Positions 1 to 59,299 of a DNA stretch of 59,299 nt are shown here, in pieces. Below the pieces are notes generated by a model, which saw only the letters and a program-made list of their open reading frames with translations, ran no database searches and had not been told where the DNA came from. Position numbers and translations under genes: made by a program. The stretch comes from an uncultured Actinomycetes bacterium (lineage in GTDB: Bacteria; Actinomycetota; Acidimicrobiia; Acidimicrobiales; RAAP-2), in NCBI GenBank assembly GCA_903893745.1, contig CAITNF010000003.1:1-59299 (forward strand), in the 5' to 3' direction. Positions within the stretch are counted from its first letter, which is position 1, and each line of letters opens with the position of its first letter.

Positions 1-5
1 CAATA

Positions 6-39
6 GCCAGAGCCCCCTCCCGAAGGAGGGGGCTCTGGC
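6..39 (-). terminator. Strong intrinsic-type hairpin after the secreted TIG protein gene
   Basis: Bases 6-20 and 25-39 are perfect reverse complements, giving a 15-bp GC-rich stem. On the minus strand the loop is TTCG closed by C-G, the extra-stable UUCG tetraloop. It starts 22 nt past the stop codon of the minus-strand gene ending at 61. There is no long T tract behind it, so it may terminate as a stem-only actinobacterial terminator or protect the 3' end. Confidence 0.85.
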
Positions 40-60
40 CTTAGTACTGCGAGTGAACTA

Positions 61-3000
61 CTACTTCTGGCTGTAGCTCACTGACTTGGAACCATTGGCG
101 TTGCTCACCGTGATGTGACGCACCCCGCGCTTGGCCGTCTTCTTGACGCTCACCGTGAAGGTGACCGAACCCGATGACGTGCTCAAGATGCGGATCTTGG
201 TCAACTTGTCACTGCTCTTCACCTTGGTACCAGGACCAAAGTTCTTACCAGTGATGATGAAGACCGTGGTGCCACCAATCTTGGCTGGTCGACCCTGAAT
301 TCGTGAGATCGACAGCGGTGTTGCTGGTACCGGAGCCGGTCCACCGTTGAGCTGGAAGCTCACCGAGAGGCCGTCACCGTTCGTCAACGTCACCGTAGCT
401 GAGGTACCGGCAATGGCCGCAGCCGTGGTCGAGTACGTCAGCGTTGCCGAGCACAAGTGGGTGATGTCATCACACGTAGCGCTCAGAGGAGTTGACACCA
501 GGCTGTACGCCCCAGCGGTGGCACTCGTGATGGTGGCGGTCAACGTACCGGCGTCGAACATCGTTCCGGTCACGATCAACTGCTGGTTCGTCGCGAACGT
601 CGGCACGTAGTACGGGCCGCCCGTCACGGTCGGAGCCGGATCGGCGTAGAACAGGTAGTTGCCACGGGTACCCGAGATAGTGGTGGAACGACCATCGGGG
701 TTGGTGACCGTCAAGCCACCATAGATACCCGTCACACCAGTAAAGGCGCCCACGGTTACCGGCACCGCAATTGTTCGGTAGCCGTACCCGTTGTTGTTCG
801 AGAACACGGGTGTGCCAATCGTGAACAGTGAGTTCGTTGACACTACCGTGGCACCCGCCTGGAAATTATCTCCATAGGCGTAGACCAAGTACTTGCCACC
901 CGGGACCATCTCAGAAGTGGTGAGTGGCGAACCGTCAAGGTTGTACCAGTTATAACCTCCGTCTAGGTACGGCGGGTACGTCCAGTCGAAGCTGACGTTC
1001 CAGTTGCTGTAGTCGCCATTGACGTAGAAGTGACACTCAGTAGCGGCATTCGCCGTCGTCGTGACGGTCGCCGTCAACGTGTTGGGTGAAACTGAATTCG
1101 TCACCACGGTTACTCCCGATCGACCAGTCAACGTTGGGTCGCTGCATTCGTAGGTCAACGTCGTGTTGGGCTGGAAGTTGAATCCCCAGACCGTGACGTG
1201 TGACGTGCCACCAACAGAGACCGTTCCCGAAGAACCGTAGACGTGAGCTGCCGACACGATTGAAATCGGGTTCGAGTCCTGCCAGTCACCGGTCGTGTTC
1301 GACTGCAGCGAAACTACGACCACGTCACCTGCGGGGTAAGTCCAATGCCAGTCCTCGTTGACGTTCACCGTCAGCACATTGGCCGAGATGAACTGTCCGC
1401 CGCGGCAATAGTAATCGGCTACATAGCCAAGCGCTGGGGTCAGCACCGTAATGCGACAGGCGTTGGAGTAGTAGGTCCCGGGGTAGTCCAACTGGGTGTA
1501 GCCCATGTTCGTGGTCGTCAGTGTGATGGCGGTGTAGGTGCCATACACCAGCTCGCTCGGTGAGGCGGACACCGTCGGACCGTTAATGGTGACGAACGGC
1601 GTGCTGCTGATCGCTGAACCACCCCAGCCCGCGTCGGCGAGCACGGTGTCAGTTCCTGACGTCGAGCCGTAGCGTGCGTGGAAGTAGCACTGCAGTTGCG
1701 TCGACGTAGTCACGGTGCACGGGGGGGTATCGAAGAAGGCCCCATTACTCGCGTAAACCGAACCCGCATCGGCTGCGCCGGCCTGCCAACCCGTGCTCGG
1801 GATGGCGTAAAGGTCGGCTCCACTGAGGCCCGTACCGTTCACGGTCACGAGACCGCCAACGTTGTTCGAGCTGTCAGGGGTCAGCGAACCGAGGTTGGTC
1901 ACCGACGTAATGGTCGGACCGGCCACGATTGACAGGTAGCCACTCGTGGAGGTCTTCGAGCCTAAGAAGCCGTTGTTGACCGTCACGGTCAGCGGCACGT
2001 TATTACTGAGCGCAGCGCCGGCCTTCACCGAAAGCGTTCCGTAGATGCAAGTGCTGTTGTTGCCATCCACCGTAATGGTGACGTCGGGGTTACTCGAGGT
2101 CAACGTGGTCTTCGTGTTAGGCCACGCAAAACCAGTTCCGGAGACCGAGAAGTCGACCCCGCTGGCACCCTGGCCAACTGAGTACGAACCGGGGTCTGTG
2201 CAGTTCTGGTTTTGCGCCACACCGGTAATGGTGATGGGGCTGTTGTAGGTACCGAGCTGGAAGGCGTTGGGGATGACGTCAATGGCTCCGTTGGCGCCAA
2301 AGATCACCGCGTCTACGCTTTGCACGTCGTTGGCACCAGCACTGAGCACGACGTCGGGTGAAGTCCATACGGTATCGGCTTGCGGGAAGGTGAACGTTGA
2401 CGCTGCGGAGAACGTGACGTCGTACCAGGTGCTGTCCGCACAATTAGAGACAGTGTTACTTGATGAGAGCACGTTGAACGTCTGCGTGTCGCCAGTCGTT
2501 GTGTTCGTTGCCGTTACGGTCGAACCAGCCGCGAGTGCGCTAACTGGGTCGGTGGGGTCCGTGTTCTGGAGACAAACTTCGTGGTCACCGATCACAAAAC
2601 CGCCGTCTTGATTCATCGGGGCCGTGATCGAGCTCGGGGCGGTCACCGTCAAAGTGGCGGTGCCCGTTGAGGTCGCGCTGAGCGTACCGGACCAACCTGG
2701 CGCCGGCTTCAAGGTCGTCGAGTCAACGTAGGCGACTGACGATCCTGCGCCGAAACCGAAGCCCGGCAGCTCACCGTAGTACGTCGCGGTGGTACCAAAG
2801 GCAATGTCCACGGCAGTGTGGTTGGGGTCAACGGCTACTGAGCCCCCCACGTTATAGAAGGGGTTGTTGTGGCTGTCAATGAGGTAGCCGGCACCGTAGT
2901 ATCCACCAACCAGTGATCCACTGTCGAGGTCAACCTCGGCGTTGGCCTTCAACTGGGTGAGGGGTCCTTCGACCTTCACTTCGCTGCTACTGGCCGCAGT

Positions 3001-4569
3001 AGTCGCACCAGTGGTGATGACCATCTGGTAGCCAGTGAGGCCCAGGTACTTGTAGGGGGAAACGTACGGCGGGGTAAACGCACCCTCGATCGCGACGCCA
3101 CTGGCGTGCGCAGCCGCAACGGGTAGTGCCAAGGTCAGGCTGCCGAGACCAGTTGAGCCAGCATTAGCGTTGCGGCTCGTTACGACGTCGGCCTGTGAGG
3201 TGAGTCCATCAGAGATCATGATGTGCTCGCCCGGAAAGTAACCGCCCACGTTGGCCACAAAGATTGTCGTGGCTCCCGCCGTGATGGCCTGGGTCGCGGT
3301 CGTTACGTTAAAGCGTGGTGGCGTGGTCGTCACGACGGCCTCTTGGAAGCCACCGAGCGCGAAGTTCGTGGTGAGCGTTCCGGTGAAGGACTTACCCGAA
3401 AGAGCGTTCGAGAACGTCACCGTCGAGCTGTTCGTCCAGTTGTTACCGTAGCCAACAACGTAGAGATCGGTCGTTGAACCGTCGTTGAGCGATCCGAGCA
3501 CATCGAAGTTGGGCTGTGGTGCCACAACTACGAGACTGGCGTTACTACCAACACCAAGAATGTTGTTGGTGGTGTCAGCGGTCGTGCCGTCAGGATTGGT
3601 CACACGAACGTCAGCGGTGAAGTTGGAGCACCCAGAGGTCGTGGCAACTACGGTGATCGCGGTCGCGGTGACGCTGGGGGTGCCAAGGGAGATACAGGCA
3701 TCACCAGATGGTGGGTCGAGTGTCACGGTGGCGCCGGCCTGGAAACCAGTTCCCGAGATGGTGAGACTTGTGACACCAGTGCTGGGTAGCGACGTGTTCA
3801 CACCAGTGATGGTTGGTCCAGTAATGGCCATGGTCACGGCGTTCGACAGTGCACCAGCGGTGTTTTGATTGTCCTGGCTCGGCTCGGGGTTCTGCCAGAC
3901 GAAGCTGATGTTGTCAGCCTGCCATGGGCCAAAGTCCGAGCAGTCGAAGCCCCAGTTGAAGGTAACTGTGGTGCGGTCCGAGGTTACGTTGACGTTAGAA
4001 ATGCAGCCCTGATCAGAACCGTACTTGTCGTACGCAAAGAGAGAGCCGTCCGGATTCAGGTTGGAACCGGTGAGGGTCACGACCTGATTGATGTTGTCGG
4101 CCAGTGAGGCGGGTGACACCGAGTTAAGGACGGGACCGTTACCAATACCGAGGCCCTTCGCGAGGGTCACGGTGCCGTTGTCGTCGGTCAACGTGATGTC
4201 GTAGAAACCGGGAGTCGTCGACGCGGGCACGCGCACGTACGCAATGGCGTGCGTGCCGCTCCACTCATGGACACCAGAGATGGTGACACCGGGAGCGGTG
4301 GTGGTCATCGTGACCGGACCGTTGTCCGTGGCGAAACCAGTACCGACCACGAAGATCTTCGTGGAGAAGGCGCCCTGGTCGGCCTCAGCGGCGTAGCAGA
4401 CACCACTCGAGTAGTAGGCGTACGTAGTCACGCACGTAAGGGTCGGATTACTTGTAGCGGCCCCAGCTGTGGTGCTGGCCATCGCGGCTGGCAAAGCAGC
4501 AGCAACAAGCACGGCTCCAGCAGCAACTGCCTTCACCATGTGGCGAGATATCCGTCGCAAAGTATTCAT
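61..4569 (-). CDS. Very large secreted IPT/TIG (Ig-like) repeat protein
   Basis: A 1502-residue protein. The start at 4569 is chosen because AAGGAAGG lies just upstream and the N-terminus is a clear Sec signal peptide: RR-rich n-region, hydrophobic stretch of about residues 12-30, likely cleavage after AGAA near residue 38. The rest is about a dozen beta-sandwich repeats with the TIG signature (G-P-T-I-T-x-V ... V-x-G-x-G-F-x-x-G). It is rich in Thr, Ser, Gly and Asn, with scattered Cys pairs that could form disulfides. One module near residue 430-500 resembles the AGATTI...GY..GE insert of extracellular beta-rich proteins. The last 75 or so residues are strongly Lys/Arg-rich, unlike the neutral body. 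No LPXTG or C-terminal membrane anchor is seen. TIG families act in adhesion, carbohydrate binding or surface layers; which of these applies here is unknown. Monocistronic, with its own promoter and terminator. Confidence 0.85.
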   Translation of the reverse strand: MNTLRRISRHMVKAVAAGAVLVAAALPAAMASTTAGAATSNPTLTCVTTYAYYSSGVCYAAEADQGAFSTKIFVVGTGFATDNGPVTMTTTAPGVTISGVHEWSGTHAIAYVRVPASTTPGFYDITLTDDNGTVTLAKGLGIGNGPVLNSVSPASLADNINQVVTLTGSNLNPDGSLFAYDKYGSDQGCISNVNVTSDRTTVTFNWGFDCSDFGPWQADNISFVWQNPEPSQDNQNTAGALSNAVTMAITGPTITGVNTSLPSTGVTSLTISGTGFQAGATVTLDPPSGDACISLGTPSVTATAITVVATTSGCSNFTADVRVTNPDGTTADTTNNILGVGSNASLVVVAPQPNFDVLGSLNDGSTTDLYVVGYGNNWTNSSTVTFSNALSGKSFTGTLTTNFALGGFQEAVVTTTPPRFNVTTATQAITAGATTIFVANVGGYFPGEHIMISDGLTSQADVVTSRNANAGSTGLGSLTLALPVAAAHASGVAIEGAFTPPYVSPYKYLGLTGYQMVITTGATTAASSSEVKVEGPLTQLKANAEVDLDSGSLVGGYYGAGYLIDSHNNPFYNVGGSVAVDPNHTAVDIAFGTTATYYGELPGFGFGAGSSVAYVDSTTLKPAPGWSGTLSATSTGTATLTVTAPSSITAPMNQDGGFVIGDHEVCLQNTDPTDPVSALAAGSTVTATNTTTGDTQTFNVLSSSNTVSNCADSTWYDVTFSAASTFTFPQADTVWTSPDVVLSAGANDVQSVDAVIFGANGAIDVIPNAFQLGTYNSPITITGVAQNQNCTDPGSYSVGQGASGVDFSVSGTGFAWPNTKTTLTSSNPDVTITVDGNNSTCIYGTLSVKAGAALSNNVPLTVTVNNGFLGSKTSTSGYLSIVAGPTITSVTNLGSLTPDSSNNVGGLVTVNGTGLSGADLYAIPSTGWQAGAADAGSVYASNGAFFDTPPCTVTTSTQLQCYFHARYGSTSGTDTVLADAGWGGSAISSTPFVTINGPTVSASPSELVYGTYTAITLTTTNMGYTQLDYPGTYYSNACRITVLTPALGYVADYYCRGGQFISANVLTVNVNEDWHWTYPAGDVVVVSLQSNTTGDWQDSNPISIVSAAHVYGSSGTVSVGGTSHVTVWGFNFQPNTTLTYECSDPTLTGRSGVTVVTNSVSPNTLTATVTTTANAATECHFYVNGDYSNWNVSFDWTYPPYLDGGYNWYNLDGSPLTTSEMVPGGKYLVYAYGDNFQAGATVVSTNSLFTIGTPVFSNNNGYGYRTIAVPVTVGAFTGVTGIYGGLTVTNPDGRSTTISGTRGNYLFYADPAPTVTGGPYYVPTFATNQQLIVTGTMFDAGTLTATITSATAGAYSLVSTPLSATCDDITHLCSATLTYSTTAAAIAGTSATVTLTNGDGLSVSFQLNGGPAPVPATPLSISRIQGRPAKIGGTTVFIITGKNFGPGTKVKSSDKLTKIRILSTSSGSVTFTVSVKKTAKRGVRHITVSNANGSKSVSYSQK

Positions 4570-4720
4570 AACGAATCCTTCCTTCGTAGCGGCGTATGTG
4601 TTCACTTCACTCCATTCACAGGGGTCGACTCCCATCGACCTTTTACTTTGAGGTACGGCGTTAATGCAGAATTACGACAAAAGGCTCACGCCTCGTGACT
4701 AAGCACGGCCGTTTTCCTCT
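4570..4720 (-). promoter_or_regulatory. Long structured 5' leader of the TIG protein gene
   Basis: If the -10 box at 4732-4727 is used, the mRNA has a leader of about 150 nt. Two hairpins are visible on the minus strand. One has GGTCGA/TCGACC arms at 4635-4640 and 4623-4628 with a 6-nt loop containing GGGAG. The other has TCACG/CGTGA arms with an AGG loop near 4685-4698. No known riboswitch consensus was recognised. The leader ends with a strong Shine-Dalgarno. Confidence 0.35.
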
Positions 4721-4726
4721 GGGCCA

Positions 4727-4732
4727 AGTATA
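4727..4732 (-). promoter_or_regulatory. Candidate -10 box (TATACT) for the TIG protein gene
   Basis: On the minus strand the hexamer TATACT lies about 160 nt upstream of the start codon. No convincing -35 was found at 16-18 nt spacing, so the call rests on the -10 alone and on its place in the only sizeable non-coding gap near this gene. Confidence 0.4.
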
Positions 4733-5074
4733 GAGAGGTATTAAGGCCAGATGCGAATGGGTTAAGGATTCTTTGAAAACTCCCAAATTGGCGTCATTCG
4801 TCATTGTTTTCACGAAAGGCCTGATAAATAAGGCTTTTGACGGACCAGATCTGGGCAAAACATTGGAACTGGGCAAAATTAAAAAAACGTCACAGAGTCG
4901 TAACTGAAGCGATGGGTCAAAAATCCAGTTGACCGGGGGTGCTCCGGACCCCGGGTTCGGCGAGTGGTCGCGGCCTCGACGGCACAGTGAAACTCATCTA
5001 ATTAGTTTTCTTGAGATTAAAAACTTGCGCAATGAAGTACCTAGGGACTAGGTAATAAAAGAAAACTTAGCGAC
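4733..5074. other. AT-rich intergenic gap with two inverted repeats
   Basis: No credible gene is seen between the TIG protein promoter and the next gene's stop; the longest reading frames lack start context and family resemblance. The stretch is visibly richer in A/T than its surroundings, with runs of A near 4880. It contains a perfect inverted repeat, TACCTAG/CTAGGTA with GGA between, at 5038-5054. A GC-rich imperfect hairpin, CCGGGG/CCCCGG, spans 4933-4954. The first lies 20-37 nt past the stop of the minus-strand gene at 5075 and could be its weak terminator. Confidence 0.5.
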
Positions 5075-6175
5075 TTAGGCGATGGCGCAACGATTCGGAC
5101 CAAGCTCGAGCTCGGCCGATTCGTTAGTCGCCAGTTCGAACCCGGCGTTGATGGCCACGATGTGCTGATAGTTAGGTGGACGGTCCTTTACGTTGGCCAA
5201 AGCCCAGGCCACGAAGTCCTTTTCGCTCAACGCCAGGGCCGGCAAGGTGCCCCGCAACTCGCCGAGTTGACGCGAAGTAAAGCGTCCGGCCGTAACGGGC
5301 ACATCCGCACCGTAGTGCGCAGGAAAGATAGTCATCGAGTCGCCCAGGGGCAGCACTCGTTCGTGGAGACTCCGGTAGAGATTGTGGGCAAAAGGCTCAG
5401 CCTGATCAGCCAAATCGGGACGCCCCACGCTCTCGAGAAAGAGGGTATCGCCAGTAAAAAGGGCGGAGTCGCCCAATTGGTACATGGTGGAGCCTTCGGT
5501 ATGGCCCGGCACGCTGACCGCCGAGACCCCCAGCGACACGCCCGCGGCGAGTTCAATAACTCGTCCGTCGCTCAGGGGCTCAAAGTCAAAGGTAAAGGGG
5601 TCGTGCGCGTTCAACCACAGCGCCGCCCCGGTGGCGGCGACCAATTCACGAGCACCGCTGAGGTGATCGGCGTGCAGGTGCGTATCGACCACGTGCGTAA
5701 TCGTCCAACCGTGTCCGCGCGCCACGTCGCGATACTGCTCGATGTCGAGTGAGGGATCGATCACCACGGCCGACGACTGAGCCCCCACGACGTAGGAGAG
5801 ACAGCCCTTACCTCGTCGACGTACTTGCACGACCGTCGCCCCACCGAATTCGCCGCTCACTCGGTCGTACGTCGACGTCCACGAGCCCATGCCGCCTTCG
5901 AGCACCGCACTGGCAATGCCGTGGGTCGCGAGGAGTTGTGCACCCTGTAATGCTCGAGCACCCTTCGCGCAGATGACCACGAGGTCACGATCAAGAGGAA
6001 TTTCGTTCAGTCGTGCTTCCAGCGAACCGAGCGGCACGTTGTGCACGCCGGGAATCTTCCATTCAGCTACTTCGTCGGGCTCGCGTACGTCAAGTAAATA
6101 CAGTGCCGCGTTGTCATCCAGTGTGGCGACCAACTCGTTGGTGGTACGCGTAGAGATGAGTTCATCGAACGACAC
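5075..6175 (-). CDS. Rhodanese-metallo-beta-lactamase fusion (persulfide dioxygenase-like)
   Basis: A 366-residue soluble protein predicted to handle sulfane sulfur. Residues about 8-105 form a rhodanese domain with active Cys69 in the loop CAKGAR. Residues about 112-300 form a metallo-hydrolase domain with THLHADH (165-171), His225, Asp243 and His287, the metal set of ETHE1-type persulfide dioxygenases. A C-terminal tail of about 65 residues follows. Established CstB-type fusions have the dioxygenase first; here the rhodanese comes first. Predicted chemistry is transfer of persulfide sulfur and oxidation of glutathione or low-molecular-weight thiol persulfide to sulfite. The start is GTG at 6175 with no Shine-Dalgarno and a TATACT box 7 nt upstream, suggesting a leaderless mRNA. 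It is divergent from a second rhodanese gene across 64 bp. Confidence 0.88.
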   Translation of the reverse strand: MSFDELISTRTTNELVATLDDNAALYLLDVREPDEVAEWKIPGVHNVPLGSLEARLNEIPLDRDLVVICAKGARALQGAQLLATHGIASAVLEGGMGSWTSTYDRVSGEFGGATVVQVRRRGKGCLSYVVGAQSSAVVIDPSLDIEQYRDVARGHGWTITHVVDTHLHADHLSGARELVAATGAALWLNAHDPFTFDFEPLSDGRVIELAAGVSLGVSAVSVPGHTEGSTMYQLGDSALFTGDTLFLESVGRPDLADQAEPFAHNLYRSLHERVLPLGDSMTIFPAHYGADVPVTAGRFTSRQLGELRGTLPALALSEKDFVAWALANVKDRPPNYQHIVAINAGFELATNESAELELGPNRCAIA

Positions 6176-6182
6176 AACGAAA

Positions 6183-6188
6183 GTATAG
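6183..6188 (-). promoter_or_regulatory. -10 box (TATACT) of a probable leaderless promoter
   Basis: Minus-strand TATACT ends 7 nt before the GTG at 6175, so transcription should begin at or next to the start codon. The palindrome at 6205-6217 covers where the -35 would lie. Confidence 0.5.
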
Positions 6189-6204
6189 GAGTAGATTGCT
6201 CATG

Positions 6205-6217
6205 AATGACTCATTCC
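6205..6217. promoter_or_regulatory. Perfect palindrome, candidate shared operator of the divergent rhodanese genes
   Basis: GAATGA-C-TCATTC is a 13-nt perfect inverted repeat around a central C. It lies in the 64-bp interval between the two divergent sulfur genes and overlaps the expected -35 position of the minus-strand promoter. That is a typical place for a repressor. The regulator is not encoded nearby. Confidence 0.5.
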
Positions 6218-6239
6218 TAAAGACCAGTAGAGGATCACC

Positions 6240-6575
6240 ATGACTGATGTGCAAAGCGTGCAGGTGGACGAGGTGAACAGCCTCACCGCGAATGGTGCGC
6301 TCTTGCTCGACGTGCGCGAAACCGAAGAGTTTGAATCGGGTCACGCCCCTCAAGCAGTGCACGTGGCCTTAAGTGACGTGCCCGACCACCTGGGTGACTT
6401 TGACTCGAACCAACTCATCGTCTGCGTCTGTCGCAGTGGGGGCCGCAGTGGGCGGGCCGCCAAATTTTTGGCCGAACAGGGCTACCTCGTCGCGAACTGT
6501 GAGGGCGGCATGTTGGCCTGGGCCGAAGCAGGACTCGACATGGTCGCTCACGCTGGCGAACCATTCGTCCAGTAG
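6240..6575 (+). CDS. Single-domain rhodanese-like sulfurtransferase
   Basis: A 111-residue single rhodanese domain, probably cytoplasmic because no signal peptide is seen. LLLDVRETEEF near residue 21 and the active loop CRSGGRS (Cys64-Ser70) are intact; Cys64 would carry the persulfide, and Cys62 sits just before it. The six-residue active loop is of the kind found in sulfurtransferases rather than phosphatases. AGAGGA 8 nt upstream supports the ATG at 6240. It is divergent from the rhodanese-persulfide dioxygenase gene and probably co-regulated with it. The amidase gene begins 4 nt after its stop, so the two may be co-transcribed. Confidence 0.88.
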   Translation: MTDVQSVQVDEVNSLTANGALLLDVRETEEFESGHAPQAVHVALSDVPDHLGDFDSNQLIVCVCRSGGRSGRAAKFLAEQGYLVANCEGGMLAWAEAGLDMVAHAGEPFVQ

Positions 6576-6579
6576 CGAC

Positions 6580-8013
6580 GTGACCCAGTCCCGCGGACCC
6601 TTGCACGCACTCGCCAATGCGGTGCGCGCAAAAACGCTGAGCGCGCACGATCTGGTTAGTGCATCAATTACCCAGATCGAACGTCACGACCTACTACTCA
6701 ACGCCACCACCGAGCGCGGCTTTGACGACGCGCTCGCCCGAGCTCGAGCAATTGATGAAGGTCACGTGGCCCCCGGCGTACTGCTCGGGGCACCCACTCT
6801 CGTCAAGGACCTCGATGACTGGGCGGGCCACCCCACGAAGAAGGGCTCACTCACACTCGCCCAGGTCGCCCCGGCCACCAGCAACGGTGTGGTTCCCTCG
6901 CGACTCCTCGAGGCTGGTTGCGTCGTGGTGGCCAAGTCAACGTTGCCCGAGTTCGCGATTGAGGGTTTCACCGCCAACCTCGCGACGGGCATCACGCGTA
7001 ACCCGTGGAACCTAGATCTCTCACCGGGGGGCTCGAGTGGCGGTTCGGCGGCGGCGCTCGCGGCGGGGCTCGTCCTGGTCGCCACGGCCACCGACGGTGG
7101 TGGTTCGGTGCGCATTCCGGCATCACTCTGTGGACTCGTGGGTTTAAAACCAACCAACGGTTTAATTGGTCGCTGGCCCGCACCCGATTGGATTGACTAC
7201 TCCACCGACGGTCCATTCGCTACGTCAACCGATGACCTTCGACTCTTACTCGACGTGATGGTGGGACCCATTGCGGGCGATCCCACCACGGCGCCTCGCG
7301 TGCTCTACCAAAACTTGCGACGACACGAAGGGCGCCCCCTGTATCTCTTCGCCGCCGAACGCACGTCACCACTGGGTCCTCTCCCCCACGACGTTCGTCG
7401 CGCACTGCACGAAGCGGTCGCGCTCTTTAGCGAGCTCGTCGGGCGACCCGTCCAGTGGCTCGAATCCAACGAGGTCTTTCACGGCGGCGACCCCGATCTG
7501 GACTGGTTCACGATCACGACGAGCGAACACGTCAGTGCTCTGGGTCGCCCGTGGGTGATTGAGCACATGGAAGATTTTCACGTCGCCACGCAGGAGTACT
7601 TACGCGCGGGGCTCAACGTCAACATCACGGACTACCTCGACGCGCGGCGACGTCGCTACCACTACGTACGACAACTTGACGAACTACTGGGTGACGACGG
7701 AATCCTGCTCACGCCGGCAGTCGCCAGCACCGGGTGGTACGCCGACGGTCGCATCACACCCGACGCACCGGTGCACGGTCTCGCCCCCGAGGTCTACTCC
7801 ACCGCCATGCAAAACGTCACTGGCAATCCCGCGCTGAGCGTTCCCGTGGGGCGCCTCGAATCGGGTCTGCCCTTTGGCCTGCAGTTAACCGCACCACACT
7901 TTGATGACGCGCGGCTGGTGGACCTGGCGGCACTGGTGCAAGACGTGCACCCGTGGCCGCGTTACGCACCGGGTTACCAAGGACTCGACGAACTACTCGG
8001 ACTGCGCGATTAG
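6580..8013 (+). CDS. Amidase signature family hydrolase
   Basis: A 477-residue amidase. The catalytic triad of the family is visible: Lys76 in LVKD, cis-Ser152 in the glycine/serine-rich segment GGSSGGS, and nucleophile Ser176 in DGGGSVRIPAS. The 24-residue spacing between the two serines is standard. The frame is open far upstream, but the first good start clear of the rhodanese gene is GTG 6580. Sequence before it reads through the rhodanese gene and looks non-native. The substrate cannot be told. It resembles GatA-like and 6-aminohexanoate-type amidases, but no gatB or gatC is adjacent, so it is probably not the tRNA amidotransferase subunit. Confidence 0.85.
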   Translation: MTQSRGPLHALANAVRAKTLSAHDLVSASITQIERHDLLLNATTERGFDDALARARAIDEGHVAPGVLLGAPTLVKDLDDWAGHPTKKGSLTLAQVAPATSNGVVPSRLLEAGCVVVAKSTLPEFAIEGFTANLATGITRNPWNLDLSPGGSSGGSAAALAAGLVLVATATDGGGSVRIPASLCGLVGLKPTNGLIGRWPAPDWIDYSTDGPFATSTDDLRLLLDVMVGPIAGDPTTAPRVLYQNLRRHEGRPLYLFAAERTSPLGPLPHDVRRALHEAVALFSELVGRPVQWLESNEVFHGGDPDLDWFTITTSEHVSALGRPWVIEHMEDFHVATQEYLRAGLNVNITDYLDARRRRYHYVRQLDELLGDDGILLTPAVASTGWYADGRITPDAPVHGLAPEVYSTAMQNVTGNPALSVPVGRLESGLPFGLQLTAPHFDDARLVDLAALVQDVHPWPRYAPGYQGLDELLGLRD

Positions 8014-8051
8014 GCGCCGTCGGTCACGACCGCTACCTCGCGAGTAAAAAA

Positions 8052-9065
8052 CTACGCTTCGCCTCGCTCCGCGATTTCATTGTCGAGGTAGTTGACTTGT
8101 CGTCGCGCCCGCTTCACGGGCTCAATCAAATTGGCCACTGACTCGTCGAGCGCTTGGCGCAGGTGCCCGTAGCCTTCAGCAAAGAGTCGCTGGATTTCGG
8201 CCGCGTCGTCGAGCGTTGAGATCATCGTGCGTCGTTGAAGTTCCAGTTCGTCGAACATGGCGTCGCGGCGCTTCAGCGCGGCCTTCAAGATTTCGCCCTC
8301 TTCGGTCTTCGCCTTAAAGACCATGGCTCCGGCCTCTTCGCGAGCCTCCGTCAAAATCGTCTCGGCCTGGGCCCGCGTGCTGGCCATTAGTTCGTCAGAC
8401 TTCGAGTCAACGTCGGCCTGAAGGTTCGCGGCCTTGGACTGCGCGTCGGCCAGTAGCGACTGGGCCTCTTCGCGCGCTTCGTCGAGTCGATTCTGGGCAT
8501 CGGTCTTGGCGGTTTCAAGAATCTTTTTTGCCTCGCTCACGAGCGCGTCATTCTCTTCTCGAGCTACTTGGAGAATATTGGTTGCGGCCTCACTGGCCAT
8601 AATCGCGAGTTCGCTCGAACTAAAACGGGCGAGGTCGGGCTTTTGGTAGGCCCGTTCGAGCTGCGCCTCGAGAAACTGAATTCGCGTTTCGAGGTCGGCA
8701 ATGACCTTTTGCATCTGTCGCGCTGGCGAGTCACTCGCTCGACTGGACGACGGCGAGTTGGTCGGGTCGGCCGGGGTCAAACGCTTCTTTAACGAAGCAC
8801 TTTGCGTTGCCCAAAAACGGCTCGCCCACGATCCGGCTTCGCTACCGTTAACACTTTCGTCTGGTCCAACCATTTCAGCAACCTTTTCGACTTGCGCCCC
8901 CGTTTGAGAGCCCGACATTCGCAACGCCTGAGTGAAAACCTTACCATCACGAGGAAAATCGCCCCCCGTGACTGGTTGGTCCCCAGCTCCTGGTGGCGAT
9001 ATAAAGGAATAGTGATTGGTGTAGCGCTCTTCGCCTCGTGATTGGGTGTGCTCCGACTCGCTCAT
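8052..9065 (-). CDS. Long coiled-coil protein (DivIVA-like organisation)
   Basis: A 337-residue protein. The start at 9065 (MSESEHTQ) follows GAGGGGAAAG. Residues 1-110 are low-complexity and probably disordered. A short segment (about 114-145) precedes a long Ala/Glu-rich coiled coil (about 150-310) with repeated DAQ, EAREEA and EAK heptads. The end is rich in Arg and Glu. Such proteins in Actinobacteria include the DivIVA/Wag31 family and related cell-pole or septum scaffolds. The conserved N-terminal DivIVA motif is not clearly present, so only the architecture is claimed. No operon partner is seen. Confidence 0.6.
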   Translation of the reverse strand: MSESEHTQSRGEERYTNHYSFISPPGAGDQPVTGGDFPRDGKVFTQALRMSGSQTGAQVEKVAEMVGPDESVNGSEAGSWASRFWATQSASLKKRLTPADPTNSPSSSRASDSPARQMQKVIADLETRIQFLEAQLERAYQKPDLARFSSSELAIMASEAATNILQVAREENDALVSEAKKILETAKTDAQNRLDEAREEAQSLLADAQSKAANLQADVDSKSDELMASTRAQAETILTEAREEAGAMVFKAKTEEGEILKAALKRRDAMFDELELQRRTMISTLDDAAEIQRLFAEGYGHLRQALDESVANLIEPVKRARRQVNYLDNEIAERGEA

Positions 9066-9202
9066 CGCTACTTTCCCCTCGCCTCGTCCATCCCCACGGC
9101 AACGCGTCACTTTCAGGCAAAACTTACTAACTATCGAATATTCTACCCTACCGATAAACCGAGATGTCGGCTAGACCCCTAACGGAATTCAGCGCACCTG
9201 GG

Positions 9203-9224
9203 AGCCCCAACGGAATTCGAACCC
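9203..9224 (-). repeat. tRNA 3'-end fragment, candidate attachment-site remnant
   Basis: These 22 bases match 9619-9640, the T-arm and acceptor end of the tRNA-Glu gene, at 20 of 22 positions in the same orientation. A further shorter copy, AACGGAATTC, occurs at 9181-9190 as well as inside this fragment (9209-9218). Integrated elements commonly leave such a duplicated tRNA 3' end at their far boundary. Confidence 0.55.
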
Positions 9225-9251
9225 ATTAGCGAGTAAACCCGGCCAGCGGGC

Positions 9252-9671
9252 ATGACCAAGGTGATACTCGACATCAATGCTGAACGGATTATGAAGGTGC
9301 TGACCGAACTCGACTTCGGCTTACTTGACCGAACGGCTGAAGATCTCCAATCACCAAGCCCTGAGGTACAGCTTGGCTTTCCACTTCAGGGCATTGACCT
9401 ACTAACCGGTATTGACCGTGTCGAATTCGAAGATGCCTGGAGCCGTCGATTCGAAGGGCAGGCCAACGCAGTCAATGTCCCCTTCACTGGCCGTGAGGAT
9501 TTAAGTACCAAGAGAAGGTCAGCTAGCCAAATACAAGTTCTGGCAGATGTCGCACGTCTCGAGGAGTTGAAAACCAAAAATCGGATGCTCGAACATCGCG
9601 AACGTCGAAGAATACGGCAGTCCCAACGGGATTCGAACCCGTGCCTCCACCTTGAGAGGGTGATGTCCTAG
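9252..9671 (+). pseudogene. Remnant of a nucleotidyltransferase-like (AbiEii/DUF6036-like) protein
   Basis: The readable protein (about residues 8-100) resembles the C-terminal two thirds of small MNT/AbiEii-like nucleotidyltransferases. These carry a conserved run of NAERI..., AEDL, GFPLQGIDLLTGID, FEDAW, VPFTGREDL and LADVARLEEL. The N-terminal catalytic part (GS...DxD) is missing. The usual NKRASGR-PQD stretch is scrambled to TKRRSASQIQV. The frame runs on into the opposite-strand tRNA-Glu gene, so its true end is lost. Base composition is nearer 50% GC than its neighbours. It lies between a tRNA fragment and the tRNA-Glu 3' end, consistent with the residue of an integrated element. The family link is from remembered consensus and needs a profile search. 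Confidence 0.5.
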
Positions 9672-9690
9672 GCCACTAGACGATGGGACC
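9618..9690 (-). tRNA. tRNA-Glu (anticodon CTC)
   Basis: A 73-nt cloverleaf on the minus strand. Acceptor is GGTCCCA/TGGGACT (with G1.U72), T8 is present, and the D arm is GTCTAGTGGCCTAGGAC. The anticodon stem is TCACC/GGTGG with loop CTCTCAA, giving CTC. The T arm is ACGGG/CCCGT with loop TTCGAAT. The discriminator is G, and CCA is not encoded. It lies 40 nt downstream of tRNA-Gln on the same strand. Confidence 0.95.
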
Positions 9691-9730
9691 ATGAAACGTG
9701 TGAACCAACCGTGGCCATCCACACACTTCG

Positions 9731-9802
9731 CTCGGGGGCAAGGACTCGAACCCTGAATAACTGGACCAGAACCAGTTGTGTTGCCAATTACACCACCCCC
9801 GA
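9731..9802 (-). tRNA. tRNA-Gln (anticodon CTG)
   Basis: A 72-nt cloverleaf on the minus strand. Acceptor is TCGGGGG/CCCCCGA, the anticodon stem is ACTGG/CCAGT with loop TTCTGGT, and the T loop is TTCGAGT. CCA is not encoded. The U1-A72 first pair is the known determinant by which bacterial amidotransferase recognises Glu-tRNA-Gln, fitting an indirect Gln-tRNA pathway. It sits just downstream of gltX and the DUF218 gene. Confidence 0.95.
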
Positions 9803-9833
9803 AGGGCTGGTCCATCCTACCCGAGGCGTTGTC

Positions 9834-10493
9834 TCAACCGCCAGAGGGGACCTTCAGATTACGAAGGTCCGTAGCGGTGGTGGTCCACGAACTCAACGTC
9901 GAGTAGCCCACAATTCGTCCGACCGCTACGTCGAGGGTCTCTCTGGCGTAGTAGTACCAGAGTGAACTCTTGATCGTTGGCGAACTCGGCACGGGCGCCG
10001 CTTGAGGCGAAAGGCCCTGAGCCGAGGCAATTGCCTTGGCGCGGTATTCGTGAAAGGGGTCGGTCACGGTCAGTACAGTCGTGAGGTGACGAGCTCGCAG
10101 GGCACCCACAATGGTTGCGACGTTTTGCCACGTGTCGTGACCACCACCGCGCAAAATTCTTGACGCCGGGACGCCGTGCGACTCGAGGTAAGTCGCCGAC
10201 ACCCCCGCTTCGGTGTAGACGTCGCCGGGCTGCTTGCCGCCGGTCACCGCAATCCACGGCGCTCGCTTGGCCCGATAGAGCGCCAGCGCCTCGTCGAGTC
10301 GCGCCGCGAGCACCGCCGAGGGGCGTCCGTTGTCTTCGGTCGTACCAAAGACCACGATCGCTTGCGCGTTACTCGTCGGGTGCTGACCACTGGTCATCCA
10401 AATCTGCACAAAGGTCACGGCTAGGTAGAGCACCACGAGGGTAACGAACCCAGAAATAATTTTAAGAACGAGCTTGAATGGTCCAAAGATCAC
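9834..10493 (-). CDS. YdcF/SanA-like DUF218 membrane-anchored protein
   Basis: A 219-residue protein with one N-terminal membrane segment (about residues 8-32) and an extracytoplasmic DUF218 domain. The typical motifs are in order: AIVVFG, GRPSAVLAARLDEALALY, VTGGKQPGD, TEA, SRI, and DTWQN followed by a helix and TVLTVTDPFHEYRA. DUF218 proteins are linked to envelope maintenance in other bacteria, but no firm reaction is known. It starts at GTG 10493, overlapping the gltX stop by 4 nt (GTGA), so it is translationally coupled to gltX. Confidence 0.85.
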   Translation of the reverse strand: MIFGPFKLVLKIISGFVTLVVLYLAVTFVQIWMTSGQHPTSNAQAIVVFGTTEDNGRPSAVLAARLDEALALYRAKRAPWIAVTGGKQPGDVYTEAGVSATYLESHGVPASRILRGGGHDTWQNVATIVGALRARHLTTVLTVTDPFHEYRAKAIASAQGLSPQAAPVPSSPTIKSSLWYYYARETLDVAVGRIVGYSTLSSWTTTATDLRNLKVPSGG

Positions 10494-11941
10494 GAGGTGG
10501 CTCGCTCACTCGCCGCGCGAAGGCGCGCCAGCGTTTTCTCACGACCCAAGAGTTCTAAAGACTCGAAGAGAGGTGGGCCAACCAGCGAGCCGGTCACCGC
10601 GCAGCGCAGGGGGGCTTGCGCCTTGCGAAGCGCGAGCCCGATCTGCTCGCCGAGCGCACTCGTCGCGTCGTGCAGCGACGACGCGGTCCACTCCAGATCC
10701 GCGAAGCGCGCCAGGGCCCGGGTGAGCATCTCTCGGCCCAAGGGATCGCCACCGATTGATTTCGCGAACGACGCCTCATCAATGACGGGTTCGTCGAGGA
10801 AGAAGAAGGCAATCATGGCCGGTACTTCACCCAAGGTGGCGACGCGCTCTTGCACGAGAGGTGCCACGCGCGCGAACAGCGCTGGGTCAAACTGCGACTG
10901 CGTCCACGCGACCGTGTAGTCCGTGGGGCGCCACGAACTCGACCAGGGGCGAACCCAAGGATCGACGCATTCGATGAACGCCTCGGGCGAGAGTTTTCGA
11001 ATGTACTCACCGTTGAGGTGCGTCATCTTCTTCACGTCAAAAAAGGCCGGTGAGTGGGCCACGTCGTCGAGACGGAACTGCTCAATCAACGTGGCGCGCT
11101 CGACCATCTCCTGGTCACCTCGAGGACTCCAACCCAGCAACGCCAAATAGTTTACGAACGCGTCGGGAAGGTAACCCAAGTCGCGATAGTGCTCAACCGC
11201 GACGGGATCTTTGCGTTTTGAAAGTTTCTTTCGCTGTTCGTTCACCAGCATCGGCAGGTGCGCGTACTGGGGCAGTTCCACGGGGGGCACGCCGTCACAG
11301 TTGTTCAGCGCGACCCACATCATGACCTGTTTGGGGGTGGTTGGCAAGAGGTCCTCACCACGAATCACGTGACTAATGCGCATCGTGCGATCATCGACGG
11401 CGTTCGCTAACGGATACAGCACCGTGCCGTTGGATTTGACGACAATGAAGTCTTCGTAGCTGTCGTGGGGAAAGGTGATGTCGCCACGAATTATGTCGTG
11501 CACGACCGTCTCACCCTCGTCGGGCACGCGAAAGCGCAGCGCCGCGCTCGATGATCGCTCGACCTTGCGGTCCCGGCAGTAACCGTCGTAACCCGGTTTG
11601 TCGTTGCCCTTAATGCGTTCATCGATTGCCTCTCGCGTGCAGTCACACGCGTAGAGGTGGCCCGCACGTACCAGTGCTTCGGCCGCCGCGAGATGGTCGG
11701 CCAGTAGGGCACTCTGTAAAAAGGGGCCTTCGTCGAAGTCGAGTCCCAGCCAGCGCAGCGCACTAATAATTCCCTCGTGCCACTCGTCGCGATTGCGTTC
11801 GGTGTCGGTGTCTTCAATCCGCAGGACGAACGTGCCACCGGTCTGACGGGCGAAGAGCCAGTTAAAGAGACTGGTGCGAGCCGAACCGACGTGGAAGTAG
11901 CCCGTTGGCGAGGGTGCGAAGCGGACCCGCGGTCCGGTCAC
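10490..11941 (-). CDS. gltX: Glutamyl-tRNA synthetase
   Basis: 483 residues. Charges tRNA-Glu with glutamate, and in organisms without GlnRS also tRNA-Gln. The class I signatures are visible: HIGH-like HVGS in PSPTGYFHVGSART near residue 10-22, and KMSKS-like KLSKRKD in the middle. The Glu-recognition residues near the N-terminus are in a standard context. The C-terminal anticodon-binding domain is full length. The start is GTG 11941. Downstream on the same strand come DUF218, tRNA-Gln and tRNA-Glu, placing the enzyme next to its probable substrates. Confidence 0.97.
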   Translation of the reverse strand: MTGPRVRFAPSPTGYFHVGSARTSLFNWLFARQTGGTFVLRIEDTDTERNRDEWHEGIISALRWLGLDFDEGPFLQSALLADHLAAAEALVRAGHLYACDCTREAIDERIKGNDKPGYDGYCRDRKVERSSSAALRFRVPDEGETVVHDIIRGDITFPHDSYEDFIVVKSNGTVLYPLANAVDDRTMRISHVIRGEDLLPTTPKQVMMWVALNNCDGVPPVELPQYAHLPMLVNEQRKKLSKRKDPVAVEHYRDLGYLPDAFVNYLALLGWSPRGDQEMVERATLIEQFRLDDVAHSPAFFDVKKMTHLNGEYIRKLSPEAFIECVDPWVRPWSSSWRPTDYTVAWTQSQFDPALFARVAPLVQERVATLGEVPAMIAFFFLDEPVIDEASFAKSIGGDPLGREMLTRALARFADLEWTASSLHDATSALGEQIGLALRKAQAPLRCAVTGSLVGPPLFESLELLGREKTLARLRAASERATS

Positions 11942-11944
11942 CGA

Positions 11945-12136
11945 CTATTCCTCGATGGAGATCGCGCCGTTCGGGCAGCTCGCCGCCGCCTCACGAACTC
12001 GATCGGCCAGCTCGGGGCCGGGGTTCTCTTGCAAGATGTAGAGGTAGCCGTCATCGCGGACCTCAAAGACTTCGGGCGCAATGCCCATGCAGACAGCGTT
12101 GCTCGAACAGAGATCGAAGTTGACGTTGACTTTCAT
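11945..12136 (-). CDS. Small ferredoxin of the P450/3Fe-4S type
   Basis: 63 residues. Start at 12136, with AAGGAG 7-8 nt upstream. The cysteine pattern is C-x5-C-x(about 37)-CP (CSSNAVC, then SCPNGAI), as in single-cluster ferredoxins that serve cytochromes P450 or other oxygenases. The position normally His in C-x2-H-x2-C is Asn here. It ends 3 nt before gltX, so the two are probably co-transcribed, and it is divergent from the aldo/keto reductase. No P450 gene is in the window, so the partner is unknown. Confidence 0.85.
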   Translation of the reverse strand: MKVNVNFDLCSSNAVCMGIAPEVFEVRDDGYLYILQENPGPELADRVREAAASCPNGAISIEE

Positions 12137-12208
12137 GGTGACTCCTTTATTTCCCTCCATCGTAGTAGGGCTCCCGGGGGGACGTGCTCACGAGGTGGAT
12201 GGCCTGCG

Positions 12209-12214
12209 TACACT
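12209..12214 (+). promoter_or_regulatory. Candidate -10 (TACACT) for the aldo/keto reductase gene
   Basis: TACACT lies 21 nt before the ATG at 12236, leaving room for the GAGGAG ribosome site at 12225-12230. No clear -35 is seen. Confidence 0.3.
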
Positions 12215-12235
12215 TTGAGCGAACGAGGAGACGTC

Positions 12236-13171
12236 ATGGAACGACGCAGCATTGGTTCGCTCAGCGTGTCAGTCGTGGGCGTGGGCTGTAACAACTTCGG
12301 TGCACGTCTCGACTTGGACGGCACGTCCAGCGTGGTGCACAGTGCCCTCGACGCCGGCATCAATTTCTTTGATACCGCCGACACCTACGGCGACACGCAG
12401 TCGGAAGTTTTGCTCGGACGAGCACTGGCGGCGCGACGCCACGAAGCGGTGGTCGCGACCAAGTTTGGGATGCCCCTCGACGACACCCATTACGGCGCCC
12501 ATCCGAACTACGTGCGCCAGGCCTGTGAGGATTCGCTGCGTCGACTCAACACCGAGTACCTCGATCTCTACCAACTGCACTACCCCGACGACACGGTGCC
12601 CATTGCCGACACGTTGGGGGCCCTGTCGGAACTCGTTACGGCGGGCAAGGTGCGCGAGATTGGCTGTTCGAATCTGACCGTGGCGCAACTACGCGAAGCT
12701 CGCCAGGCCGCCGTAAATGGCGTGCACTTTGTTTCGATTCAAAATCAGTACTCACTGCTCGCGCGCGAACCCGAACACGACGGCGTGCTCGACGTCTGTG
12801 ACGAACTCGAACTCGGCTTCTTGCCGTACTACCCGCTGGCAAACGGACTACTCACGGGCAAAGTGCGCCCCGGCCAACCAATGCCCGAGGGCACTCGCCT
12901 CGAAGCCATGTCGAGTGAACGCAGCGCGCACTGGCTCAGTGAGAGTTTTCAGGCTCGCGTCCAAGCGCTCCTCGACTACGCCGAAAAGACGGGTCAACCA
13001 ATTCTCACGCTCGCCTTTTCGTGGCTACTCGCCCACCACCAAGTCAGCTCAGTCATTGCCGGCGCCTCGAACGCTGAGCAGGTTCTCGCCAACGCCCGCG
13101 CCGCTACTACCCTCGACGATGAGGATGTTCATCAACTCAATCAGTTGACCCACGTCGACACCACCGGGTGA
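12236..13171 (+). CDS. Aldo/keto reductase
   Basis: A 311-residue TIM-barrel NAD(P)H-dependent oxidoreductase. The catalytic tetrad is in place: Asp and Tyr in FDTADTYG, Lys in VATKFG, His in YQLHYPD. The coenzyme-binding end IAGASNAEQV is conserved. The open frame extends upstream into the gltX region, but ATG 12236 has GAGGAG at the right distance and starts the standard RxiGxxLxVSxVGxGxNNFG opening. Substrate unknown. It stops 4 nt from the convergent pntB stop. Confidence 0.92.
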   Translation: MERRSIGSLSVSVVGVGCNNFGARLDLDGTSSVVHSALDAGINFFDTADTYGDTQSEVLLGRALAARRHEAVVATKFGMPLDDTHYGAHPNYVRQACEDSLRRLNTEYLDLYQLHYPDDTVPIADTLGALSELVTAGKVREIGCSNLTVAQLREARQAAVNGVHFVSIQNQYSLLAREPEHDGVLDVCDELELGFLPYYPLANGLLTGKVRPGQPMPEGTRLEAMSSERSAHWLSESFQARVQALLDYAEKTGQPILTLAFSWLLAHHQVSSVIAGASNAEQVLANARAATTLDDEDVHQLNQLTHVDTTG

Positions 13172-13175
13172 AAAG

Positions 13176-14573
13176 TTAGGTGAGCTTCACCGCGGCGACA
13201 ATCTTGGTCAACGTGTCCTTCGCGTCGCCAAAGATGAGTGTCGTCTTGGGGTTGTAGAGCAGTTCATTCTCGATGCCCGCAAAGCCCGGGCGCATTGAGC
13301 GCTTCAAGAACAAGACGTTTTCGGCCAGGTCCGCGTTAATGATCGGCATTCCGTAAATCGGCGAGCTGGGATCGTCCTTGGCGGCCGGGTTCACGGTGTC
13401 GTTCGCTCCCACCACCAGGGCAACTTCGGCGGTCTGTAGTTCCGAGTTCGCCTCGTCCATTTCCTTTAACTGTTCGTAGGGGACGTTGGCCTCGGCGAGC
13501 AGCACGTTCATGTGACCAGGCATTCGTCCGGCCACCGGATGGATGGCGAAGAAGACTTCTATGCCGCGACCCTCGAGAATTTCGGCGAGTTCGCGCACCA
13601 CGTGCTGAGCCTGGGCGACGGCGAGTCCGTAGCCCGGAATGATCACAACCCGACTGGCGTAGCTGAGTAGCACCGCCGCATCTTGGGGGCTACCCGAACG
13701 AACGGGGCGAGCGTCGGCGCCATCACCTTGACCGCTCGCGGTCACGACCGAACCGAAGGCCGAGAAGAGCACGTTGGCCAAACTGCGACCCATGGCCGCA
13801 CTCATCAGTCGAGTGAGCAAGATGCCCGACGCCCCGACCAAGGTGCCCGCCACGATCAAGAGGTTCGATCCGAGGGTAAACCCCGACGCCGCAACGGCGA
13901 GTCCGGTAAAGGAGTTCAGCAGGGAGATCAACACGGGGACGTCGGCGCCACCAATGGGCAGCACGAAGGCAATACCCAGCACGAAGGCGAGGGCTAACAA
14001 GATCCAGAGCAGCAACGTGGAGGAGCCCACGAGAATGATCACGATCAACACCAGTGCGCCCAAACCAAATGCGGCGTTGATCACCTGCTGGCCGGGGTAG
14101 GTCACCGGACGCCCAGTCATTAGCTCTTGCAACTTCGCAAAGGCGATCGCGGAACCCGAGAACGAGACGGTACCGATCAACACGCCGAGTAGTACTTCGA
14201 GCGTCACGTACGTTGCGGGGTGTGACGACTTGATGTGCACAAATTCAGTGATGGAAACCAACGCGGCCGCGCCACCACCCACGCCATTAAAAATCGCCAC
14301 CAACTGTGGCATCGCGGTCATCTGCACGAAACGTGCAACCGGCACCGCGACCACAGTGCCAATGGCCATACCGAGGATGATCAGTCCGACGTGGTGAAGC
14401 GGGTGACCGTCAACGTACTTAAAGAATGTGGCGACCACCGCCACCAGCATCCCCAGGGCCGCCACCGCGTTACCCAGGCGCGCGCGCTTGGGACTGCCCA
14501 GTCCCTTCAGCGCGAGCAGAAACGTCGTGGCGGAGAATAGGTAGAGCAGATCAATGAGGGTCTCGCGACTCAC
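13176..14573 (-). CDS. pntB: NAD(P) transhydrogenase subunit beta
   Basis: 465 residues. About nine membrane segments (residues 1-270) are followed by the NADP-binding domain III, with GYGLAVAQAQH, HPVAGRMPGHMNVLLAEA, and GANDTVNPAA near the end. The enzyme couples proton entry to hydride transfer from NADH to NADP, supplying NADPH. GTG start 14573 overlaps the pntAB stop by 4 nt (GTGA), so the three subunits are one coupled operon. Confidence 0.96.
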   Translation of the reverse strand: MSRETLIDLLYLFSATTFLLALKGLGSPKRARLGNAVAALGMLVAVVATFFKYVDGHPLHHVGLIILGMAIGTVVAVPVARFVQMTAMPQLVAIFNGVGGGAAALVSITEFVHIKSSHPATYVTLEVLLGVLIGTVSFSGSAIAFAKLQELMTGRPVTYPGQQVINAAFGLGALVLIVIILVGSSTLLLWILLALAFVLGIAFVLPIGGADVPVLISLLNSFTGLAVAASGFTLGSNLLIVAGTLVGASGILLTRLMSAAMGRSLANVLFSAFGSVVTASGQGDGADARPVRSGSPQDAAVLLSYASRVVIIPGYGLAVAQAQHVVRELAEILEGRGIEVFFAIHPVAGRMPGHMNVLLAEANVPYEQLKEMDEANSELQTAEVALVVGANDTVNPAAKDDPSSPIYGMPIINADLAENVLFLKRSMRPGFAGIENELLYNPKTTLIFGDAKDTLTKIVAAVKLT

Positions 14574-14893
14574 GAAGGCTCCGTTTCGCTGGACTCACTT
14601 CGCGCGGGACGCTTCTTGGCGCGGAACATCTCGAGCATGCGGTCGGTAACGACAAAGCCACCCACGACGTTGAGCGTGGCGAGAATGACCGCCAGAAATC
14701 CCAAAACCTCTTCGAGGTTGGTGTTGGCGGCGCCCAGAACCAGCATCGAGCCCACCAGAATCACGCCGTGAATGGCGTTCGAGCCACTCATCAGTGGCGT
14801 GTGCAAGATGCTCGGCACTTTGGCGATGATTTCAATACCCACGAAGATGCTCAGCACCAACACCGTGGCGTACTGCAGTAGGACGTTACCCAT
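14570..14893 (-). CDS. pntAB: NAD(P) transhydrogenase subunit alpha, membrane part
   Basis: 107 residues with three membrane helices, corresponding to the C-terminal membrane part of PntA in two-subunit enzymes. HTPLMSGSNAIHGVI is the conserved helix core. The separate gene places this enzyme in the three-subunit class known from Rhodospirillum. Its ATG shares one nt with the pntAA stop (TAATG). Confidence 0.95.
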   Translation of the reverse strand: MGNVLLQYATVLVLSIFVGIEIIAKVPSILHTPLMSGSNAIHGVILVGSMLVLGAANTNLEEVLGFLAVILATLNVVGGFVVTDRMLEMFRAKKRPARSESSETEPS

Positions 14894-16038
14894 TAGGCCT
14901 CTTTCACTTCGGGCGTGATCGCGACGTGGGTGACCCCGAGCGCCTCAGCCGTCGGACCATGATTAATTGCACCGTTACGAGCCACCGTGACCCCAATGAC
15001 GACTTCGTCATTCCAGTCGGGGTTCAACTGACCCTTCTCGCCAAACAGGCCGAGCAACTTCGCCACGTTGTTCGCGTACATGAAACTGGCGTGGGCGCCC
15101 ATCTCGGCGGCCGGATTCGCGAGGCCGACCACGCGGACGCCGTGGTGCTCAACGACCTCGCCAACTTTCGTTAACTCGCAGTTACCGCCACCGTCAGCGG
15201 CCATGTCAATTACCAATGAACCCTCGCTCATAGCCTCGACCATGGCGCGCGTCACGAGAATCGGCGCCCTTCGTCCCGGCACCGCGGCCGTCGTGATCAC
15301 GACGTCGGCACTGGCGACTTCACTCGTGAGGGCGGCTTGCTGTTGGGCCCGTTCCTCATCATTCAGCTCGCGGGCGTAACCACCAACCGCGTCCGCGGTT
15401 ACCGCCAGTTTCACAAAGACCGCGCCAGCCGACTCGGCCTCTTCCTTCGCGGCCGAGCGCACGTCGTAGGCCCGCACTTTGGCCCCCAGGCGTCGAGCGG
15501 TCGCGATGGCCTGTAACCCGGCCACCCCGACCCCCATCACCAGAACCTTGGCCGGGCGAATGGTGCCCGCCGCGGTCGTGAGCAGTGGGAAGAAGCGATC
15601 AAAGTAGGTCGCGCCGGCCAAGGCGGCGCGGTAGCCCGACACCGTGGCCTGGGAGGAGAGTGCGTCCATGTACTGGGCCCGCGAAATGCGCGGGAGCAGG
15701 TCAAACGAAAGAATCGTGATTCGACGGTCATTCAATATCTTGACGACGTCAATCGCGAGTAACGGTGAAAGGAACGAGAGGTGCAGCGATCCTTCCCGCA
15801 GCGCCGCGGCTTCGCTTGCGGTGGGGGCGTTCACTCGAAGATTGACGTCGCCCGACGCGCTCTCTACCATCGTCGCGCCGGCCGCCTGGTAGGCCTCGTC
15901 AGAGAAGTGCGCTCGAACCCCCGCACCTCGTTCGACCTCGACGTCCCACCCGTCGCCCGCGAAGGCCTTGACGTTGTCGGGAGTGAGCGCCACTCGAGTC
16001 TCCCCGGCGCGCGACTCTTTGTAAACGGCAATCTTCAT
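14893..16038 (-). CDS. pntAA: NAD(P) transhydrogenase subunit alpha, NAD-binding part
   Basis: 381 residues forming soluble domain I, related to alanine dehydrogenase. It opens with the typical KIAVYKESRAGETRVALTP. The dinucleotide fold GVGVAGLQAIATARRLGA and the RxQxD-like loop region YDVRSAAKEEAES are present. First gene of pntAA-pntAB-pntB. The 57-bp gap upstream of the ATG must hold the promoter or link to the hydrolase gene. Confidence 0.96.
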   Translation of the reverse strand: MKIAVYKESRAGETRVALTPDNVKAFAGDGWDVEVERGAGVRAHFSDEAYQAAGATMVESASGDVNLRVNAPTASEAAALREGSLHLSFLSPLLAIDVVKILNDRRITILSFDLLPRISRAQYMDALSSQATVSGYRAALAGATYFDRFFPLLTTAAGTIRPAKVLVMGVGVAGLQAIATARRLGAKVRAYDVRSAAKEEAESAGAVFVKLAVTADAVGGYARELNDEERAQQQAALTSEVASADVVITTAAVPGRRAPILVTRAMVEAMSEGSLVIDMAADGGGNCELTKVGEVVEHHGVRVVGLANPAAEMGAHASFMYANNVAKLLGLFGEKGQLNPDWNDEVVIGVTVARNGAINHGPTAEALGVTHVAITPEVKEA

Positions 16039-16095
16039 AGTCTCTAGTTCTAGCAGCCACGCCTCCCCCTTCGACCTCTTGGTAGATGACGTAGG

Positions 16096-16920
16096 TCACG
16101 ACGTTGCGAGAAAATTCACAATCGTGTCGACGACCAGTTCGGGCGCTTCTAGAGGTAGCCAGTGACCCGCGTCGTCAATTCGCGCGTACTTAAAGCCTCG
16201 CGTACAGAACTGGGCCGAGTCGGTCATCTGATGTTCACTCAAGGCCGCGTCGCCGCTCGACCAGATTCCGAGCGTCGGCGCGAGGATGGGAGGAAGCACC
16301 GGGGGGTCCGCCACGAAGGCCTCGGGTGGAATGTTCGCGCGATACCAACGCAGATGGGCCGACATCTGACCATCACGCTCCAATTCTTCGATGATGCCTT
16401 CAACGCGCGGGTGACCGAGCCAGTGACGCATGGCGTCGTAGTCGTGCTGGCGCAAAAAGGCCTCACCGACTCCCTCGTGAAAGAACAGCAGGGTGTACCA
16501 ACTCTTGATCTGCTGTTCGAGCCCGGCCGAGCGAAATGCCGTGGGGTGACCAACCGACAGCACAATGAGTTGCGCTACGCGCTCGGGTAGGTAGGCGGCA
16601 GTGACCCACGCCAGGTTGGCTCCCCAGTCGTGGCCCAGAAGCGTCACCGAGGTGACGTCGAAGGCGTCAAGAATATGGCGGACATCCTCGACGAGATGGT
16701 GCATGGCGTACTGGTTAGTCTCGGTCGGTTTGTCACTGCGGCCACAGCCGCGCAGGTCGGGTACCAAGACCCGGTAGCCCGCGTTCACCAGTGGACCAAC
16801 CATCTCGTCCCACAGCGCGGAGGTGTCGGGCCAGCCATGGAGCAAGAGCAGCGTCGGGCCCTCGCCTTCGAAGCCCACCGAGAGATTGACTGCCCCGCTC
16901 GTCACCGTGACCCGTTCCAT
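16096..16920 (-). CDS. Alpha/beta hydrolase, epoxide hydrolase/haloalkane dehalogenase type
   Basis: 274 residues. The oxyanion motif LLHGWPD, DLRGCGRSDKP, and nucleophile elbow GHDWGANLAW are seen; the nucleophile is Asp rather than Ser. The catalytic His lies in DDAGHWLPLEAPE. An Asp nucleophile marks the epoxide hydrolase, dehalogenase and fluoroacetate dehalogenase branch. Substrate unknown. It is upstream of the transhydrogenase operon on the same strand, and divergent from the DNA repair gene by only 32 bp. Confidence 0.9.
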   Translation of the reverse strand: MERVTVTSGAVNLSVGFEGEGPTLLLLHGWPDTSALWDEMVGPLVNAGYRVLVPDLRGCGRSDKPTETNQYAMHHLVEDVRHILDAFDVTSVTLLGHDWGANLAWVTAAYLPERVAQLIVLSVGHPTAFRSAGLEQQIKSWYTLLFFHEGVGEAFLRQHDYDAMRHWLGHPRVEGIIEELERDGQMSAHLRWYRANIPPEAFVADPPVLPPILAPTLGIWSSGDAALSEHQMTDSAQFCTRGFKYARIDDAGHWLPLEAPELVVDTIVNFLATS

Positions 16921-16952
16921 CTGGCGAACGGTACACCGAGTAGAACGGTGTC

Positions 16953-17423
16953 GTGGCGACCTTTCGAGTCAACGTCAAATCCTCCGCCGGAGTCTGGGGC
17001 GTGGAGGGCAGCGAGCTGGGGGTCAGTCGAATCTGTCTACCGCACGAATACGCAACTGCTTCACGAGGAACCGCGCCCGAGCCGGTCGCGCTCTGCGCTC
17101 ACGAACTAGGTCAGTACTTCGCCGGGGCCCGCACGTCGTTCACGACCACCTTGGCACCGGTCGTGGCGACTGATTTTCAGAGAAGTGTCTGGCGAGCGCT
17201 GCAAGCAATCCCCTACGGCACCGTGCGCACGTACGCCGAGTTGGCTCAGTGCGCTGGTCATCCGCGAGCGGCCCGAGCGGTGGGTAACGCCAACCACGCG
17301 AACCCGTGGCCCATCGTGGTGCCGTGTCACCGAGTGGTGGCGCGACAGGGACTTGGCGGTTACGGCGGTGGCGCGATGGTGAAGCGCTTCTTACTAGAGC
17401 GTGAGGGATTCGTCTACGACTGA
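16953..17423 (+). CDS. ogt: Methylated-DNA-[protein]-cysteine S-methyltransferase
   Basis: 156 residues. Suicidal repair of O6-alkylguanine in DNA. The active-site motif VPCHRVV, the DNA-binding helix with arginine finger RAARAVGNANHANP, and the C-terminal GGYGGG...KRFLLEREG are all present. The N-terminal domain is short and poorly conserved, as is usual for Ogt. The start is GTG 16953 with a TAGAAC hexamer 6 nt upstream and no Shine-Dalgarno, so it may be leaderless. Its last 30 bp overlap the convergent membrane protein gene. Confidence 0.94.
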   Translation: MATFRVNVKSSAGVWGVEGSELGVSRICLPHEYATASRGTAPEPVALCAHELGQYFAGARTSFTTTLAPVVATDFQRSVWRALQAIPYGTVRTYAELAQCAGHPRAARAVGNANHANPWPIVVPCHRVVARQGLGGYGGGAMVKRFLLEREGFVYD

Positions 17424-17909
17424 AGAGCGCGCTCCGAGCGGAATCTTTCGCACGGACATCATCGCGAGCGACGGATCAAGACTCAAACTATTAGCTAACT
17501 GTCGAATCGCGCGCCAGGTAATCCAAAACAACACCAGCGCGGCGGGAATCTCGACGAGTAGGCCAAGGACGCTCTGGGCGAGGTCGCGGTAGCGCGCCGT
17601 CGTAACGTCAAACCACGCATCAACCAGCAACAATGTGGCGGCCGAACTCGCAAAGAGAATCAGTAGTGCTCGGCGACGCCACGCCGCCCACGCGGCACCC
17701 AACAGCATCAACGTCTGGCTGACGTCGAGTCCCACCCACGCCACGTCCCAGTGCTCCACGGTGTAGTGATGAGGAAGGCGTGACGCCAAAAGAATGGTCC
17801 AGACAATTTCGAGCAATGCCGCAATCGCCAGACCAGTGAATACCTTGTCGTGTAGGACGTGGCCCAGTCGGCGCGTGGCCACGTCAGGATTGAACGGGCG
17901 CGGGATCAC
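17394..17909 (-). CDS. Four-helix membrane protein of unknown function
   Basis: 171 residues with about four predicted membrane segments: around residues 25-45, 58-78, 82-102 and 112-140. It has a Trp-rich first half and a polar C-terminal tail. No family recognised. Start GTG 17909 lies 26 nt inside the end of the upstream SCO6745-like gene, so the two are coupled. It overlaps the convergent ogt gene by 30 bp. Confidence 0.7.
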   Translation of the reverse strand: MIPRPFNPDVATRRLGHVLHDKVFTGLAIAALLEIVWTILLASRLPHHYTVEHWDVAWVGLDVSQTLMLLGAAWAAWRRRALLILFASSAATLLLVDAWFDVTTARYRDLAQSVLGLLVEIPAALVLFWITWRAIRQLANSLSLDPSLAMMSVRKIPLGARSSVVDESLTL

Positions 17910-18642
17910 TCAGGGCATCGACCAACGCGCGCGTACCGTCAGCCAGTTGCTGGCGCTCGCTTTCGTTTAATACCTCGAAACAGGTGGCCATCGACGCTGA
18001 CGTCAGTACCTCGGCCATCTTCTTTTTCTCTTCGAGTTCGGGCGTCACCGTCGGCACGTCATCGTCGGTGTAACCGTGGAGTTTAAAAATCGTCGCGTCA
18101 CTGAGGTAACAGGCCTCGGCCGGCGTCATGCCAGCGTCGTGCACCGCGTGAATATGGAGTCCACCGCGCAGCTCACGCAAGAGAATCGTACCGAGGTAGG
18201 CGGCGTGCACCGGTGAGGCTGGTTCGGGTTGGCGAAGGTACCCCTCCACGAGCGCACATCGACCCTTGGGGGCCATCGTTGCCACGCGACGGGCCCCTTC
18301 AGCGAACTTGGTCAACGTGTTCGTGGGCACCGCACCAAACGTGCGGTCCGCAAACTCGTTCGCAGCCTGGGCGTAGGCGGCGGCAGTCGCCACGGGGTCG
18401 GCCTTGAGGCGCGGCTGGTCCCACAGTGCGTCGTACAACGAAGGTTGAAAGAACACGAAGGCCGCGTCAATGGCGGCCGCGTCAACGTTACCGAGCACGC
18501 CACCGCGTCCCAGCCCGTAAAACTCGAACACGTTAAGTCCGAGCTCCTTGGCGCGCGCGGACGTGCCGGGATCAAAGTAGTAACTCATGCCGAGCGTCTG
18601 AATGGGTTCGGCGGTCAGTGAGGAGAGTTCGTAAGCATCCAT
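17884..18642 (-). CDS. SCO6745-family protein
   Basis: 252 residues, soluble, all-alpha by appearance. The opening (residues 3-30, LSSLTAEPIQTLGMSYYFDP), the middle RxVATMAPKGRCALVEGYL, and H-x-A-x-H-DAGMTPAEACYLSDATIFKLHGYTDDD match my recollection of the actinobacterial SCO6745 family. No enzymatic role is established. It overlaps the following membrane protein gene by 26 nt. Confidence 0.6.
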   Translation of the reverse strand: MDAYELSSLTAEPIQTLGMSYYFDPGTSARAKELGLNVFEFYGLGRGGVLGNVDAAAIDAAFVFFQPSLYDALWDQPRLKADPVATAAAYAQAANEFADRTFGAVPTNTLTKFAEGARRVATMAPKGRCALVEGYLRQPEPASPVHAAYLGTILLRELRGGLHIHAVHDAGMTPAEACYLSDATIFKLHGYTDDDVPTVTPELEEKKKMAEVLTSASMATCFEVLNESERQQLADGTRALVDALSDPAPVQS

Positions 18643-18679
18643 GCACGCACTCTACGTGGCGCCCCGACCTCCCGGCTAC

Positions 18680-20056
18680 TCAACGAAGGATGCGTAGTTC
18701 AAGCGACGTGCCCTCGGCTACCGGGAGAAAACGGGCGGTACCGCCGTGGACCGTGACAATTTCTTTGACAATGGCCAGGCCCAGTCCCGACCCCCCCGTG
18801 AGGCGGCTACGGGCGGAGTCGGCGCGAACGAAGCGCTCAAAGTAGCGCTGACTCTGGTCCACGTCGAGACCCGTACCGTCATTGTGCACGGTAATGACGG
18901 CCATTGGTCCGTCATAGTTGCTCGTCAGATTGACGGCGCGCTCGGCGTAGCGCATTGCGTTATCTACGGCATTACGAATCATCCTCGCGAGAAAATCATG
19001 ATTGCCAACGACCCGAGTTGGCTGCACTCGCGCGACATCGAAGGTTAGAGCCGAGAGTGACTTCGCACGCAGCACCTCGTCAAAGAGCAGGTCATCCAGA
19101 TCGACTTCCGTGGGTTCGGGGCGGGGGCGACCTTCGTCGTTACGAGCAAGCCAGAAGAGGTCGTCAATCAAAGTTTCGAGACGATGGCCCTCTCGCTGAA
19201 TTACCGCTATCGTTTCTTCACGACTGATGGTTGATGTTCCCGCAGCCGCACGATCCACCGTGGCGAGCAGGGTGGTAAGCGGGCTACGAAGTTCGTGACT
19301 GGCGTTCGACATGAACTCGTGCTCTAAGCGTGTCGAAATTTCGAATCGATCGAGCATGGCGTTCACGGTTCGAATCGCGCGAGCAATCTCGTCATTGCCA
19401 CCGGGGTCCGGTAGTCGCTGGGCGAGATTCTGCGCAACAATCGTGAGGGCTTGGCGGCGAATCCTCTCCACCGGTGATAACGAGAGTCCCACACCCAACC
19501 AAATCAGTGCACCAACGACGAGCAAAATCAGGGGGAACGAAATCAGCGCGGCAACGAGCACTGAGCGTTCGCCATTGGCGATTGAATTCCCTAGGAAGAA
19601 CGCGTAGACCAGTCCCGTACCCTTGCTGGTATGGACCTCGGCCACCGCGGCCAAATGAAGTTGGCTCACGATGTTGCGCAGCGCCAGATTACGTGAGAGT
19701 TGAGCGCGTAACCCGTTGGGCTCGCTAAAGGTGGCGCGGGCGTACGCCAGTGCCGGCTTATTCTCCAACGTCGAGCTGGCCGCCCAGACTTTGGTGCCCG
19801 CTAAATTAGTGACCTGGACGACCACGTTGTTCGTTGTCTCAAAAATCATCTCGTCAGCGCGAGGTAGCGACACCGAAGCGAGGCGAGACTCGGTCCGAGT
19901 AATGGCGGCCTCGACCTGACTTTGCGCATCGCGAACCAACGTGTGGTGCGAAAACCCTACGAGCGCCACCGCCGCGAACCCCATCACGACCGCCACCGCC
20001 ACCATGAACGACAGTGTCAGTCGAGCGCGCACCGAGAAACGACCCAGTGGTTTCAC
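18680..20056 (-). CDS. Sensor histidine kinase of the DoxX-Rieske operon
   Basis: 458 residues. TM1 (about 13-35) and TM2 (about 165-192) flank an extracytoplasmic sensor domain of about 125 residues with no recognised fold. HAMP (about 192-245) and HisKA follow, with phospho-acceptor His254 in NASHELRSPL. The ATPase domain has the N-box RNAVDNAMRYA (361-371), G1 DGTGLD and G2 GGSGLGLAIV (421-430). The start is GTG 20056, sharing one base with the regulator's TAG stop (TAGTG). The frame is open further upstream, but that part lies inside the regulator gene. It presumably phosphorylates the OmpR-type regulator encoded just before it. Confidence 0.93.
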   Translation of the reverse strand: MKPLGRFSVRARLTLSFMVAVAVVMGFAAVALVGFSHHTLVRDAQSQVEAAITRTESRLASVSLPRADEMIFETTNNVVVQVTNLAGTKVWAASSTLENKPALAYARATFSEPNGLRAQLSRNLALRNIVSQLHLAAVAEVHTSKGTGLVYAFFLGNSIANGERSVLVAALISFPLILLVVGALIWLGVGLSLSPVERIRRQALTIVAQNLAQRLPDPGGNDEIARAIRTVNAMLDRFEISTRLEHEFMSNASHELRSPLTTLLATVDRAAAGTSTISREETIAVIQREGHRLETLIDDLFWLARNDEGRPRPEPTEVDLDDLLFDEVLRAKSLSALTFDVARVQPTRVVGNHDFLARMIRNAVDNAMRYAERAVNLTSNYDGPMAVITVHNDGTGLDVDQSQRYFERFVRADSARSRLTGGSGLGLAIVKEIVTVHGGTARFLPVAEGTSLELRILR

Positions 20057-20742
20057 TAGGTTCTCGTCATTTGGTAGCCACGACCGCGTTGGGTACGGAT
20101 TAATGAGTCCGATGAATCCACGTCGATCTTTCGCCGCAGGTAGCCAATGTAGACCTCCACAATGTTGGGGTCGCCACTGAACTGATCGCCCCACACTGCG
20201 TCAAGGATCTCCTCTTTGGTCACGACGACGTCAGCGTGACGCACCAGAAACTCCAGCAGTTCGAACTCTCGAGGGGTCACGGCAACGTCGTGGGCGCGCA
20301 CCGTGACCCGGTGTTCCACTAGGTGCAGTGTGACCGGACCGGCACTTATGAATCGCTGCACGTCGTGATCGTGACGGCGCAGCAGCGAGTGCACCCGCGC
20401 CAGCAGCACGTTGTGCTCGAAGGGTTTACGCAGAAAATCATCGGCCCCGACTTCGAGCCCCTCAATTTCATCGAGCTCGCCATCCTTCGCGGTCAACATC
20501 AGCAGTGGGGTGTGTACGCCAGCCAGGCGAAGATCCGCACAGACGGCAAAACCGTTACGTTTGGGCAGCATCACGTCCAACACGATCAAGTCATAGTTTC
20601 CGTCACGGGCCTCGCTCAGTCCCGTCAGCCCATCGTGACGCTGGGTGACGACGAAACCATCATCCTGGAAAATTTCGGCGAGGGCCTGGGCTAGTGCGAG
20701 GTCGTCTTCCACGACGAGTAGACGTCGAGGCTCGTTGCTCAT
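20056..20742 (-). CDS. OmpR-family response regulator of the DoxX-Rieske operon
   Basis: 228 residues. Receiver domain about 8-120, with acidic pair ED near 12-14, phospho-acceptor Asp56 in DLIVLDVMLP, and the conserved Thr and Lys (LTAKD, RKPF). A C-terminal winged helix (about 130-228) ends RTQRGRGYQM, as in OmpR/PhoB proteins, which bind tandem direct repeats. ATG 20742 overlaps the stop of the DoxX-Rieske gene by 4 nt (ATGA), and its own stop overlaps the kinase start. The three genes are therefore one translationally coupled unit. Confidence 0.95.
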   Translation of the reverse strand: MSNEPRRLLVVEDDLALAQALAEIFQDDGFVVTQRHDGLTGLSEARDGNYDLIVLDVMLPKRNGFAVCADLRLAGVHTPLLMLTAKDGELDEIEGLEVGADDFLRKPFEHNVLLARVHSLLRRHDHDVQRFISAGPVTLHLVEHRVTVRAHDVAVTPREFELLEFLVRHADVVVTKEEILDAVWGDQFSGDPNIVEVYIGYLRRKIDVDSSDSLIRTQRGRGYQMTRT

Positions 20743-21974
20743 TGTAAGTAGATGTAGCCGTCAGGTCCTTCGACGACGTGCAACTTCGTGAGACCCTGCG
20801 GTGCTGGTCCCGAGATCACGTCGCCCGTTGCCACTTGGAACTGTGAACCATGACAAGGACAGACCAGCGACTTGCTTTGCGCGTAGTAACCCACCTGGCA
20901 TCCCGCGTGGGGACAGACCGAGTCGTAGGCCACGAACTGGCCGGGGGCCGTAGCAATAATCACGCCGGGGTCGCCCGTCGAAGGAACAGTAAATGTTGCG
21001 GACTCTCCGACCGCCAGACTCTTCGCGGGTCCCAGCTTCGTGCCCGGTATCGCATTTGGATTCGAAGTGGTCGTGGCAGTGCCCGGCGTCGTCGTGGTCG
21101 TGGGTCCGGCGGTGGTCGTTGTTGAAAGATTCCCAATGCCGTTCGTTGATCGCAGGTGCGCATTGCCGACCATTTTTCCAATATCGGCGGCGGCCCCACC
21201 GAGTACCAGCGTCGCCCCCCCGACTACGGCCGCGGCGGTACTACCGAGCACCAGAGTGCGTCGATCGATGGTGTCGAGGGTGACCCTGGTCGCCAGTGGA
21301 GCACGCTCGCCAATCAACACCGGGCATTGACTTGATTCACAGGCCAGCCCCGCTCGAGCCGCGCAGTGGCCCTTGGTGAAGTGTCCGCAAAGACTCTGCA
21401 CGCGGGCAAACGGAACCGCCACGAGTTCGGGATTGGGCGCTCCAAGTTTTGCGGTTACGCGCTTGGCTAGCCAGGCGTCCAGGGAGAGTCGAGTACCGCC
21501 CCCCGACACCACCAGGGGCAGCCAGGCGAAGAGAAACACGATATCGGCACCCGTGTAAAAAGGTGTGGCGTGAAAACTCACGGTGAGAAAAAGTATGAGT
21601 GACATCAACACGCCACCGAGCGCGGCGATGCGAGTCCACAGTCCCAGTAGGGCACCAAGACCAATGGCGAGTTCACTCAGCGCGAGTGCAATCCCCAGGG
21701 GCTTCGCCCCACCTTGCAAGTGAGCGAGCAGCGCGTGCAACGGACTCACTCGGATCGACGCGGCGAACTGTGCCTGCATCCCCGACGGATTTTTTGGATT
21801 AAAAAATGTGGGGTTGGCCAACTTCTGGAGACCCGCAAAGGCGAAGGTCACTCCGAGAAATACTCGTAGCGGTAGCAGCGCCCATTCGGCCATGGCCCAG
21901 GCCCGCACGGGGGCGCCCCACGGCGCGCGACGGCCCTTGCTCTCGGTGCGACGGACCGGACGGCTGGAAGGCAT
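20739..21974 (-). CDS. DoxX-Rieske [2Fe-2S] fusion membrane protein
   Basis: 411 residues. Residues about 30-155 form a four-helix DoxX/DoxD-like membrane domain, a family tied to quinone-linked thiosulfate oxidation and redox stress. Residues 196-217 carry four Cys (196, 204, 212, 217) in a loop. RR at 238-239 and a hydrophobic helix (about 240-262) follow, then a Thr/Pro-rich linker (about 283-303). The C-terminal Rieske domain has C354-P-H356 and C372-P-C374-H375; Cys359 and Cys374 can form the disulfide typical of high-potential bc1/b6f-type clusters. The linker suggests that the Rieske head is outside the membrane. Start is uncertain: ATG 21974 has no good ribosome site and GTG 22019 is in frame. 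It is co-transcribed and overlapping with the two-component genes. Confidence 0.88.
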   Translation of the reverse strand: MPSSRPVRRTESKGRRAPWGAPVRAWAMAEWALLPLRVFLGVTFAFAGLQKLANPTFFNPKNPSGMQAQFAASIRVSPLHALLAHLQGGAKPLGIALALSELAIGLGALLGLWTRIAALGGVLMSLILFLTVSFHATPFYTGADIVFLFAWLPLVVSGGGTRLSLDAWLAKRVTAKLGAPNPELVAVPFARVQSLCGHFTKGHCAARAGLACESSQCPVLIGERAPLATRVTLDTIDRRTLVLGSTAAAVVGGATLVLGGAAADIGKMVGNAHLRSTNGIGNLSTTTTAGPTTTTTPGTATTTSNPNAIPGTKLGPAKSLAVGESATFTVPSTGDPGVIIATAPGQFVAYDSVCPHAGCQVGYYAQSKSLVCPCHGSQFQVATGDVISGPAPQGLTKLHVVEGPDGYIYLQ

Positions 21975-22002
21975 AACGCTATGTTGCCACAGGCCCTGAT
22001 CA

Positions 22003-22021
22003 GCGTGGTCACTTGCCACGC
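22003..22021. promoter_or_regulatory. Inverted repeat in the DoxX-Rieske/dedA divergent interval
   Basis: GCGTGG-N7-CCACGC lies between the divergent starts at 21974 and 22044. It could be an operator for the regulator encoded in the operon or for another dimeric factor. If the DoxX gene starts at GTG 22019, the repeat would instead be within its 5' coding end. Confidence 0.35.
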
Positions 22022-22043
22022 GTTCATCAACCAGACTGGGGGG

Positions 22044-22715
22044 ATGCAGACCGCGTCCGTCATTGCCTTTCTCCTAAAGGAGATCCATCAACTGCCCGCA
22101 GGCCTGGTCTACGGCCTGGTGACCCTTTTGGTCTTTGGCGAGGCCGCCCTCTTTGTTGGCTTCGTCCTGCCCGGCGAGACGGCGGTGATTGTGGCGGGGG
22201 TCGTCGCGAGTCAGGGTCACGTCAATATTGCGGTGCTCTGTGGACTCGTAGTCGTCGCGGCCATTGTGGGCGACTCGGTGGGCTACGCCATTGGTCTGCG
22301 TTACGGCGAACAGTTGCTCGGCCTACCAATCATTCGCCATCGGCGAGAACAACTCGAACGCGCATTAGAAGGTCTGCGTCGTCGCGGACCGATCTACGTG
22401 TTCGTTGGCCGGTTCACCGCCTTCTTACGTGCGGTGATGCCCGGACTCGCCGGCATGAGCAAGATGCACTATCGCCGATTTCTGTGGGCTAACGCATTGG
22501 GCGGCTTGATTTGGGGAGTTGGATTCACCCTGCTCGGCTACTTTGCCGGTCACGCGCTCGCTCGGGTCGAAAAGTACGCGAGTTGGTTTGGAATCACGCT
22601 GCTCGTGCTGGTCGTGGCACTCTTCGTGACGTTGCACGTCACCCGCAAGCGACGAGAAGAACGTGAACTCACCGAGTGGCGCACCGAGCACGGCTCAGAG
22701 CAGCGCGACCAGTAG
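22044..22715 (+). CDS. DedA/SNARE-associated family membrane protein
   Basis: 223 residues with about five membrane segments. The family core is present: FGEAALFVGFVLPGE, a GDSVGY segment, GRFTAFLRAVMPGLAG with the key Arg residues, and a C-terminal LLGYFAGHAL. DedA proteins are thought to move lipids such as undecaprenyl phosphate or phosphatidylethanolamine across the membrane. ATG 22044 is preferred because a GGGGGG tract sits just upstream; an earlier in-frame start at 21981 would overlap the promoter of the divergent gene. The last 21 bp overlap the convergent GH1-like gene. Confidence 0.9.
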   Translation: MQTASVIAFLLKEIHQLPAGLVYGLVTLLVFGEAALFVGFVLPGETAVIVAGVVASQGHVNIAVLCGLVVVAAIVGDSVGYAIGLRYGEQLLGLPIIRHRREQLERALEGLRRRGPIYVFVGRFTAFLRAVMPGLAGMSKMHYRRFLWANALGGLIWGVGFTLLGYFAGHALARVEKYASWFGITLLVLVVALFVTLHVTRKRREERELTEWRTEHGSEQRDQ

Positions 22716-23510
22716 CTCGCTGCTAGCGCTCGCGACCCAGCCATCGTCGCGTCGCTCGAGCAGGCCGGCCGGGGCCGCCGTCGGACCCGAACCGCGCACT
22801 AAGGCGCGAACGTAAATCTCCTCGAGATGGGGCGTCGAAGCCACTCGGGCGAACTCCTCAAAACTCTGGTCAAGTGAAAGAGTTGCGTAGTGAGTGACCA
22901 ATCGGGGGCCCACCACCTCACTGGCCGCGAGTAACTGACGCACGTGGTGCACCTGCGCGGAGGCGTCGGTGGCGTCGGCCGAAGCTCGAGTACGCCACGG
23001 TGGTGTCGTGCCGAGGAGGAAGCCGTTACTAATCATTGCATCGGGCGCGGTGAAGTCGACGACCCCCGTCACGTGCGCGCCCAGTCGTTGCACCACCCGA
23101 TGGGCGTGAGCGACGACGTAGTCAACGGTCCACGGCAGTAGCCAACATTCGAGACCGAGCCACGACGGCCAAACGGTGTCAACCAGAGCAATAGTGACGT
23201 CCAGCCCGAGCGCGCGCGCGGCGAGCACCACCTCGGCGTAACGCTCGAGAGCCGACTCGTCAACTTCGCCACGACGTGGTTCGACTCTCGCCCACTCCAC
23301 CGTAAGCCGAATGCCATCGAGCCCGAGCGCGGCCGCGGGGGCGAGGACCCGTTCGTAGTCACGCCAGAGTTGCTCGGCGTCATCGGGGCCCCGGACTCGT
23401 CCGAGGGCGACTTTGGGCGAGTAACACGTGGAGGGGCAATATCGTCGATCGAAGCCACCCTCAATCGCGTAGCCCTCCAGGGTCGCCAAAACACGGGGCC
23501 GATCGCTCAC
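22695..23510 (-). CDS. Degenerate, truncated GH1 (beta-glucosidase-like) protein
   Basis: 271 residues from GTG 23510 (an upstream start at 23561 is possible). The first two thirds follow the GH1 barrel: LEGYAIEGG, a WRDYERVLAPAAALGLDGIR segment, TVEWARVEP and WPSW. However, the acid/base motif N-E-P is replaced by A-P-D (155-157, DFTAPDAMISNGFLLGTTPP), and the protein ends before the strand that carries the nucleophile Glu. Usual GH1 length is about 450. As encoded it cannot be a retaining glycosidase. It may be a binding or scaffolding pseudo-enzyme, or a decayed gene, though the frame is intact and composition normal. Confidence 0.65.
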   Translation of the reverse strand: MSDRPRVLATLEGYAIEGGFDRRYCPSTCYSPKVALGRVRGPDDAEQLWRDYERVLAPAAALGLDGIRLTVEWARVEPRRGEVDESALERYAEVVLAARALGLDVTIALVDTVWPSWLGLECWLLPWTVDYVVAHAHRVVQRLGAHVTGVVDFTAPDAMISNGFLLGTTPPWRTRASADATDASAQVHHVRQLLAASEVVGPRLVTHYATLSLDQSFEEFARVASTPHLEEIYVRALVRGSGPTAAPAGLLERRDDGWVASASSELLVALL

Positions 23511-23593
23511 CCGCCTAGTTTCGCACCTCCTCACGGCGCTCACGCCCACTAACGTGCACACCGAGCCCCGAGGGGGCCGTTCAAAGGAGAGTT

Positions 23594-24358
23594 ATGGCTG
23601 ACGAAGTACTACAGGAGCGGCGCGGACACGTCGAGATCGTAACCATCAACCGACCCGAAGCTCGAAACGCTATCAATCGCGCCACGGCGCTCGCGCTCAA
23701 CGACGCGCTGGACCGGGCCGAAGCCGACGACGACGTGTGGGTCGTGGTCTTGACCGCGGCGGGTGACAAGGCGTTCTCTGCGGGCATGGACCTCAAAGCC
23801 TTCGCCACGGGCGAACTGCCCTTCACGGATAACGGCTTTGGCGGCATCACGAATCGCACAATGAGCAAACCCATCATCGCGGCCGCCAACGGCTCCGCTC
23901 TCGCGGGCGGGTTTGAGATCATGATTAGTTGTGACATGGTCGTCGCCGCCGATCACGCCAAGTTCGGTATTCCCGAAGCTCAGCGCGGACTCGTGGCCGG
24001 CGCTGGTGGTCTGATACGCCTGCCCCGGCGAGTTCCCCTCGCGGTGGCACTCGAAATGGCGCTGACCGCCGACCCCATTGACGCCGCGCGTGCGTACGAA
24101 CTCGGAATTGTCAACCGCGTGGTGCCCGGTGACCAAGTGCTCGACGTCGCCATTGCCCTCGCCGAACGAATCGCGAAGAACGCGCCACTCGCCGTTCGCA
24201 CGTCCAAGCGCGTCATGCGCCTGGCCTCGGACATAAAAGAAGATGAGGCGTGGGTTATTAATAACGAAGCCTTCGGCATGATTGGCCAGACCGCCGACGC
24301 GCTCGAGGGTGCCGTGGCCTTTGCCGAAAAACGTGAGCCCAACTGGCGAGGCGCGTAG
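23594..24358 (+). CDS. Enoyl-CoA hydratase/isomerase (crotonase) family protein
   Basis: 254 residues. CoA-binding AFSAGMDLKAF and oxyanion-hole glycines are present. Both catalytic Glu positions of true hydratases appear filled: the Glu in AGGFEIMISCD and the Glu in FGIPEAQRGLVAGAGG. The C-terminal helix is complete. The pathway cannot be told from context: the next gene (2 nt on) is a small membrane protein. A GGAG ribosome site precedes ATG 23594. Confidence 0.92.
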   Translation: MADEVLQERRGHVEIVTINRPEARNAINRATALALNDALDRAEADDDVWVVVLTAAGDKAFSAGMDLKAFATGELPFTDNGFGGITNRTMSKPIIAAANGSALAGGFEIMISCDMVVAADHAKFGIPEAQRGLVAGAGGLIRLPRRVPLAVALEMALTADPIDAARAYELGIVNRVVPGDQVLDVAIALAERIAKNAPLAVRTSKRVMRLASDIKEDEAWVINNEAFGMIGQTADALEGAVAFAEKREPNWRGA

Positions 24359-24360
24359 TC

Positions 24361-24786
24361 GTGCACGCGCCATCAACGCTGGAGCTCGCGTCATTCGTCA
24401 CAGTGCTGCGCGTAACACTGCACGTACTCTGCGCCACCGTGTGGGTGGGTGGTCAACTAGTCCTCGCTGGTCTGCTGTCGACGGTGCGCGGCTTCGGTGA
24501 CGGTGCGCCGCGCGCGATAGCGCGAGCCTTCGGTCGTCTCAGCTGGCCCGCGTACTGGCTCTTGCTCGCCACCGGTATCTGGAACTACCTCGCCATTGAC
24601 CATCAGCACGCGTCGAGCGCGTGGAACGCGGTCTTTGGAACCAAGATGCTTTGCGTGGTGGTGGCCGGGGTGGGCTCGTACGTGCACACCAAGGTCACGA
24701 GTCCCGCGGCGCGCGGCGCCTTTGCGGGCGTGGGGACGCTCGCCTCCATCGCGGCACTCGCCCTAGGAGTCGCGATCGCGGGCTAG
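24361..24786 (+). CDS. CopD-like small membrane protein
   Basis: 141 residues with four membrane helices. It contains LHVLCATVWVGGQLVLAGL, FGRLSWPAYWLLLATGIWN and a KMLCVVVAGV segment, the pattern of CopD-domain integral membrane proteins (copper resistance or heme-linked). Function here is unproven. GTG 24361 is 2 nt after the crotonase stop. Its stop shares the tetranucleotide CTAG (24783-24786) with the convergent azlD stop. Confidence 0.75.
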   Translation: MHAPSTLELASFVTVLRVTLHVLCATVWVGGQLVLAGLLSTVRGFGDGAPRAIARAFGRLSWPAYWLLLATGIWNYLAIDHQHASSAWNAVFGTKMLCVVVAGVGSYVHTKVTSPAARGAFAGVGTLASIAALALGVAIAG

Positions 24787-25097
24787 TGCCAGTGGTAGAC
24801 CACGGCCGAACTAACGGCGGCGATCACGACGACCACGGGAAACGGCGCACGGGCCACGAGCGCGGCCAGTGCCGCGAACAGTCCGACCAATCGGTGATCA
24901 ACGACGACGTGGGTCTTGGTGACGAGACCTTGCGCGACGACGAGTGCACTGAGTAACGAGATTGGAATCAACGCGTTGATGCGTTGCAGACGAGCATTCG
25001 CAAACCAGCGCTCGGGAACGACGTGTCCGAGCAGCTTCAAAACAAAACAAAACAAACTGGTGCCGAGTAGCACTATCCACAGTGAACCGGTACTCAT
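24783..25097 (-). CDS. azlD: AzlD family branched-chain amino acid exporter subunit
   Basis: 104 residues with about four membrane helices, GLLG-type small subunit of an AzlCD exporter. ATG 25097 overlaps the azlC stop by 4 nt (ATGA), which fixes the start; the longer reading frame upstream lies inside azlC. It exports branched-chain amino acids together with AzlC in characterised systems. Confidence 0.88.
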   Translation of the reverse strand: MSTGSLWIVLLGTSLFCFVLKLLGHVVPERWFANARLQRINALIPISLLSALVVAQGLVTKTHVVVDHRLVGLFAALAALVARAPFPVVVVIAAVSSAVVYHWH

Positions 25098-25759
25098 CGC
25101 GCGCGCCAGCCAAAGATCACGGCCACCAGCGCCGTTGTGATGATTGGAAGTCCCGCCGGCAGCCACGGCGTCACGACTAACGCAAAGACCATTGAGACTC
25201 CCGCAACCACGCGCAGAAAGTTCGTCTCGAGTCGCGGCCACACCAGTCCGAGAAACGCGGCCGGCACCGCCGCGTCGAGCCCCCACGAAGCGGGGTTACC
25301 CAACGCGCTGGCTCCCAACGCACCGAGGAGCGTAAAGAGATTCCAAAAGAGGTAGACCCCGAGTCCGGTCAACCAGAAGCCCTGGCGCATCGCACTCGTA
25401 CCGAGCGAGGCCTGCGACAGCGCGACGCCAGTCGACTCATCGATGGTGACGTGCGCGGCGAAGACCCGGCGAGCACCGCGCACCTGGAGCAGTGGGGCCA
25501 TCTGCACCGCGTACAGCGCGTTACGCGTGCCGAGCATCGTGGCCGCCGCGATGGCGCTGGTGACGACGCCGCCCGAGGCCACCACCCCCACCGCGGCGAA
25601 CTGACTCGCACCGGTGAAGGTCAAGAGTGAGAAGAGACAGGTCTGGAGTGTCGAAAAGCCGGCCGCGACGCTGGCCGCGCCAAAGGCCACTCCGTAGGCC
25701 CCCACCGTCAGTGAGACACTGAGTGCGTCACGCAGGGTCGAACGGACGAGCGCAGGCAC
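25094..25759 (-). CDS. azlC: AzlC family branched-chain amino acid exporter subunit
   Basis: 221 residues from GTG 25759; a TTG at 25777 would add six residues. The family core is seen: RDALSVSLTVGAYGVAFGAAS, LLTFTGASQFAAVGV, GTRNALYAVQMAPLL, and TIDESTGVA. About seven to eight membrane helices are predicted. First gene of azlCD; divergent from tatA. Confidence 0.92.
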   Translation of the reverse strand: MPALVRSTLRDALSVSLTVGAYGVAFGAASVAAGFSTLQTCLFSLLTFTGASQFAAVGVVASGGVVTSAIAAATMLGTRNALYAVQMAPLLQVRGARRVFAAHVTIDESTGVALSQASLGTSAMRQGFWLTGLGVYLFWNLFTLLGALGASALGNPASWGLDAAVPAAFLGLVWPRLETNFLRVVAGVSMVFALVVTPWLPAGLPIITTALVAVIFGWRAR

Positions 25760-25781
25760 CGCCCCAGTCTGACCCAAACTT

Positions 25782-25797
25782 GTTCGCCAAGGCGAAC
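25782..25797. promoter_or_regulatory. Perfect inverted repeat upstream of azlC
   Basis: GTTCGCC-AA-GGCGAAC, 7-bp arms, lies 23-38 nt upstream of the azlC GTG in the azlC/tatA divergent interval. The spacing of the arms is unlike the actinobacterial LexA box. No regulator gene is adjacent. Confidence 0.35.
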
Positions 25798-25854
25798 GGC
25801 GGGTGCGGGGTGCGACGCACTACTCTGGGGGCAGACAGGCAAAGGAGAACCCAG

Positions 25855-26058
25855 ATGTTCGGCGAAATATTTGGTATGGACGGCATCATTGTGGTCGTCG
25901 TGGTAGCCGTCTTGTTATTCGGTGGCTCCGCGATACCGAAGTTGGCGCGCAACCTTGGATCAGCAAAGACTGAGTTCGAGAAGGGTTTGAAGACGAAGCC
26001 CACTGACGCAGCGAACGCGGCAGCGGCGGAGACAAAGGCTTCCGAGACCGAACAGTAA
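25855..26058 (+). CDS. tatA: Sec-independent translocase protein TatA
   Basis: 67 residues. One N-terminal membrane helix (about 8-24) is followed by the amphipathic helix with the FGGSAIPKLARNLGSAKTEFEKG signature of TatA/E, then an acidic Ala-rich tail. AAAGGAG precedes ATG 25855. tatB and tatC are not here. TatA forms the pore-like oligomer for folded-protein export. It ends 4 nt before the following hydrolase gene. Confidence 0.93.
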   Translation: MFGEIFGMDGIIVVVVVAVLLFGGSAIPKLARNLGSAKTEFEKGLKTKPTDAANAAAAETKASETEQ

Positions 26059-26062
26059 GCCA

Positions 26063-27325
26063 GTGGATATCGTTGCACTCGCCGATCGTCTTTGGCGAGG
26101 TGAAACTTCCACCAGCGAGCATCATCCCGTCGTCTTCAGCGGCGACCTCTGCGAGATTGCGACGGGTGTTGCGTTCTTACCCACCTTTGGAAACTGCACG
26201 GCCTTTCAAACCGACGACGGCCTCTTCATGGTCGATACCGGTTCCGCCTTCACCGCCCCCAAAATGCACGAGCAAGTGCGTACGTGGTCCAAGGACCGAC
26301 TCAATACAGCGGTGTACTCACACGGCCACATCGATCACGTCTTTGGTGTGGGAATCTTTGAAGAAGAGGCCGCCCAGCAGAAGTGGCGCGCGCCCCACGT
26401 CATTGCGCACGAACATCTGCCACGACGATTTGACCGCTACGTCTTGACCGCTGGTTTTAATCAAATTATTAATCGTCGCCAGTTTGGATTTCCTAATCTC
26501 GTCTGGCCCACCGAGTACCGCTACCCCGACGAGACCTACACACTCGATCACGCGTTGAACGTGGGTGGACTTGACGTACGTTTACGTCACGAAAAAGGTG
26601 AGACTGATGACGCGACGGTCACGTGGATCCCCGAACGCGGGGTGCTCTGCACCGGTGACCTCTTCGTTTGGTCCTCGCCGAACGCTGGTAACCCCCAAAA
26701 AGTGCAGCGCTATCCGCGCGAATGGGCTCAGGCGCTTCGACGAATGGCGCAACTCGGAGCTGACGTCTTGTTGCCCGGTCACGGTATGCCCATCATCGGG
26801 GCGCCACGAATTCACCAAGCACTCAGTGAGACCGCCGAGTTCCTTGAATCAATTGTGGATCAGACCCTCGCGCTGATGAACCAAGGTGCTCGCTTCGCCG
26901 ACGTACTCAGTGCGGTGCAGCCACCGGCGCACTTACGTGACCGGCCCTTTCTTCAGGCCGTCTACGACGAACCCGAATTTATTGTGCACAACATCTGGCG
27001 ACTCTACGGCGGTTGGTGGGACGGGAACCCCGCCAACTTGAAACCAGCCAACGACCGTATCGTTGCTGGCGAGCTGGCCGAGCTGGCCGGTGGGGCGGGG
27101 CGTCTGGCCGAGCGAGCCGAAGAACTCGCCGATGGTGGCTCGGATGCGGATCTTCGCTTAGCTGGCCACCTCATCGAACTCGCGTGGTTAGCGCGACCCG
27201 ACGACCCGGCAATTCAGGCCTCTCGTCAGAGGATTTTCACGGCCCGAGCCCACGACGCCACCTCCACCATGGCTCGTGGTGTCTTTCAATGGGCGGCACG
27301 CGAGAGCACCGGCGAGTTCTACTAG
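26063..27325 (+). CDS. Metallo-beta-lactamase hydrolase with alkylsulfatase-type dimerisation region
   Basis: 420 residues. The metal site HGHIDH (in YSHGHIDHVFG) and later GD (CTGDLF) and PGHG are present. The region after about residue 290 (VYDEPEFIVHNIWRLYGGWWDGNPANL, then an alpha-helical segment with AGELAELAGG) matches the dimerisation domain of SdsA-like alkyl sulfatases. No signal peptide, so probably cytoplasmic. Substrate unknown. GTG 26063, 4 nt after tatA. Confidence 0.82.
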   Translation: MDIVALADRLWRGETSTSEHHPVVFSGDLCEIATGVAFLPTFGNCTAFQTDDGLFMVDTGSAFTAPKMHEQVRTWSKDRLNTAVYSHGHIDHVFGVGIFEEEAAQQKWRAPHVIAHEHLPRRFDRYVLTAGFNQIINRRQFGFPNLVWPTEYRYPDETYTLDHALNVGGLDVRLRHEKGETDDATVTWIPERGVLCTGDLFVWSSPNAGNPQKVQRYPREWAQALRRMAQLGADVLLPGHGMPIIGAPRIHQALSETAEFLESIVDQTLALMNQGARFADVLSAVQPPAHLRDRPFLQAVYDEPEFIVHNIWRLYGGWWDGNPANLKPANDRIVAGELAELAGGAGRLAERAEELADGGSDADLRLAGHLIELAWLARPDDPAIQASRQRIFTARAHDATSTMARGVFQWAARESTGEFY

Positions 27326-27379
27326 GACGGGTGACCGGCCACGCCCGGCCAATGCGGACACGGTCGTGACGAAATTGAC

Positions 27380-27385
27380 TAGTGT
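27380..27385 (+). promoter_or_regulatory. -10-like TAGTGT of a probable leaderless ctaC promoter
   Basis: TAGTGT ends 6 nt before the GTG at 27392, and no Shine-Dalgarno is present. This is the geometry of leaderless actinobacterial genes. Confidence 0.35.
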
Positions 27386-27391
27386 CGAGTC

Positions 27392-28243
27392 GTGGAAATC
27401 CGCACTCTGCCCCCACAGGGTGCGGCGACACGTAAGCGGCCCTGGCGTCGACTACGTCGTGTCGTCGCGCTCCCTCTTGCCGCACTGGCCCTATCGGGAT
27501 GCACCGTGCCGTCGTTTGGCGCCAGCCAAGGCGTCACCACGAGCTCACGATCGGTCTTCCACCTGTGGCAGGGCTTTTCCATCGCTGCCGCCATTATTGG
27601 CGTCTTCGTGTTGCTACTTATCTTGTGGGCCGTACTCGCCTACCGACGCAAGGGTGACCGCATCCCTAAGCAGTCGCAGTATCACATTCCGCTCGAACTG
27701 GCGTACACGGTTGTGCCGATTCTCATCGTCTTTGGACTGTTCGCGGCGACCCTCGTCGTGGAGAACAAAGAGGTCGCCAATCCCGCGACCAAGGTGACGA
27801 TCAACGTCAACGCGTTCCAGTGGGGCTGGAAGTTCTCCTACCCCGGCAGTAACGCGTTCGTCGTTGGACAGACCACGCAAGATCCCGTCATGGTCATGCC
27901 CGTTGACACCAACGTTCACATCAACCTCACGTCGACTGACGTAATCCACGGCTTCTACGTGAAGGAGTTCAACTTCTCGCGTTTCGCCCTACCCGGCGTC
28001 AAGAATCAGTTCACCTTCCGAGCAGTCAACACCGGCACGTTCTTCGGCCAGTGCACCCAGTTGTGCGGGCTCTACCACTCGCTTATGTACTTCAAGGTAA
28101 AAGTAGTTTCCGTGAGTGACTACCAGAAGTGGCTCGCCTCATTCAGCGACAACACCGCCGCCCAAAACCAGCAGAACGTCACGAACCAGCAGACTTCGAC
28201 TGGCGTACCTTCCAAGCCAACCTCAAGTTCAGGAGCTAACTAA
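27392..28243 (+). CDS. ctaC: Cytochrome c oxidase subunit II
   Basis: 283 residues. Basic n-region and lipobox LSGC (Cys37) suggest a lipoprotein, as in other actinobacteria. Two membrane helices (about 60-85, 100-122) precede the CuA cupredoxin domain with His186, Cys221, Cys225, His229 and Met232 all present. The residue between the two Cys, usually Glu (CxExC), is Gln223. A Gln/Ser/Thr-rich tail follows. Accepts electrons from the cytochrome bc branch and passes them to subunit I. ctaD starts directly after the stop. Confidence 0.96.
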   Translation: MEIRTLPPQGAATRKRPWRRLRRVVALPLAALALSGCTVPSFGASQGVTTSSRSVFHLWQGFSIAAAIIGVFVLLLILWAVLAYRRKGDRIPKQSQYHIPLELAYTVVPILIVFGLFAATLVVENKEVANPATKVTINVNAFQWGWKFSYPGSNAFVVGQTTQDPVMVMPVDTNVHINLTSTDVIHGFYVKEFNFSRFALPGVKNQFTFRAVNTGTFFGQCTQLCGLYHSLMYFKVKVVSVSDYQKWLASFSDNTAAQNQQNVTNQQTSTGVPSKPTSSSGAN

Positions 28244-29944
28244 ATGACTGACGTTCTCGAACGCCCCGTCGATGCGCACGTGCCCGACGATCACGGCCAC
28301 GACGAGCATCACGGTCCGACCGGAATTTTGAAGTGGCTCACGACCACCGACCACAAAGTCATTGGTCTCTCCTACACCGTGACCGCGGTCATCATGTTGG
28401 TCATTGGGGGGCTCTTCGCCGAAATCATCCGCGGTCAGTTGACGACGCCAAACGGCTCACTGGTTTCGCTGGCCCAGTACAACGAACTGTTCACGATGCA
28501 CGGCTCGGTCATGATCTACCTCTTCGCCGGACCCTTCGCGTTCGGTGCCCTGGCCAACTTCGTCGTACCGATTCAAATCGGTGCACCCGACATGGCCTAT
28601 CCGCGCCTTAACGCCCTGTCGTACTGGCTCTACCTGACTGGTTCGATCACGATGTTGTCGGGCTTCTTTACCGCTGGTGGCGCCGCCAACTTCGGTTGGG
28701 TTGGTTACGCCCCGCTTTCGAACTCCCTAAACACGCCCGGCTCGGGAGCCGACCTGTGGATCGGTGGGCTCTTGCTCACCGGCTTCTCGGCGATCTTTAC
28801 CGGCGTGAACCTCTCGGCCACAATTTTCTACCTACGAGCGCCCGGCATGACGATGTTCCGCATGCCGATTTTCACTTGGAACCTCTTGGTGACCGCGATT
28901 TTGATTCTGCTGGCCTTCCCGGTCCTCACCGCGGGACTCATCATGCTGTACTGCGACCGCCACTTTGGTACCCATATCTTCTCGGTCGCTGGAGGTGGGG
29001 TACCGGTGCTGTGGCAGCACATCTTCTGGTTCTGGGGGCATCCCGAGGTGTACATCCTCGCGCTGCCGTTCTTTGGCATGGTGACCGAGATCATCCCGGT
29101 CTTCTCGAAGAAGCCCGTCTTTGGCTACAAGGGAATGATCTTCGCCACGATTTCTATTGCCGCGTTGTCACTGGGCGTATGGGCCCACCACATGTTTACG
29201 ACCGGCGTGGTGTTGTTGCCCTTCTTCTCCATCATGAGTCTGCTGATTGCGGTCCCCACCGGAATCAAAATCTTCAACTGGATTGGCACCATGTGGCGAG
29301 GCGAAATCTGGTTCTCGACCGCGATGCTCATGTCGATTGGCTTCGTCGTGACGTTCCTTATTGGAGGACTTACCGGGATCTACCTCGCGAGCCCACCACT
29401 CGACTTCTTCACGCACGACACGTACTTCGTCGTGGCCCACTTTCACTCCGTGGTGATGGCGTTGGTGCTCGGTGGTATGGCTGGTCTCTACTACTGGGGT
29501 CCCAAGATCACTGGCTATCTCCTTAACGAGACGATTGGAAAGTTTCAGTTCTGGTTACTGTTCCTCGGAACGCAGGTCTTCACCTTCCCCCAGTACCTCT
29601 TGGGTCTCCAAGGTATGCCCCGTCGCATGGCCGTGTACCCGCACGATCCGCAGTGGCAGAATCTCAATATCTGGAGTTCTATCGGTGCGGCCATGATCGG
29701 CATCTCAACACTTTTGTTCGTGATCAACATCATGGTGAGCTGGAAGAAGTACCCCGCCGGTGACAACCCATGGGATGCGCACACCCTCGAGTGGTTTACG
29801 ACCTCACCGCCGCCCCACCACAACTTCTACCGTCTCCCCCAGATTCGCTCTGAGCGTCCCACCTGGGACTACAACCACCCTGAGCATCTCGCGATTGCCC
29901 ACGGCGAGCACGCCACCGAGCCCGAGAAGGTCACGTCCGCATGA
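28244..29944 (+). CDS. ctaD: Cytochrome c oxidase subunit I (aa3 type)
   Basis: 566 residues, twelve membrane helices. The HPEVY motif (in FWFWGHPEVYILALPFFG) with the His-Tyr crosslink pair and the double His AHHMFTTG for CuB place it in the A-type heme-copper oxidases. The heme ligands in YNELFTMHGSVM and FHSVVMALV are present. A His-rich cytoplasmic N-terminus (HVPDDHGHDEHHG) is typical of actinobacteria. Reduces oxygen to water and pumps protons. ATG abuts the ctaC stop. Confidence 0.97.
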   Translation: MTDVLERPVDAHVPDDHGHDEHHGPTGILKWLTTTDHKVIGLSYTVTAVIMLVIGGLFAEIIRGQLTTPNGSLVSLAQYNELFTMHGSVMIYLFAGPFAFGALANFVVPIQIGAPDMAYPRLNALSYWLYLTGSITMLSGFFTAGGAANFGWVGYAPLSNSLNTPGSGADLWIGGLLLTGFSAIFTGVNLSATIFYLRAPGMTMFRMPIFTWNLLVTAILILLAFPVLTAGLIMLYCDRHFGTHIFSVAGGGVPVLWQHIFWFWGHPEVYILALPFFGMVTEIIPVFSKKPVFGYKGMIFATISIAALSLGVWAHHMFTTGVVLLPFFSIMSLLIAVPTGIKIFNWIGTMWRGEIWFSTAMLMSIGFVVTFLIGGLTGIYLASPPLDFFTHDTYFVVAHFHSVVMALVLGGMAGLYYWGPKITGYLLNETIGKFQFWLLFLGTQVFTFPQYLLGLQGMPRRMAVYPHDPQWQNLNIWSSIGAAMIGISTLLFVINIMVSWKKYPAGDNPWDAHTLEWFTTSPPPHHNFYRLPQIRSERPTWDYNHPEHLAIAHGEHATEPEKVTSA

Positions 29945-30333
29945 AGGTCGAAGCCAAACTCCTCTTAGGACTTGGTCTCTTCTTTGGCGCGATGTGCGCC
30001 GTCTACTGGACGTGGAGTCTCGAGAACGCCGGTGGCGTGATGATGTTTGCCGCGATGCTGCTCGGCTTCTTGCCCGGGAGCTACTACTGGTGGTGGAGTC
30101 GTCGGATGAAGGCTCGCCCCGAAGACGATGCCAACGCCACCCAGTCCGAGGGTGCCGGCGTGGTTGGTTCGTTCCCCGGTACTTCGATCTGGCCCTTCAT
30201 GTTGGGCATGGGGGCGTTCTTCGTTGTGCTCGCACTGGTCTTTGGTATCTGGTTCTTGGTGCCCGGACTGGCTCTCGCACTTTGGGCCATGCTCGGCGGT
30301 ACCGCCGAGGGTCGTCGAGGCGGCAAGGTCTAA
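29941..30333 (+). CDS. ctaF: Cytochrome c oxidase subunit IV (actinobacterial CtaF)
   Basis: 130 residues with four membrane helices in two pairs, a WWW motif (YYWWWSRRM), and a C-terminal GRRGGKV tail. This matches the small subunit found only in actinobacterial oxidases. The ATG overlaps the ctaD stop by 4 nt (ATGA). Subunit III and the cytochrome bc complex are not in the window. Confidence 0.88.
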   Translation: MKVEAKLLLGLGLFFGAMCAVYWTWSLENAGGVMMFAAMLLGFLPGSYYWWWSRRMKARPEDDANATQSEGAGVVGSFPGTSIWPFMLGMGAFFVVLALVFGIWFLVPGLALALWAMLGGTAEGRRGGKV

Positions 30334-30513
30334 GTCAACGCGTCACGATTGCGAGTCAGTGTGCACGATTATTCGTGTGCGTACTCGCGCGTCAAGAGTG
30401 CCGCCACGCACGTAGTGCGATCACCCGCGCGTGGAGCACGACCCAAAATTTATTTGAGACCCCTCGAGGCGACATAGCAGTCGCTCACGTTGCCTAGTAT
30501 GGAGGACGTTACG

Positions 30514-30531
30514 TCGACCGGATTCGACCGG
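30514..30531. repeat. Tandem direct repeat upstream of the sdh operon
   Basis: TCGACCGG occurs twice, at 30514-30521 and 30524-30531, with a 10-bp period, that is one helical turn. It sits 28-45 nt before the sdhC start, in the only gap (30334-30558) between the oxidase and sdh operons. A TAGTAT box lies just upstream at about 30495-30500, so the repeat would fall at or just after the transcription start. Confidence 0.4.
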
Positions 30532-30558
30532 TTGCCCGAGAGCTGTTGAGGAGTTGTC

Positions 30559-31374
30559 GTGACCGCCGTAGAAACTTCGACGAAAGTTGTTCTAGGGGGT
30601 GCCCGTGGTGGTCCCGACGTAGCGACCCTGCGCCAAGACCGCTGGTGGCTCCAGCCCGTCGTCACCGTCTCAGTACTAACCGCCTTCATCATTTACTCGA
30701 CGTGGGCGGCGTTTCAAAATAAGAACTACTACGTGGGCGCCAGTGCGCACCGCGATCTCATTAGCCCCTTCTACTCACCGTGTCTGGCCCAGAGTTGTGT
30801 GCCCGGCTCGAACGCGGCCTTCGTGCTGCACTGGTGGACGCTCTCGCCGGCACTCATCATTTTGATCTTCCCCTTGGGCTTTCGTTTGACCTGTTACTAC
30901 TACCGCCGCAGCTACTACCGCGCCTTTTGGTGGTCACCACCTTCGTGTGCGGTGGCTGACGCGCACAGTTCGTACTCGGGCGAAACTCGATTTCCGCTCA
31001 TTATGCAAAACGCCCACCGCTACTTCTTCTACTTCGGACTCTTGTTCAATACGATGCTCACCTACGACGCGATCCGGGCCTTTCACCAGCCCGGGGCTGG
31101 CTGGGGCATGACCGTGGGCACCGTCGTGCTGCTCGTCAACGCGGGCCTCTTGTGGGCCTATTCACTGAGCTGTCACGCCTGTCGCCACCTCTGTGGCGGT
31201 GGCGTGCGGAGTTTTGCGGCCCACCCCATTCGCTACCGCTTATGGAAGATTCTCACCCCGCTCAATGCCCGACACATGAACCTCGCGTGGGCTTCGCTGA
31301 TTTTCGTGGCGCTCACTGATGTGTACGTGCGACTCATCGCCTCGGGCGCGATGACCGACTTCAAAATCTTCTAG
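30559..31374 (+). CDS. sdhC: Succinate dehydrogenase membrane subunit, mycobacterial Sdh1 type
   Basis: 271 residues with five or so membrane helices. It resembles the single membrane subunit of mycobacterial Sdh1 (Rv0249c type) in length and in HWWTLSPALIILIFPLGFR, YYYRRSYYRAFWWSPPSCAV, NAHRYFFYFG and the Cys/His cluster SCHACRHLCGG (Cys205, His206, Cys208, His210, Cys212). Mycobacterial Sdh1 was reported to hold a membrane-embedded Rieske-type cluster, and these residues are candidates for it. GAGGAG precedes GTG 30559. It feeds electrons from SdhAB to quinone. Confidence 0.85.
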   Translation: MTAVETSTKVVLGGARGGPDVATLRQDRWWLQPVVTVSVLTAFIIYSTWAAFQNKNYYVGASAHRDLISPFYSPCLAQSCVPGSNAAFVLHWWTLSPALIILIFPLGFRLTCYYYRRSYYRAFWWSPPSCAVADAHSSYSGETRFPLIMQNAHRYFFYFGLLFNTMLTYDAIRAFHQPGAGWGMTVGTVVLLVNAGLLWAYSLSCHACRHLCGGGVRSFAAHPIRYRLWKILTPLNARHMNLAWASLIFVALTDVYVRLIASGAMTDFKIF

Positions 31375-31386
31375 AGAAGGACCATC

Positions 31387-33204
31387 GTGACTGATTCCCC
31401 CTACGAACATCACCAGTACGACGTACTGATCATCGGCGCCGGTGGCGCCGGACTGCGTGCCGCGATCGAAGCGAAACAGCGCGGCTTGAAAGTCGGCATC
31501 ATCACCAAGTCGCTCCTCGGCAAGGCCCACACCGTTATGGCCGAAGGTGGCATGGCCGCGGCGATGGGTAACGTCTACTCCGAGGACAACTGGATGGTGC
31601 ACTTTCGTGACACCATGCGCGGCGGCAAGATGCTCAATAACTACCGCATGGCCGAACTTCACGCGAAAGAGGCCCCCGACCGCGTCTGGGAACTCGAGCA
31701 GTGGGGCGCACTCTTTGACCGCACCACCGACGGCAAGATTCTGCAGCGCGACTTTGGTGGCCATCGCTACGCGCGCCTGGCTCACGTGGGTGACCGCACC
31801 GGTCTTGAACTGATTCGTACCCTTCAGCAAAAAGTCGTCTCGATGGGCACTGACGTGTTCATGGAGTGCAAGGTCCTCAAGCTCGTCCACGACGACGACG
31901 GACGCGTCGCGGGCTGCGTGGCCTACTGGCGACCGAGCGGTGAGTTCGTAACCTTTGAGGCCAAGGCCGTCATCATCGCCACCGGCGGTGCGGGTAAGTC
32001 CTGGAAGTTCACCTCGAACTCGTGGGAGGGCACCGGAGACGGCCACGCCATGGCCCTGTGGGCCGGTGCCCAGCTCATTGACATGGAGTGCATCCAGTTC
32101 CACCCGACCGGCATGGTCTGGCCCTTGAGTGTGCGAGGTCTCCTCGTAACCGAGGGTGTGCGTGGTGACGGTGGCGTACTGCGCAACTCCGAAGGCCAGC
32201 GCTTCATGTTCAACTACGTGGCCGACATGTTCCGCGCCGAAACGGCCGACTCCGAGGACGAGGCCGACAAGTGGTACGACGACCACAGCGCCGGACGCCG
32301 TCCACCCGAGCTGTTGCCCCGTGACGAAGTGGCGCGAGCCATTAACACTGAGGTCAAGGCCGGACGCGGTAGTCCCCACGGTGGGGTCTTTCTCGACATT
32401 GGCTCACGGCGAAGCGCCGAGTTCATTCGTCGCCGCCTGCCGTCGATGTACCACCAGTTCATGGAGTTGGCCGGCGTGGACATCACCACCGAATCAATGG
32501 AGATCGGTCCGACCTGTCACTACATCATGGGTGGCGTGAAGGTTGACGCCGAAACGGCCGCGACCCGAGTGGCCGGACTCTTCGCCGCCGGTGAAGCGGC
32601 CGGTGGCATGCACGGTGCAAACCGCCTCGGCGGCAACTCGCTCTCGGACCTCATTGTCTTTGGCAAGCGCGCCGGCGAAGGTGCCGCCGCCTACGTCGAG
32701 TCGGGTGAGGCCGCGCGAGGCTTCAACATGGGTGAAGTCGACGAAGCGGTCCGCGAAGCACTCGAGCCCTTCGAACGCGAACACGGTGAGAACCCCTACG
32801 ACGTACAGCGTGACCTTCAAGAGATGATGCAGGCCAACGTCGGTATCATTCGAACCGGTAGCGAACTCGACAACGCCCTCGTACAGCTCGATGGCTTCAC
32901 CGAGCGCGTGAAGAATCTGGCCGTGAAGGGTGGGCGGGCGTACAACCCAGGCTGGAACCTCGCGACCGACCTGCCGAGCATGCTCACCGTCTCGCGCACG
33001 ACCGCGCTGGGCGCAAGCGACCGCAAGGAGTCTCGCGGTGGTCACACGCGCGATGACTTCCCCAAGGCCGATCCCGAGTTTGGCAAGTTCAACTTGGCTC
33101 ACTCGAGCAACGGCGGTAACTGGGACTCGCCGATCACGACCGACCGGGCCCCGCTCTTAGCAATTCCCGAAGAACTGAAGGCTCTACTTGAGGAGGCGAA
33201 GTAA
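31387..33204 (+). CDS. sdhA: Succinate dehydrogenase flavoprotein subunit
   Basis: 605 residues. The FAD-binding Rossmann motif IGAGGAGLRAAIEAK, the flavin-linking His in KAHTVMAEGGMAA, and HRYARL and HPTGM are visible. The active-site segment MEIGPTCHYIMGGVKVD and the second nucleotide-binding stretch FAAGEAAGGMHGANRLGGNSL are also present. The HTVMAEGG form is that of the Sdh1 branch. GTG 31387, 12 nt after sdhC. Its stop shares a base with the sdhB ATG (TAATG). Confidence 0.96.
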   Translation: MTDSPYEHHQYDVLIIGAGGAGLRAAIEAKQRGLKVGIITKSLLGKAHTVMAEGGMAAAMGNVYSEDNWMVHFRDTMRGGKMLNNYRMAELHAKEAPDRVWELEQWGALFDRTTDGKILQRDFGGHRYARLAHVGDRTGLELIRTLQQKVVSMGTDVFMECKVLKLVHDDDGRVAGCVAYWRPSGEFVTFEAKAVIIATGGAGKSWKFTSNSWEGTGDGHAMALWAGAQLIDMECIQFHPTGMVWPLSVRGLLVTEGVRGDGGVLRNSEGQRFMFNYVADMFRAETADSEDEADKWYDDHSAGRRPPELLPRDEVARAINTEVKAGRGSPHGGVFLDIGSRRSAEFIRRRLPSMYHQFMELAGVDITTESMEIGPTCHYIMGGVKVDAETAATRVAGLFAAGEAAGGMHGANRLGGNSLSDLIVFGKRAGEGAAAYVESGEAARGFNMGEVDEAVREALEPFEREHGENPYDVQRDLQEMMQANVGIIRTGSELDNALVQLDGFTERVKNLAVKGGRAYNPGWNLATDLPSMLTVSRTTALGASDRKESRGGHTRDDFPKADPEFGKFNLAHSSNGGNWDSPITTDRAPLLAIPEELKALLEEAK

Positions 33205-33983
33205 TGACTGACGTATCAATGCGAATCTGGCGTGGTGACGCCACCGGTGGCGGCTTTCAGACGTACACCATCAGTCAGAACGAGGGTGAGGTCGTCCTCG
33301 ACGTCATTCACCGGATTCAGGCCACCGAGGCCCCCGACCTGGCCTGTCGCTGGAACTGCAAGGCCGGCAAGTGCGGCTCGTGCTCCGTGGAGATCAACGG
33401 CAAGCCCCGACTCATGTGCATGACCCGAATGGACCAACTTCCCGAAGGTCCCGTCACCGTCACGCCAATGAAGGCCTTTCCCATCATCCGGGACCTGGTC
33501 ACCGACGTCTCATTCAACTACGCCATGGCGGAGAAAATACCGGCCCTCTTGCCCCCGCCCATGCCGGTGGGTGGCTATCGAATGTTCCAAGCCGACGTCG
33601 AACGTGGTCAGGAATTTCGAAAGTGCATCGAGTGCTTCATGTGCCAAGACGTCTGTCACGTCATTCGCGACCACGAGGAGAACAAGGCCCACTACGCCGG
33701 TCCGCGTTTCTTCATCCGCGTCGCCGAACTCGAAATGCACCCGCTCGACACCAACGACCGTCGCGAATTCGTTCGTGACGAGATGGGTCTGGGCTACTGC
33801 AACATCACCAAGTGCTGCACCGAGGTCTGCCCCGAGCACATCCACATCACCGACAACGCAATTATTCCGCTGAAGGAGCGAGTGGTCGACGCGCACTACG
33901 ACCCCATTGCCTGGTTGGGCCGAAAGATCAAGCGACGCGTGATCACTTCGAGCGCCGACGCGGCCGTGCAGCCCGCACCCTAG
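33204..33983 (+). CDS. sdhB: Succinate dehydrogenase iron-sulfur subunit
   Basis: 259 residues. The [2Fe-2S] ligands are in CRWNCKAGKCGSCSV (first Cys cluster, about residues 48-62). The [4Fe-4S] and [3Fe-4S] ligands are in CIECFMCQDVCH and CNITKCCTEVCPEH. The N-terminus MRIWRGDATGGGFQTY matches the Sdh1-type iron-sulfur subunit. Passes electrons from the flavin to the membrane subunit. Confidence 0.96.
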   Translation: MTDVSMRIWRGDATGGGFQTYTISQNEGEVVLDVIHRIQATEAPDLACRWNCKAGKCGSCSVEINGKPRLMCMTRMDQLPEGPVTVTPMKAFPIIRDLVTDVSFNYAMAEKIPALLPPPMPVGGYRMFQADVERGQEFRKCIECFMCQDVCHVIRDHEENKAHYAGPRFFIRVAELEMHPLDTNDRREFVRDEMGLGYCNITKCCTEVCPEHIHITDNAIIPLKERVVDAHYDPIAWLGRKIKRRVITSSADAAVQPAP

Positions 33984-33986
33984 TTA

Positions 33987-34355
33987 GTGGCCTCATTCCT
34001 CTCGGACGAGTGGTTTAGCGAACTCAACGCGACCCTCGCCGCGGCGGGGCCACCACCGTTAGGCCAAGCGGCAATTGCGCGAATCGTCTTCGTCTTTGAC
34101 GCGGCTCCCACTTCCACTCCGCACGCGCTGACTTTTACACTCGAACCCGAACGCGCGAGTGTCGATGCCGGGGACCACTTAATGGCCGACACCGTGATCC
34201 GTCTGCCCTACGACGACGCCCTCGACCTCGTGGGTGGCTCACGCGATAGCGCCGCCGCACTGCGCGAAGGTCGTATCAAAATTCGTGGCGAGGTGAGTAC
34301 CGTGACGGCACTGCTGACCTGGCTTCAGCAGGCCCACCCGCAGCGCGCGAGCTAA
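33987..34355 (+). CDS. SCP2-like sterol/lipid-carrier domain protein
   Basis: 122 residues, a single SCP2-type domain. It has RIVFVFD, an acidic beta segment, DTVIRLPYDDALDLVGGSRDSAAALREGRIKIRGE and a C-terminal helix. SCP2 proteins bind hydrophobic ligands such as acyl-CoA; the ligand here is not known. GTG 33987 is 3 nt after the sdhB stop, so it is probably the fourth gene of the sdh operon. Confidence 0.75.
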   Translation: MASFLSDEWFSELNATLAAAGPPPLGQAAIARIVFVFDAAPTSTPHALTFTLEPERASVDAGDHLMADTVIRLPYDDALDLVGGSRDSAAALREGRIKIRGEVSTVTALLTWLQQAHPQRAS

Positions 34356-34360
34356 GTCTC

Positions 34361-35164
34361 GTGGACCTCGCCCTACTCGAAGACGACCAAAATGAGCCGG
34401 GCGTCATTGAAGCGCACATGTTTCACCCCGTCAACGTCGACGTGCCCAAAGTTGCGGTGCTCTGTTTCTTTAATGATCTGCTTGCGCAACTCGTCGAGCG
34501 TGGTGCACTGGAGCAGATTTACACTCTGCGCAGCGAGATTGGCAGTAATCCGGTCTACCGCTACGACACCCCCGACGGAGCCGTTACGGTGGTGCACCCC
34601 GGTGTCGGGGCCCCACTCGCGGCCGGCTTCACCGAAGAGGTGGCCGCCCTCGGCGTGACGACGTTGGTCGCTTGTGGGGGCGCGGGGGCGCTCGCGGACG
34701 ACCTCGCTCTCGGTCGGGTCATGGTGGTCGCTTCGGCCCTGCGTGACGAGGGCACGAGCTTTCACTACGCTCCCCCGAGCCGCATTATCGATGCCGACCC
34801 GCTGGGGGTGCGCGTGCTCGAAGCGACCCTGCGTGAGCAGAACGTCGACTACTTCGTGGGCCGGGTCTGGACGACCGACGCCTACCTTCGCGAAACTCGA
34901 AGTCGGGTCCAACGACGAATCGATGAGCACTGCGCCATGGTCGACATGGAGTCATCCGCATTTATCGCCGTGGCGCGCTACCGCCAACTGCGCTTTGCTC
35001 AACTGCTCTACGCCGGAGACTCCCTCGCGGGCGTCACCTGGGACTCACGCCAATGGACCAGCGCCCGTGACGTGCGCGAACAGCTCTTTGACGTTGCGGT
35101 CCGAGCCGCCCTGGCCCTGCACCACGCCCATCCTTCGGTCGCTGACGCGACACCCGCTCCTTAG
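34361..35164 (+). CDS. Nucleoside phosphorylase (uridine phosphorylase-like)
   Basis: 267 residues. The phosphorylase fold is seen in GVGAPLAAGFTEEVAALGVTTLV, CGGAGALA, and the nucleoside-binding VDMESSAF near residue 195. Phosphorolysis of a purine or pyrimidine nucleoside is expected; the base cannot be assigned. GTG 34361, 5 nt after the SCP2-like gene. Its TAG stop overlaps the TAA of the convergent peptidase gene in the shared TTAG at 35161-35164. Confidence 0.85.
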   Translation: MDLALLEDDQNEPGVIEAHMFHPVNVDVPKVAVLCFFNDLLAQLVERGALEQIYTLRSEIGSNPVYRYDTPDGAVTVVHPGVGAPLAAGFTEEVAALGVTTLVACGGAGALADDLALGRVMVVASALRDEGTSFHYAPPSRIIDADPLGVRVLEATLREQNVDYFVGRVWTTDAYLRETRSRVQRRIDEHCAMVDMESSAFIAVARYRQLRFAQLLYAGDSLAGVTWDSRQWTSARDVREQLFDVAVRAALALHHAHPSVADATPAP

Positions 35165-37236
35165 TTCGTAAACCAGTAGCGGGTGTAGTCAGTAGCCAAC
35201 TGGCTGAAGTTAAGTATGCCCAAACCGGTGGCCGGGTTAAAGAGTGTCCCCGCAGTGCCGGTGTAGAAGTCGTTATCGTTCGACGTGCTGGCACTCGACA
35301 ACGGCGTGAGCGGCGAGTGTGGCCCGCGCGCCAGTGAGTACAGGGCCGGATTCCACAGACCGACCCGGTGTCCCACGGCCGACGCGAGTACGGCGGTCGC
35401 CCCCGCGAACTGGGGAGCGACGAAGCTCGTCCCACCGTAGCCACCCTGCAGGGCCGGTAACGGCACGGCGGCGGTGAGGGCCGACGGCTCATAGACCAGG
35501 TACCCCGTCAACGGATCGGCATTGGCCGAAAGGTCGGGAGTGGCGCGAGTCGAGGGTGCGCGGTGCGAGCTGGGCGTGGGCGCTGGATTGAAGTTCCAGT
35601 CGGTCGGGAAGTACAGACCGTACGCCGATACGAAAGTTTTCGGCGTCAGATACTGCACGGACGTGTACGTCGAGATGCCCGAGACGCCACTCTGGTACGA
35701 GGGCTGCGGTTCAAAGGCGCTGTAGCCACCGCCACCGCCCGCCAGGAACAATTCAAACAGCGTGGCCGGGTCGACGGGACTCAATGGGTTCGCGCTCGAG
35801 AGCGCACTCGACAGGTAGTCCCAGCCCCACGCCCGCTCACTCGTCACGTTGATGTTGGCGCTGTTGTCCAATAACCCTGGAATCGCCACCGTCGAAGACC
35901 ACGGCAGGGTGGTACCACCGGCCGCCGTCACGTAGGGGCTGTCCGAGGGGTTGTCGATCGACAGATTGGTTGAACCCAGATCAGCTGACGCGTCATAGGC
36001 TCCCGCGTCGCCCGAGGCCACGAAGGTGGACTGACCCTGGGCGGCTAGCTCGAGGAAGACCTCATCAAACGCGGCCGCGTAGCCTGGTGACTCATAGCCA
36101 GCATTGATACTGGCCTGTAATATGGTCTCCGACGATCCCCAGCTGGCCGAGACACTGTCGGCCACGTTCTCACTCGCCGCCGCGAAAAATGCATCCACGA
36201 AACCGTTATCAGTATTGGGAGCCTGATAGACCACGACGTTGGCGCCCGGCGCCACACCACCGGACTGTTCCACGTCGAGGTCCGTCTCACCAGTGCCGCT
36301 GGCGTCGTCTGGGGCGCCGGGACCACCGTCAATGTTCTTGACGGTCACCCGGTCGTGGTTCGAGTACAAGTGCAGGTAGTGCTGCCAGAAGTACTCGGGC
36401 GCACCCGGGTCGAGCGCGGCGAGCGTCACGATGCCGATAGTGCGGCCTTGGCCAACTTTGTTCTGCTGGTAGAGCGCATTCATTGAGTAGTGCTGCGCGA
36501 AGTTCGCCGGTGTGTTGCAGTCTTGCGGGAAGTCCGTAAGCGCCACGCAGTCAATTGAATTGGAGTGCTGTGGCGTGGCGGCCGACGTTACCGTGGCGGC
36601 CGACGTTGCCGTGGCGCTGCGCGGTGCGTGACGAACGTGATCAACAAAGGGCGCGTAAGTCGACAGACCCAATACAGCGGTGACGTACTTGGCAATACGG
36701 TACGGCAAGCGGACGCCACTCGTCGCCGAGCGCACCGTCTGAGCCGGCGTGGCCAGGATTCCTGCGCTACCCGGCCGTGCGGGCACGTGGAAGAGCTGCT
36801 GACTCACGCCGAGCGCTCTGTTGAACTCGCCAATGTTGCCACTCGCCACCACGTCAACGTTGCCCGGATAGACGGTGGTCGTAATACCAAAACCCGAGAG
36901 GTACGTCTGCAGTTGGGCAATATTGTCAGCGCTTTGACCGTACTGCGCGGCAAACTGATTCACACTCAGAAAACTTTTAAGTCCTTGACTCACTGATGAG
37001 CGCAGTTGATACTGATTTTGCTCTTGCAAAATGAACGAGACGGTTTCGGCGTCGGTCGGAGCAGTCGTGCCGGCCGGTGTGACCCCGGCCATGGTGGCGA
37101 CGTTGACGTCACCGGGCACGGCGACCATCGTGTTCGGACCAGGGGTGGCGCCAGTTGCTTCGCTGGCCAAGGGCAGCGCGACGGCCCCCAAGAGACTTAG
37201 AGCGGCCACGGTACGAATCGAGAACCTGCGAGTCAT
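35161..37236 (-). CDS. Secreted S53 (sedolisin/kumamolisin) serine peptidase
   Basis: 691 residues. ATG 37236 has GGGAGGAAAG upstream and begins a signal peptide (about 1-29). A pro-kumamolisin activation domain (about 55-190) is followed by a Ser/Ala/Thr linker and the catalytic domain. The S53 catalytic set is in place at the right spacing: Glu317 and Asp321 (in GETDLDVEQSGG), oxyanion Asp410 (ASGD) and nucleophile Ser604 (GGTSFVAPQ). The calcium loop is NDNDFYTGTAG near 653. Sedolisins are active at acid pH after self-cleavage of the propeptide. Probably for external protein use. Confidence 0.94.
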   Translation of the reverse strand: MTRRFSIRTVAALSLLGAVALPLASEATGATPGPNTMVAVPGDVNVATMAGVTPAGTTAPTDAETVSFILQEQNQYQLRSSVSQGLKSFLSVNQFAAQYGQSADNIAQLQTYLSGFGITTTVYPGNVDVVASGNIGEFNRALGVSQQLFHVPARPGSAGILATPAQTVRSATSGVRLPYRIAKYVTAVLGLSTYAPFVDHVRHAPRSATATSAATVTSAATPQHSNSIDCVALTDFPQDCNTPANFAQHYSMNALYQQNKVGQGRTIGIVTLAALDPGAPEYFWQHYLHLYSNHDRVTVKNIDGGPGAPDDASGTGETDLDVEQSGGVAPGANVVVYQAPNTDNGFVDAFFAAASENVADSVSASWGSSETILQASINAGYESPGYAAAFDEVFLELAAQGQSTFVASGDAGAYDASADLGSTNLSIDNPSDSPYVTAAGGTTLPWSSTVAIPGLLDNSANINVTSERAWGWDYLSSALSSANPLSPVDPATLFELFLAGGGGGYSAFEPQPSYQSGVSGISTYTSVQYLTPKTFVSAYGLYFPTDWNFNPAPTPSSHRAPSTRATPDLSANADPLTGYLVYEPSALTAAVPLPALQGGYGGTSFVAPQFAGATAVLASAVGHRVGLWNPALYSLARGPHSPLTPLSSASTSNDNDFYTGTAGTLFNPATGLGILNFSQLATDYTRYWFTN
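36575..36610 (-). repeat. Two 18-bp tandem units in the peptidase linker
   Basis: 36575-36592 and 36593-36610 differ by one base. In the peptidase they encode the 6-residue repeat TSAAT(V/P) in the flexible linker between propeptide and catalytic domain, a place where length change would be tolerated. Confidence 0.7.
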
Positions 37237-37423
37237 GCTTTCCTCCCTGATGACACTCGGTGTGCCAACAAAATTTGCACCGCCCAGTACTTGGAGAGGT
37301 CCAGGAATTAACCGTAGGGCCCGAGTGGTCTCGTTGTCAATCAGCACTTTGCCAAGCGCGGCCCCGCCAATGCTCGCAGGATTAATTCGTACAGCCCAGG
37401 CGTAGGCAAGGAGCCCTCACCCC

Positions 37424-37437
37424 GGGCGTTCTCGCCC
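37424..37437 (-). terminator. Short GC hairpin directly after mdh
   Basis: GGGCG-AGAA-CGCCC on the minus strand begins at the base after the mdh stop codon. The stem is only 5 bp and no T tract follows, so termination is uncertain. The 201-bp gap up to the S53 peptidase start (37237-37437) holds no gene I can support. Confidence 0.3.
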
Positions 37438-38427
37438 TTAGATCAGCCCGAGCTTCTTCACTTCGTCACGTTCTGCGAGCAGTTCGTCCGCGGTGATTTT
37501 GATCTTTTCCTGAGCGAACTCGCCGAGGTTGAAGCCCTCTTTGACCTTCCACGCACCCTGACCATCGGCCTGAATTGGGAAGCCGAAGGTGAGACCCTCG
37601 GGCATTGCGTACTCGCCGTTACTCGTCACGCCTACCGACACGCAGTCATCACTGGCGGTAGGAGTGGTGAGACTCACCACGGTGTCAATCGCGGCGTTGG
37701 CGGCTGAGGCGGCCGAACTTGCTCCGCGCGCCTCGATGACCGCGGCGCCACGCTTTTGCACCGTAGTAATGAACGTGTCACGCAACCAGGCCTCGTCAGT
37801 TATGACCTCGGGTACGAGTCGTCCGTCGACGGTCGCGTTGGTGAAGTCGGGGAACTGGGTGGCCGAGTGATTACCCCAGATGGCGAGGTTCTTCACGCCC
37901 TTCACGCCCACGCCCGCCCGTTTGGCGAGCTGGGTCTCGGCGCGATTTTGGTCCAGACGCGTCATGGCGAACCAGCGATCGGCGGGCACTTCGGGCGCGT
38001 TCGAGCGCGCGATCAAACAGTTGGTATTACAGGGATTACCCACGACCAGCACGCGGACGTCACTGGCGGCGTTGGCCGCAATGGCGCGACCCTGAGGCTG
38101 GAAGATTCCCCCGTTGACGTTCAATAGGTCACCGCGCTCCATGCCGGCCTTTCGCGGGATTGACCCCACGAGCAGGGCCCACGACGTATTGGTGAACGCG
38201 ACGTCGAGGTTGCTGGTCGCCTCAATGCCCTCGAGCAAGGGGAAGGCGCAGTCGTCAAGTTCCATCACGACGCCCTCGAGCGACTTCATGGCGGGCTCAA
38301 TCTCGAGCAAGCGCAACACGATCGGGGTGTTGGGGCCCAGCAGTTGTCCCGACGCGATGCGAAACAGTAACTGGTAACCAATTTGGCCGGCAGCGCCGGT
38401 GACGGTGACGTGGACGGGGGTGGTCAT
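37438..38427 (-). CDS. mdh: Malate dehydrogenase
   Basis: 329 residues. NAD-binding [17 protein letters not shown], substrate Arg segments ([29 protein letters not shown]), [10 protein letters not shown] and the catalytic His in [11 protein letters not shown] place it in the cytosolic-type MDH group 2. Interconverts malate and oxaloacetate. CCAAAGGAGC precedes ATG 38427, 24 nt after the icd stop, so icd-mdh is a likely operon. Confidence 0.97.
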
Positions 38428-38451
38428 GATGCTCCTTTGGGGGGTGGGGGT

Positions 38452-39648
38452 TTAGAGGTGGTCGACGATGGCAGCGGCGAACTCGGAACACTTCACTTCG
38501 GTCGCCCCTTGCATCTGGCGAGCGAAGTCGTAGGTGACGACCTTGTCGGCAATCGTTGCTTCGAGCGCGCGCACGATGTCGTTCGCTGCATCCGTCCAGC
38601 CGAGGTGCTCAAACATCAACACGCCCGACAGCAGTACCGAGCCCGGGTTGACCTTGTCTTGGCCGGCGTACTTCGGAGCAGTGCCGTGGGTGGCCTCAAA
38701 GATGCCGTGACCGGTCACGTAGTTGATGTTGGCGCCCGGCGCGATACCAATACCACCGACTTGAGCCGCCAGCGCGTCCGAGAGGTAGTCCCCGTTCAGG
38801 TTCATCGTGGCAATCACGCTGAACTCGGACGGGCGGGTCAACACCTGCTGGAGCGTGATGTCGGCAATGGCGTCTTTCACGAGGAGCTTGCCCTCGGGCT
38901 TGCCGCCACAGTCGTCCCAGCCAACGGCCACGTCAGCGAACTCATCTTTGACTAGTTGGTAGCCGTACTTCATGAAGGCACCTTCGGTGAACTTCATGAT
39001 GTTGCCCTTATGGACAATCGTGACCGACTCACGGTGGTGATCGAGCGCGTACTTGATTGACGCACGAATCAAACGCTCCGAACCTTCCTTCGAGATGGGC
39101 TTAATACCAATGCCGCTCATTGGACGAATCTCCCAGCCAAAGTTCTCCATGAGGTAGGTGCGTAGCTTCTCCGCCTCGGGCGTTCCCGCTTCAACTTCCA
39201 TGCCCGAGTAAACGTCTTCGGTGTTTTCGCGAAAGATCACCATGTCCACGAGTTCGGGGTGCTTTACCGGTGAGGGCACGCCCTGAAACCAGCGAACGGG
39301 TCGCAGGCAAACGTAGAGATCAAGGATCTGGCGCAGCGCCACGTTCAAGGAACGAAAGCCCCCGCCGATTGGGGTCGTCAGGGGACCCTTGATGCCAATG
39401 AGGTACTCACGAAAGTCGGTAATGGTCTGGTCGGGCAGCCAGTCGCCGGTCTCGTCAAAGGCCTTCTGGCCCGCGAGTACTTCTTTCCATTCAATATTCT
39501 TGCCGTGCTTTTTTGCGGCCGCGTCGAGCACCAACTTGGCCGCGGGCCAGATGTCGACGCCGATGCCGTCGCCTTCGATGAAGGGGATAATGGGGTTGTC
39601 AGGAACGTTCAAGACGCCAGCGGCGCTCATTGTGATTTTTTCAGCCAT
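38452..39648 (-). CDS. icd: Isocitrate dehydrogenase (NADP)
   Basis: 398 residues from ATG 39648; MSAAG at 39627 is an alternative start. [16 protein letters not shown], the substrate loop RSLNVALRQ (with the Ser phosphorylated in the E. coli enzyme), [12 protein letters not shown], and [16 protein letters not shown] are conserved. The Lys-Tyr of HGTAPKYAG predicts NADP specificity. It makes 2-oxoglutarate, CO2 and NADPH. A 111-bp gap separates it from metF, so it may have its own promoter. Confidence 0.97.
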
Positions 39649-39759
39649 GGACCCAATCCTACGAGATTTTTGATGGGTCAATTTTGGGTACAAAGTCCTG
39701 GCGACGAAGTACACGTGACCCTGAATTATTTTTTGGCGCTGGCTCGCCCGCCCCACTCT

Positions 39760-40611
39760 CTAGCCAAAGAGCGCGTGGTGTAACTCTCGGGTGGCCGTCG
39801 AACGATTCAACGTGTAGAAGTGCAGACCCGGCGTCCCGGCTCCCAGCAGCTCCTCACAGAGCGTGCGAGCCGCCGCAATGCCTTCGGCCCGAACCGCCGC
39901 GGGCCCACCCTTGAGCGACGCCGCTTCGAGTCGAGCGGCCAGTGAGGCGGGCACCGCCGCCCCCATGGCGGCCATGCGCGAAATCCCCGACAACGTCGTG
40001 ACCGGCATAATGCCGGGCAGCACGGGCTTGGTCACGCCGAGCGCGTCGAGGTCATCAACCAGACGAGCCCACTCGTGCAGTTCGAAAAAGAACTGGGTGA
40101 CCGCGAAGTCGGCGAGCCGTAGTTTCGCCGCGAGGTGGCGTCGATCGGTCGCAAGGTCGCGAGACCGGGGATGACCGAGCGGATGGGCCGCGACGCCAAT
40201 CGCGAACTGGCCAACCTCGCGAGCGAGTTCCACGAGGTCAATCGCGTGGTCAAACTCTGACGTGACGAGCGAAGGGTCTTCGGGGACGTCACCGCCGAGC
40301 GCCATAACGTTCTCCACGCCCGCGCCTTGGTAGCGCATGAGCACGTCACGCATTTCGTCGCGACGGTGACCAACACAGATCAAGTGCGCCATGGCCGTCA
40401 GCTGACCCGCGTGCTCAATCGCGCTCACCAGATCGAAAGTGCGCTGACGTGACTCGGGCCCCCCGCGATACGTGACCGAAACGAATGAGGGGTGCAGGGG
40501 TTCGAGCTCGCTCAGCGTGGTGTCGAGGACCCGTCGTTCTTCATCGGACTTAGGGGGGAAGAATTCAAACGATCGCGTGACGCCCGACGCTAACAGCGTG
40601 TCAATACGCAC
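39760..40611 (-). CDS. metF: Methylenetetrahydrofolate reductase
   Basis: 283 residues, FAD-containing TIM barrel. The family opening SFEFFPPKSDEE with the catalytic Glu, then AHLICVGH, NVMALGGD and a C-terminal LPGIMPVTT are present. Reduces 5,10-methylene-THF to 5-methyl-THF for methionine synthesis. GTG 40611. Last gene of a one-carbon cluster on the minus strand. Confidence 0.95.
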   Translation of the reverse strand: MRIDTLLASGVTRSFEFFPPKSDEERRVLDTTLSELEPLHPSFVSVTYRGGPESRQRTFDLVSAIEHAGQLTAMAHLICVGHRRDEMRDVLMRYQGAGVENVMALGGDVPEDPSLVTSEFDHAIDLVELAREVGQFAIGVAAHPLGHPRSRDLATDRRHLAAKLRLADFAVTQFFFELHEWARLVDDLDALGVTKPVLPGIMPVTTLSGISRMAAMGAAVPASLAARLEAASLKGGPAAVRAEGIAAARTLCEELLGAGTPGLHFYTLNRSTATRELHHALFG

Positions 40612-40614
40612 GAG

Positions 40615-40989
40615 TTAGTTGGCGCGGCCAAAGTCGTCTTCGAGCCGCACAATGTCGTCCTCGCCAAAGTACGAACCGTGCTGCACTTCAACGAGCACGA
40701 TGGGGACGCTTCCGCGATTCTCACACCGGTGCGCTTGGCCGATCTCAATATCAATACTGTCGCCCGGATCGAGTTCGTACTCCATGTTGTCGAGAATGAC
40801 CGTCGCGTGGCCACTCACCACGAACCAGTGCTCGGCGCGCTTGGCGTGCTGTTGGTAACTCAGCCGCTTACCGGGCTCGACCACGATGCGCTTGACCTTG
40901 TGGTCAAACATCTCCTCGTCGAGCACCGTGAAGCTGCCCCACGGTCGTTCGTCGTATTCACGACCCTTGTCGTCGGTACTCGTAGTCAT
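40615..40989 (-). CDS. Cupin, mannose-6-phosphate isomerase type II-like
   Basis: 124 residues, single cupin barrel. [35 protein letters not shown] (metal-binding His and Glu), and GQAHRCEN match the C-terminal isomerase domain of bifunctional PMI/GMP proteins. As a stand-alone domain it may isomerise mannose 6-phosphate or a related sugar. ATG overlaps the folD stop (ATGA), and metF follows 3 nt after it. Confidence 0.85.
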
Positions 40990-41840
40990 CGCACCTTCTC
41001 CGCAGCCAGAACGGCATTGCGTAACAGCATTGCACGGGTCATGGGGCCCACGCCACCGATGCGTGGCGTGATCCAGCCCGCAATCTCGGCCACCTCGTCG
41101 GCCACGTCACTCAGTAGTTTGCGGCCCGACCAGCTCGTCCCCGCTCCCACTACGGCCGCCCCCGGGCGCACCATGTCGGGGGTCACCAGTCCAGCGACCC
41201 CGGCCGCGGCCACCACCACGTCGGCGGTGCGCGTCAGCGCCCCCATGTCACGCACGCCGGTGTGCACGACGCTCACCGCCGCGTTACAACCGGGTCGCTT
41301 CATCGCGAGCAACAGCGCGAGTGGTCGACCGATCGTGAGCCCGCGGCCAATGATGACCACGTGACGACCTTCCACGGGCACGTCGTGCGCGGCTAACAGT
41401 TCGACGATCCCCGCGGGCGTGCACGGCAGCGGTCCCGGCGCGCCCATCACGAGACGACCGAGGTTGGTCGGATGCAGACCGTCGACGTCCTTGGCGGGAT
41501 CGATGCGTAGCAGCACCTTCTCCTCATCGAGCCCCGCCGGCAGGGGCAACTGCACCAGAATTGCGTGCACGCGGCTGTCGGCGTTCAGTCGGTCGATTAC
41601 GGCCTCAACGTCGGCTTGGCTGGCCGTGGCGGGTAGGTGTTCGTGGAACGACGCAATCCCCACTTCGGCGCAGTCGGCGTGCTTCATCGCCACGTACTTC
41701 GCGCTCGGTCCATCCTCGCCCACGAGCACCGTGCCCAAACCGACCGGGCGACCTTGCGCCGCGAGTCGCGCGGCCCGATCGGCGAGTTCCATCCGGATGC
41801 GACCGGCCACGCGCTCGCCGTCAAGAAGTACTGCGCTCAT
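40986..41840 (-). CDS. folD: Bifunctional methylenetetrahydrofolate dehydrogenase/cyclohydrolase
   Basis: 284 residues. The [14 protein letters not shown] segment has the catalytic Lys. [29 protein letters not shown] and the NADP motif [17 protein letters not shown] are standard, although S in GRSxxVGxP is replaced by G/L here. Links 5,10-methylene-THF to 10-formyl-THF, the donor used by PurN and PurH encoded just upstream. GGAGACC precedes the ATG. Confidence 0.95.
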
Positions 41841-41849
41841 GGTGGTCTC

Positions 41850-43391
41850 CTAGTGACGAAAGTGTCGTTCGCCGGTGAGCAACATTACGATGCCCGCCGC
41901 GTTCGCCGCGTCAATGACTTCTTGGTCGCGAATTGAACCGCCCGGTTGCACGACGGCGACGACTCCGGCGCTGGTCAGCGAGTCGAGCCCGTCCGCGAAG
42001 GGGAAGAAGGCGTCCGACGCCGCCGCGGCGCCTCGAGCAAATTCGCCCGCCTTGGTCGTGGCAATACCGGCCGCCACCACGCGCGACTGCTGACCGGCTC
42101 CCACGCCCACCGCCACGCCATCACGCGCGATTACGATCGCGTTGCTCGTCGTACGCGCACAGACGCGCCAGGCAATGGCTAAGTCTTCGAGCTGTTGCGC
42201 GGTGGGCTGCGCGTTCGTGACGCAGCGCCACTGCGAGGCGGGCACTTCGAGTTCGTCCGCGTTCTGGACGAGGGCGGTATTGCCGAAAGTGCGCACCGAT
42301 ATCCCCAGCGGCTCCGGGTTCGGCGCACTCAGTAGTCGGGTGGCCTTGCGACGGGCAACCAAAGTGGTGATGGCGTCGTCGTCAAATCCCGATGCAATAA
42401 ACACGTCGGCTTGGGGACCCGACGCGATGAGCGTCGCGAGCGCCTGATCGACTCGTCCGTGCAGCGCGACAATGCCCCCAAAGGCCGACTGGGCGTCGGC
42501 GGCCAGGGCCTTTTCGAAGGCGTCACCGAGTGACGTGCCGAGCGCCGCACCCGACGCGTTGGCGTGTTTGATAATCGCCACAGCCGCTCGACCCGGGTGA
42601 TCGGCCGCCAACTCGTGCACGAGTCGCCACGCGGCATCGGCGTCAAAGATGTTCAAGTACGACAGGGCCGTACCGGCGTGCTGGACGACCTCATCCCACC
42701 ACGGCGTCGTGCCCGCCAGACGGTAGCGAGCCCCAACCTGGTGGGGGTTCTCGCCGTAACGAACGACTTCCGCTCGCTCGAGCGAGAGGTGCAACGTGGC
42801 CGGCACCGTCTCGTCACCCGGGGTCGGCGTCGGGCCGATTGCCCCGCCGCCATCGAACCAGCGCACGATCGCGGCGTCGTAAGCGGCACAGTGCGCAAAG
42901 GCCGCGCGAGCGAGTTCGTGACGAGTCGCGTCACTGAGCACGCCGCTCGCTCGAAGCTCCTCGAGTACCGGTTCGTACTGGGTGGGGTTCGTGAGTACGC
43001 CGACGTGCTGATGATTTTTGGCCCCAGCGCGCACCATGGTCGGCCCGCCAATGTCAATCAGCTCCACCGAGGGATCAGAGGAAAACGGATAGAGGTTGCA
43101 CACCACGAGATCAATCGGCGTGATGGCGTGAGTCACCAGATCGTCTTGGTGCTCGACGCGACTGCGATCGGCCAAAATCCCGCCGTGCACCTTGGGGTGC
43201 AGCGTCTTGACCCGACCACCGAGCATCTCGGGCGACCCGGTTACGTCGGCCACGTCGAGGTGCGCAATACCCGCGTCGCTCAGCGCTTGCGCCGTGCCAC
43301 CCGAGGCGACGAGCTCCACGTCTAACGCCTCGAGACCGCGCGCGAGATCGAGCAGACCCGTCTTATCCCACACGCTTAACAACGCCCGCAT
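41850..43391 (-). CDS. purH: Bifunctional AICAR formyltransferase/IMP cyclohydrolase
   Basis: 513 residues, full length. N-terminal IMP cyclohydrolase (ALLSVWDKTGLLDLARGL, SGGTAQALSDAGI, GRVKTLHPKVHGGIL), then the formyltransferase with LRYGENPHQ-like VVRYGENPHQVGARY, IKHANASGAALG and a C-terminal DAFFPFADGLD followed by VVQPGGSIRDQEVIDAAN. Last two steps to IMP. The ATG shares one base with the purN stop (TGATG), a coupled pair. Confidence 0.97.
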   Translation of the reverse strand: MRALLSVWDKTGLLDLARGLEALDVELVASGGTAQALSDAGIAHLDVADVTGSPEMLGGRVKTLHPKVHGGILADRSRVEHQDDLVTHAITPIDLVVCNLYPFSSDPSVELIDIGGPTMVRAGAKNHQHVGVLTNPTQYEPVLEELRASGVLSDATRHELARAAFAHCAAYDAAIVRWFDGGGAIGPTPTPGDETVPATLHLSLERAEVVRYGENPHQVGARYRLAGTTPWWDEVVQHAGTALSYLNIFDADAAWRLVHELAADHPGRAAVAIIKHANASGAALGTSLGDAFEKALAADAQSAFGGIVALHGRVDQALATLIASGPQADVFIASGFDDDAITTLVARRKATRLLSAPNPEPLGISVRTFGNTALVQNADELEVPASQWRCVTNAQPTAQQLEDLAIAWRVCARTTSNAIVIARDGVAVGVGAGQQSRVVAAGIATTKAGEFARGAAAASDAFFPFADGLDSLTSAGVVAVVQPGGSIRDQEVIDAANAAGIVMLLTGERHFRH

Positions 43392-44002
43392 CAGCTCTCC
43401 CCCGATTCGGCGACCGAGCGGGGTTCGAGACCCTGCGCCAGTGCCGCCATTACCCTACCGACCACGAGCGGATAGAGCGTCCGCTCGACCTCCTTGATGC
43501 GCTCGTGCAGCGTGTCGCGGTCGTCACCGTCGAGTACCGCCACCTTTCGCTGCGCGAGAACTGGGCCGTCGTCGAGCTCTTCAGTGGCCACGTGGACCGT
43601 GCACCCGCTGACGCGGACCCCGGCGGCCAACGCGTCGTCAACGGCGTGCCACCCCTTGAAGGCGGGCAGCAGACTCGGGTGGGTGTTGAGTACCCGACCC
43701 GCGAAGTCGTCGTAGAACGATGGTGCGGTTACTGTGCCAAAGCCGGCCATGGCAATTAAGTTGATGTCGTGCTCGAGTAATAACGCACTGAGCGCCCGAC
43801 TGTAGCGGTCACGATCGAAGGACGCACGAAAGCCGCCGTACTCGCGACGATCGAGTAGCAGCGCCTCGACGCCGTGGCTCTTCGCCACCTCGAGGCCCCG
43901 ACATGGTCGGTCACTCGCGACCAGCGCGATCGCCAGACCGGCGTCCAACATGGCTTCGAGAATCGTGCCCGACCCCGAGACCAGCACGCCGAGCCGCACC
44001 AT
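43391..44002 (-). CDS. purN: Phosphoribosylglycinamide formyltransferase
   Basis: 203 residues from ATG 44002, which opens with LGVLVSGSGTILEAML. The catalytic region NLIAMAGFGTV, LNTHPSLLPAFKGWHAVDDALAAG and the HVATEELDDGPVLAQ motif carry the Asn-His-Asp set. The usual VLSG-x-GSN Asn is Thr here (SGSGT). Formylates GAR with 10-formyl-THF. Confidence 0.93.
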   Translation of the reverse strand: MVRLGVLVSGSGTILEAMLDAGLAIALVASDRPCRGLEVAKSHGVEALLLDRREYGGFRASFDRDRYSRALSALLLEHDINLIAMAGFGTVTAPSFYDDFAGRVLNTHPSLLPAFKGWHAVDDALAAGVRVSGCTVHVATEELDDGPVLAQRKVAVLDGDDRDTLHERIKEVERTLYPLVVGRVMAALAQGLEPRSVAESGES

Positions 44003-44012
44003 GGTCAACTCG

Positions 44013-44897
44013 TTACAGCGCCTTGACGATCTCAACCATTTTGAGTCCGGCCTCGGTGGGGTTCTGACAGACGAAGACGCCCGCCTCACTCAGTGCCGCC
44101 ATCTTGGCCTGCGCGGTGCCCTTCGAGCCCGAGATAATGGCGCCGGCGTGGCCCATCTTTCGCCCGGGCGGGGCGGTAACGCCGGCCACGTACGCCACGA
44201 CCGGCTTGGTCATGTGTAGTTTGATCCACTCGGCCGCACGCTCTTCTTCGGAGCCACCAATCTCGCCAATCATCATGACCGCGAGCGTCTCGGGGTCGGC
44301 CTCAAACGCGGCCAAACAGTCAATGAAGTTCGTTCCCGGCACCGGGTCGCCACCAATGCCCACGCACGTCGTCTGACCAATGCCCTGCTGACTGAGTTCG
44401 TGCAGCGCCTGATAGGTCAACGTGCCCGAACGCGACACGATGCCCACTGGACCACCGGGGAGAGCAATGTCGCCAGAGGTGATACCAATGTTGCACTTAC
44501 CGGGGCTGATGATGCCCGGACAGTTTGGTCCGAGCAGTCGCACGCCCGGAAACTCTTCAACGAGTCGGTTGTAGGTAACGGCCTCGTCGTGCGCCGGGAT
44601 TCCTTCGGTAATCGAGACAATGAACGTGATGCCGCCTTCGGCAGCTTCGAGAATCGCCGCGGCGGCAAACTTTGGTGGCACCACGACGAACGACGCCGTC
44701 GCCCCAGTCGCGTCCACCGCCTCGCGAACGGTATTGAACATGGGAATGCCCTCAACGTCGGTGCCACCCTTGCCGGGGGTTACTCCGCCGACAATCTTGG
44801 TGCCGTAGTCGCGATTACGAAGTCCGTGAAAGCGACCTTGGCCACCCGTGAGACCCTGGACAATGACCTTGGTGTTTTCGTCAACAAAAATGCTCAT
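44013..44897 (-). CDS. sucD: Succinyl-CoA synthetase subunit alpha
   Basis: 294 residues. Nucleotide fold near the start ([16 protein letters not shown]), [17 protein letters not shown], and the phospho-His in [12 protein letters not shown] are all present. Together with SucC it interconverts succinyl-CoA and succinate with ATP or GTP synthesis. 9 nt after sucC. Confidence 0.97.
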
Positions 44898-44906
44898 AGT
44901 TCTTCC

Positions 44907-46049
44907 TTAGTTCGTCGCGAGGGCCACGGCGCGGCGAGCCGCGTCGAGCATGGTCGCTTCAGTGATGAGAGTGCTACTGAGGTGCGGGGCCAGAATTGCG
45001 CGACCCTCGACCGCGTTCGTGCCGTCGAGTCGCAGCACAATGGGTGACGTAATCGACACACGCTTCAGCGCTTCGAGAACGCCCTTGGCCACCTCGTCAA
45101 CGCGCGTGATGCCCCCAAAGATATTGACGAAGATCGACTTCACCTTGGGGTCCGCGTTGATGACCTCGAGGGCGGCGGCCATGACGTCGGCGTTGGCGCC
45201 ACCACCAATATCGAGGAAGTTCGCCGCCGTGCCGCCCACCTGATTGACGACGTCGAGGGTGGACATCGCTAGTCCCGCGCCGTTGGCGATAATGCCCACC
45301 GAGCCGTCGAGTCCGATGTAGTTGAGGCCCTTTTCCTTGGCCATCTTCTCGCGCGGGTCCTCAGTCTCGTTCACGCGAAAGGCCTCCCACTCGGGGTGGC
45401 GAAACGAGGCGTTCTCATCGAGCGTCACCTTGGCGTCGAGCGCGTGCACTTGATTATCGGGCGTCAAGATTAAGGGGTTGATCTCGGCGAGGTCGCAGTC
45501 GCCGCGGGTGTAGCAGTCGTAGAGCTTGACTAAGAGTTCCGCGGCCTGTTCGCGAGCGACTTCGTCGAGTTCGGCCTCGGCGACCCACCGACGAGCCGTC
45601 GCGAGGTCGAGCCCGCGAACCGGATCAATCGAAAGAAAGGCAATGGCGTCAGGGTTCTCCTCGGCGACGACCTCAATCTCAACCCCACCTTGAGCACTCA
45701 GCATGCCCAAGTGCGTCTTGTTAGCCCGGTCCAACGTGAACGAGGCGTAGTACTCCTTGGCAATGTCACTGGCGTGCTCCACCCAGAGTCGGTGCACGAC
45801 GTGACCCTTGATGTCGAGTCCCAAAATATTGTTCGCGTGACGACGCACGTCATCGACGTTGGCGGCGAGCTGCACGCCACCGGCCTTGCCACGTCCACCC
45901 ACCTTGACCTGGGCCTTAAGGACCACCGGGTAGCCCACGCGCTCGGCCACGGCGACGGCCTCGTCAACCGTGTCGGCGATGTCACCGGGTGAGACCGAAA
46001 TCCCGTACTGCGCGAAGTACTGCTTGCCTTGATACTCAAAGAGGTCCAC
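44907..46049 (-). CDS. sucC: Succinyl-CoA synthetase subunit beta
   Basis: 380 residues from GTG 46049, which gives the standard DLFEYQGKQYFAQYGI opening; upstream in-frame sequence looks non-coding. ATP-grasp residues VVLKAQVKVGGRGKAGGV, the Mg-binding EINPLI and the C-terminal GTNAVEGRAIL are present. It follows the B12-binding protein gene by 49 nt, so a substrate link with methylmalonyl-CoA mutase is plausible. Confidence 0.96.
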   Translation of the reverse strand: MDLFEYQGKQYFAQYGISVSPGDIADTVDEAVAVAERVGYPVVLKAQVKVGGRGKAGGVQLAANVDDVRRHANNILGLDIKGHVVHRLWVEHASDIAKEYYASFTLDRANKTHLGMLSAQGGVEIEVVAEENPDAIAFLSIDPVRGLDLATARRWVAEAELDEVAREQAAELLVKLYDCYTRGDCDLAEINPLILTPDNQVHALDAKVTLDENASFRHPEWEAFRVNETEDPREKMAKEKGLNYIGLDGSVGIIANGAGLAMSTLDVVNQVGGTAANFLDIGGGANADVMAAALEVINADPKVKSIFVNIFGGITRVDEVAKGVLEALKRVSITSPIVLRLDGTNAVEGRAILAPHLSSTLITEATMLDAARRAVALATN

Positions 46050-46098
46050 GATGTTCTGCTTTCTTGCTGGGGGGTAACCACGAACTGCAAACCACAAA

Positions 46099-46515
46099 CT
46101 ACGAAGTGAGACTCGTCTCTCGACGGTCGAGGGCTGACTCCATCCACTCACCAATTTCGCCGAGCGACGCGCCCGGGGTAAAGACCTTGGCCACGCCCGC
46201 CGCTTCGAGCGTCGCAATGTCGTCATCGGGAATGATGCCCCCCACAATTAACAGCACGTCGTCACGTTGCGCGGCGGCTAAGAGCGCCCGCACTCGAGGT
46301 ACCAGCACCAAGTGGGCGCCCGAAAGTAGCGAGAGGCCCAGCGCGTCGGCGTCTTCTTGGACAACCGCCTGCACAATCTGCTCGGGCGTCTGGTGCAGCC
46401 CGGTGTAGACCACTTCAAAACCAGCGTCGCGCAGGGCTCGCGCGATGACCTTCGCGCCCCGGTCGTGTCCGTCAAGGCCCGGCTTGGCGACGACTACTCG
46501 GTAGGTACGTTCCAT
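46099..46515 (-). CDS. Cobalamin-binding subunit of a methylmalonyl-CoA mutase-type enzyme
   Basis: 138 residues, only the B12-binding flavodoxin-like domain. The signature DxHxxG is D15-G-H17-D-R-G20, SxL is at 62-64 and GG at 92-93, the standard spacing for base-off/His-on binding. The catalytic barrel subunit is not in the window. Split mutases of this form make methylmalonyl-CoA/succinyl-CoA or related isomers. ATG 46515 fits the family start. First gene of the sucCD-purN-purH-folD-cupin-metF series. Confidence 0.88.
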
Positions 46516-46592
46516 TAGTCCTTCATCATAGAAGGCGCCCACCTCGCCAAATTTCGTTCTAGGGCCCAGCGAGTGGCCCTCGAGGCCCGGAG

Positions 46593-46598
46593 TAGCGT
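46593..46598 (+). promoter_or_regulatory. -10-like TAGCGT before the decaprenyl-phosphate phosphoribosyltransferase gene
   Basis: TAGCGT ends 6 nt before GTG 46605, the same geometry as at 27380 and 6183. If the ATG at 46611 is the true start, GGGGTGA serves as ribosome site instead. Confidence 0.3.
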
Positions 46599-46604
46599 TG
46601 TGGG

Positions 46605-47513
46605 GTGACCATGGACGCTACGCCCCCTCGCGGCACGCTTCGAGCGCTGGTCTCGGCGCTACGGCCCAAACAGTGGGTAAAGAATGGCCTCATCATCATC
46701 GCTCCGGCGGCGGCGGGGCGTCTCACCCACCTTGACGTGGCGCGTCACACGTTGGCCGCCTTTGTCGCCTTCTGCCTCTTGTCGTCGGGGATCTACCTGG
46801 TGAACGACCTGCGCGACGCCCCGGCCGATCGCCAACACCCCACCAAGCGGCACCGGGCTATCGCCGCTCACCAGCTCTCACCCTCGTTGGCCATCGGGGT
46901 CGCCCTCGCCCTCTTCATTGGCGCCTTCAGCGTGCCGGCGCTGCTCTGGCGGCCCGGGGGTCTCTACTTGGTGCTCGTGCTCTACCTCGCCATCTCACTG
47001 AGTTACAGCTTTGGGGTGAAGAACTTGGCCATCTTCGAATTGGCGGCGGTAGCCAGTGGCTTCTTCTTGCGCGCCTACAGCGGAGCCGCCGCGTCACACC
47101 TCTACGTGTCGACGTGGTTCCTCGTCGTCATCTCGTTCGGGGCGCTCTTCTTAGTGGTGGGTAAGCGTTCCAGTGAACTCCAACGGGTCGGGGTAGGCTC
47201 CACCCGTCTCGTGCTGGGCGAGTACACGCCCGCTTTTTTACGCTCCGCGTTAACGCTCTGCGCGACGGTCGTCGTGACGGGCTACTGCCTCTGGGCCTTT
47301 GACACGTCGGCGACGGGCCTGTCGTCCGTGCGTCACTTCACCGTGCCCATCCGGCTCAGCGTCATCCCGGTCGTCTTGGCGATTCTGTTCATTATGCGCG
47401 CCGCCGAAGCCGGCAACGCACAAGCACCCGACGAACTGCTCTACAGCGACCGCACCATCCAGGTACTCGGGGCCGTCTGGTTCGCCCTCATGGTCTACGG
47501 CGTCTACGGATGA
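46605..47513 (+). CDS. Decaprenyl-phosphate phosphoribosyltransferase (UbiA family)
   Basis: 302 residues with about eight to nine membrane helices. The first Asp-rich motif is [20 protein letters not shown], the form seen in the Rv3806c group; RPKQWVKN near the start and a SYSFGVKN loop follow. Transfers 5-phosphoribose from PRPP to decaprenyl phosphate, first step to decaprenylphosphoryl-arabinose. The gene order with dprE1 and dprE2 supports the call. Its stop overlaps the dprE1 ATG by 4 nt (ATGA). Confidence 0.9.
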
Positions 47514-48844
47514 GTCGCCAGGTTCTCTACGGCTGGGGCCGCACCGCGTCGAGCGTGGCCCAGGTCGTCACCGCCAGTGATGAGGCGGCCGTCGCCTCGA
47601 TTCTCGCCACGTCACCCCACGTCGTCGCGCGCGGACTCGGACGTAGTTACGGTGACGCCGCTCAACTCAGTGGCGGCGTCGTGCTCGATAACCGCGAGCT
47701 CGGCGGTATTGGCGACATCAGTGACGACGGCGTGGTCACGGTCGGCGCCGGCGTCTCGATTGAACAGTTACTCACGCGCTCGATTCCTCAAGGGTGGTTT
47801 GTGCCCGTCACTCCCGGTACGCGTCAAGTGACGATGGGCGGTGCCGTGGCGGCTGACGTGCACGGCAAGAATCACCACGTCGATGGTTCGTTCGCGCGTC
47901 ACGTGCTCGAACTTCGTCTCGTGACGCCCAGTGGACCGCTCACGGTCTCGCCGACCACCGACGCCGAACTCTTTTGGGCCACGATGGGCGGCATGGGGCT
48001 CACGGGCGTGATGACGTCGGTCACCATCCAAATGTTGAAGATCGAAACCGACCAGGTACTGGTCGACACCGACCGCTTCGCTGACCTCGACGCCGTCATG
48101 GCGGCCATGGCCGAAGGCGACCAGCGCTATCGCTACTCGGTCGCTTGGGTTGACTGCATGACGCGCGGCGCCCACATGGGTCGCGCTATTTTGACCCGGG
48201 GTGATCACGCCGCGCGTAGTGACGTCCCCACTCCCCAACTGCAGGCCCCGAGGGCGGCCAAAATTGCCGTGCCCTTTGACGCGCCGAGCGGGCTACTTAA
48301 TCCGCTCACGATCAAACTCTTTAACGAGGCGTGGTTTCGTAGCGCCCCGAGCCACCGAGCGCGACAGGCCCAGTCACTTTCGACGTTCTTTCACCCCCTC
48401 GATGGCGTGCGCGACTGGAATCGCCTCTACGGACGACGGGGCTTCGTGCAGTATCAGTTCTGCGTACCCGACGACGCGGGCGAGACCGTCGTCGAAGCGA
48501 TCCGTCAACTCTCGGCGTCGCGCGTGCCGAGTTTTCTTGCGGTCCTCAAACGCTTTGGCGCGAGTAACCCCGGACCCCTCTCCTTCCCAATGCCCGGCTG
48601 GACGCTCGCGCTCGACCTGCCCGTCGGACCAGCGAAGCTCGCCGGAGTCCTCGACGATCTGGACGAACTGGTGCTCGGGGTGGGTGGACGGCTCTACTTC
48701 GCCAAAGATGCCCGCCTCGGTCCCGACAAGATCCGCGCCATGTATCCACGTCTTGACGAGTTTCTGCGCATCAAGCACCGGGTCGATCCCGAAAACCGGC
48801 TCACCAGCGACCTCGCCCGTCGCCTTCACCTAGTAGGAACGTAA
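47510..48844 (+). CDS. dprE1: Decaprenylphosphoryl-beta-D-ribose oxidase
   Basis: 444 residues. FAD-binding GLGRSYGDAAQ, TPGTRQVTMGGAVAADVHGKNHH and the C-terminal GGRLYFAKDARL with Lys399 (equivalent to Lys418 of the M. tuberculosis enzyme) are conserved. In the WTLALDLPV segment the position equal to Cys387, the site attacked by benzothiazinones, is Ala367. Oxidises DPR to the 2-keto intermediate passed to DprE2. It is the middle gene of a coupled three-gene set; dprE2 starts 2 nt after its stop. Confidence 0.93.
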   Translation: MSRQVLYGWGRTASSVAQVVTASDEAAVASILATSPHVVARGLGRSYGDAAQLSGGVVLDNRELGGIGDISDDGVVTVGAGVSIEQLLTRSIPQGWFVPVTPGTRQVTMGGAVAADVHGKNHHVDGSFARHVLELRLVTPSGPLTVSPTTDAELFWATMGGMGLTGVMTSVTIQMLKIETDQVLVDTDRFADLDAVMAAMAEGDQRYRYSVAWVDCMTRGAHMGRAILTRGDHAARSDVPTPQLQAPRAAKIAVPFDAPSGLLNPLTIKLFNEAWFRSAPSHRARQAQSLSTFFHPLDGVRDWNRLYGRRGFVQYQFCVPDDAGETVVEAIRQLSASRVPSFLAVLKRFGASNPGPLSFPMPGWTLALDLPVGPAKLAGVLDDLDELVLGVGGRLYFAKDARLGPDKIRAMYPRLDEFLRIKHRVDPENRLTSDLARRLHLVGT

Positions 48845-48846
48845 AC

Positions 48847-49611
48847 ATGGAAAACGCCTTTGGTCAGCCCCAAAACATCATCGTTCTCGGCGGGAGTTCC
48901 GATATTGCTCGCGCCATCGTGAAGAAACTCTGCGCGGCGCGCGCACACACGGTGGTGCTCGCCGGGCGAAACGCCACGCTGCTCGACCAGGCCAGCGCCG
49001 AAGCGCGTGAGTACGGGGCGACCAAAACCGAGACGGTGCTCTTTGACGCCATGGATCCCAGCAACGCCGTGCGCACCATCGCTGAATGTTTCGCCAAAGT
49101 GGGCGACCAGGTCGACCTGGTACTCATTGCGCTGGGCCAACTGGGTGACCAACGCCACGATGAGAACGACGCCAGCGCGGCCACTGGCTCTGCCATGGTC
49201 AACTACGTGTGGCCCGTGGCGGCGCTGGCCGAACTTCGCCATCGACTCGTCGAGCAAGGTCGCGGAAGAATTGTCGTGCTCTCGTCGGTCGCGGCCGTGC
49301 GCGTGCGACGCAGTTCGTACCTTTACGGCGGGGCCAAGGCCGGTCTCGACCGACTCTGCGACGGACTGGCCGACTCACTCGAGGGCACTGGCGTCACTTT
49401 GCAACTCGTGCGCCCGGGCTTCGTGCGCTCCAAGATGACCGCCGGGCAAAAAGAAGTGCCCTTTACGACCGGCGTCAACGAAGTCGCCGAAAACGTGCTG
49501 CGCGGTCTCGCCAGTGGTGAGCGCGTGATCTGGAGTCCCCCGATTTTGCGCTACGTGTTCGCCCTCTTGCGACACCTGCCCGCGCCCCTATGGCGAAAGA
49601 TTGATCGCTAG
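48847..49611 (+). CDS. dprE2: Decaprenylphosphoryl-2-keto-erythro-pentose reductase
   Basis: 254 residues, short-chain dehydrogenase. GGSSDIARAIVKKL nucleotide motif, catalytic Ser in VLSSVAAVRVRRSS and Tyr-x3-Lys in YLYGGAKAGL are present. Completes the epimerisation to decaprenylphosphoryl-arabinose, the known arabinose donor of actinobacterial envelope glycans. Its stop shares CTAG (49608-49611) with the convergent gene. Confidence 0.92.
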   Translation: MENAFGQPQNIIVLGGSSDIARAIVKKLCAARAHTVVLAGRNATLLDQASAEAREYGATKTETVLFDAMDPSNAVRTIAECFAKVGDQVDLVLIALGQLGDQRHDENDASAATGSAMVNYVWPVAALAELRHRLVEQGRGRIVVLSSVAAVRVRRSSYLYGGAKAGLDRLCDGLADSLEGTGVTLQLVRPGFVRSKMTAGQKEVPFTTGVNEVAENVLRGLASGERVIWSPPILRYVFALLRHLPAPLWRKIDR

Positions 49612-50849
49612 CCCTTGGCGGTGGTCGTCGTCGTGCTCTCAGAGCGAAGGTTCATCGTAAAGAAATCCCGGCTCCACCAGCTGGCGAACCAACGACTCGG
49701 TGAACCCGCCATTGCGTGCACCAAGTTCGTACCCTCCGCGCCGTTCACCGCGGCGTTGGGCGCGCCCGTAAACGTCGTGTACTGGACCCAGTCGGTATTG
49801 ATATCGGTCTCCATCGCGCGCACCGCACCCGCGTGCACCAGCACGTTCGCCAGCGCACCAATCGACAGACTCGGTCCACCCACGTAGACGAGGGCCCCGT
49901 TCTTCGTGACGCCGACCCCCGATCGCCAGACGTTGTAGGCCCCACCGAGGGTCTTACCCCACTTGAACGTATTCTGGGCGGTCAATCCCGCGACCGGTTT
50001 TCCATTTTCCACAATGAGGTCCAAGTTCTGTCGCACCGAGGAAATATTTCCTTTGGTGAGTTGGCTCGCGCTCACGTCACGACCCCACTGGCCCACCGTA
50101 ATGAGGCCGTCTTTAAAGATGACGATCGACGCGGCGCCCACGCGCAACGGATCAATCATGTGACCGTCGGTGTAGTAACCACCCTGCGCGTCTTGCATCC
50201 GAAAACCCGCATTAAAAGCCGCTACGAGCGAGCGTGAACTGTGCGTGGTGATGGGGGCGCTGTAAGCGAAGTGCACGTGACCACCAGGGATGAACGAGCC
50301 CGAGTACAGCTGCGCGCGTAGCAACGTCGTATCCATCCACGCCACGCCCACCACGTAACTCGTGTGCACCGGGTCGGGGCGTACGAACGCTTCGTAGACC
50401 GTCGGGATGCCCGTGGTGGTGGTTCGTCCCGCGACGTGCCAGACCCCTTCACCGGGTAGCGAGGGGCCCGCGGGCGACGTCATGCGCGCGGGTTCGGGTA
50501 GGTGGCCCGAGGCGGGCACGTTGACTCGGGTGGGACCCTTACCGAGAAAGGCACTGGCCGGTGGTTTGCCGCCGACCTTGGCGGGGTGCAGTTTGTAGAA
50601 CTCGGCCTCGAGCCAGGTCACCGCGCCACCAATTCCGTGGGTGCGTCCCCACTCGGCGAAGCGCGCCGAGTAGGAAACGCCAAACGACTGATTCGTCAGC
50701 GCAAAGCCGAGCGAAATCCCGAGGTAGCCCACCACCGTGATGAGCGACACGAAGATCACAACCAGGACGCGACGACGCCAGTACACGTAAGTGGGGTATC
50801 GGTACGCTCCTCGAACGGGAGGACGAGCGACCGGCCGTCGAGTTTCCAT
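49608..50849 (-). CDS. Membrane-anchored phosphodiester glycosidase (NAGPA-domain) protein
   Basis: 413 residues from ATG 50849 (GTG 50852 is one codon earlier). One N-terminal membrane helix (about 30-52), a stalk, then a NAGPA-like domain with AAFNAGFRM, QGGYYTDG, VGQWGRDV, RQNLDLIVENGK, GVTKNGALVYV and DINTDW. A short Thr run lies at the C-terminus. The family cleaves sugar phosphodiesters outside the cell; the target here is unknown. Placed tail-to-tail with the arabinose-donor genes. Confidence 0.82.
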   Translation of the reverse strand: METRRPVARPPVRGAYRYPTYVYWRRRVLVVIFVSLITVVGYLGISLGFALTNQSFGVSYSARFAEWGRTHGIGGAVTWLEAEFYKLHPAKVGGKPPASAFLGKGPTRVNVPASGHLPEPARMTSPAGPSLPGEGVWHVAGRTTTTGIPTVYEAFVRPDPVHTSYVVGVAWMDTTLLRAQLYSGSFIPGGHVHFAYSAPITTHSSRSLVAAFNAGFRMQDAQGGYYTDGHMIDPLRVGAASIVIFKDGLITVGQWGRDVSASQLTKGNISSVRQNLDLIVENGKPVAGLTAQNTFKWGKTLGGAYNVWRSGVGVTKNGALVYVGGPSLSIGALANVLVHAGAVRAMETDINTDWVQYTTFTGAPNAAVNGAEGTNLVHAMAGSPSRWFASWWSRDFFTMNLRSESTTTTTAKG

Positions 50850-50924
50850 CACATCTAGTCAAGCACCTGCGCGCCGAGGTAGTGGGGGCCAAAACCCCTA
50901 TTCTTACTACTCTCTTAGCCCTAC

Positions 50925-53210
50925 TCAGGCCCGACGAAGTGGGGTCATGGCCAACACCAACTGTTTGGTACCGTGCTCGTCAAACTTCACCGAGGCTCGC
51001 GCGTGCGCCCCTTCGCCGTCCACCTTCTCGACGGTTCCTTCGCCGTACCGGTCGTGCACCACCCGCTCGCCCACCACTAGTCCGAGTAGTTGGGCCCCGG
51101 TCGAGCGCACCGGTGGTGCCGTGCCGGTGCCAAAGGCCCGACCCTCGGTGAACTCCGTCGTGCGTCCCACAAAACCGTCGCTCTCGCGCGAGAAACTCGC
51201 TCGTCGCGTCGGCAGGCTCGACGAGATGTCCTCAACCAGCTCGGCCGGGATCTCCAGCAAAAACCGACTGGCGATTGCTTCGGTGTGCTGACCCCACATG
51301 GTGCGACTCCACGCGTGAGTCAACACGAGATGATCTTTTGCTCGAGTAATTCCCACGTAACAGAGCCGGCGCTCTTCTTCGAGTTCGGCTTCGTCGCTCA
51401 GTGCCCGACGATGCGGAAAAATCGTCTCCTCCAGACCGGTGATAATAACGACGGGAAACTCCAGACCCTTGGCCACGTGCATCGTCATGAGCGAGACCGC
51501 GCCGGCACCGGGGTCGAGTTGATCGGAGTCGGCGACCAGCGCCATGCGCTCCACAAAGTCGAGCAGCGTGTCGTACTGCGACGCCGCCGAAGCGAGTTCG
51601 CCCAAGTTCTCGAGTCGCGAGTACGCCTCGTCGGAGTTCTCCTCGCGCAGTGCGTCACCCATGCCAGACTCGCGCACGATGGCGTCAATCATTTCGCGCG
51701 GTGATAGATCATTGGCGAGTGCGCGCAGTTCGTCGAGCATGAAGGCGAACCGTTCGGTGCCCGCCAGCGCTCGCGACGTCAGACCGGCCGCGCTCGCGTA
51801 GTGGGCCGCCTCGGCGAACGAAATCCCCTGTTCGGCCGCGTAGGCGCCCAGCTTGGCCTGCGCCGCTTCGCCCACCCCTCGTTTGGGCTCGTTGATGACT
51901 CGTCGTGCGGATGCTTCGTCGCGCGGATTCACGATAAGTCGGGCGTAGGCCAACGCGTTCTTAATCTCTTTGCGGTCGTAAAAGCGCATCCCCGAGATGA
52001 CCCGGTAGGGCAGACTGGCGCGCAGCATCTCTTCTTCGAGCACGCGGCTCTGCGCGTTGGTACGGTAGAAGACCGCCATGTCGCTCCAACTCAAGTGGTG
52101 CTCGGTGCGCAGGCGTCGAAGTTCGCTCGCCACCCAGCGGCCCTCGTCGTACTCGTCGCCGGCGCGGTAGAGGCGTATCTTCTCGCCCTGATCGCCCTCG
52201 GTGAACAGTTGCTTAGGTCGACGACTCGCGTTCTTGGCAATGACGGCGTTGGCCGCGTCCAAAATGGTCTGCGTGGAGCGGAAGTTCTGCTCGAGCACGA
52301 TGACCGTGGCGTCGGGGAACCGCTGCTCGAACTGCAAAATATTGCGCACGTCGGCCGCCCGGAATCGGTAGATCGACTGGTCCGAATCACCCACGACGCA
52401 GAGATTGCGGTGCTCGGCGGCCAGGGTCATCACTAACTCGTTCTGCACCCCGTTGGTGTCTTGAAACTCATCGACCAGTAGGTACTTAAAGCGACGCTGG
52501 TAGGAGCTGCGCACCTCGGCGTCCACGCGTAACAGCGCTACCGCGTTTAACAACAGATCGTCAAAGTCCATGGCGTTGGCGAGTTTGAGGCGGTCCTCGT
52601 AGAGACGGTAGATCTGGGCCACGCGTCGGTGCAGTGGATCGTCACTGGTGCCACCGTCGGCGTAGGCACTCGCCGAGAGCATCTCATTCTTCGCCGCACT
52701 GATTTGCGCGCTGACGCTGCGCGGGCTGAGTCGCTTGGTGTCGAGTCCCAACTCCTTCATAATTCGCTCGACCGCCGTCTCGGCGTCCCCGGCGTCGTAG
52801 ATCGTAAAGCCGCGTTGGTAGCCCAGCACCTCCGCGTGCGCGCGCAACATCCGCAGACAGGCCGAGTGGAACGTCGACACCCACATCCGTTCGGCGTCCG
52901 AACCAACCAGCGCCACCACGCGACGACGCATCTCGTCGGCCGCTTTGTTCGTGAAGGTAATCGCCATGATCTCCCAAGGCGCGGCGTCACCACTGGCCAA
53001 GACGTGCGCAATGCGTCGCGTCAAGACGCGGGTCTTACCCGATCCAGCCCCAGCGACCACCAGCAGTGGTCCCCCGCGCTGGAGCACGGCCTCGCGCTGG
53101 GGTTCAGTCAGACCTTCGAGTAGCGCGCGGGGGTCCGCAACCTGTTCGGGTTCGAGTGGACCATTCGTCCACAACGACTCGTCAGAGAACGGGTCGCTCG
53201 TCACTCCCAC
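50925..53210 (-). CDS. pcrA: ATP-dependent DNA helicase PcrA/UvrD
   Basis: 761 residues. Walker [11 protein letters not shown], motif [16 protein letters not shown], motif [10 protein letters not shown] and motif [21 protein letters not shown] are in order. A C-terminal Tudor-like region ([14 protein letters not shown] to [11 protein letters not shown]) is that of PcrA and binds RNA polymerase in other bacteria. Unwinds DNA 3' to 5' in repair. GTG 53210 overlaps the end of guaA by 10 nt. Confidence 0.96.
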
Positions 53211-54739
53211 TCAATGGTGCCCGGTGGCTTGCTCGTGACGTCAAGCGCGACTCGGTTGACACCCTCGACTTCGCGAATCAGTCGGTTAGCAATTCGTTCC
53301 ACTAGGTCGTAGGGCAGACGGGCCCAGTCGGCGGTCATGGCGTCGTCACTGGTGACGGCGCGAATAATGATTGGATACGCGTACGTTCGTCCGTCTCCCA
53401 TGACCCCCACGGTACGCACCGCCGGTAACACCGCGAAACTCTGCCAGAGTTCGCGGTAGAGTCCGGCCTTTTTTATCTCGTCGACCACCACGAAGTCGGC
53501 GTTACGCAAAATCTCAGCCCGTTCGCGCGTGACCTCACCCACGATGCGTACCCCGAGCCCCGGACCTGGGAAGGGCTGTCGCCAGACAATTTCGCCGGGG
53601 AGCCCGAGCTCCTCGCCGACCTGACGTACCTCATCTTTAAAGAGACTGCGCAGTGGTTCGATGAGATCGAACGAGAGGTCTTCGGGCAGTCCCCCGACGT
53701 TGTGGTGACTCTTAATGGTCGCCGCATGACCCGACCCCGATTCAATGACGTCGGGATAGAGTGTGCCCTGGACGAGAAAGCGCGGACCATCACCGGCGCC
53801 CGCGAGGTCGCGCGCCACTGCCTCAAACTCACGAATGAAGAGTTCGCCAATTATCTTGCGCTTCGCCTCGGGGTCAGTGACCCCGGCCAAGGCGTCAAAG
53901 AATCGGTCCTGGGCCTTAACGTGAATGAGTTCGACGCCGAACTGTCGGGTGAAGGTCTCTTCAATCTGATCACCTTCGTGTTTGCGCATCAGCCCGGTGT
54001 CAACAAAGACGCACGTTAACTGCGAGCCAATGGCTCGCGTGACGAGTGCGGCCGCGACGGCCGAGTCCACGCCACCCGAAAGTGCGCACAGCACGCGCTC
54101 GCTGCCAACCTGCGCACGAATCGCCGCAACCTGCTCGTTGATGATTGACGTATTCGTCCAGCTCGGTGACAAATTGGCGACGTGATAGAGAAATTTTTCG
54201 AGCAGGGCTTGGCCTTGCTCGGTGTGCACGACCTCGGGGTGAAACTGCACCGCGCTGAAGTGGCGGGTCGCGTCTTCCATTACCGCCACTGGGGCTTCGG
54301 GGGTGGACGCGGTGACGACAAAACCGTCAGGGGCGCGCACGATGGCGTCACCATGACTCATCCAGCACGTCGAGCTCTCGGGCCAGTCCGCGAGCAGCAC
54401 CGACGAACCACTGCGCGTCAGTGCGGTGCGGCCGTACTCGCCCGCTCCGGTGCGCGCGACCTCGCCGCCGAGCTGTTGGGCCATTAACTGAGCGCCGTAA
54501 CAGATACCCAGAATGGGAATACCGAGTTCGTAGATGGCCGGGTCGAGCGACGGCGCCGGTGTTTCGTAGACGGACTTAGGACCACCCGAAAGAATGATGG
54601 CCCCGGGGCTCAGCGCCGATACTGCAGCGGCGCTGATCGTACTGGGGACTATCTGAGAGTAGACGTGAGCTTCGCGTACGCGTCGAGCGATGAGTTGAGC
54701 GTACTGCGCGCCAAAGTCAACAACGAGAACGTTGGTCAA
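53201..54739 (-). CDS. guaA: GMP synthase (glutamine-hydrolysing)
   Basis: 512 residues. Class I glutamine amidotransferase with Cys in [11 protein letters not shown] and the His-Glu of [11 protein letters not shown], then the ATP-pyrophosphatase P-loop [14 protein letters not shown], and the C-terminal dimer domain ending [14 protein letters not shown] to GMP. The start is TTG 54739, which overlaps the guaB3 stop by 4 nt (TTGA); no better start exists before the family's first strand. Confidence 0.97.
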
Positions 54740-55899
54740 TGGCCCATGCCTACGCCCTGCGAGCGCTGCAACTGCTTACCTTCTGTCTGCAGCGACGGGG
54801 CCAGCATGATCTCCGCCTTCTGGAACTCCTTGAGCGTTTCGTAACCACACGTGGCCATTGAGGTGCGCAGGGCCCCAAAGAGGTTCAGGCGTCCATCGTT
54901 TTCGTGAGCCGGCCCGAGAAGAATCTCCTTCAGCGAACCACGTACTTGGGTTCGCACGCGCGTTCCGCGCGGCAACGTGGGGTGAAAGGTCGCCATGCCC
55001 CAGTGAAAGCCGCGCGCCGGTGCTTCGAAGGCACTCGTGAGTGGAGAGCCCACCATCACTGCGTCAGCCCCGCAGGCAATCGCCTTGGCAATGTCGCCGC
55101 CCTTGCTCATGCCGCCATCGGCAATCACGTGCACGTAGACGCCCGTTTCGTCGAGGTGACGCATTCGCGCACCGGCGACATCGGCAATCGCGGTGGCCTG
55201 AGGAACCCCAATACCGAGGACCGCGCGCGAGGTGCAGGCGTTACCCGGTCCCACCCCGACGAGCACACCGGCCGCGCCGGTACGCATGAGGTGTAGCGCG
55301 GCCTGATAACTCGCACAGCCACCCACGATGGTCGGGATCTCAAACTCACGAATGAACTTCTTCAAGTTGAGTGGCTCAGCGGTCTTAGAGACGTGCTCGG
55401 CCGACACGACGGTGCCCTGAATCACCAGAATGTCCAGACCAGCGTCCATGATGGTCTTGGCCATCCACTGCGTACGCTGGGGTGTTACCGACGCCGAGGT
55501 CGTGATGCCGCCATCTTTCATCTGCTTAATGCGCTCAGCGACCAGTTCAATCTTGATTGGCTCGAGGTACATCTGCTGCATACGCGCGGTGGCCTTGTCG
55601 TCGTCGAGTTCGCGAATCTCGTCAAAGAGTGGTGTCGGGTCCTCGTAGCGAGTCCACAGTCCTTCGAGGTTGAGGACACCAAGCCCACCTAGACGGCCGA
55701 GTTCGATCGCGGTCGTCGGGGAAATGGCGCCGTCCATGGCCGAACCAAGCAGCGGCAACGCAAACTTGTAGGCATCGATCTGCCACGAGATGTCAACGTC
55801 CTCGGGGTCGCGGGTGCGTCGCGACGGCACAATGGCGATGTCATCAAATCCGTACGCCTGACGCGCCGATTTGTAGATACCAATCTCTACTTCCGCCAT
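54736..55899 (-). CDS. guaB3: GuaB3 family IMP dehydrogenase-related protein
   Basis: 387 residues, an IMPDH/GMPR barrel without CBS domains. The Cys loop [10 protein letters not shown] and the [24 protein letters not shown] and VGSPL segments are conserved. The [14 protein letters not shown] opening is the GuaB3 form found in actinobacteria. Cyanobacterial GuaB3 has been reported to be a GMP reductase; activity in actinobacteria is less clear. GGAGG precedes ATG 55899. It overlaps guaA by 4 nt. Confidence 0.9.
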
Positions 55900-55966
55900 G
55901 ATGTCCTCCGCCAGATAGACCGAGCACCACGCAAAGGGCGCTGCGGTCCCTCCAATCTACTAGGCC

Positions 55967-56764
55967 CTAGGCCCACATTCGCTCGGCGTCGGGCCACGGG
56001 CTCTGCGTCACAAGACAGAGCAGCTCGGTTAAGACCCGTCCGGTCGCGCCCCAGATGAGGTCACCGGGGACTCGGTAGAAGTAGATCGGAAAGTAACCGT
56101 CCGCGTCGGCCCCGGGGCGTGGTGTGGCTCGACGCCACTGCTCGTGGGCATAATTGTCCTCGTCGAGCAGGTGGCCCAGCGCCACCGTAAAGGCTCGGTC
56201 CACTTCGTCGGGATTCGCCACCAACGACGGGCGCCCGTCGAGAACCGCAACGACCGGCCAGATTGCCGAACCCGAGGCGAAGGTCACAATCGGGTTCAGC
56301 CAACCCACGGCTCGCACGGCGCGCGGGTCGAGGCCCACTTCTTCGTGCGCCTCACGAATGGCCGTCTCGATTGGCGACTCACCGGGCTCACTTCTGCCAC
56401 CAGGTAGCGCAATCTCCCCGCGATGTTGGCGCAGGTCAAACGAGCGCCGAGTCAGAATTAGGTGCACGTCGCCGGCTTCTTCGAAAAGCGCCACCAGCAC
56501 CGCTGATCGCGTCGTGATGGGGCGGCTCGTTGCGTCGGCCACGGCCGCCATCTCGGCCGGTTCGTCCGGTAACGGGTGGTGTGCGAGATGCTGACCAGCG
56601 TTGCGCAGGCGCTGTTCGACCAATTCCAGGGTGAACCCACTGCGCTTCGCGGGCTCAATCGACGCCCACGGAGCGGGTTCGCCAGGAATGATTTCGTCCG
56701 GGACGGGGATCACCTGGGGATACTCGTGGCCGTTAAAGCGAGCTCTATCGCCGTCTGACAACAC
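55967..56764 (-). CDS. Nudix hydrolase, CoA pyrophosphatase-like (NudL group)
   Basis: 265 residues. The Nudix box GGRSEPGESPIETAIREAHEEVGLD is complete. It is preceded by LTRRSFDLRQHRGEIALPGG, the UPF0035 extension typical of CoA-hydrolysing enzymes. An N-terminal domain of about 90 residues is extra compared with short NudL. Start GTG 56764 with GAGGAG 6 nt upstream. Confidence 0.9.
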   Translation of the reverse strand: MLSDGDRARFNGHEYPQVIPVPDEIIPGEPAPWASIEPAKRSGFTLELVEQRLRNAGQHLAHHPLPDEPAEMAAVADATSRPITTRSAVLVALFEEAGDVHLILTRRSFDLRQHRGEIALPGGRSEPGESPIETAIREAHEEVGLDPRAVRAVGWLNPIVTFASGSAIWPVVAVLDGRPSLVANPDEVDRAFTVALGHLLDEDNYAHEQWRRATPRPGADADGYFPIYFYRVPGDLIWGATGRVLTELLCLVTQSPWPDAERMWA

Positions 56765-56838
56765 GTCATACTCCTCTAGGCTGGCGGGGCGATTTGTCGC
56801 CGAGTGAATTTTACTCGCCCCCTACCCAGGAGTAACCA

Positions 56839-59013
56839 ATGAAGAAGCTCGCCCGATTCAGTGTCCGACGTCGCTGGTACGTCCTGGCCATTTGGATTTT
56901 GGTCTTTCTTGGCCTGAACGCCGCCGCCCAGTCGGCCGGTTCGGCCTTCGCCAATACGTTCAGCCTGCCAGGGACCAACTCAACGCACGCCTACGAACTC
57001 TTAGCCAAGGGTTTCGCCCAAAAGTCCGGTGACACTGACCAAATTGTCTTTCACGTGCGAAGCGGCTCGCTCGACGCCCAGCGCTCCACGATTGAGCAGA
57101 TGCTCGCTCGAGTGGCGAAGCTTCCCGAAGTGGCCGCCGTCACGTCACCCTTTTGTGATTCAGTCGCCAACGTCTGTCCCGGCGCCATGCAGATGAGTCG
57201 CGACCACACCATTGCCTACGCCACCGTGAACTTCACCGAACCGGGCTTTCGACTGAAGCTGCCCATCATTCGGGCCGTCGAAAACGCGGGCATGACTATT
57301 CGCTCGACGTCATTGCAAGTCGAGTTTGGTGGCAACGCCTTTGGTCAGTTGGACCGTCCGGCGGGTAGTCCGGGTGAGATCTACGGACTCATCGCGACGG
57401 CCGTGGTGCTGCTGCTCGCCTTTGGTTCGTTCTTCGCCATGTTGTTACCCCTGGGCGTCGCGCTCTTTTCGCTGGGCATTGCGTCGGCCGCGACCACCCT
57501 GTTGAGCCACGGTCTCGCGATTGCCCAGTTCGCCCCAATTCTCGGTTCGCTCATTGGACTAGGTGTCGGGATTGACTACGCCCTCTTCATCGTCACCCGC
57601 GCTCGACAGGGATTGAAGCGAGGTCTGAGCGTGGCCGACGCCGTCACGACCGCACTCGACACGTCGGGTCGCGCCGTAATCTTTGCGGGCTGCACGGTCT
57701 GTATCGCCCTACTCGGCATGTTGATTCTTCGTCTCTCGTTCTTAAACGGCGTGGCCATCGCCGCATCGGTGACGGTTGCCATCACCATGTTGGCTTCCAT
57801 CACTTTGCTACCGGCCCTACTGGGCTTTATGAAATTTCGTTCGCTGAGTCGACGTGAACGGCGCTCACTGCGTGAGCACGGTCCGGAACCAATCGTCGTC
57901 GAGGGTGGCTGGCAGCGTTGGGCCCTCTTTGTCTCTCGTCACCCACGTCTGCTCGCGGCCGCGGCGCTGGCGATCATCATCGCCATTACCGTGCCCTACT
58001 TCTCGCTGCACCTCGGCAGTTCTGACCAGGGCTCGAACCCGCCACAGTCCACGACCCGTCACGCCTACGACCTCTTAGCGAAGGGTTTTGGTCCCGGTTT
58101 TAACGGTCCACTCACCATCGTGGGGGTCATTCACTCCCCAGCCGATAGGGCCACCATGGACGCACTCGACGCGTCGTTGCGAGGAAAGCCGGGCATCGTG
58201 GCGGTCGGTCCGCTGACAACAAGCCCCGCGGGTGACGTGGGTCTAATTTACGTAGTGCCCAGTACGAGTCCCGAGGCTGTTGCCACCTCCAATCTGATTT
58301 CGTCACTACGTAACAACTACATTCCCGCCGCGACCAGCGCGACGCACACCGCTGTCTACGTTGGTGGTATCACTGCCATATTCGATGACTTCGCGACCGT
58401 ACTTGGTTCTAAGATCCCCCTCTTCGTAGGAGTCATTGTGCTGCTGGGCTGCCTGCTCTTGATGGTGGCCTTTCGCAGCATCCTGGTACCTATTGTTGCG
58501 GCCGTAATGAACTTGCTCGCCGCGGCCGCATCATTTGGGCTCGTCGTCGCGGTCTTCCAGTGGGGCTGGGGCAGCTCGCTCATTGGTGCGGGCTCGGGGC
58601 CAATTGAATCGTTCCTACCCATCATCATGATCGCTATTCTTTTCGGACTCTCGATGGACTACCAAGTCTTTCTCGTCTCGCGTATGCACGAAGAGTGGCT
58701 CAATACCGGTGATAACGAAGAGACAATCGTGCGAGGTCAGGCCAACACCGGGCGCGTAATTACTGCCGCGGCTCTGATCATGATCAGCGTCTTCGTCTCA
58801 TTCGCTTTCGGCGGTGAGCGGGTCATCGCCGAGTTTGGAATTGGTCTCGGTGGAGCGGTATTGATGGACGCCTTCATTTTGCGCACGGTGCTGGTGCCTG
58901 CGGTGATGCACTTTTTAGGTCGAGCCAACTGGTGGATGCCCCGATGGCTCGATCGCATTGTGCCGCACGTCGCGGTCGAAGCGACCGAAACTGAGGAACC
59001 AGCCGCCGCTTAA
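56839..59013 (+). CDS. MMPL family RND-type transporter
   Basis: 724 residues. Two halves, each an extracytoplasmic domain plus about five to six membrane helices. The proton-relay Asp-Tyr pairs are visible: GIDYALFIVTRAR in the first half and SMDYQVFLVSRMHEEW in the second. Repeated LAKGFxxxxxGDTDQ and LAKGFGPGFNGPL segments open each domain. MMPL proteins move lipids or hydrophobic compounds out of the cell. AGGAG precedes ATG 56839. Convergent with the next gene, 1 nt between stops. Confidence 0.93.
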   Translation: MKKLARFSVRRRWYVLAIWILVFLGLNAAAQSAGSAFANTFSLPGTNSTHAYELLAKGFAQKSGDTDQIVFHVRSGSLDAQRSTIEQMLARVAKLPEVAAVTSPFCDSVANVCPGAMQMSRDHTIAYATVNFTEPGFRLKLPIIRAVENAGMTIRSTSLQVEFGGNAFGQLDRPAGSPGEIYGLIATAVVLLLAFGSFFAMLLPLGVALFSLGIASAATTLLSHGLAIAQFAPILGSLIGLGVGIDYALFIVTRARQGLKRGLSVADAVTTALDTSGRAVIFAGCTVCIALLGMLILRLSFLNGVAIAASVTVAITMLASITLLPALLGFMKFRSLSRRERRSLREHGPEPIVVEGGWQRWALFVSRHPRLLAAAALAIIIAITVPYFSLHLGSSDQGSNPPQSTTRHAYDLLAKGFGPGFNGPLTIVGVIHSPADRATMDALDASLRGKPGIVAVGPLTTSPAGDVGLIYVVPSTSPEAVATSNLISSLRNNYIPAATSATHTAVYVGGITAIFDDFATVLGSKIPLFVGVIVLLGCLLLMVAFRSILVPIVAAVMNLLAAAASFGLVVAVFQWGWGSSLIGAGSGPIESFLPIIMIAILFGLSMDYQVFLVSRMHEEWLNTGDNEETIVRGQANTGRVITAAALIMISVFVSFAFGGERVIAEFGIGLGGAVLMDAFILRTVLVPAVMHFLGRANWWMPRWLDRIVPHVAVEATETEEPAAA

Positions 59014-59014
59014 G

Positions 59015-59299
59015 CTAGGTCGAAGGATAAACTTCGAATGAAGCACTGTCAGACGACGAGTACCCGTTGCCAGCAGCGATAAAGATGTAGCTCACGTAGT
59101 GGGTACCCACACTGGAGCAGTCGCCGGTGCAAGTGACTGAGTCACTCGAGACGTAATAGTTGCCCGAGTTGTCACCCGTGACGTCGGCGCTGCACCCGCC
59201 CGACTGATCAGTCCCGTCGTAGGTCGCGTCGGAACAGGTAATGGTGGTGGTCGTGGATTCGGGGTTAATGGTGAATGAAGTGCTGTCTGACGACGAGTC
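59015..59299 (-). CDS. C-terminal end of a secreted repeat protein (partial)
   Basis: The last 94 residues of a minus-strand gene whose start is beyond the window. The sequence is Ser/Thr/Asp/Gly-rich with four Cys and looks like MBG/YDG-type Ig-like repeats (ATYDGTDQSGGCSADVTG). The segment SSSDSxSFxxxP occurs twice, 79 residues apart; in DNA the copies are 59036-59061 and 59273-59298 with 23 of 26 bases equal. It ends a few residues after the last repeat, with no anchor or sorting signal. No known function. Confidence 0.75.
   Translation of the reverse strand, partial: DSSSDSTSFTINPESTTTTITCSDATYDGTDQSGGCSADVTGDNSGNYYVSSDSVTCTGDCSSVGTHYVSYIFIAAGNGYSSSDSASFEVYPST
59036..59298 (-). repeat. 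237-bp period repeat unit in the partial gene
   Basis: The 26-base segment at 59036-59061 recurs at 59273-59298 (3 mismatches). This shows at least one full 79-residue repeat with the array continuing beyond the window edge. Confidence 0.7.

Follow-up and report, generated by a model that had tools for sequence, protein, structure and literature searches.

The stretch analysed here (the window, 59,299 nt of contig CAITNF010000003.1 from an uncultured Acidimicrobiales bacterium) carries a gene joining a DoxX membrane domain to a Rieske head, followed directly by genes for an OmpR-type response regulator and a sensor histidine kinase. Its organisation raises the question of whether the fusion protein is regulated by the two-component system, takes part in its signalling or is only its neighbour. 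A DoxX domain, a twin-arginine motif and a Rieske head with additional cysteines can be read directly from the sequence, as can the gene overlaps, the linkage among relatives and a promoter box in many of the latter. We favour, with a probability of roughly 0.58, the explanation that the pair regulates the fusion, setting the amount of what would be an extracytoplasmic electron carrier.

The three genes lie on the minus strand: the fusion at 20739..21974 (411 aa; ORF call and Pfam), the regulator at 20056..20742 (228 aa; Pfam, clade A in the regulator tree) and the kinase at 18680..20056 (458 aa; Pfam). The ATG at 21974 was picked as the best start of the fusion by comparison with relatives, and the frame stays open upstream to a GTG at 22019. 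The fusion TGA and the regulator ATG share 4 nt as ATGA, and the regulator TAG and the kinase GTG share 1 nt as TAGTG, exactly the overlaps described in an earlier note on this DNA. The regulator matches Response_reg and Trans_reg_C and the kinase HAMP, HisKA and HATPase_c, all above the Pfam cut-offs. Assignment of the kinase to the heavy-metal sensors CzcS/SilS/CopS was rejected (TIGR01386, 173 bits against a cut-off of 292.55). Upstream of the fusion lies a divergent DedA-type gene (VTT domain; 22044..22715, plus strand), which is a syntenic neighbour rather than a member of the system.

The fusion matches the Pfam families DoxX (PF07681, 40.9 bits, cut-off 23.6) and Rieske (PF00355, 49.8 bits, cut-off 20.3, with the Cys2His2 ligands), and also scores above cut-off against the DoxD model (30.1 bits). 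A Thr-rich linker is present as well, which confirms the three-part protein described earlier from the letters alone. The DoxX part (residues 29-175; 21450..21890, minus; Pfam match at 32-132) appears from the helices of an AlphaFold2 model to span the membrane four times. A four-cysteine loop (C196, C204, C212, C217; 21324..21389, minus), variable among relatives, is expected on the cytoplasmic side. The twin arginine R238-R239 (21258..21263, minus), a candidate Tat signal that is invariant in alignment A1, directly precedes the fifth and last helix, which is the sequence criterion for Sec/Tat dual-inserted proteins; the pattern occurs in 93 of 97 family sequences. The Rieske head (residues 308-411; 20742..21053, minus) contains the ligands C354, H356, C372 and H375, invariant in the same alignment, and further cysteines at 359 and 374, a pair that we take to be the trait of disulfide-type Rieske proteins. 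High-potential Rieske proteins carry a Tyr two residues beyond the Ser of CPCHGS. The head had been called high-potential; the Ser agrees with this, but the Tyr position is Phe in the window and in 91 of the 91 readable family sequences (of 97).

The AlphaFold2 model has a mean pLDDT of 75.7 and is poor between DoxX and the head. To judge by title, the best 50 of 376 fold matches were Rieske-type proteins or complexes containing them; the few among those listed that far exceed the span of the head were bc1 Rieske chains, with rmsd values of 12 to 29 A, and none of the 50 placed the DoxX part. A Pfam search gave no DM13 match in the fusion. Identity with the bc1 Rieske subunit QcrA was considered and rejected (NF050121, 52 bits against a cut-off of 275), and because the same genome has its own qcrCAB-like cluster, seen by eye on contig C11, the fusion is not the bc1 Rieske protein.

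To what extent the three genes belong together can be judged from relatives. In the window's genus, a class was assigned to 72 of 77 genomes, the five left unclassified being G113 and G128, with no full fusion and no kinase at 1e-40, and G119, G131 and G142, at contig edges. The regulator lies directly downstream of the fusion in 51 of 72 loci, 48 of them with the same 4-nt overlap; L078 is counted among the 51, with a broken fusion frame and a regulator beginning 228 nt further on. Among the other loci are eight with the fusion and no pair, six with the pair and no fusion, and three with DoxX alone beside the regulator (the kinase being seen in two; the third contig ends). In other genera of the family, the three-gene order is kept in 12 of 39 loci, so that the search proposed in the earlier note did recover it beyond the genus. 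The same note held that a fusion widely found without any regulator would speak against its proposal, and such is the case in 24 of the 39, a count from which L109 is left out: it has a divergent pair and appears pair-less in the linkage survey, which read downstream on the same strand only. Duplicates (L006, L030, L046), L032 (genus record G145, within the same contig as L063) and the DoxX-only loci L086-L088 were left out of both the 39 loci and the 97 sequences, and L077, L078, L085, L093 and L098, cut or broken, out of the latter only. A phylum-wide sample of 149 genomes (single protein query, 1e-30) gave two matches outside the class, both DoxX without a Rieske head in the stretch covered; a genome-contig search with a single protein query returned one named locus.

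The pairing is thus real and recurs in relatives, and each half also occurs alone. Obligatory partnership was rejected, each part persisting without the other and, within the genus, the presence of one not predicting the other (Fisher p = 1). The pair also has some other use, since regulator and kinase persist in six genomes that have lost the fusion. No such kinase was found in the genomes of the eight fusion-only genus cases (8/8), and this persistence of the fusion is what is expected if the fusion is an effector. The four-cysteine loop was discarded as a marker of the pair, being present both with it (51/51 in the genus, 8/13 in other genera) and without it (6/9 in the genus, where L083 among the nine is unclear, and 11/24 in other genera).

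A stable neighbourhood could also account for the linkage by shared descent, without any functional link between the fusion and the pair. This would fit the synteny of much of the region among relatives (DedA, ECH, CoxB, PntA and others) and the lack of mutual prediction within the genus; the ATGA-type overlap in 48 of 51 linked loci, a promoter box found only where both parts occur, and a second regulator lineage beside the fusion in several orientations speak against it, and we consider it improbable.

That second lineage is distinct and occurs beside the fusion in several families. Two regulator clades, A (support 100/99) and B (100/100), adjoin the fusion in convergent, divergent and co-directional arrangements, in a tree built without control region L200, which yielded no regulator. 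In other families, 5 of 18 loci have an OmpR-type regulator within 3 kb of the fusion, with 0.55 expected; genomes that are related do not count as independent, and the excess is weak at the level of families (3/9, p about 0.014). The neighbourhood of L174 looks incidental, because the regulator there clusters with another that has no fusion beside it, and it was not retained as a true pairing. Clade-B-like regulators were picked by score, four of them (L162, L163, L164 and L172) also being placed on the tree, and in 24 of 29 such loci the stretch read lacks the fusion, which counts against the favoured explanation. An ApbE-cluster gene is found near 8 of these 24 pairs, and ferric-reductase-like and Nuo51-like genes also occur nearby; these neighbours may represent exchangeable membrane redox cargo. 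One genome, G028, has the fusion without a clade-A pair; its clade-B-like pair lies elsewhere and has no fusion nearby.

Upstream of the operon, 26 of the 49 loci that have both parts carry a direct-repeat box, TAA-N8-TAA, against 0 of the 18 remaining loci; the pattern was chosen after the promoters had been viewed. Two of the 18 (L083 in G075 and L085 in G040) lie at contig edges with unclear pair status, and their removal gives 0 of 16 (p = 7e-5). Promoter rows were dropped for L080 (no intergenic space) and for L010, L018, L060 and L062 (no DedA in the stretch covered). Shuffled promoters contain the box in a mean of 0.45 of 49, and spacings of 6, 7, 9 and 10 gave 0, 0, 2 and 0 matches. 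The distance from the box to the fusion start is 52-65 nt in 21 of 26 loci, and in 9 of 26 the box also lies at a fixed 17 nt from DedA, so control of DedA is also possible. A point against the favoured explanation is that the box is missing from 23 of the 49, including the window, where the best model site, GATGAACGCGTGGCAAGTG (22010..22028, minus), looks like a degenerate remnant of the relatives' putative regulator box and scores -5.9, while 24 of 49 loci score 19 or more; as the box has decayed there, control in the window would go through a changed site or be lost. In 13 scanned genomes, 12 of them selected as box carriers, 9 of 19 matches were the fusion promoter, and since the remaining 10 are no more than the 12 matches seen in controls, no further target is evident. 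A second exact box in G118 (L219) has no clear target, and outside the genus the box was not found, except for one TAA-N8-TAA in L091. The inverted repeat at 22003..22021 (6-bp arms, 7-nt loop, no strand assigned), earlier proposed as the autoregulatory site, is visible by eye and falls outside a repeat listing with an 8-nt minimum; by eye it is not kept in relatives' promoters, and it was dropped as an operator, the conserved box being a direct repeat. The earlier idea of a dedicated pair is retained for the recurring linkage, the second lineage and the box in relatives, and abandoned as an obligatory partnership.

That no comparable system had been described was too strong a claim, as it overlooked saePQRS of Staphylococcus aureus. 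In the available portions of two reports (PMC7189620, PMC5083920), the DoxX-family SaeQ is encoded upstream of regulator and kinase, SaeP is an extracytoplasmic lipoprotein whose DM13-like domain may transfer electrons, and the promoter is autoinduced and carries direct repeats, GTTAA-N6-GTTAA. SaePQ forms a complex with SaeS that raises the phosphatase activity of SaeS, and is dispensable (PMC5083920, in part). The main rival to a regulated product is a Sae-like feedback role, in which the fusion would use its DoxX part to bind the kinase and its Rieske head to read the redox state of quinone or envelope, and would turn the kinase down. The shared gene order, with a DoxX-type and a possibly electron-transferring extracytoplasmic domain before regulator and kinase, agrees with it, as do the sae half-sites, 11 nt apart as in TAA-N8-TAA, and the three genus loci retaining DoxX alone with the regulator. 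Many loci, however, keep the fusion without the pair, and in six genomes the kinase persists where the fusion is gone. The extracytoplasmic part of the kinase (residues about 38-165; 19562..19945, minus), poorly conserved and without Cys in the window copy, is not more diverged there: identity to the window is 34-38% in five fusion-less genomes against a mean of 34% in 14 fusion-bearing rows (including the duplicate L032), so a relaxed sensor after loss of the whole fusion was rejected; two DoxX-only rows are lower (23-24%). Fusion-free kinases are still compatible with feedback, because SaePQ is also dispensable. SaeS is described as an intramembrane-sensing kinase with a linker peptide (PMC4388633), whereas the sensor region of the window kinase is large, at about 128 residues. 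On balance we hold the feedback role to be possible but doubtful.

If the fusion is a regulated electron carrier, as we prefer, the operon would make a membrane electron-transfer protein together with the two-component system that sets its amount. The DoxX helices would be inserted by Sec and the folded Rieske head exported by Tat; membrane quinol would donate electrons to the head, which would hand them on to some extracytoplasmic acceptor, and the fusion probably does carry electrons to the outside of the cell. The kinase may answer an envelope or respiratory signal, upon which the phosphorylated regulator would adjust the operon by binding the putative box, which mostly lies 52-65 nt ahead of the fusion start.

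What an uncharacterised Rieske protein does can be separated from what DoxX accessory proteins do in a natural set of genomes that hold both parts, either the pair or the fusion by itself, or only DoxX beside the regulator. Should the Sae parallel hold, respiratory redox state would be linked to kinase control via a defined iron-sulfur domain, a link left open for SaePQ in the text available (PMC7189620). Should it fail, a dedicated regulator would still be named for an uncharacterised extracytoplasmic electron carrier.

Among known proteins, the small subunit of arsenite oxidase, AioB, and PetC of cytochrome b6f rank with the nearest solved Rieske heads both in sequence and, within the fold matches listed, in structure; to our knowledge both are subunits of other complexes, without DoxX. 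DoxD/DoxA of thiosulfate:quinone oxidoreductase and mycobacterial DoxX share the DoxX/DoxD family, and we know of no Rieske head or dedicated kinase associated with them. Closer in layout are actinobacterial QcrA and, by its description, the five-helix KSE_30950 of Kitasatospora setae, with several helices, a twin arginine before the last one and then a Rieske head; Sec/Tat co-insertion is reported for the Rieske protein Sco2149 in the same article, whose main text does not contain the word DoxX (PMC5449189, in part). Unlike QcrA, the fusion has DoxX as its first four helices and lies outside a bc1 operon. Compared with saePQRS, as far as the available text describes it, SaeQ and the window DoxX are comparable as DoxX-family proteins; where SaeP is a separate lipoprotein, the window protein has a Rieske head joined to DoxX; no SaeP-like DM13 lipoprotein gene is present at the window locus, where the upstream gene is the divergent DedA-type one; and no target beyond the operon is evident for the box, whereas SaeR has many. 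By analogy, DoxX with a redox head might be a recurring redox-reporting partner of OmpR-type systems, the head reading quinol or envelope state and DoxX feeding back to the kinase, with DoxX-Rieske and SaePQ as separate instances; we find this generalisation unlikely. The arrangement as such, a DoxX-type gene directly upstream of a regulator and a kinase, already has a similar described case in staphylococcal Sae.

In the window, the operon is read on the minus strand from the DoxX-Rieske fusion gene (20739-21974), which comes first, through the response regulator (20056-20742), which shares an ATGA overlap with the fusion, to the histidine kinase (18680-20056), joined to the regulator by a TAGTG overlap. 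An earlier note had described this gene order with its overlapping starts and stops; that observation was right, and the domains it named have Pfam matches over the cut-offs. The fusion protein consists of DoxX helices, a four-cysteine loop, a twin arginine before the last helix, a Thr-rich linker and a Rieske head, with AioB and PetC among the nearest solved relatives of the latter. An AlphaFold2 model scored 90 or more for the Rieske-head blocks and 82-93 for the DoxX blocks except one at 58. The gene is single-copy in the genome (1.66 Mb, 96% complete), which also carries a separate qcrCAB-like cluster.

Of a family sample of 150 genomes, 146 gave a match to at least part of the query at 1e-3, in many cases through a bc1-type Rieske alone. 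From 77 genomes of the window's genus, 72 loci were classified. The three-gene linkage put forward in the earlier note is kept in 51 of the 72, where the regulator lies immediately 3' of the fusion (48 of them sharing the precise 4-nt overlap), but it is not obligatory, as each part persists alone; the coupling of the fusion with the regulator-kinase pair is facultative. One further linked locus stands at a contig edge in genome G118, and in another genome (G144, 1/72) fusion and regulator are separated by other genes, across a contig break. The genes intervening in G144 (locus L033, positions 1-1855, and the end of L212) include, by eye, one with a metallo-beta-lactamase-fold-like product. 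The fusion occurs without the pair in 8/72 loci, the pair without the fusion in 6/72, and DoxX only with the regulator in 3/72, while contig edges leave the status of the pair unclear in 2/72 (G075, G040). A genome-wide search of 22 genomes at 1e-40 detected no kinase in the 8/8 fusion-alone genomes, among draft assemblies that may miss genes. Presence of the fusion and of the pair was not mutually predictive in the genus (Fisher p = 1, from 53 with both, 8 with the fusion only, 9 with the pair only, DoxX-only loci included, and 1, G113, with neither).

Among 39 loci from other genera of the family, the regulator is downstream of the fusion in 12, two stop at a contig edge and 25 are without it; one of these 25 (L109) has the pair divergent and upstream of the fusion, and most occupy a different chromosomal site with no DedA gene adjoining. 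In relatives the fusion gene finishes in ...GGTAACCTCTACCTCAAATGAGTG (L082, L008), the final bases being the regulator start. Directly before that start, six fusion-less loci (L206-L211) show, by eye, traces of the fusion-gene end, clearest in L206 (GGTAACCTCTATCTCAAATGG) and L209 (GGTAACCTCTACTTCAAATGA) and more decayed in L207, L208, L210 and L211. These remnants are as expected had the fusion been lost by an internal deletion, which suggests that the pair outlived the fusion in these lineages.

Beyond the family, an alignment of 27 fusions used as query (threshold 1e-20) matched 23/198 order genomes and 25/247 class genomes, overlapping samples that include the window's family and Rieske-only hits; in other families, 17 genomes provided 18 loci. 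Five of these (L163, L164, L168, L172, L174) have an OmpR-type regulator no more than 3 kb from the fusion, against 0.55 expected from the regulator density of these genomes, 3.9 per Mb (P = 1.6e-4 if loci are independent, about 0.014 by family, with 3/9 families); in L162 one is about 3.2 kb away. Coupling above chance is real, and passive co-residence of fusion and pair, to which the lack of mutual prediction within the genus might be put down, ranked least likely and seems quite improbable. In a tree of 40 regulators, including 16 controls from elsewhere in G000, G237 and G238, clade A (100/99) unites the family's sampled neighbour regulators except that of L109, plus that of L168, and clade B (100/100) unites those of L162, L163, L164, L172 and L109. 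None of the 16 controls from the three genomes falls in either clade; the regulator of L174 groups with a control. Relative to the fusion, the pair occurs in convergent, divergent and co-directional orientation, so the arrangement is not a single inherited one.

Expectation-maximisation on 49 promoters with both fusion and pair returned GaTAAgnaTTcnnTAAGAg. The direct repeat TAA-N8-TAA occurs in 26 of the 49 (shuffled mean 0.45) and in 0/18 promoters without one part (Fisher 3e-5; 0/16 and 7e-5 after dropping two pair-unclear promoters), p values that overstate independence as the genomes are related. Alternative spacings of 6, 7, 9 and 10 gave 0, 0, 2 and 0 matches. The box stands 52-65 nt ahead of the fusion start in 21/26 promoters and 14 to 95 nt from DedA (17 nt in 9/26), and it is a likely site for the regulator. 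Scanned in 13 genomes, 12 of them picked for carrying the box, its strict form hit 19 sites spread over 10 genomes; 9 of these are at the fusion promoter and 10 lie elsewhere. A reversed-pattern control gave 12, so no second target is evident in these 13 genomes. In the window the box is reduced to a remnant (22010-22028), overlapped by the inverted repeat at 22003-22021 that had been proposed as the autoregulatory site. The 69-nt gap between DedA and fusion (21975-22043) seemingly holds two short -10-like elements near both start codons, placed as in leaderless transcripts and, by eye, similar in many relatives.

A search of 248 order genomes for clade-B-like regulators yielded 29 matches, spread over 28 of them. 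A fusion lies within the stretch examined for five (G193, G237, G270, G228, G529) and was not found in the other 24 stretches, some of which are ended by contig ends. Eight of these 24 have an ApbE-cluster gene near the regulator (L265, L269, L279, L284, L285, L287-L289), and ferric-reductase-like and Nuo51-like clusters lie near some, all three identities being confirmed by Pfam for one member each; L164 has fusion and ApbE-cluster gene in one neighbourhood. One kind of regulator is thus found close to interchangeable membrane redox genes, which speaks for the fusion as the cargo it controls, and a regulated electron carrier is the reading we rank most likely (probability about 0.58).

Other genes also adjoin the fusion. 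In nine loci of two genera without the pair (L051, L099, L100, L102-L105, L107, L108), a fatty-acid desaturase gene (Pfam on one member) is immediately 3'. The desaturase site is expected at the inner side of the membrane, and the Rieske head at the outer side. An alpha/beta hydrolase gene in opposite direction adjoins the fusion in 9/11 examined pair-less loci at the DedA site (L035, L052, L056, L062, L064, L076, L084, L093, L110) and is also present in 5/14 loci with the pair. Elsewhere in the window, the gene at 5075-6175 encodes, by eye, a rhodanese domain and, after it, a metallo-beta-lactamase-fold domain; its product may be a persulfide dioxygenase.

A literature search covering few subscription journals found no title or abstract opening describing this operon. 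An actinobacterial Rieske homologue with five helices had been listed by 2017, and dual Sec/Tat proteins resemble the fusion in their twin arginine before the last helix (PMC5449189). As described in PMC7189620 and PMC5083920, the Staphylococcus aureus sae operon encodes, ahead of SaeR and SaeS, the DoxX-family membrane protein SaeQ and the lipoprotein SaeP, whose DM13-like domain is believed to be involved in electron transfer. SaePQ bind SaeS and increase its phosphatase activity, being dispensable for activation; GTTAA-N6-GTTAA repeats mediate autoinduction of the P1 promoter, and a link to reduced quinones was suggested. A Sae-like feedback partnership of the fusion with the kinase, to which the similar layout would point, is a less likely reading than the regulated electron carrier, though more likely than passive co-residence. 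Membership in the Sae system was not assigned, the locus being without a separate SaeP and its kinase sensor region larger. The likeness to saePQRS is one of layout, with the extracytoplasmic redox domain here fused to DoxX.
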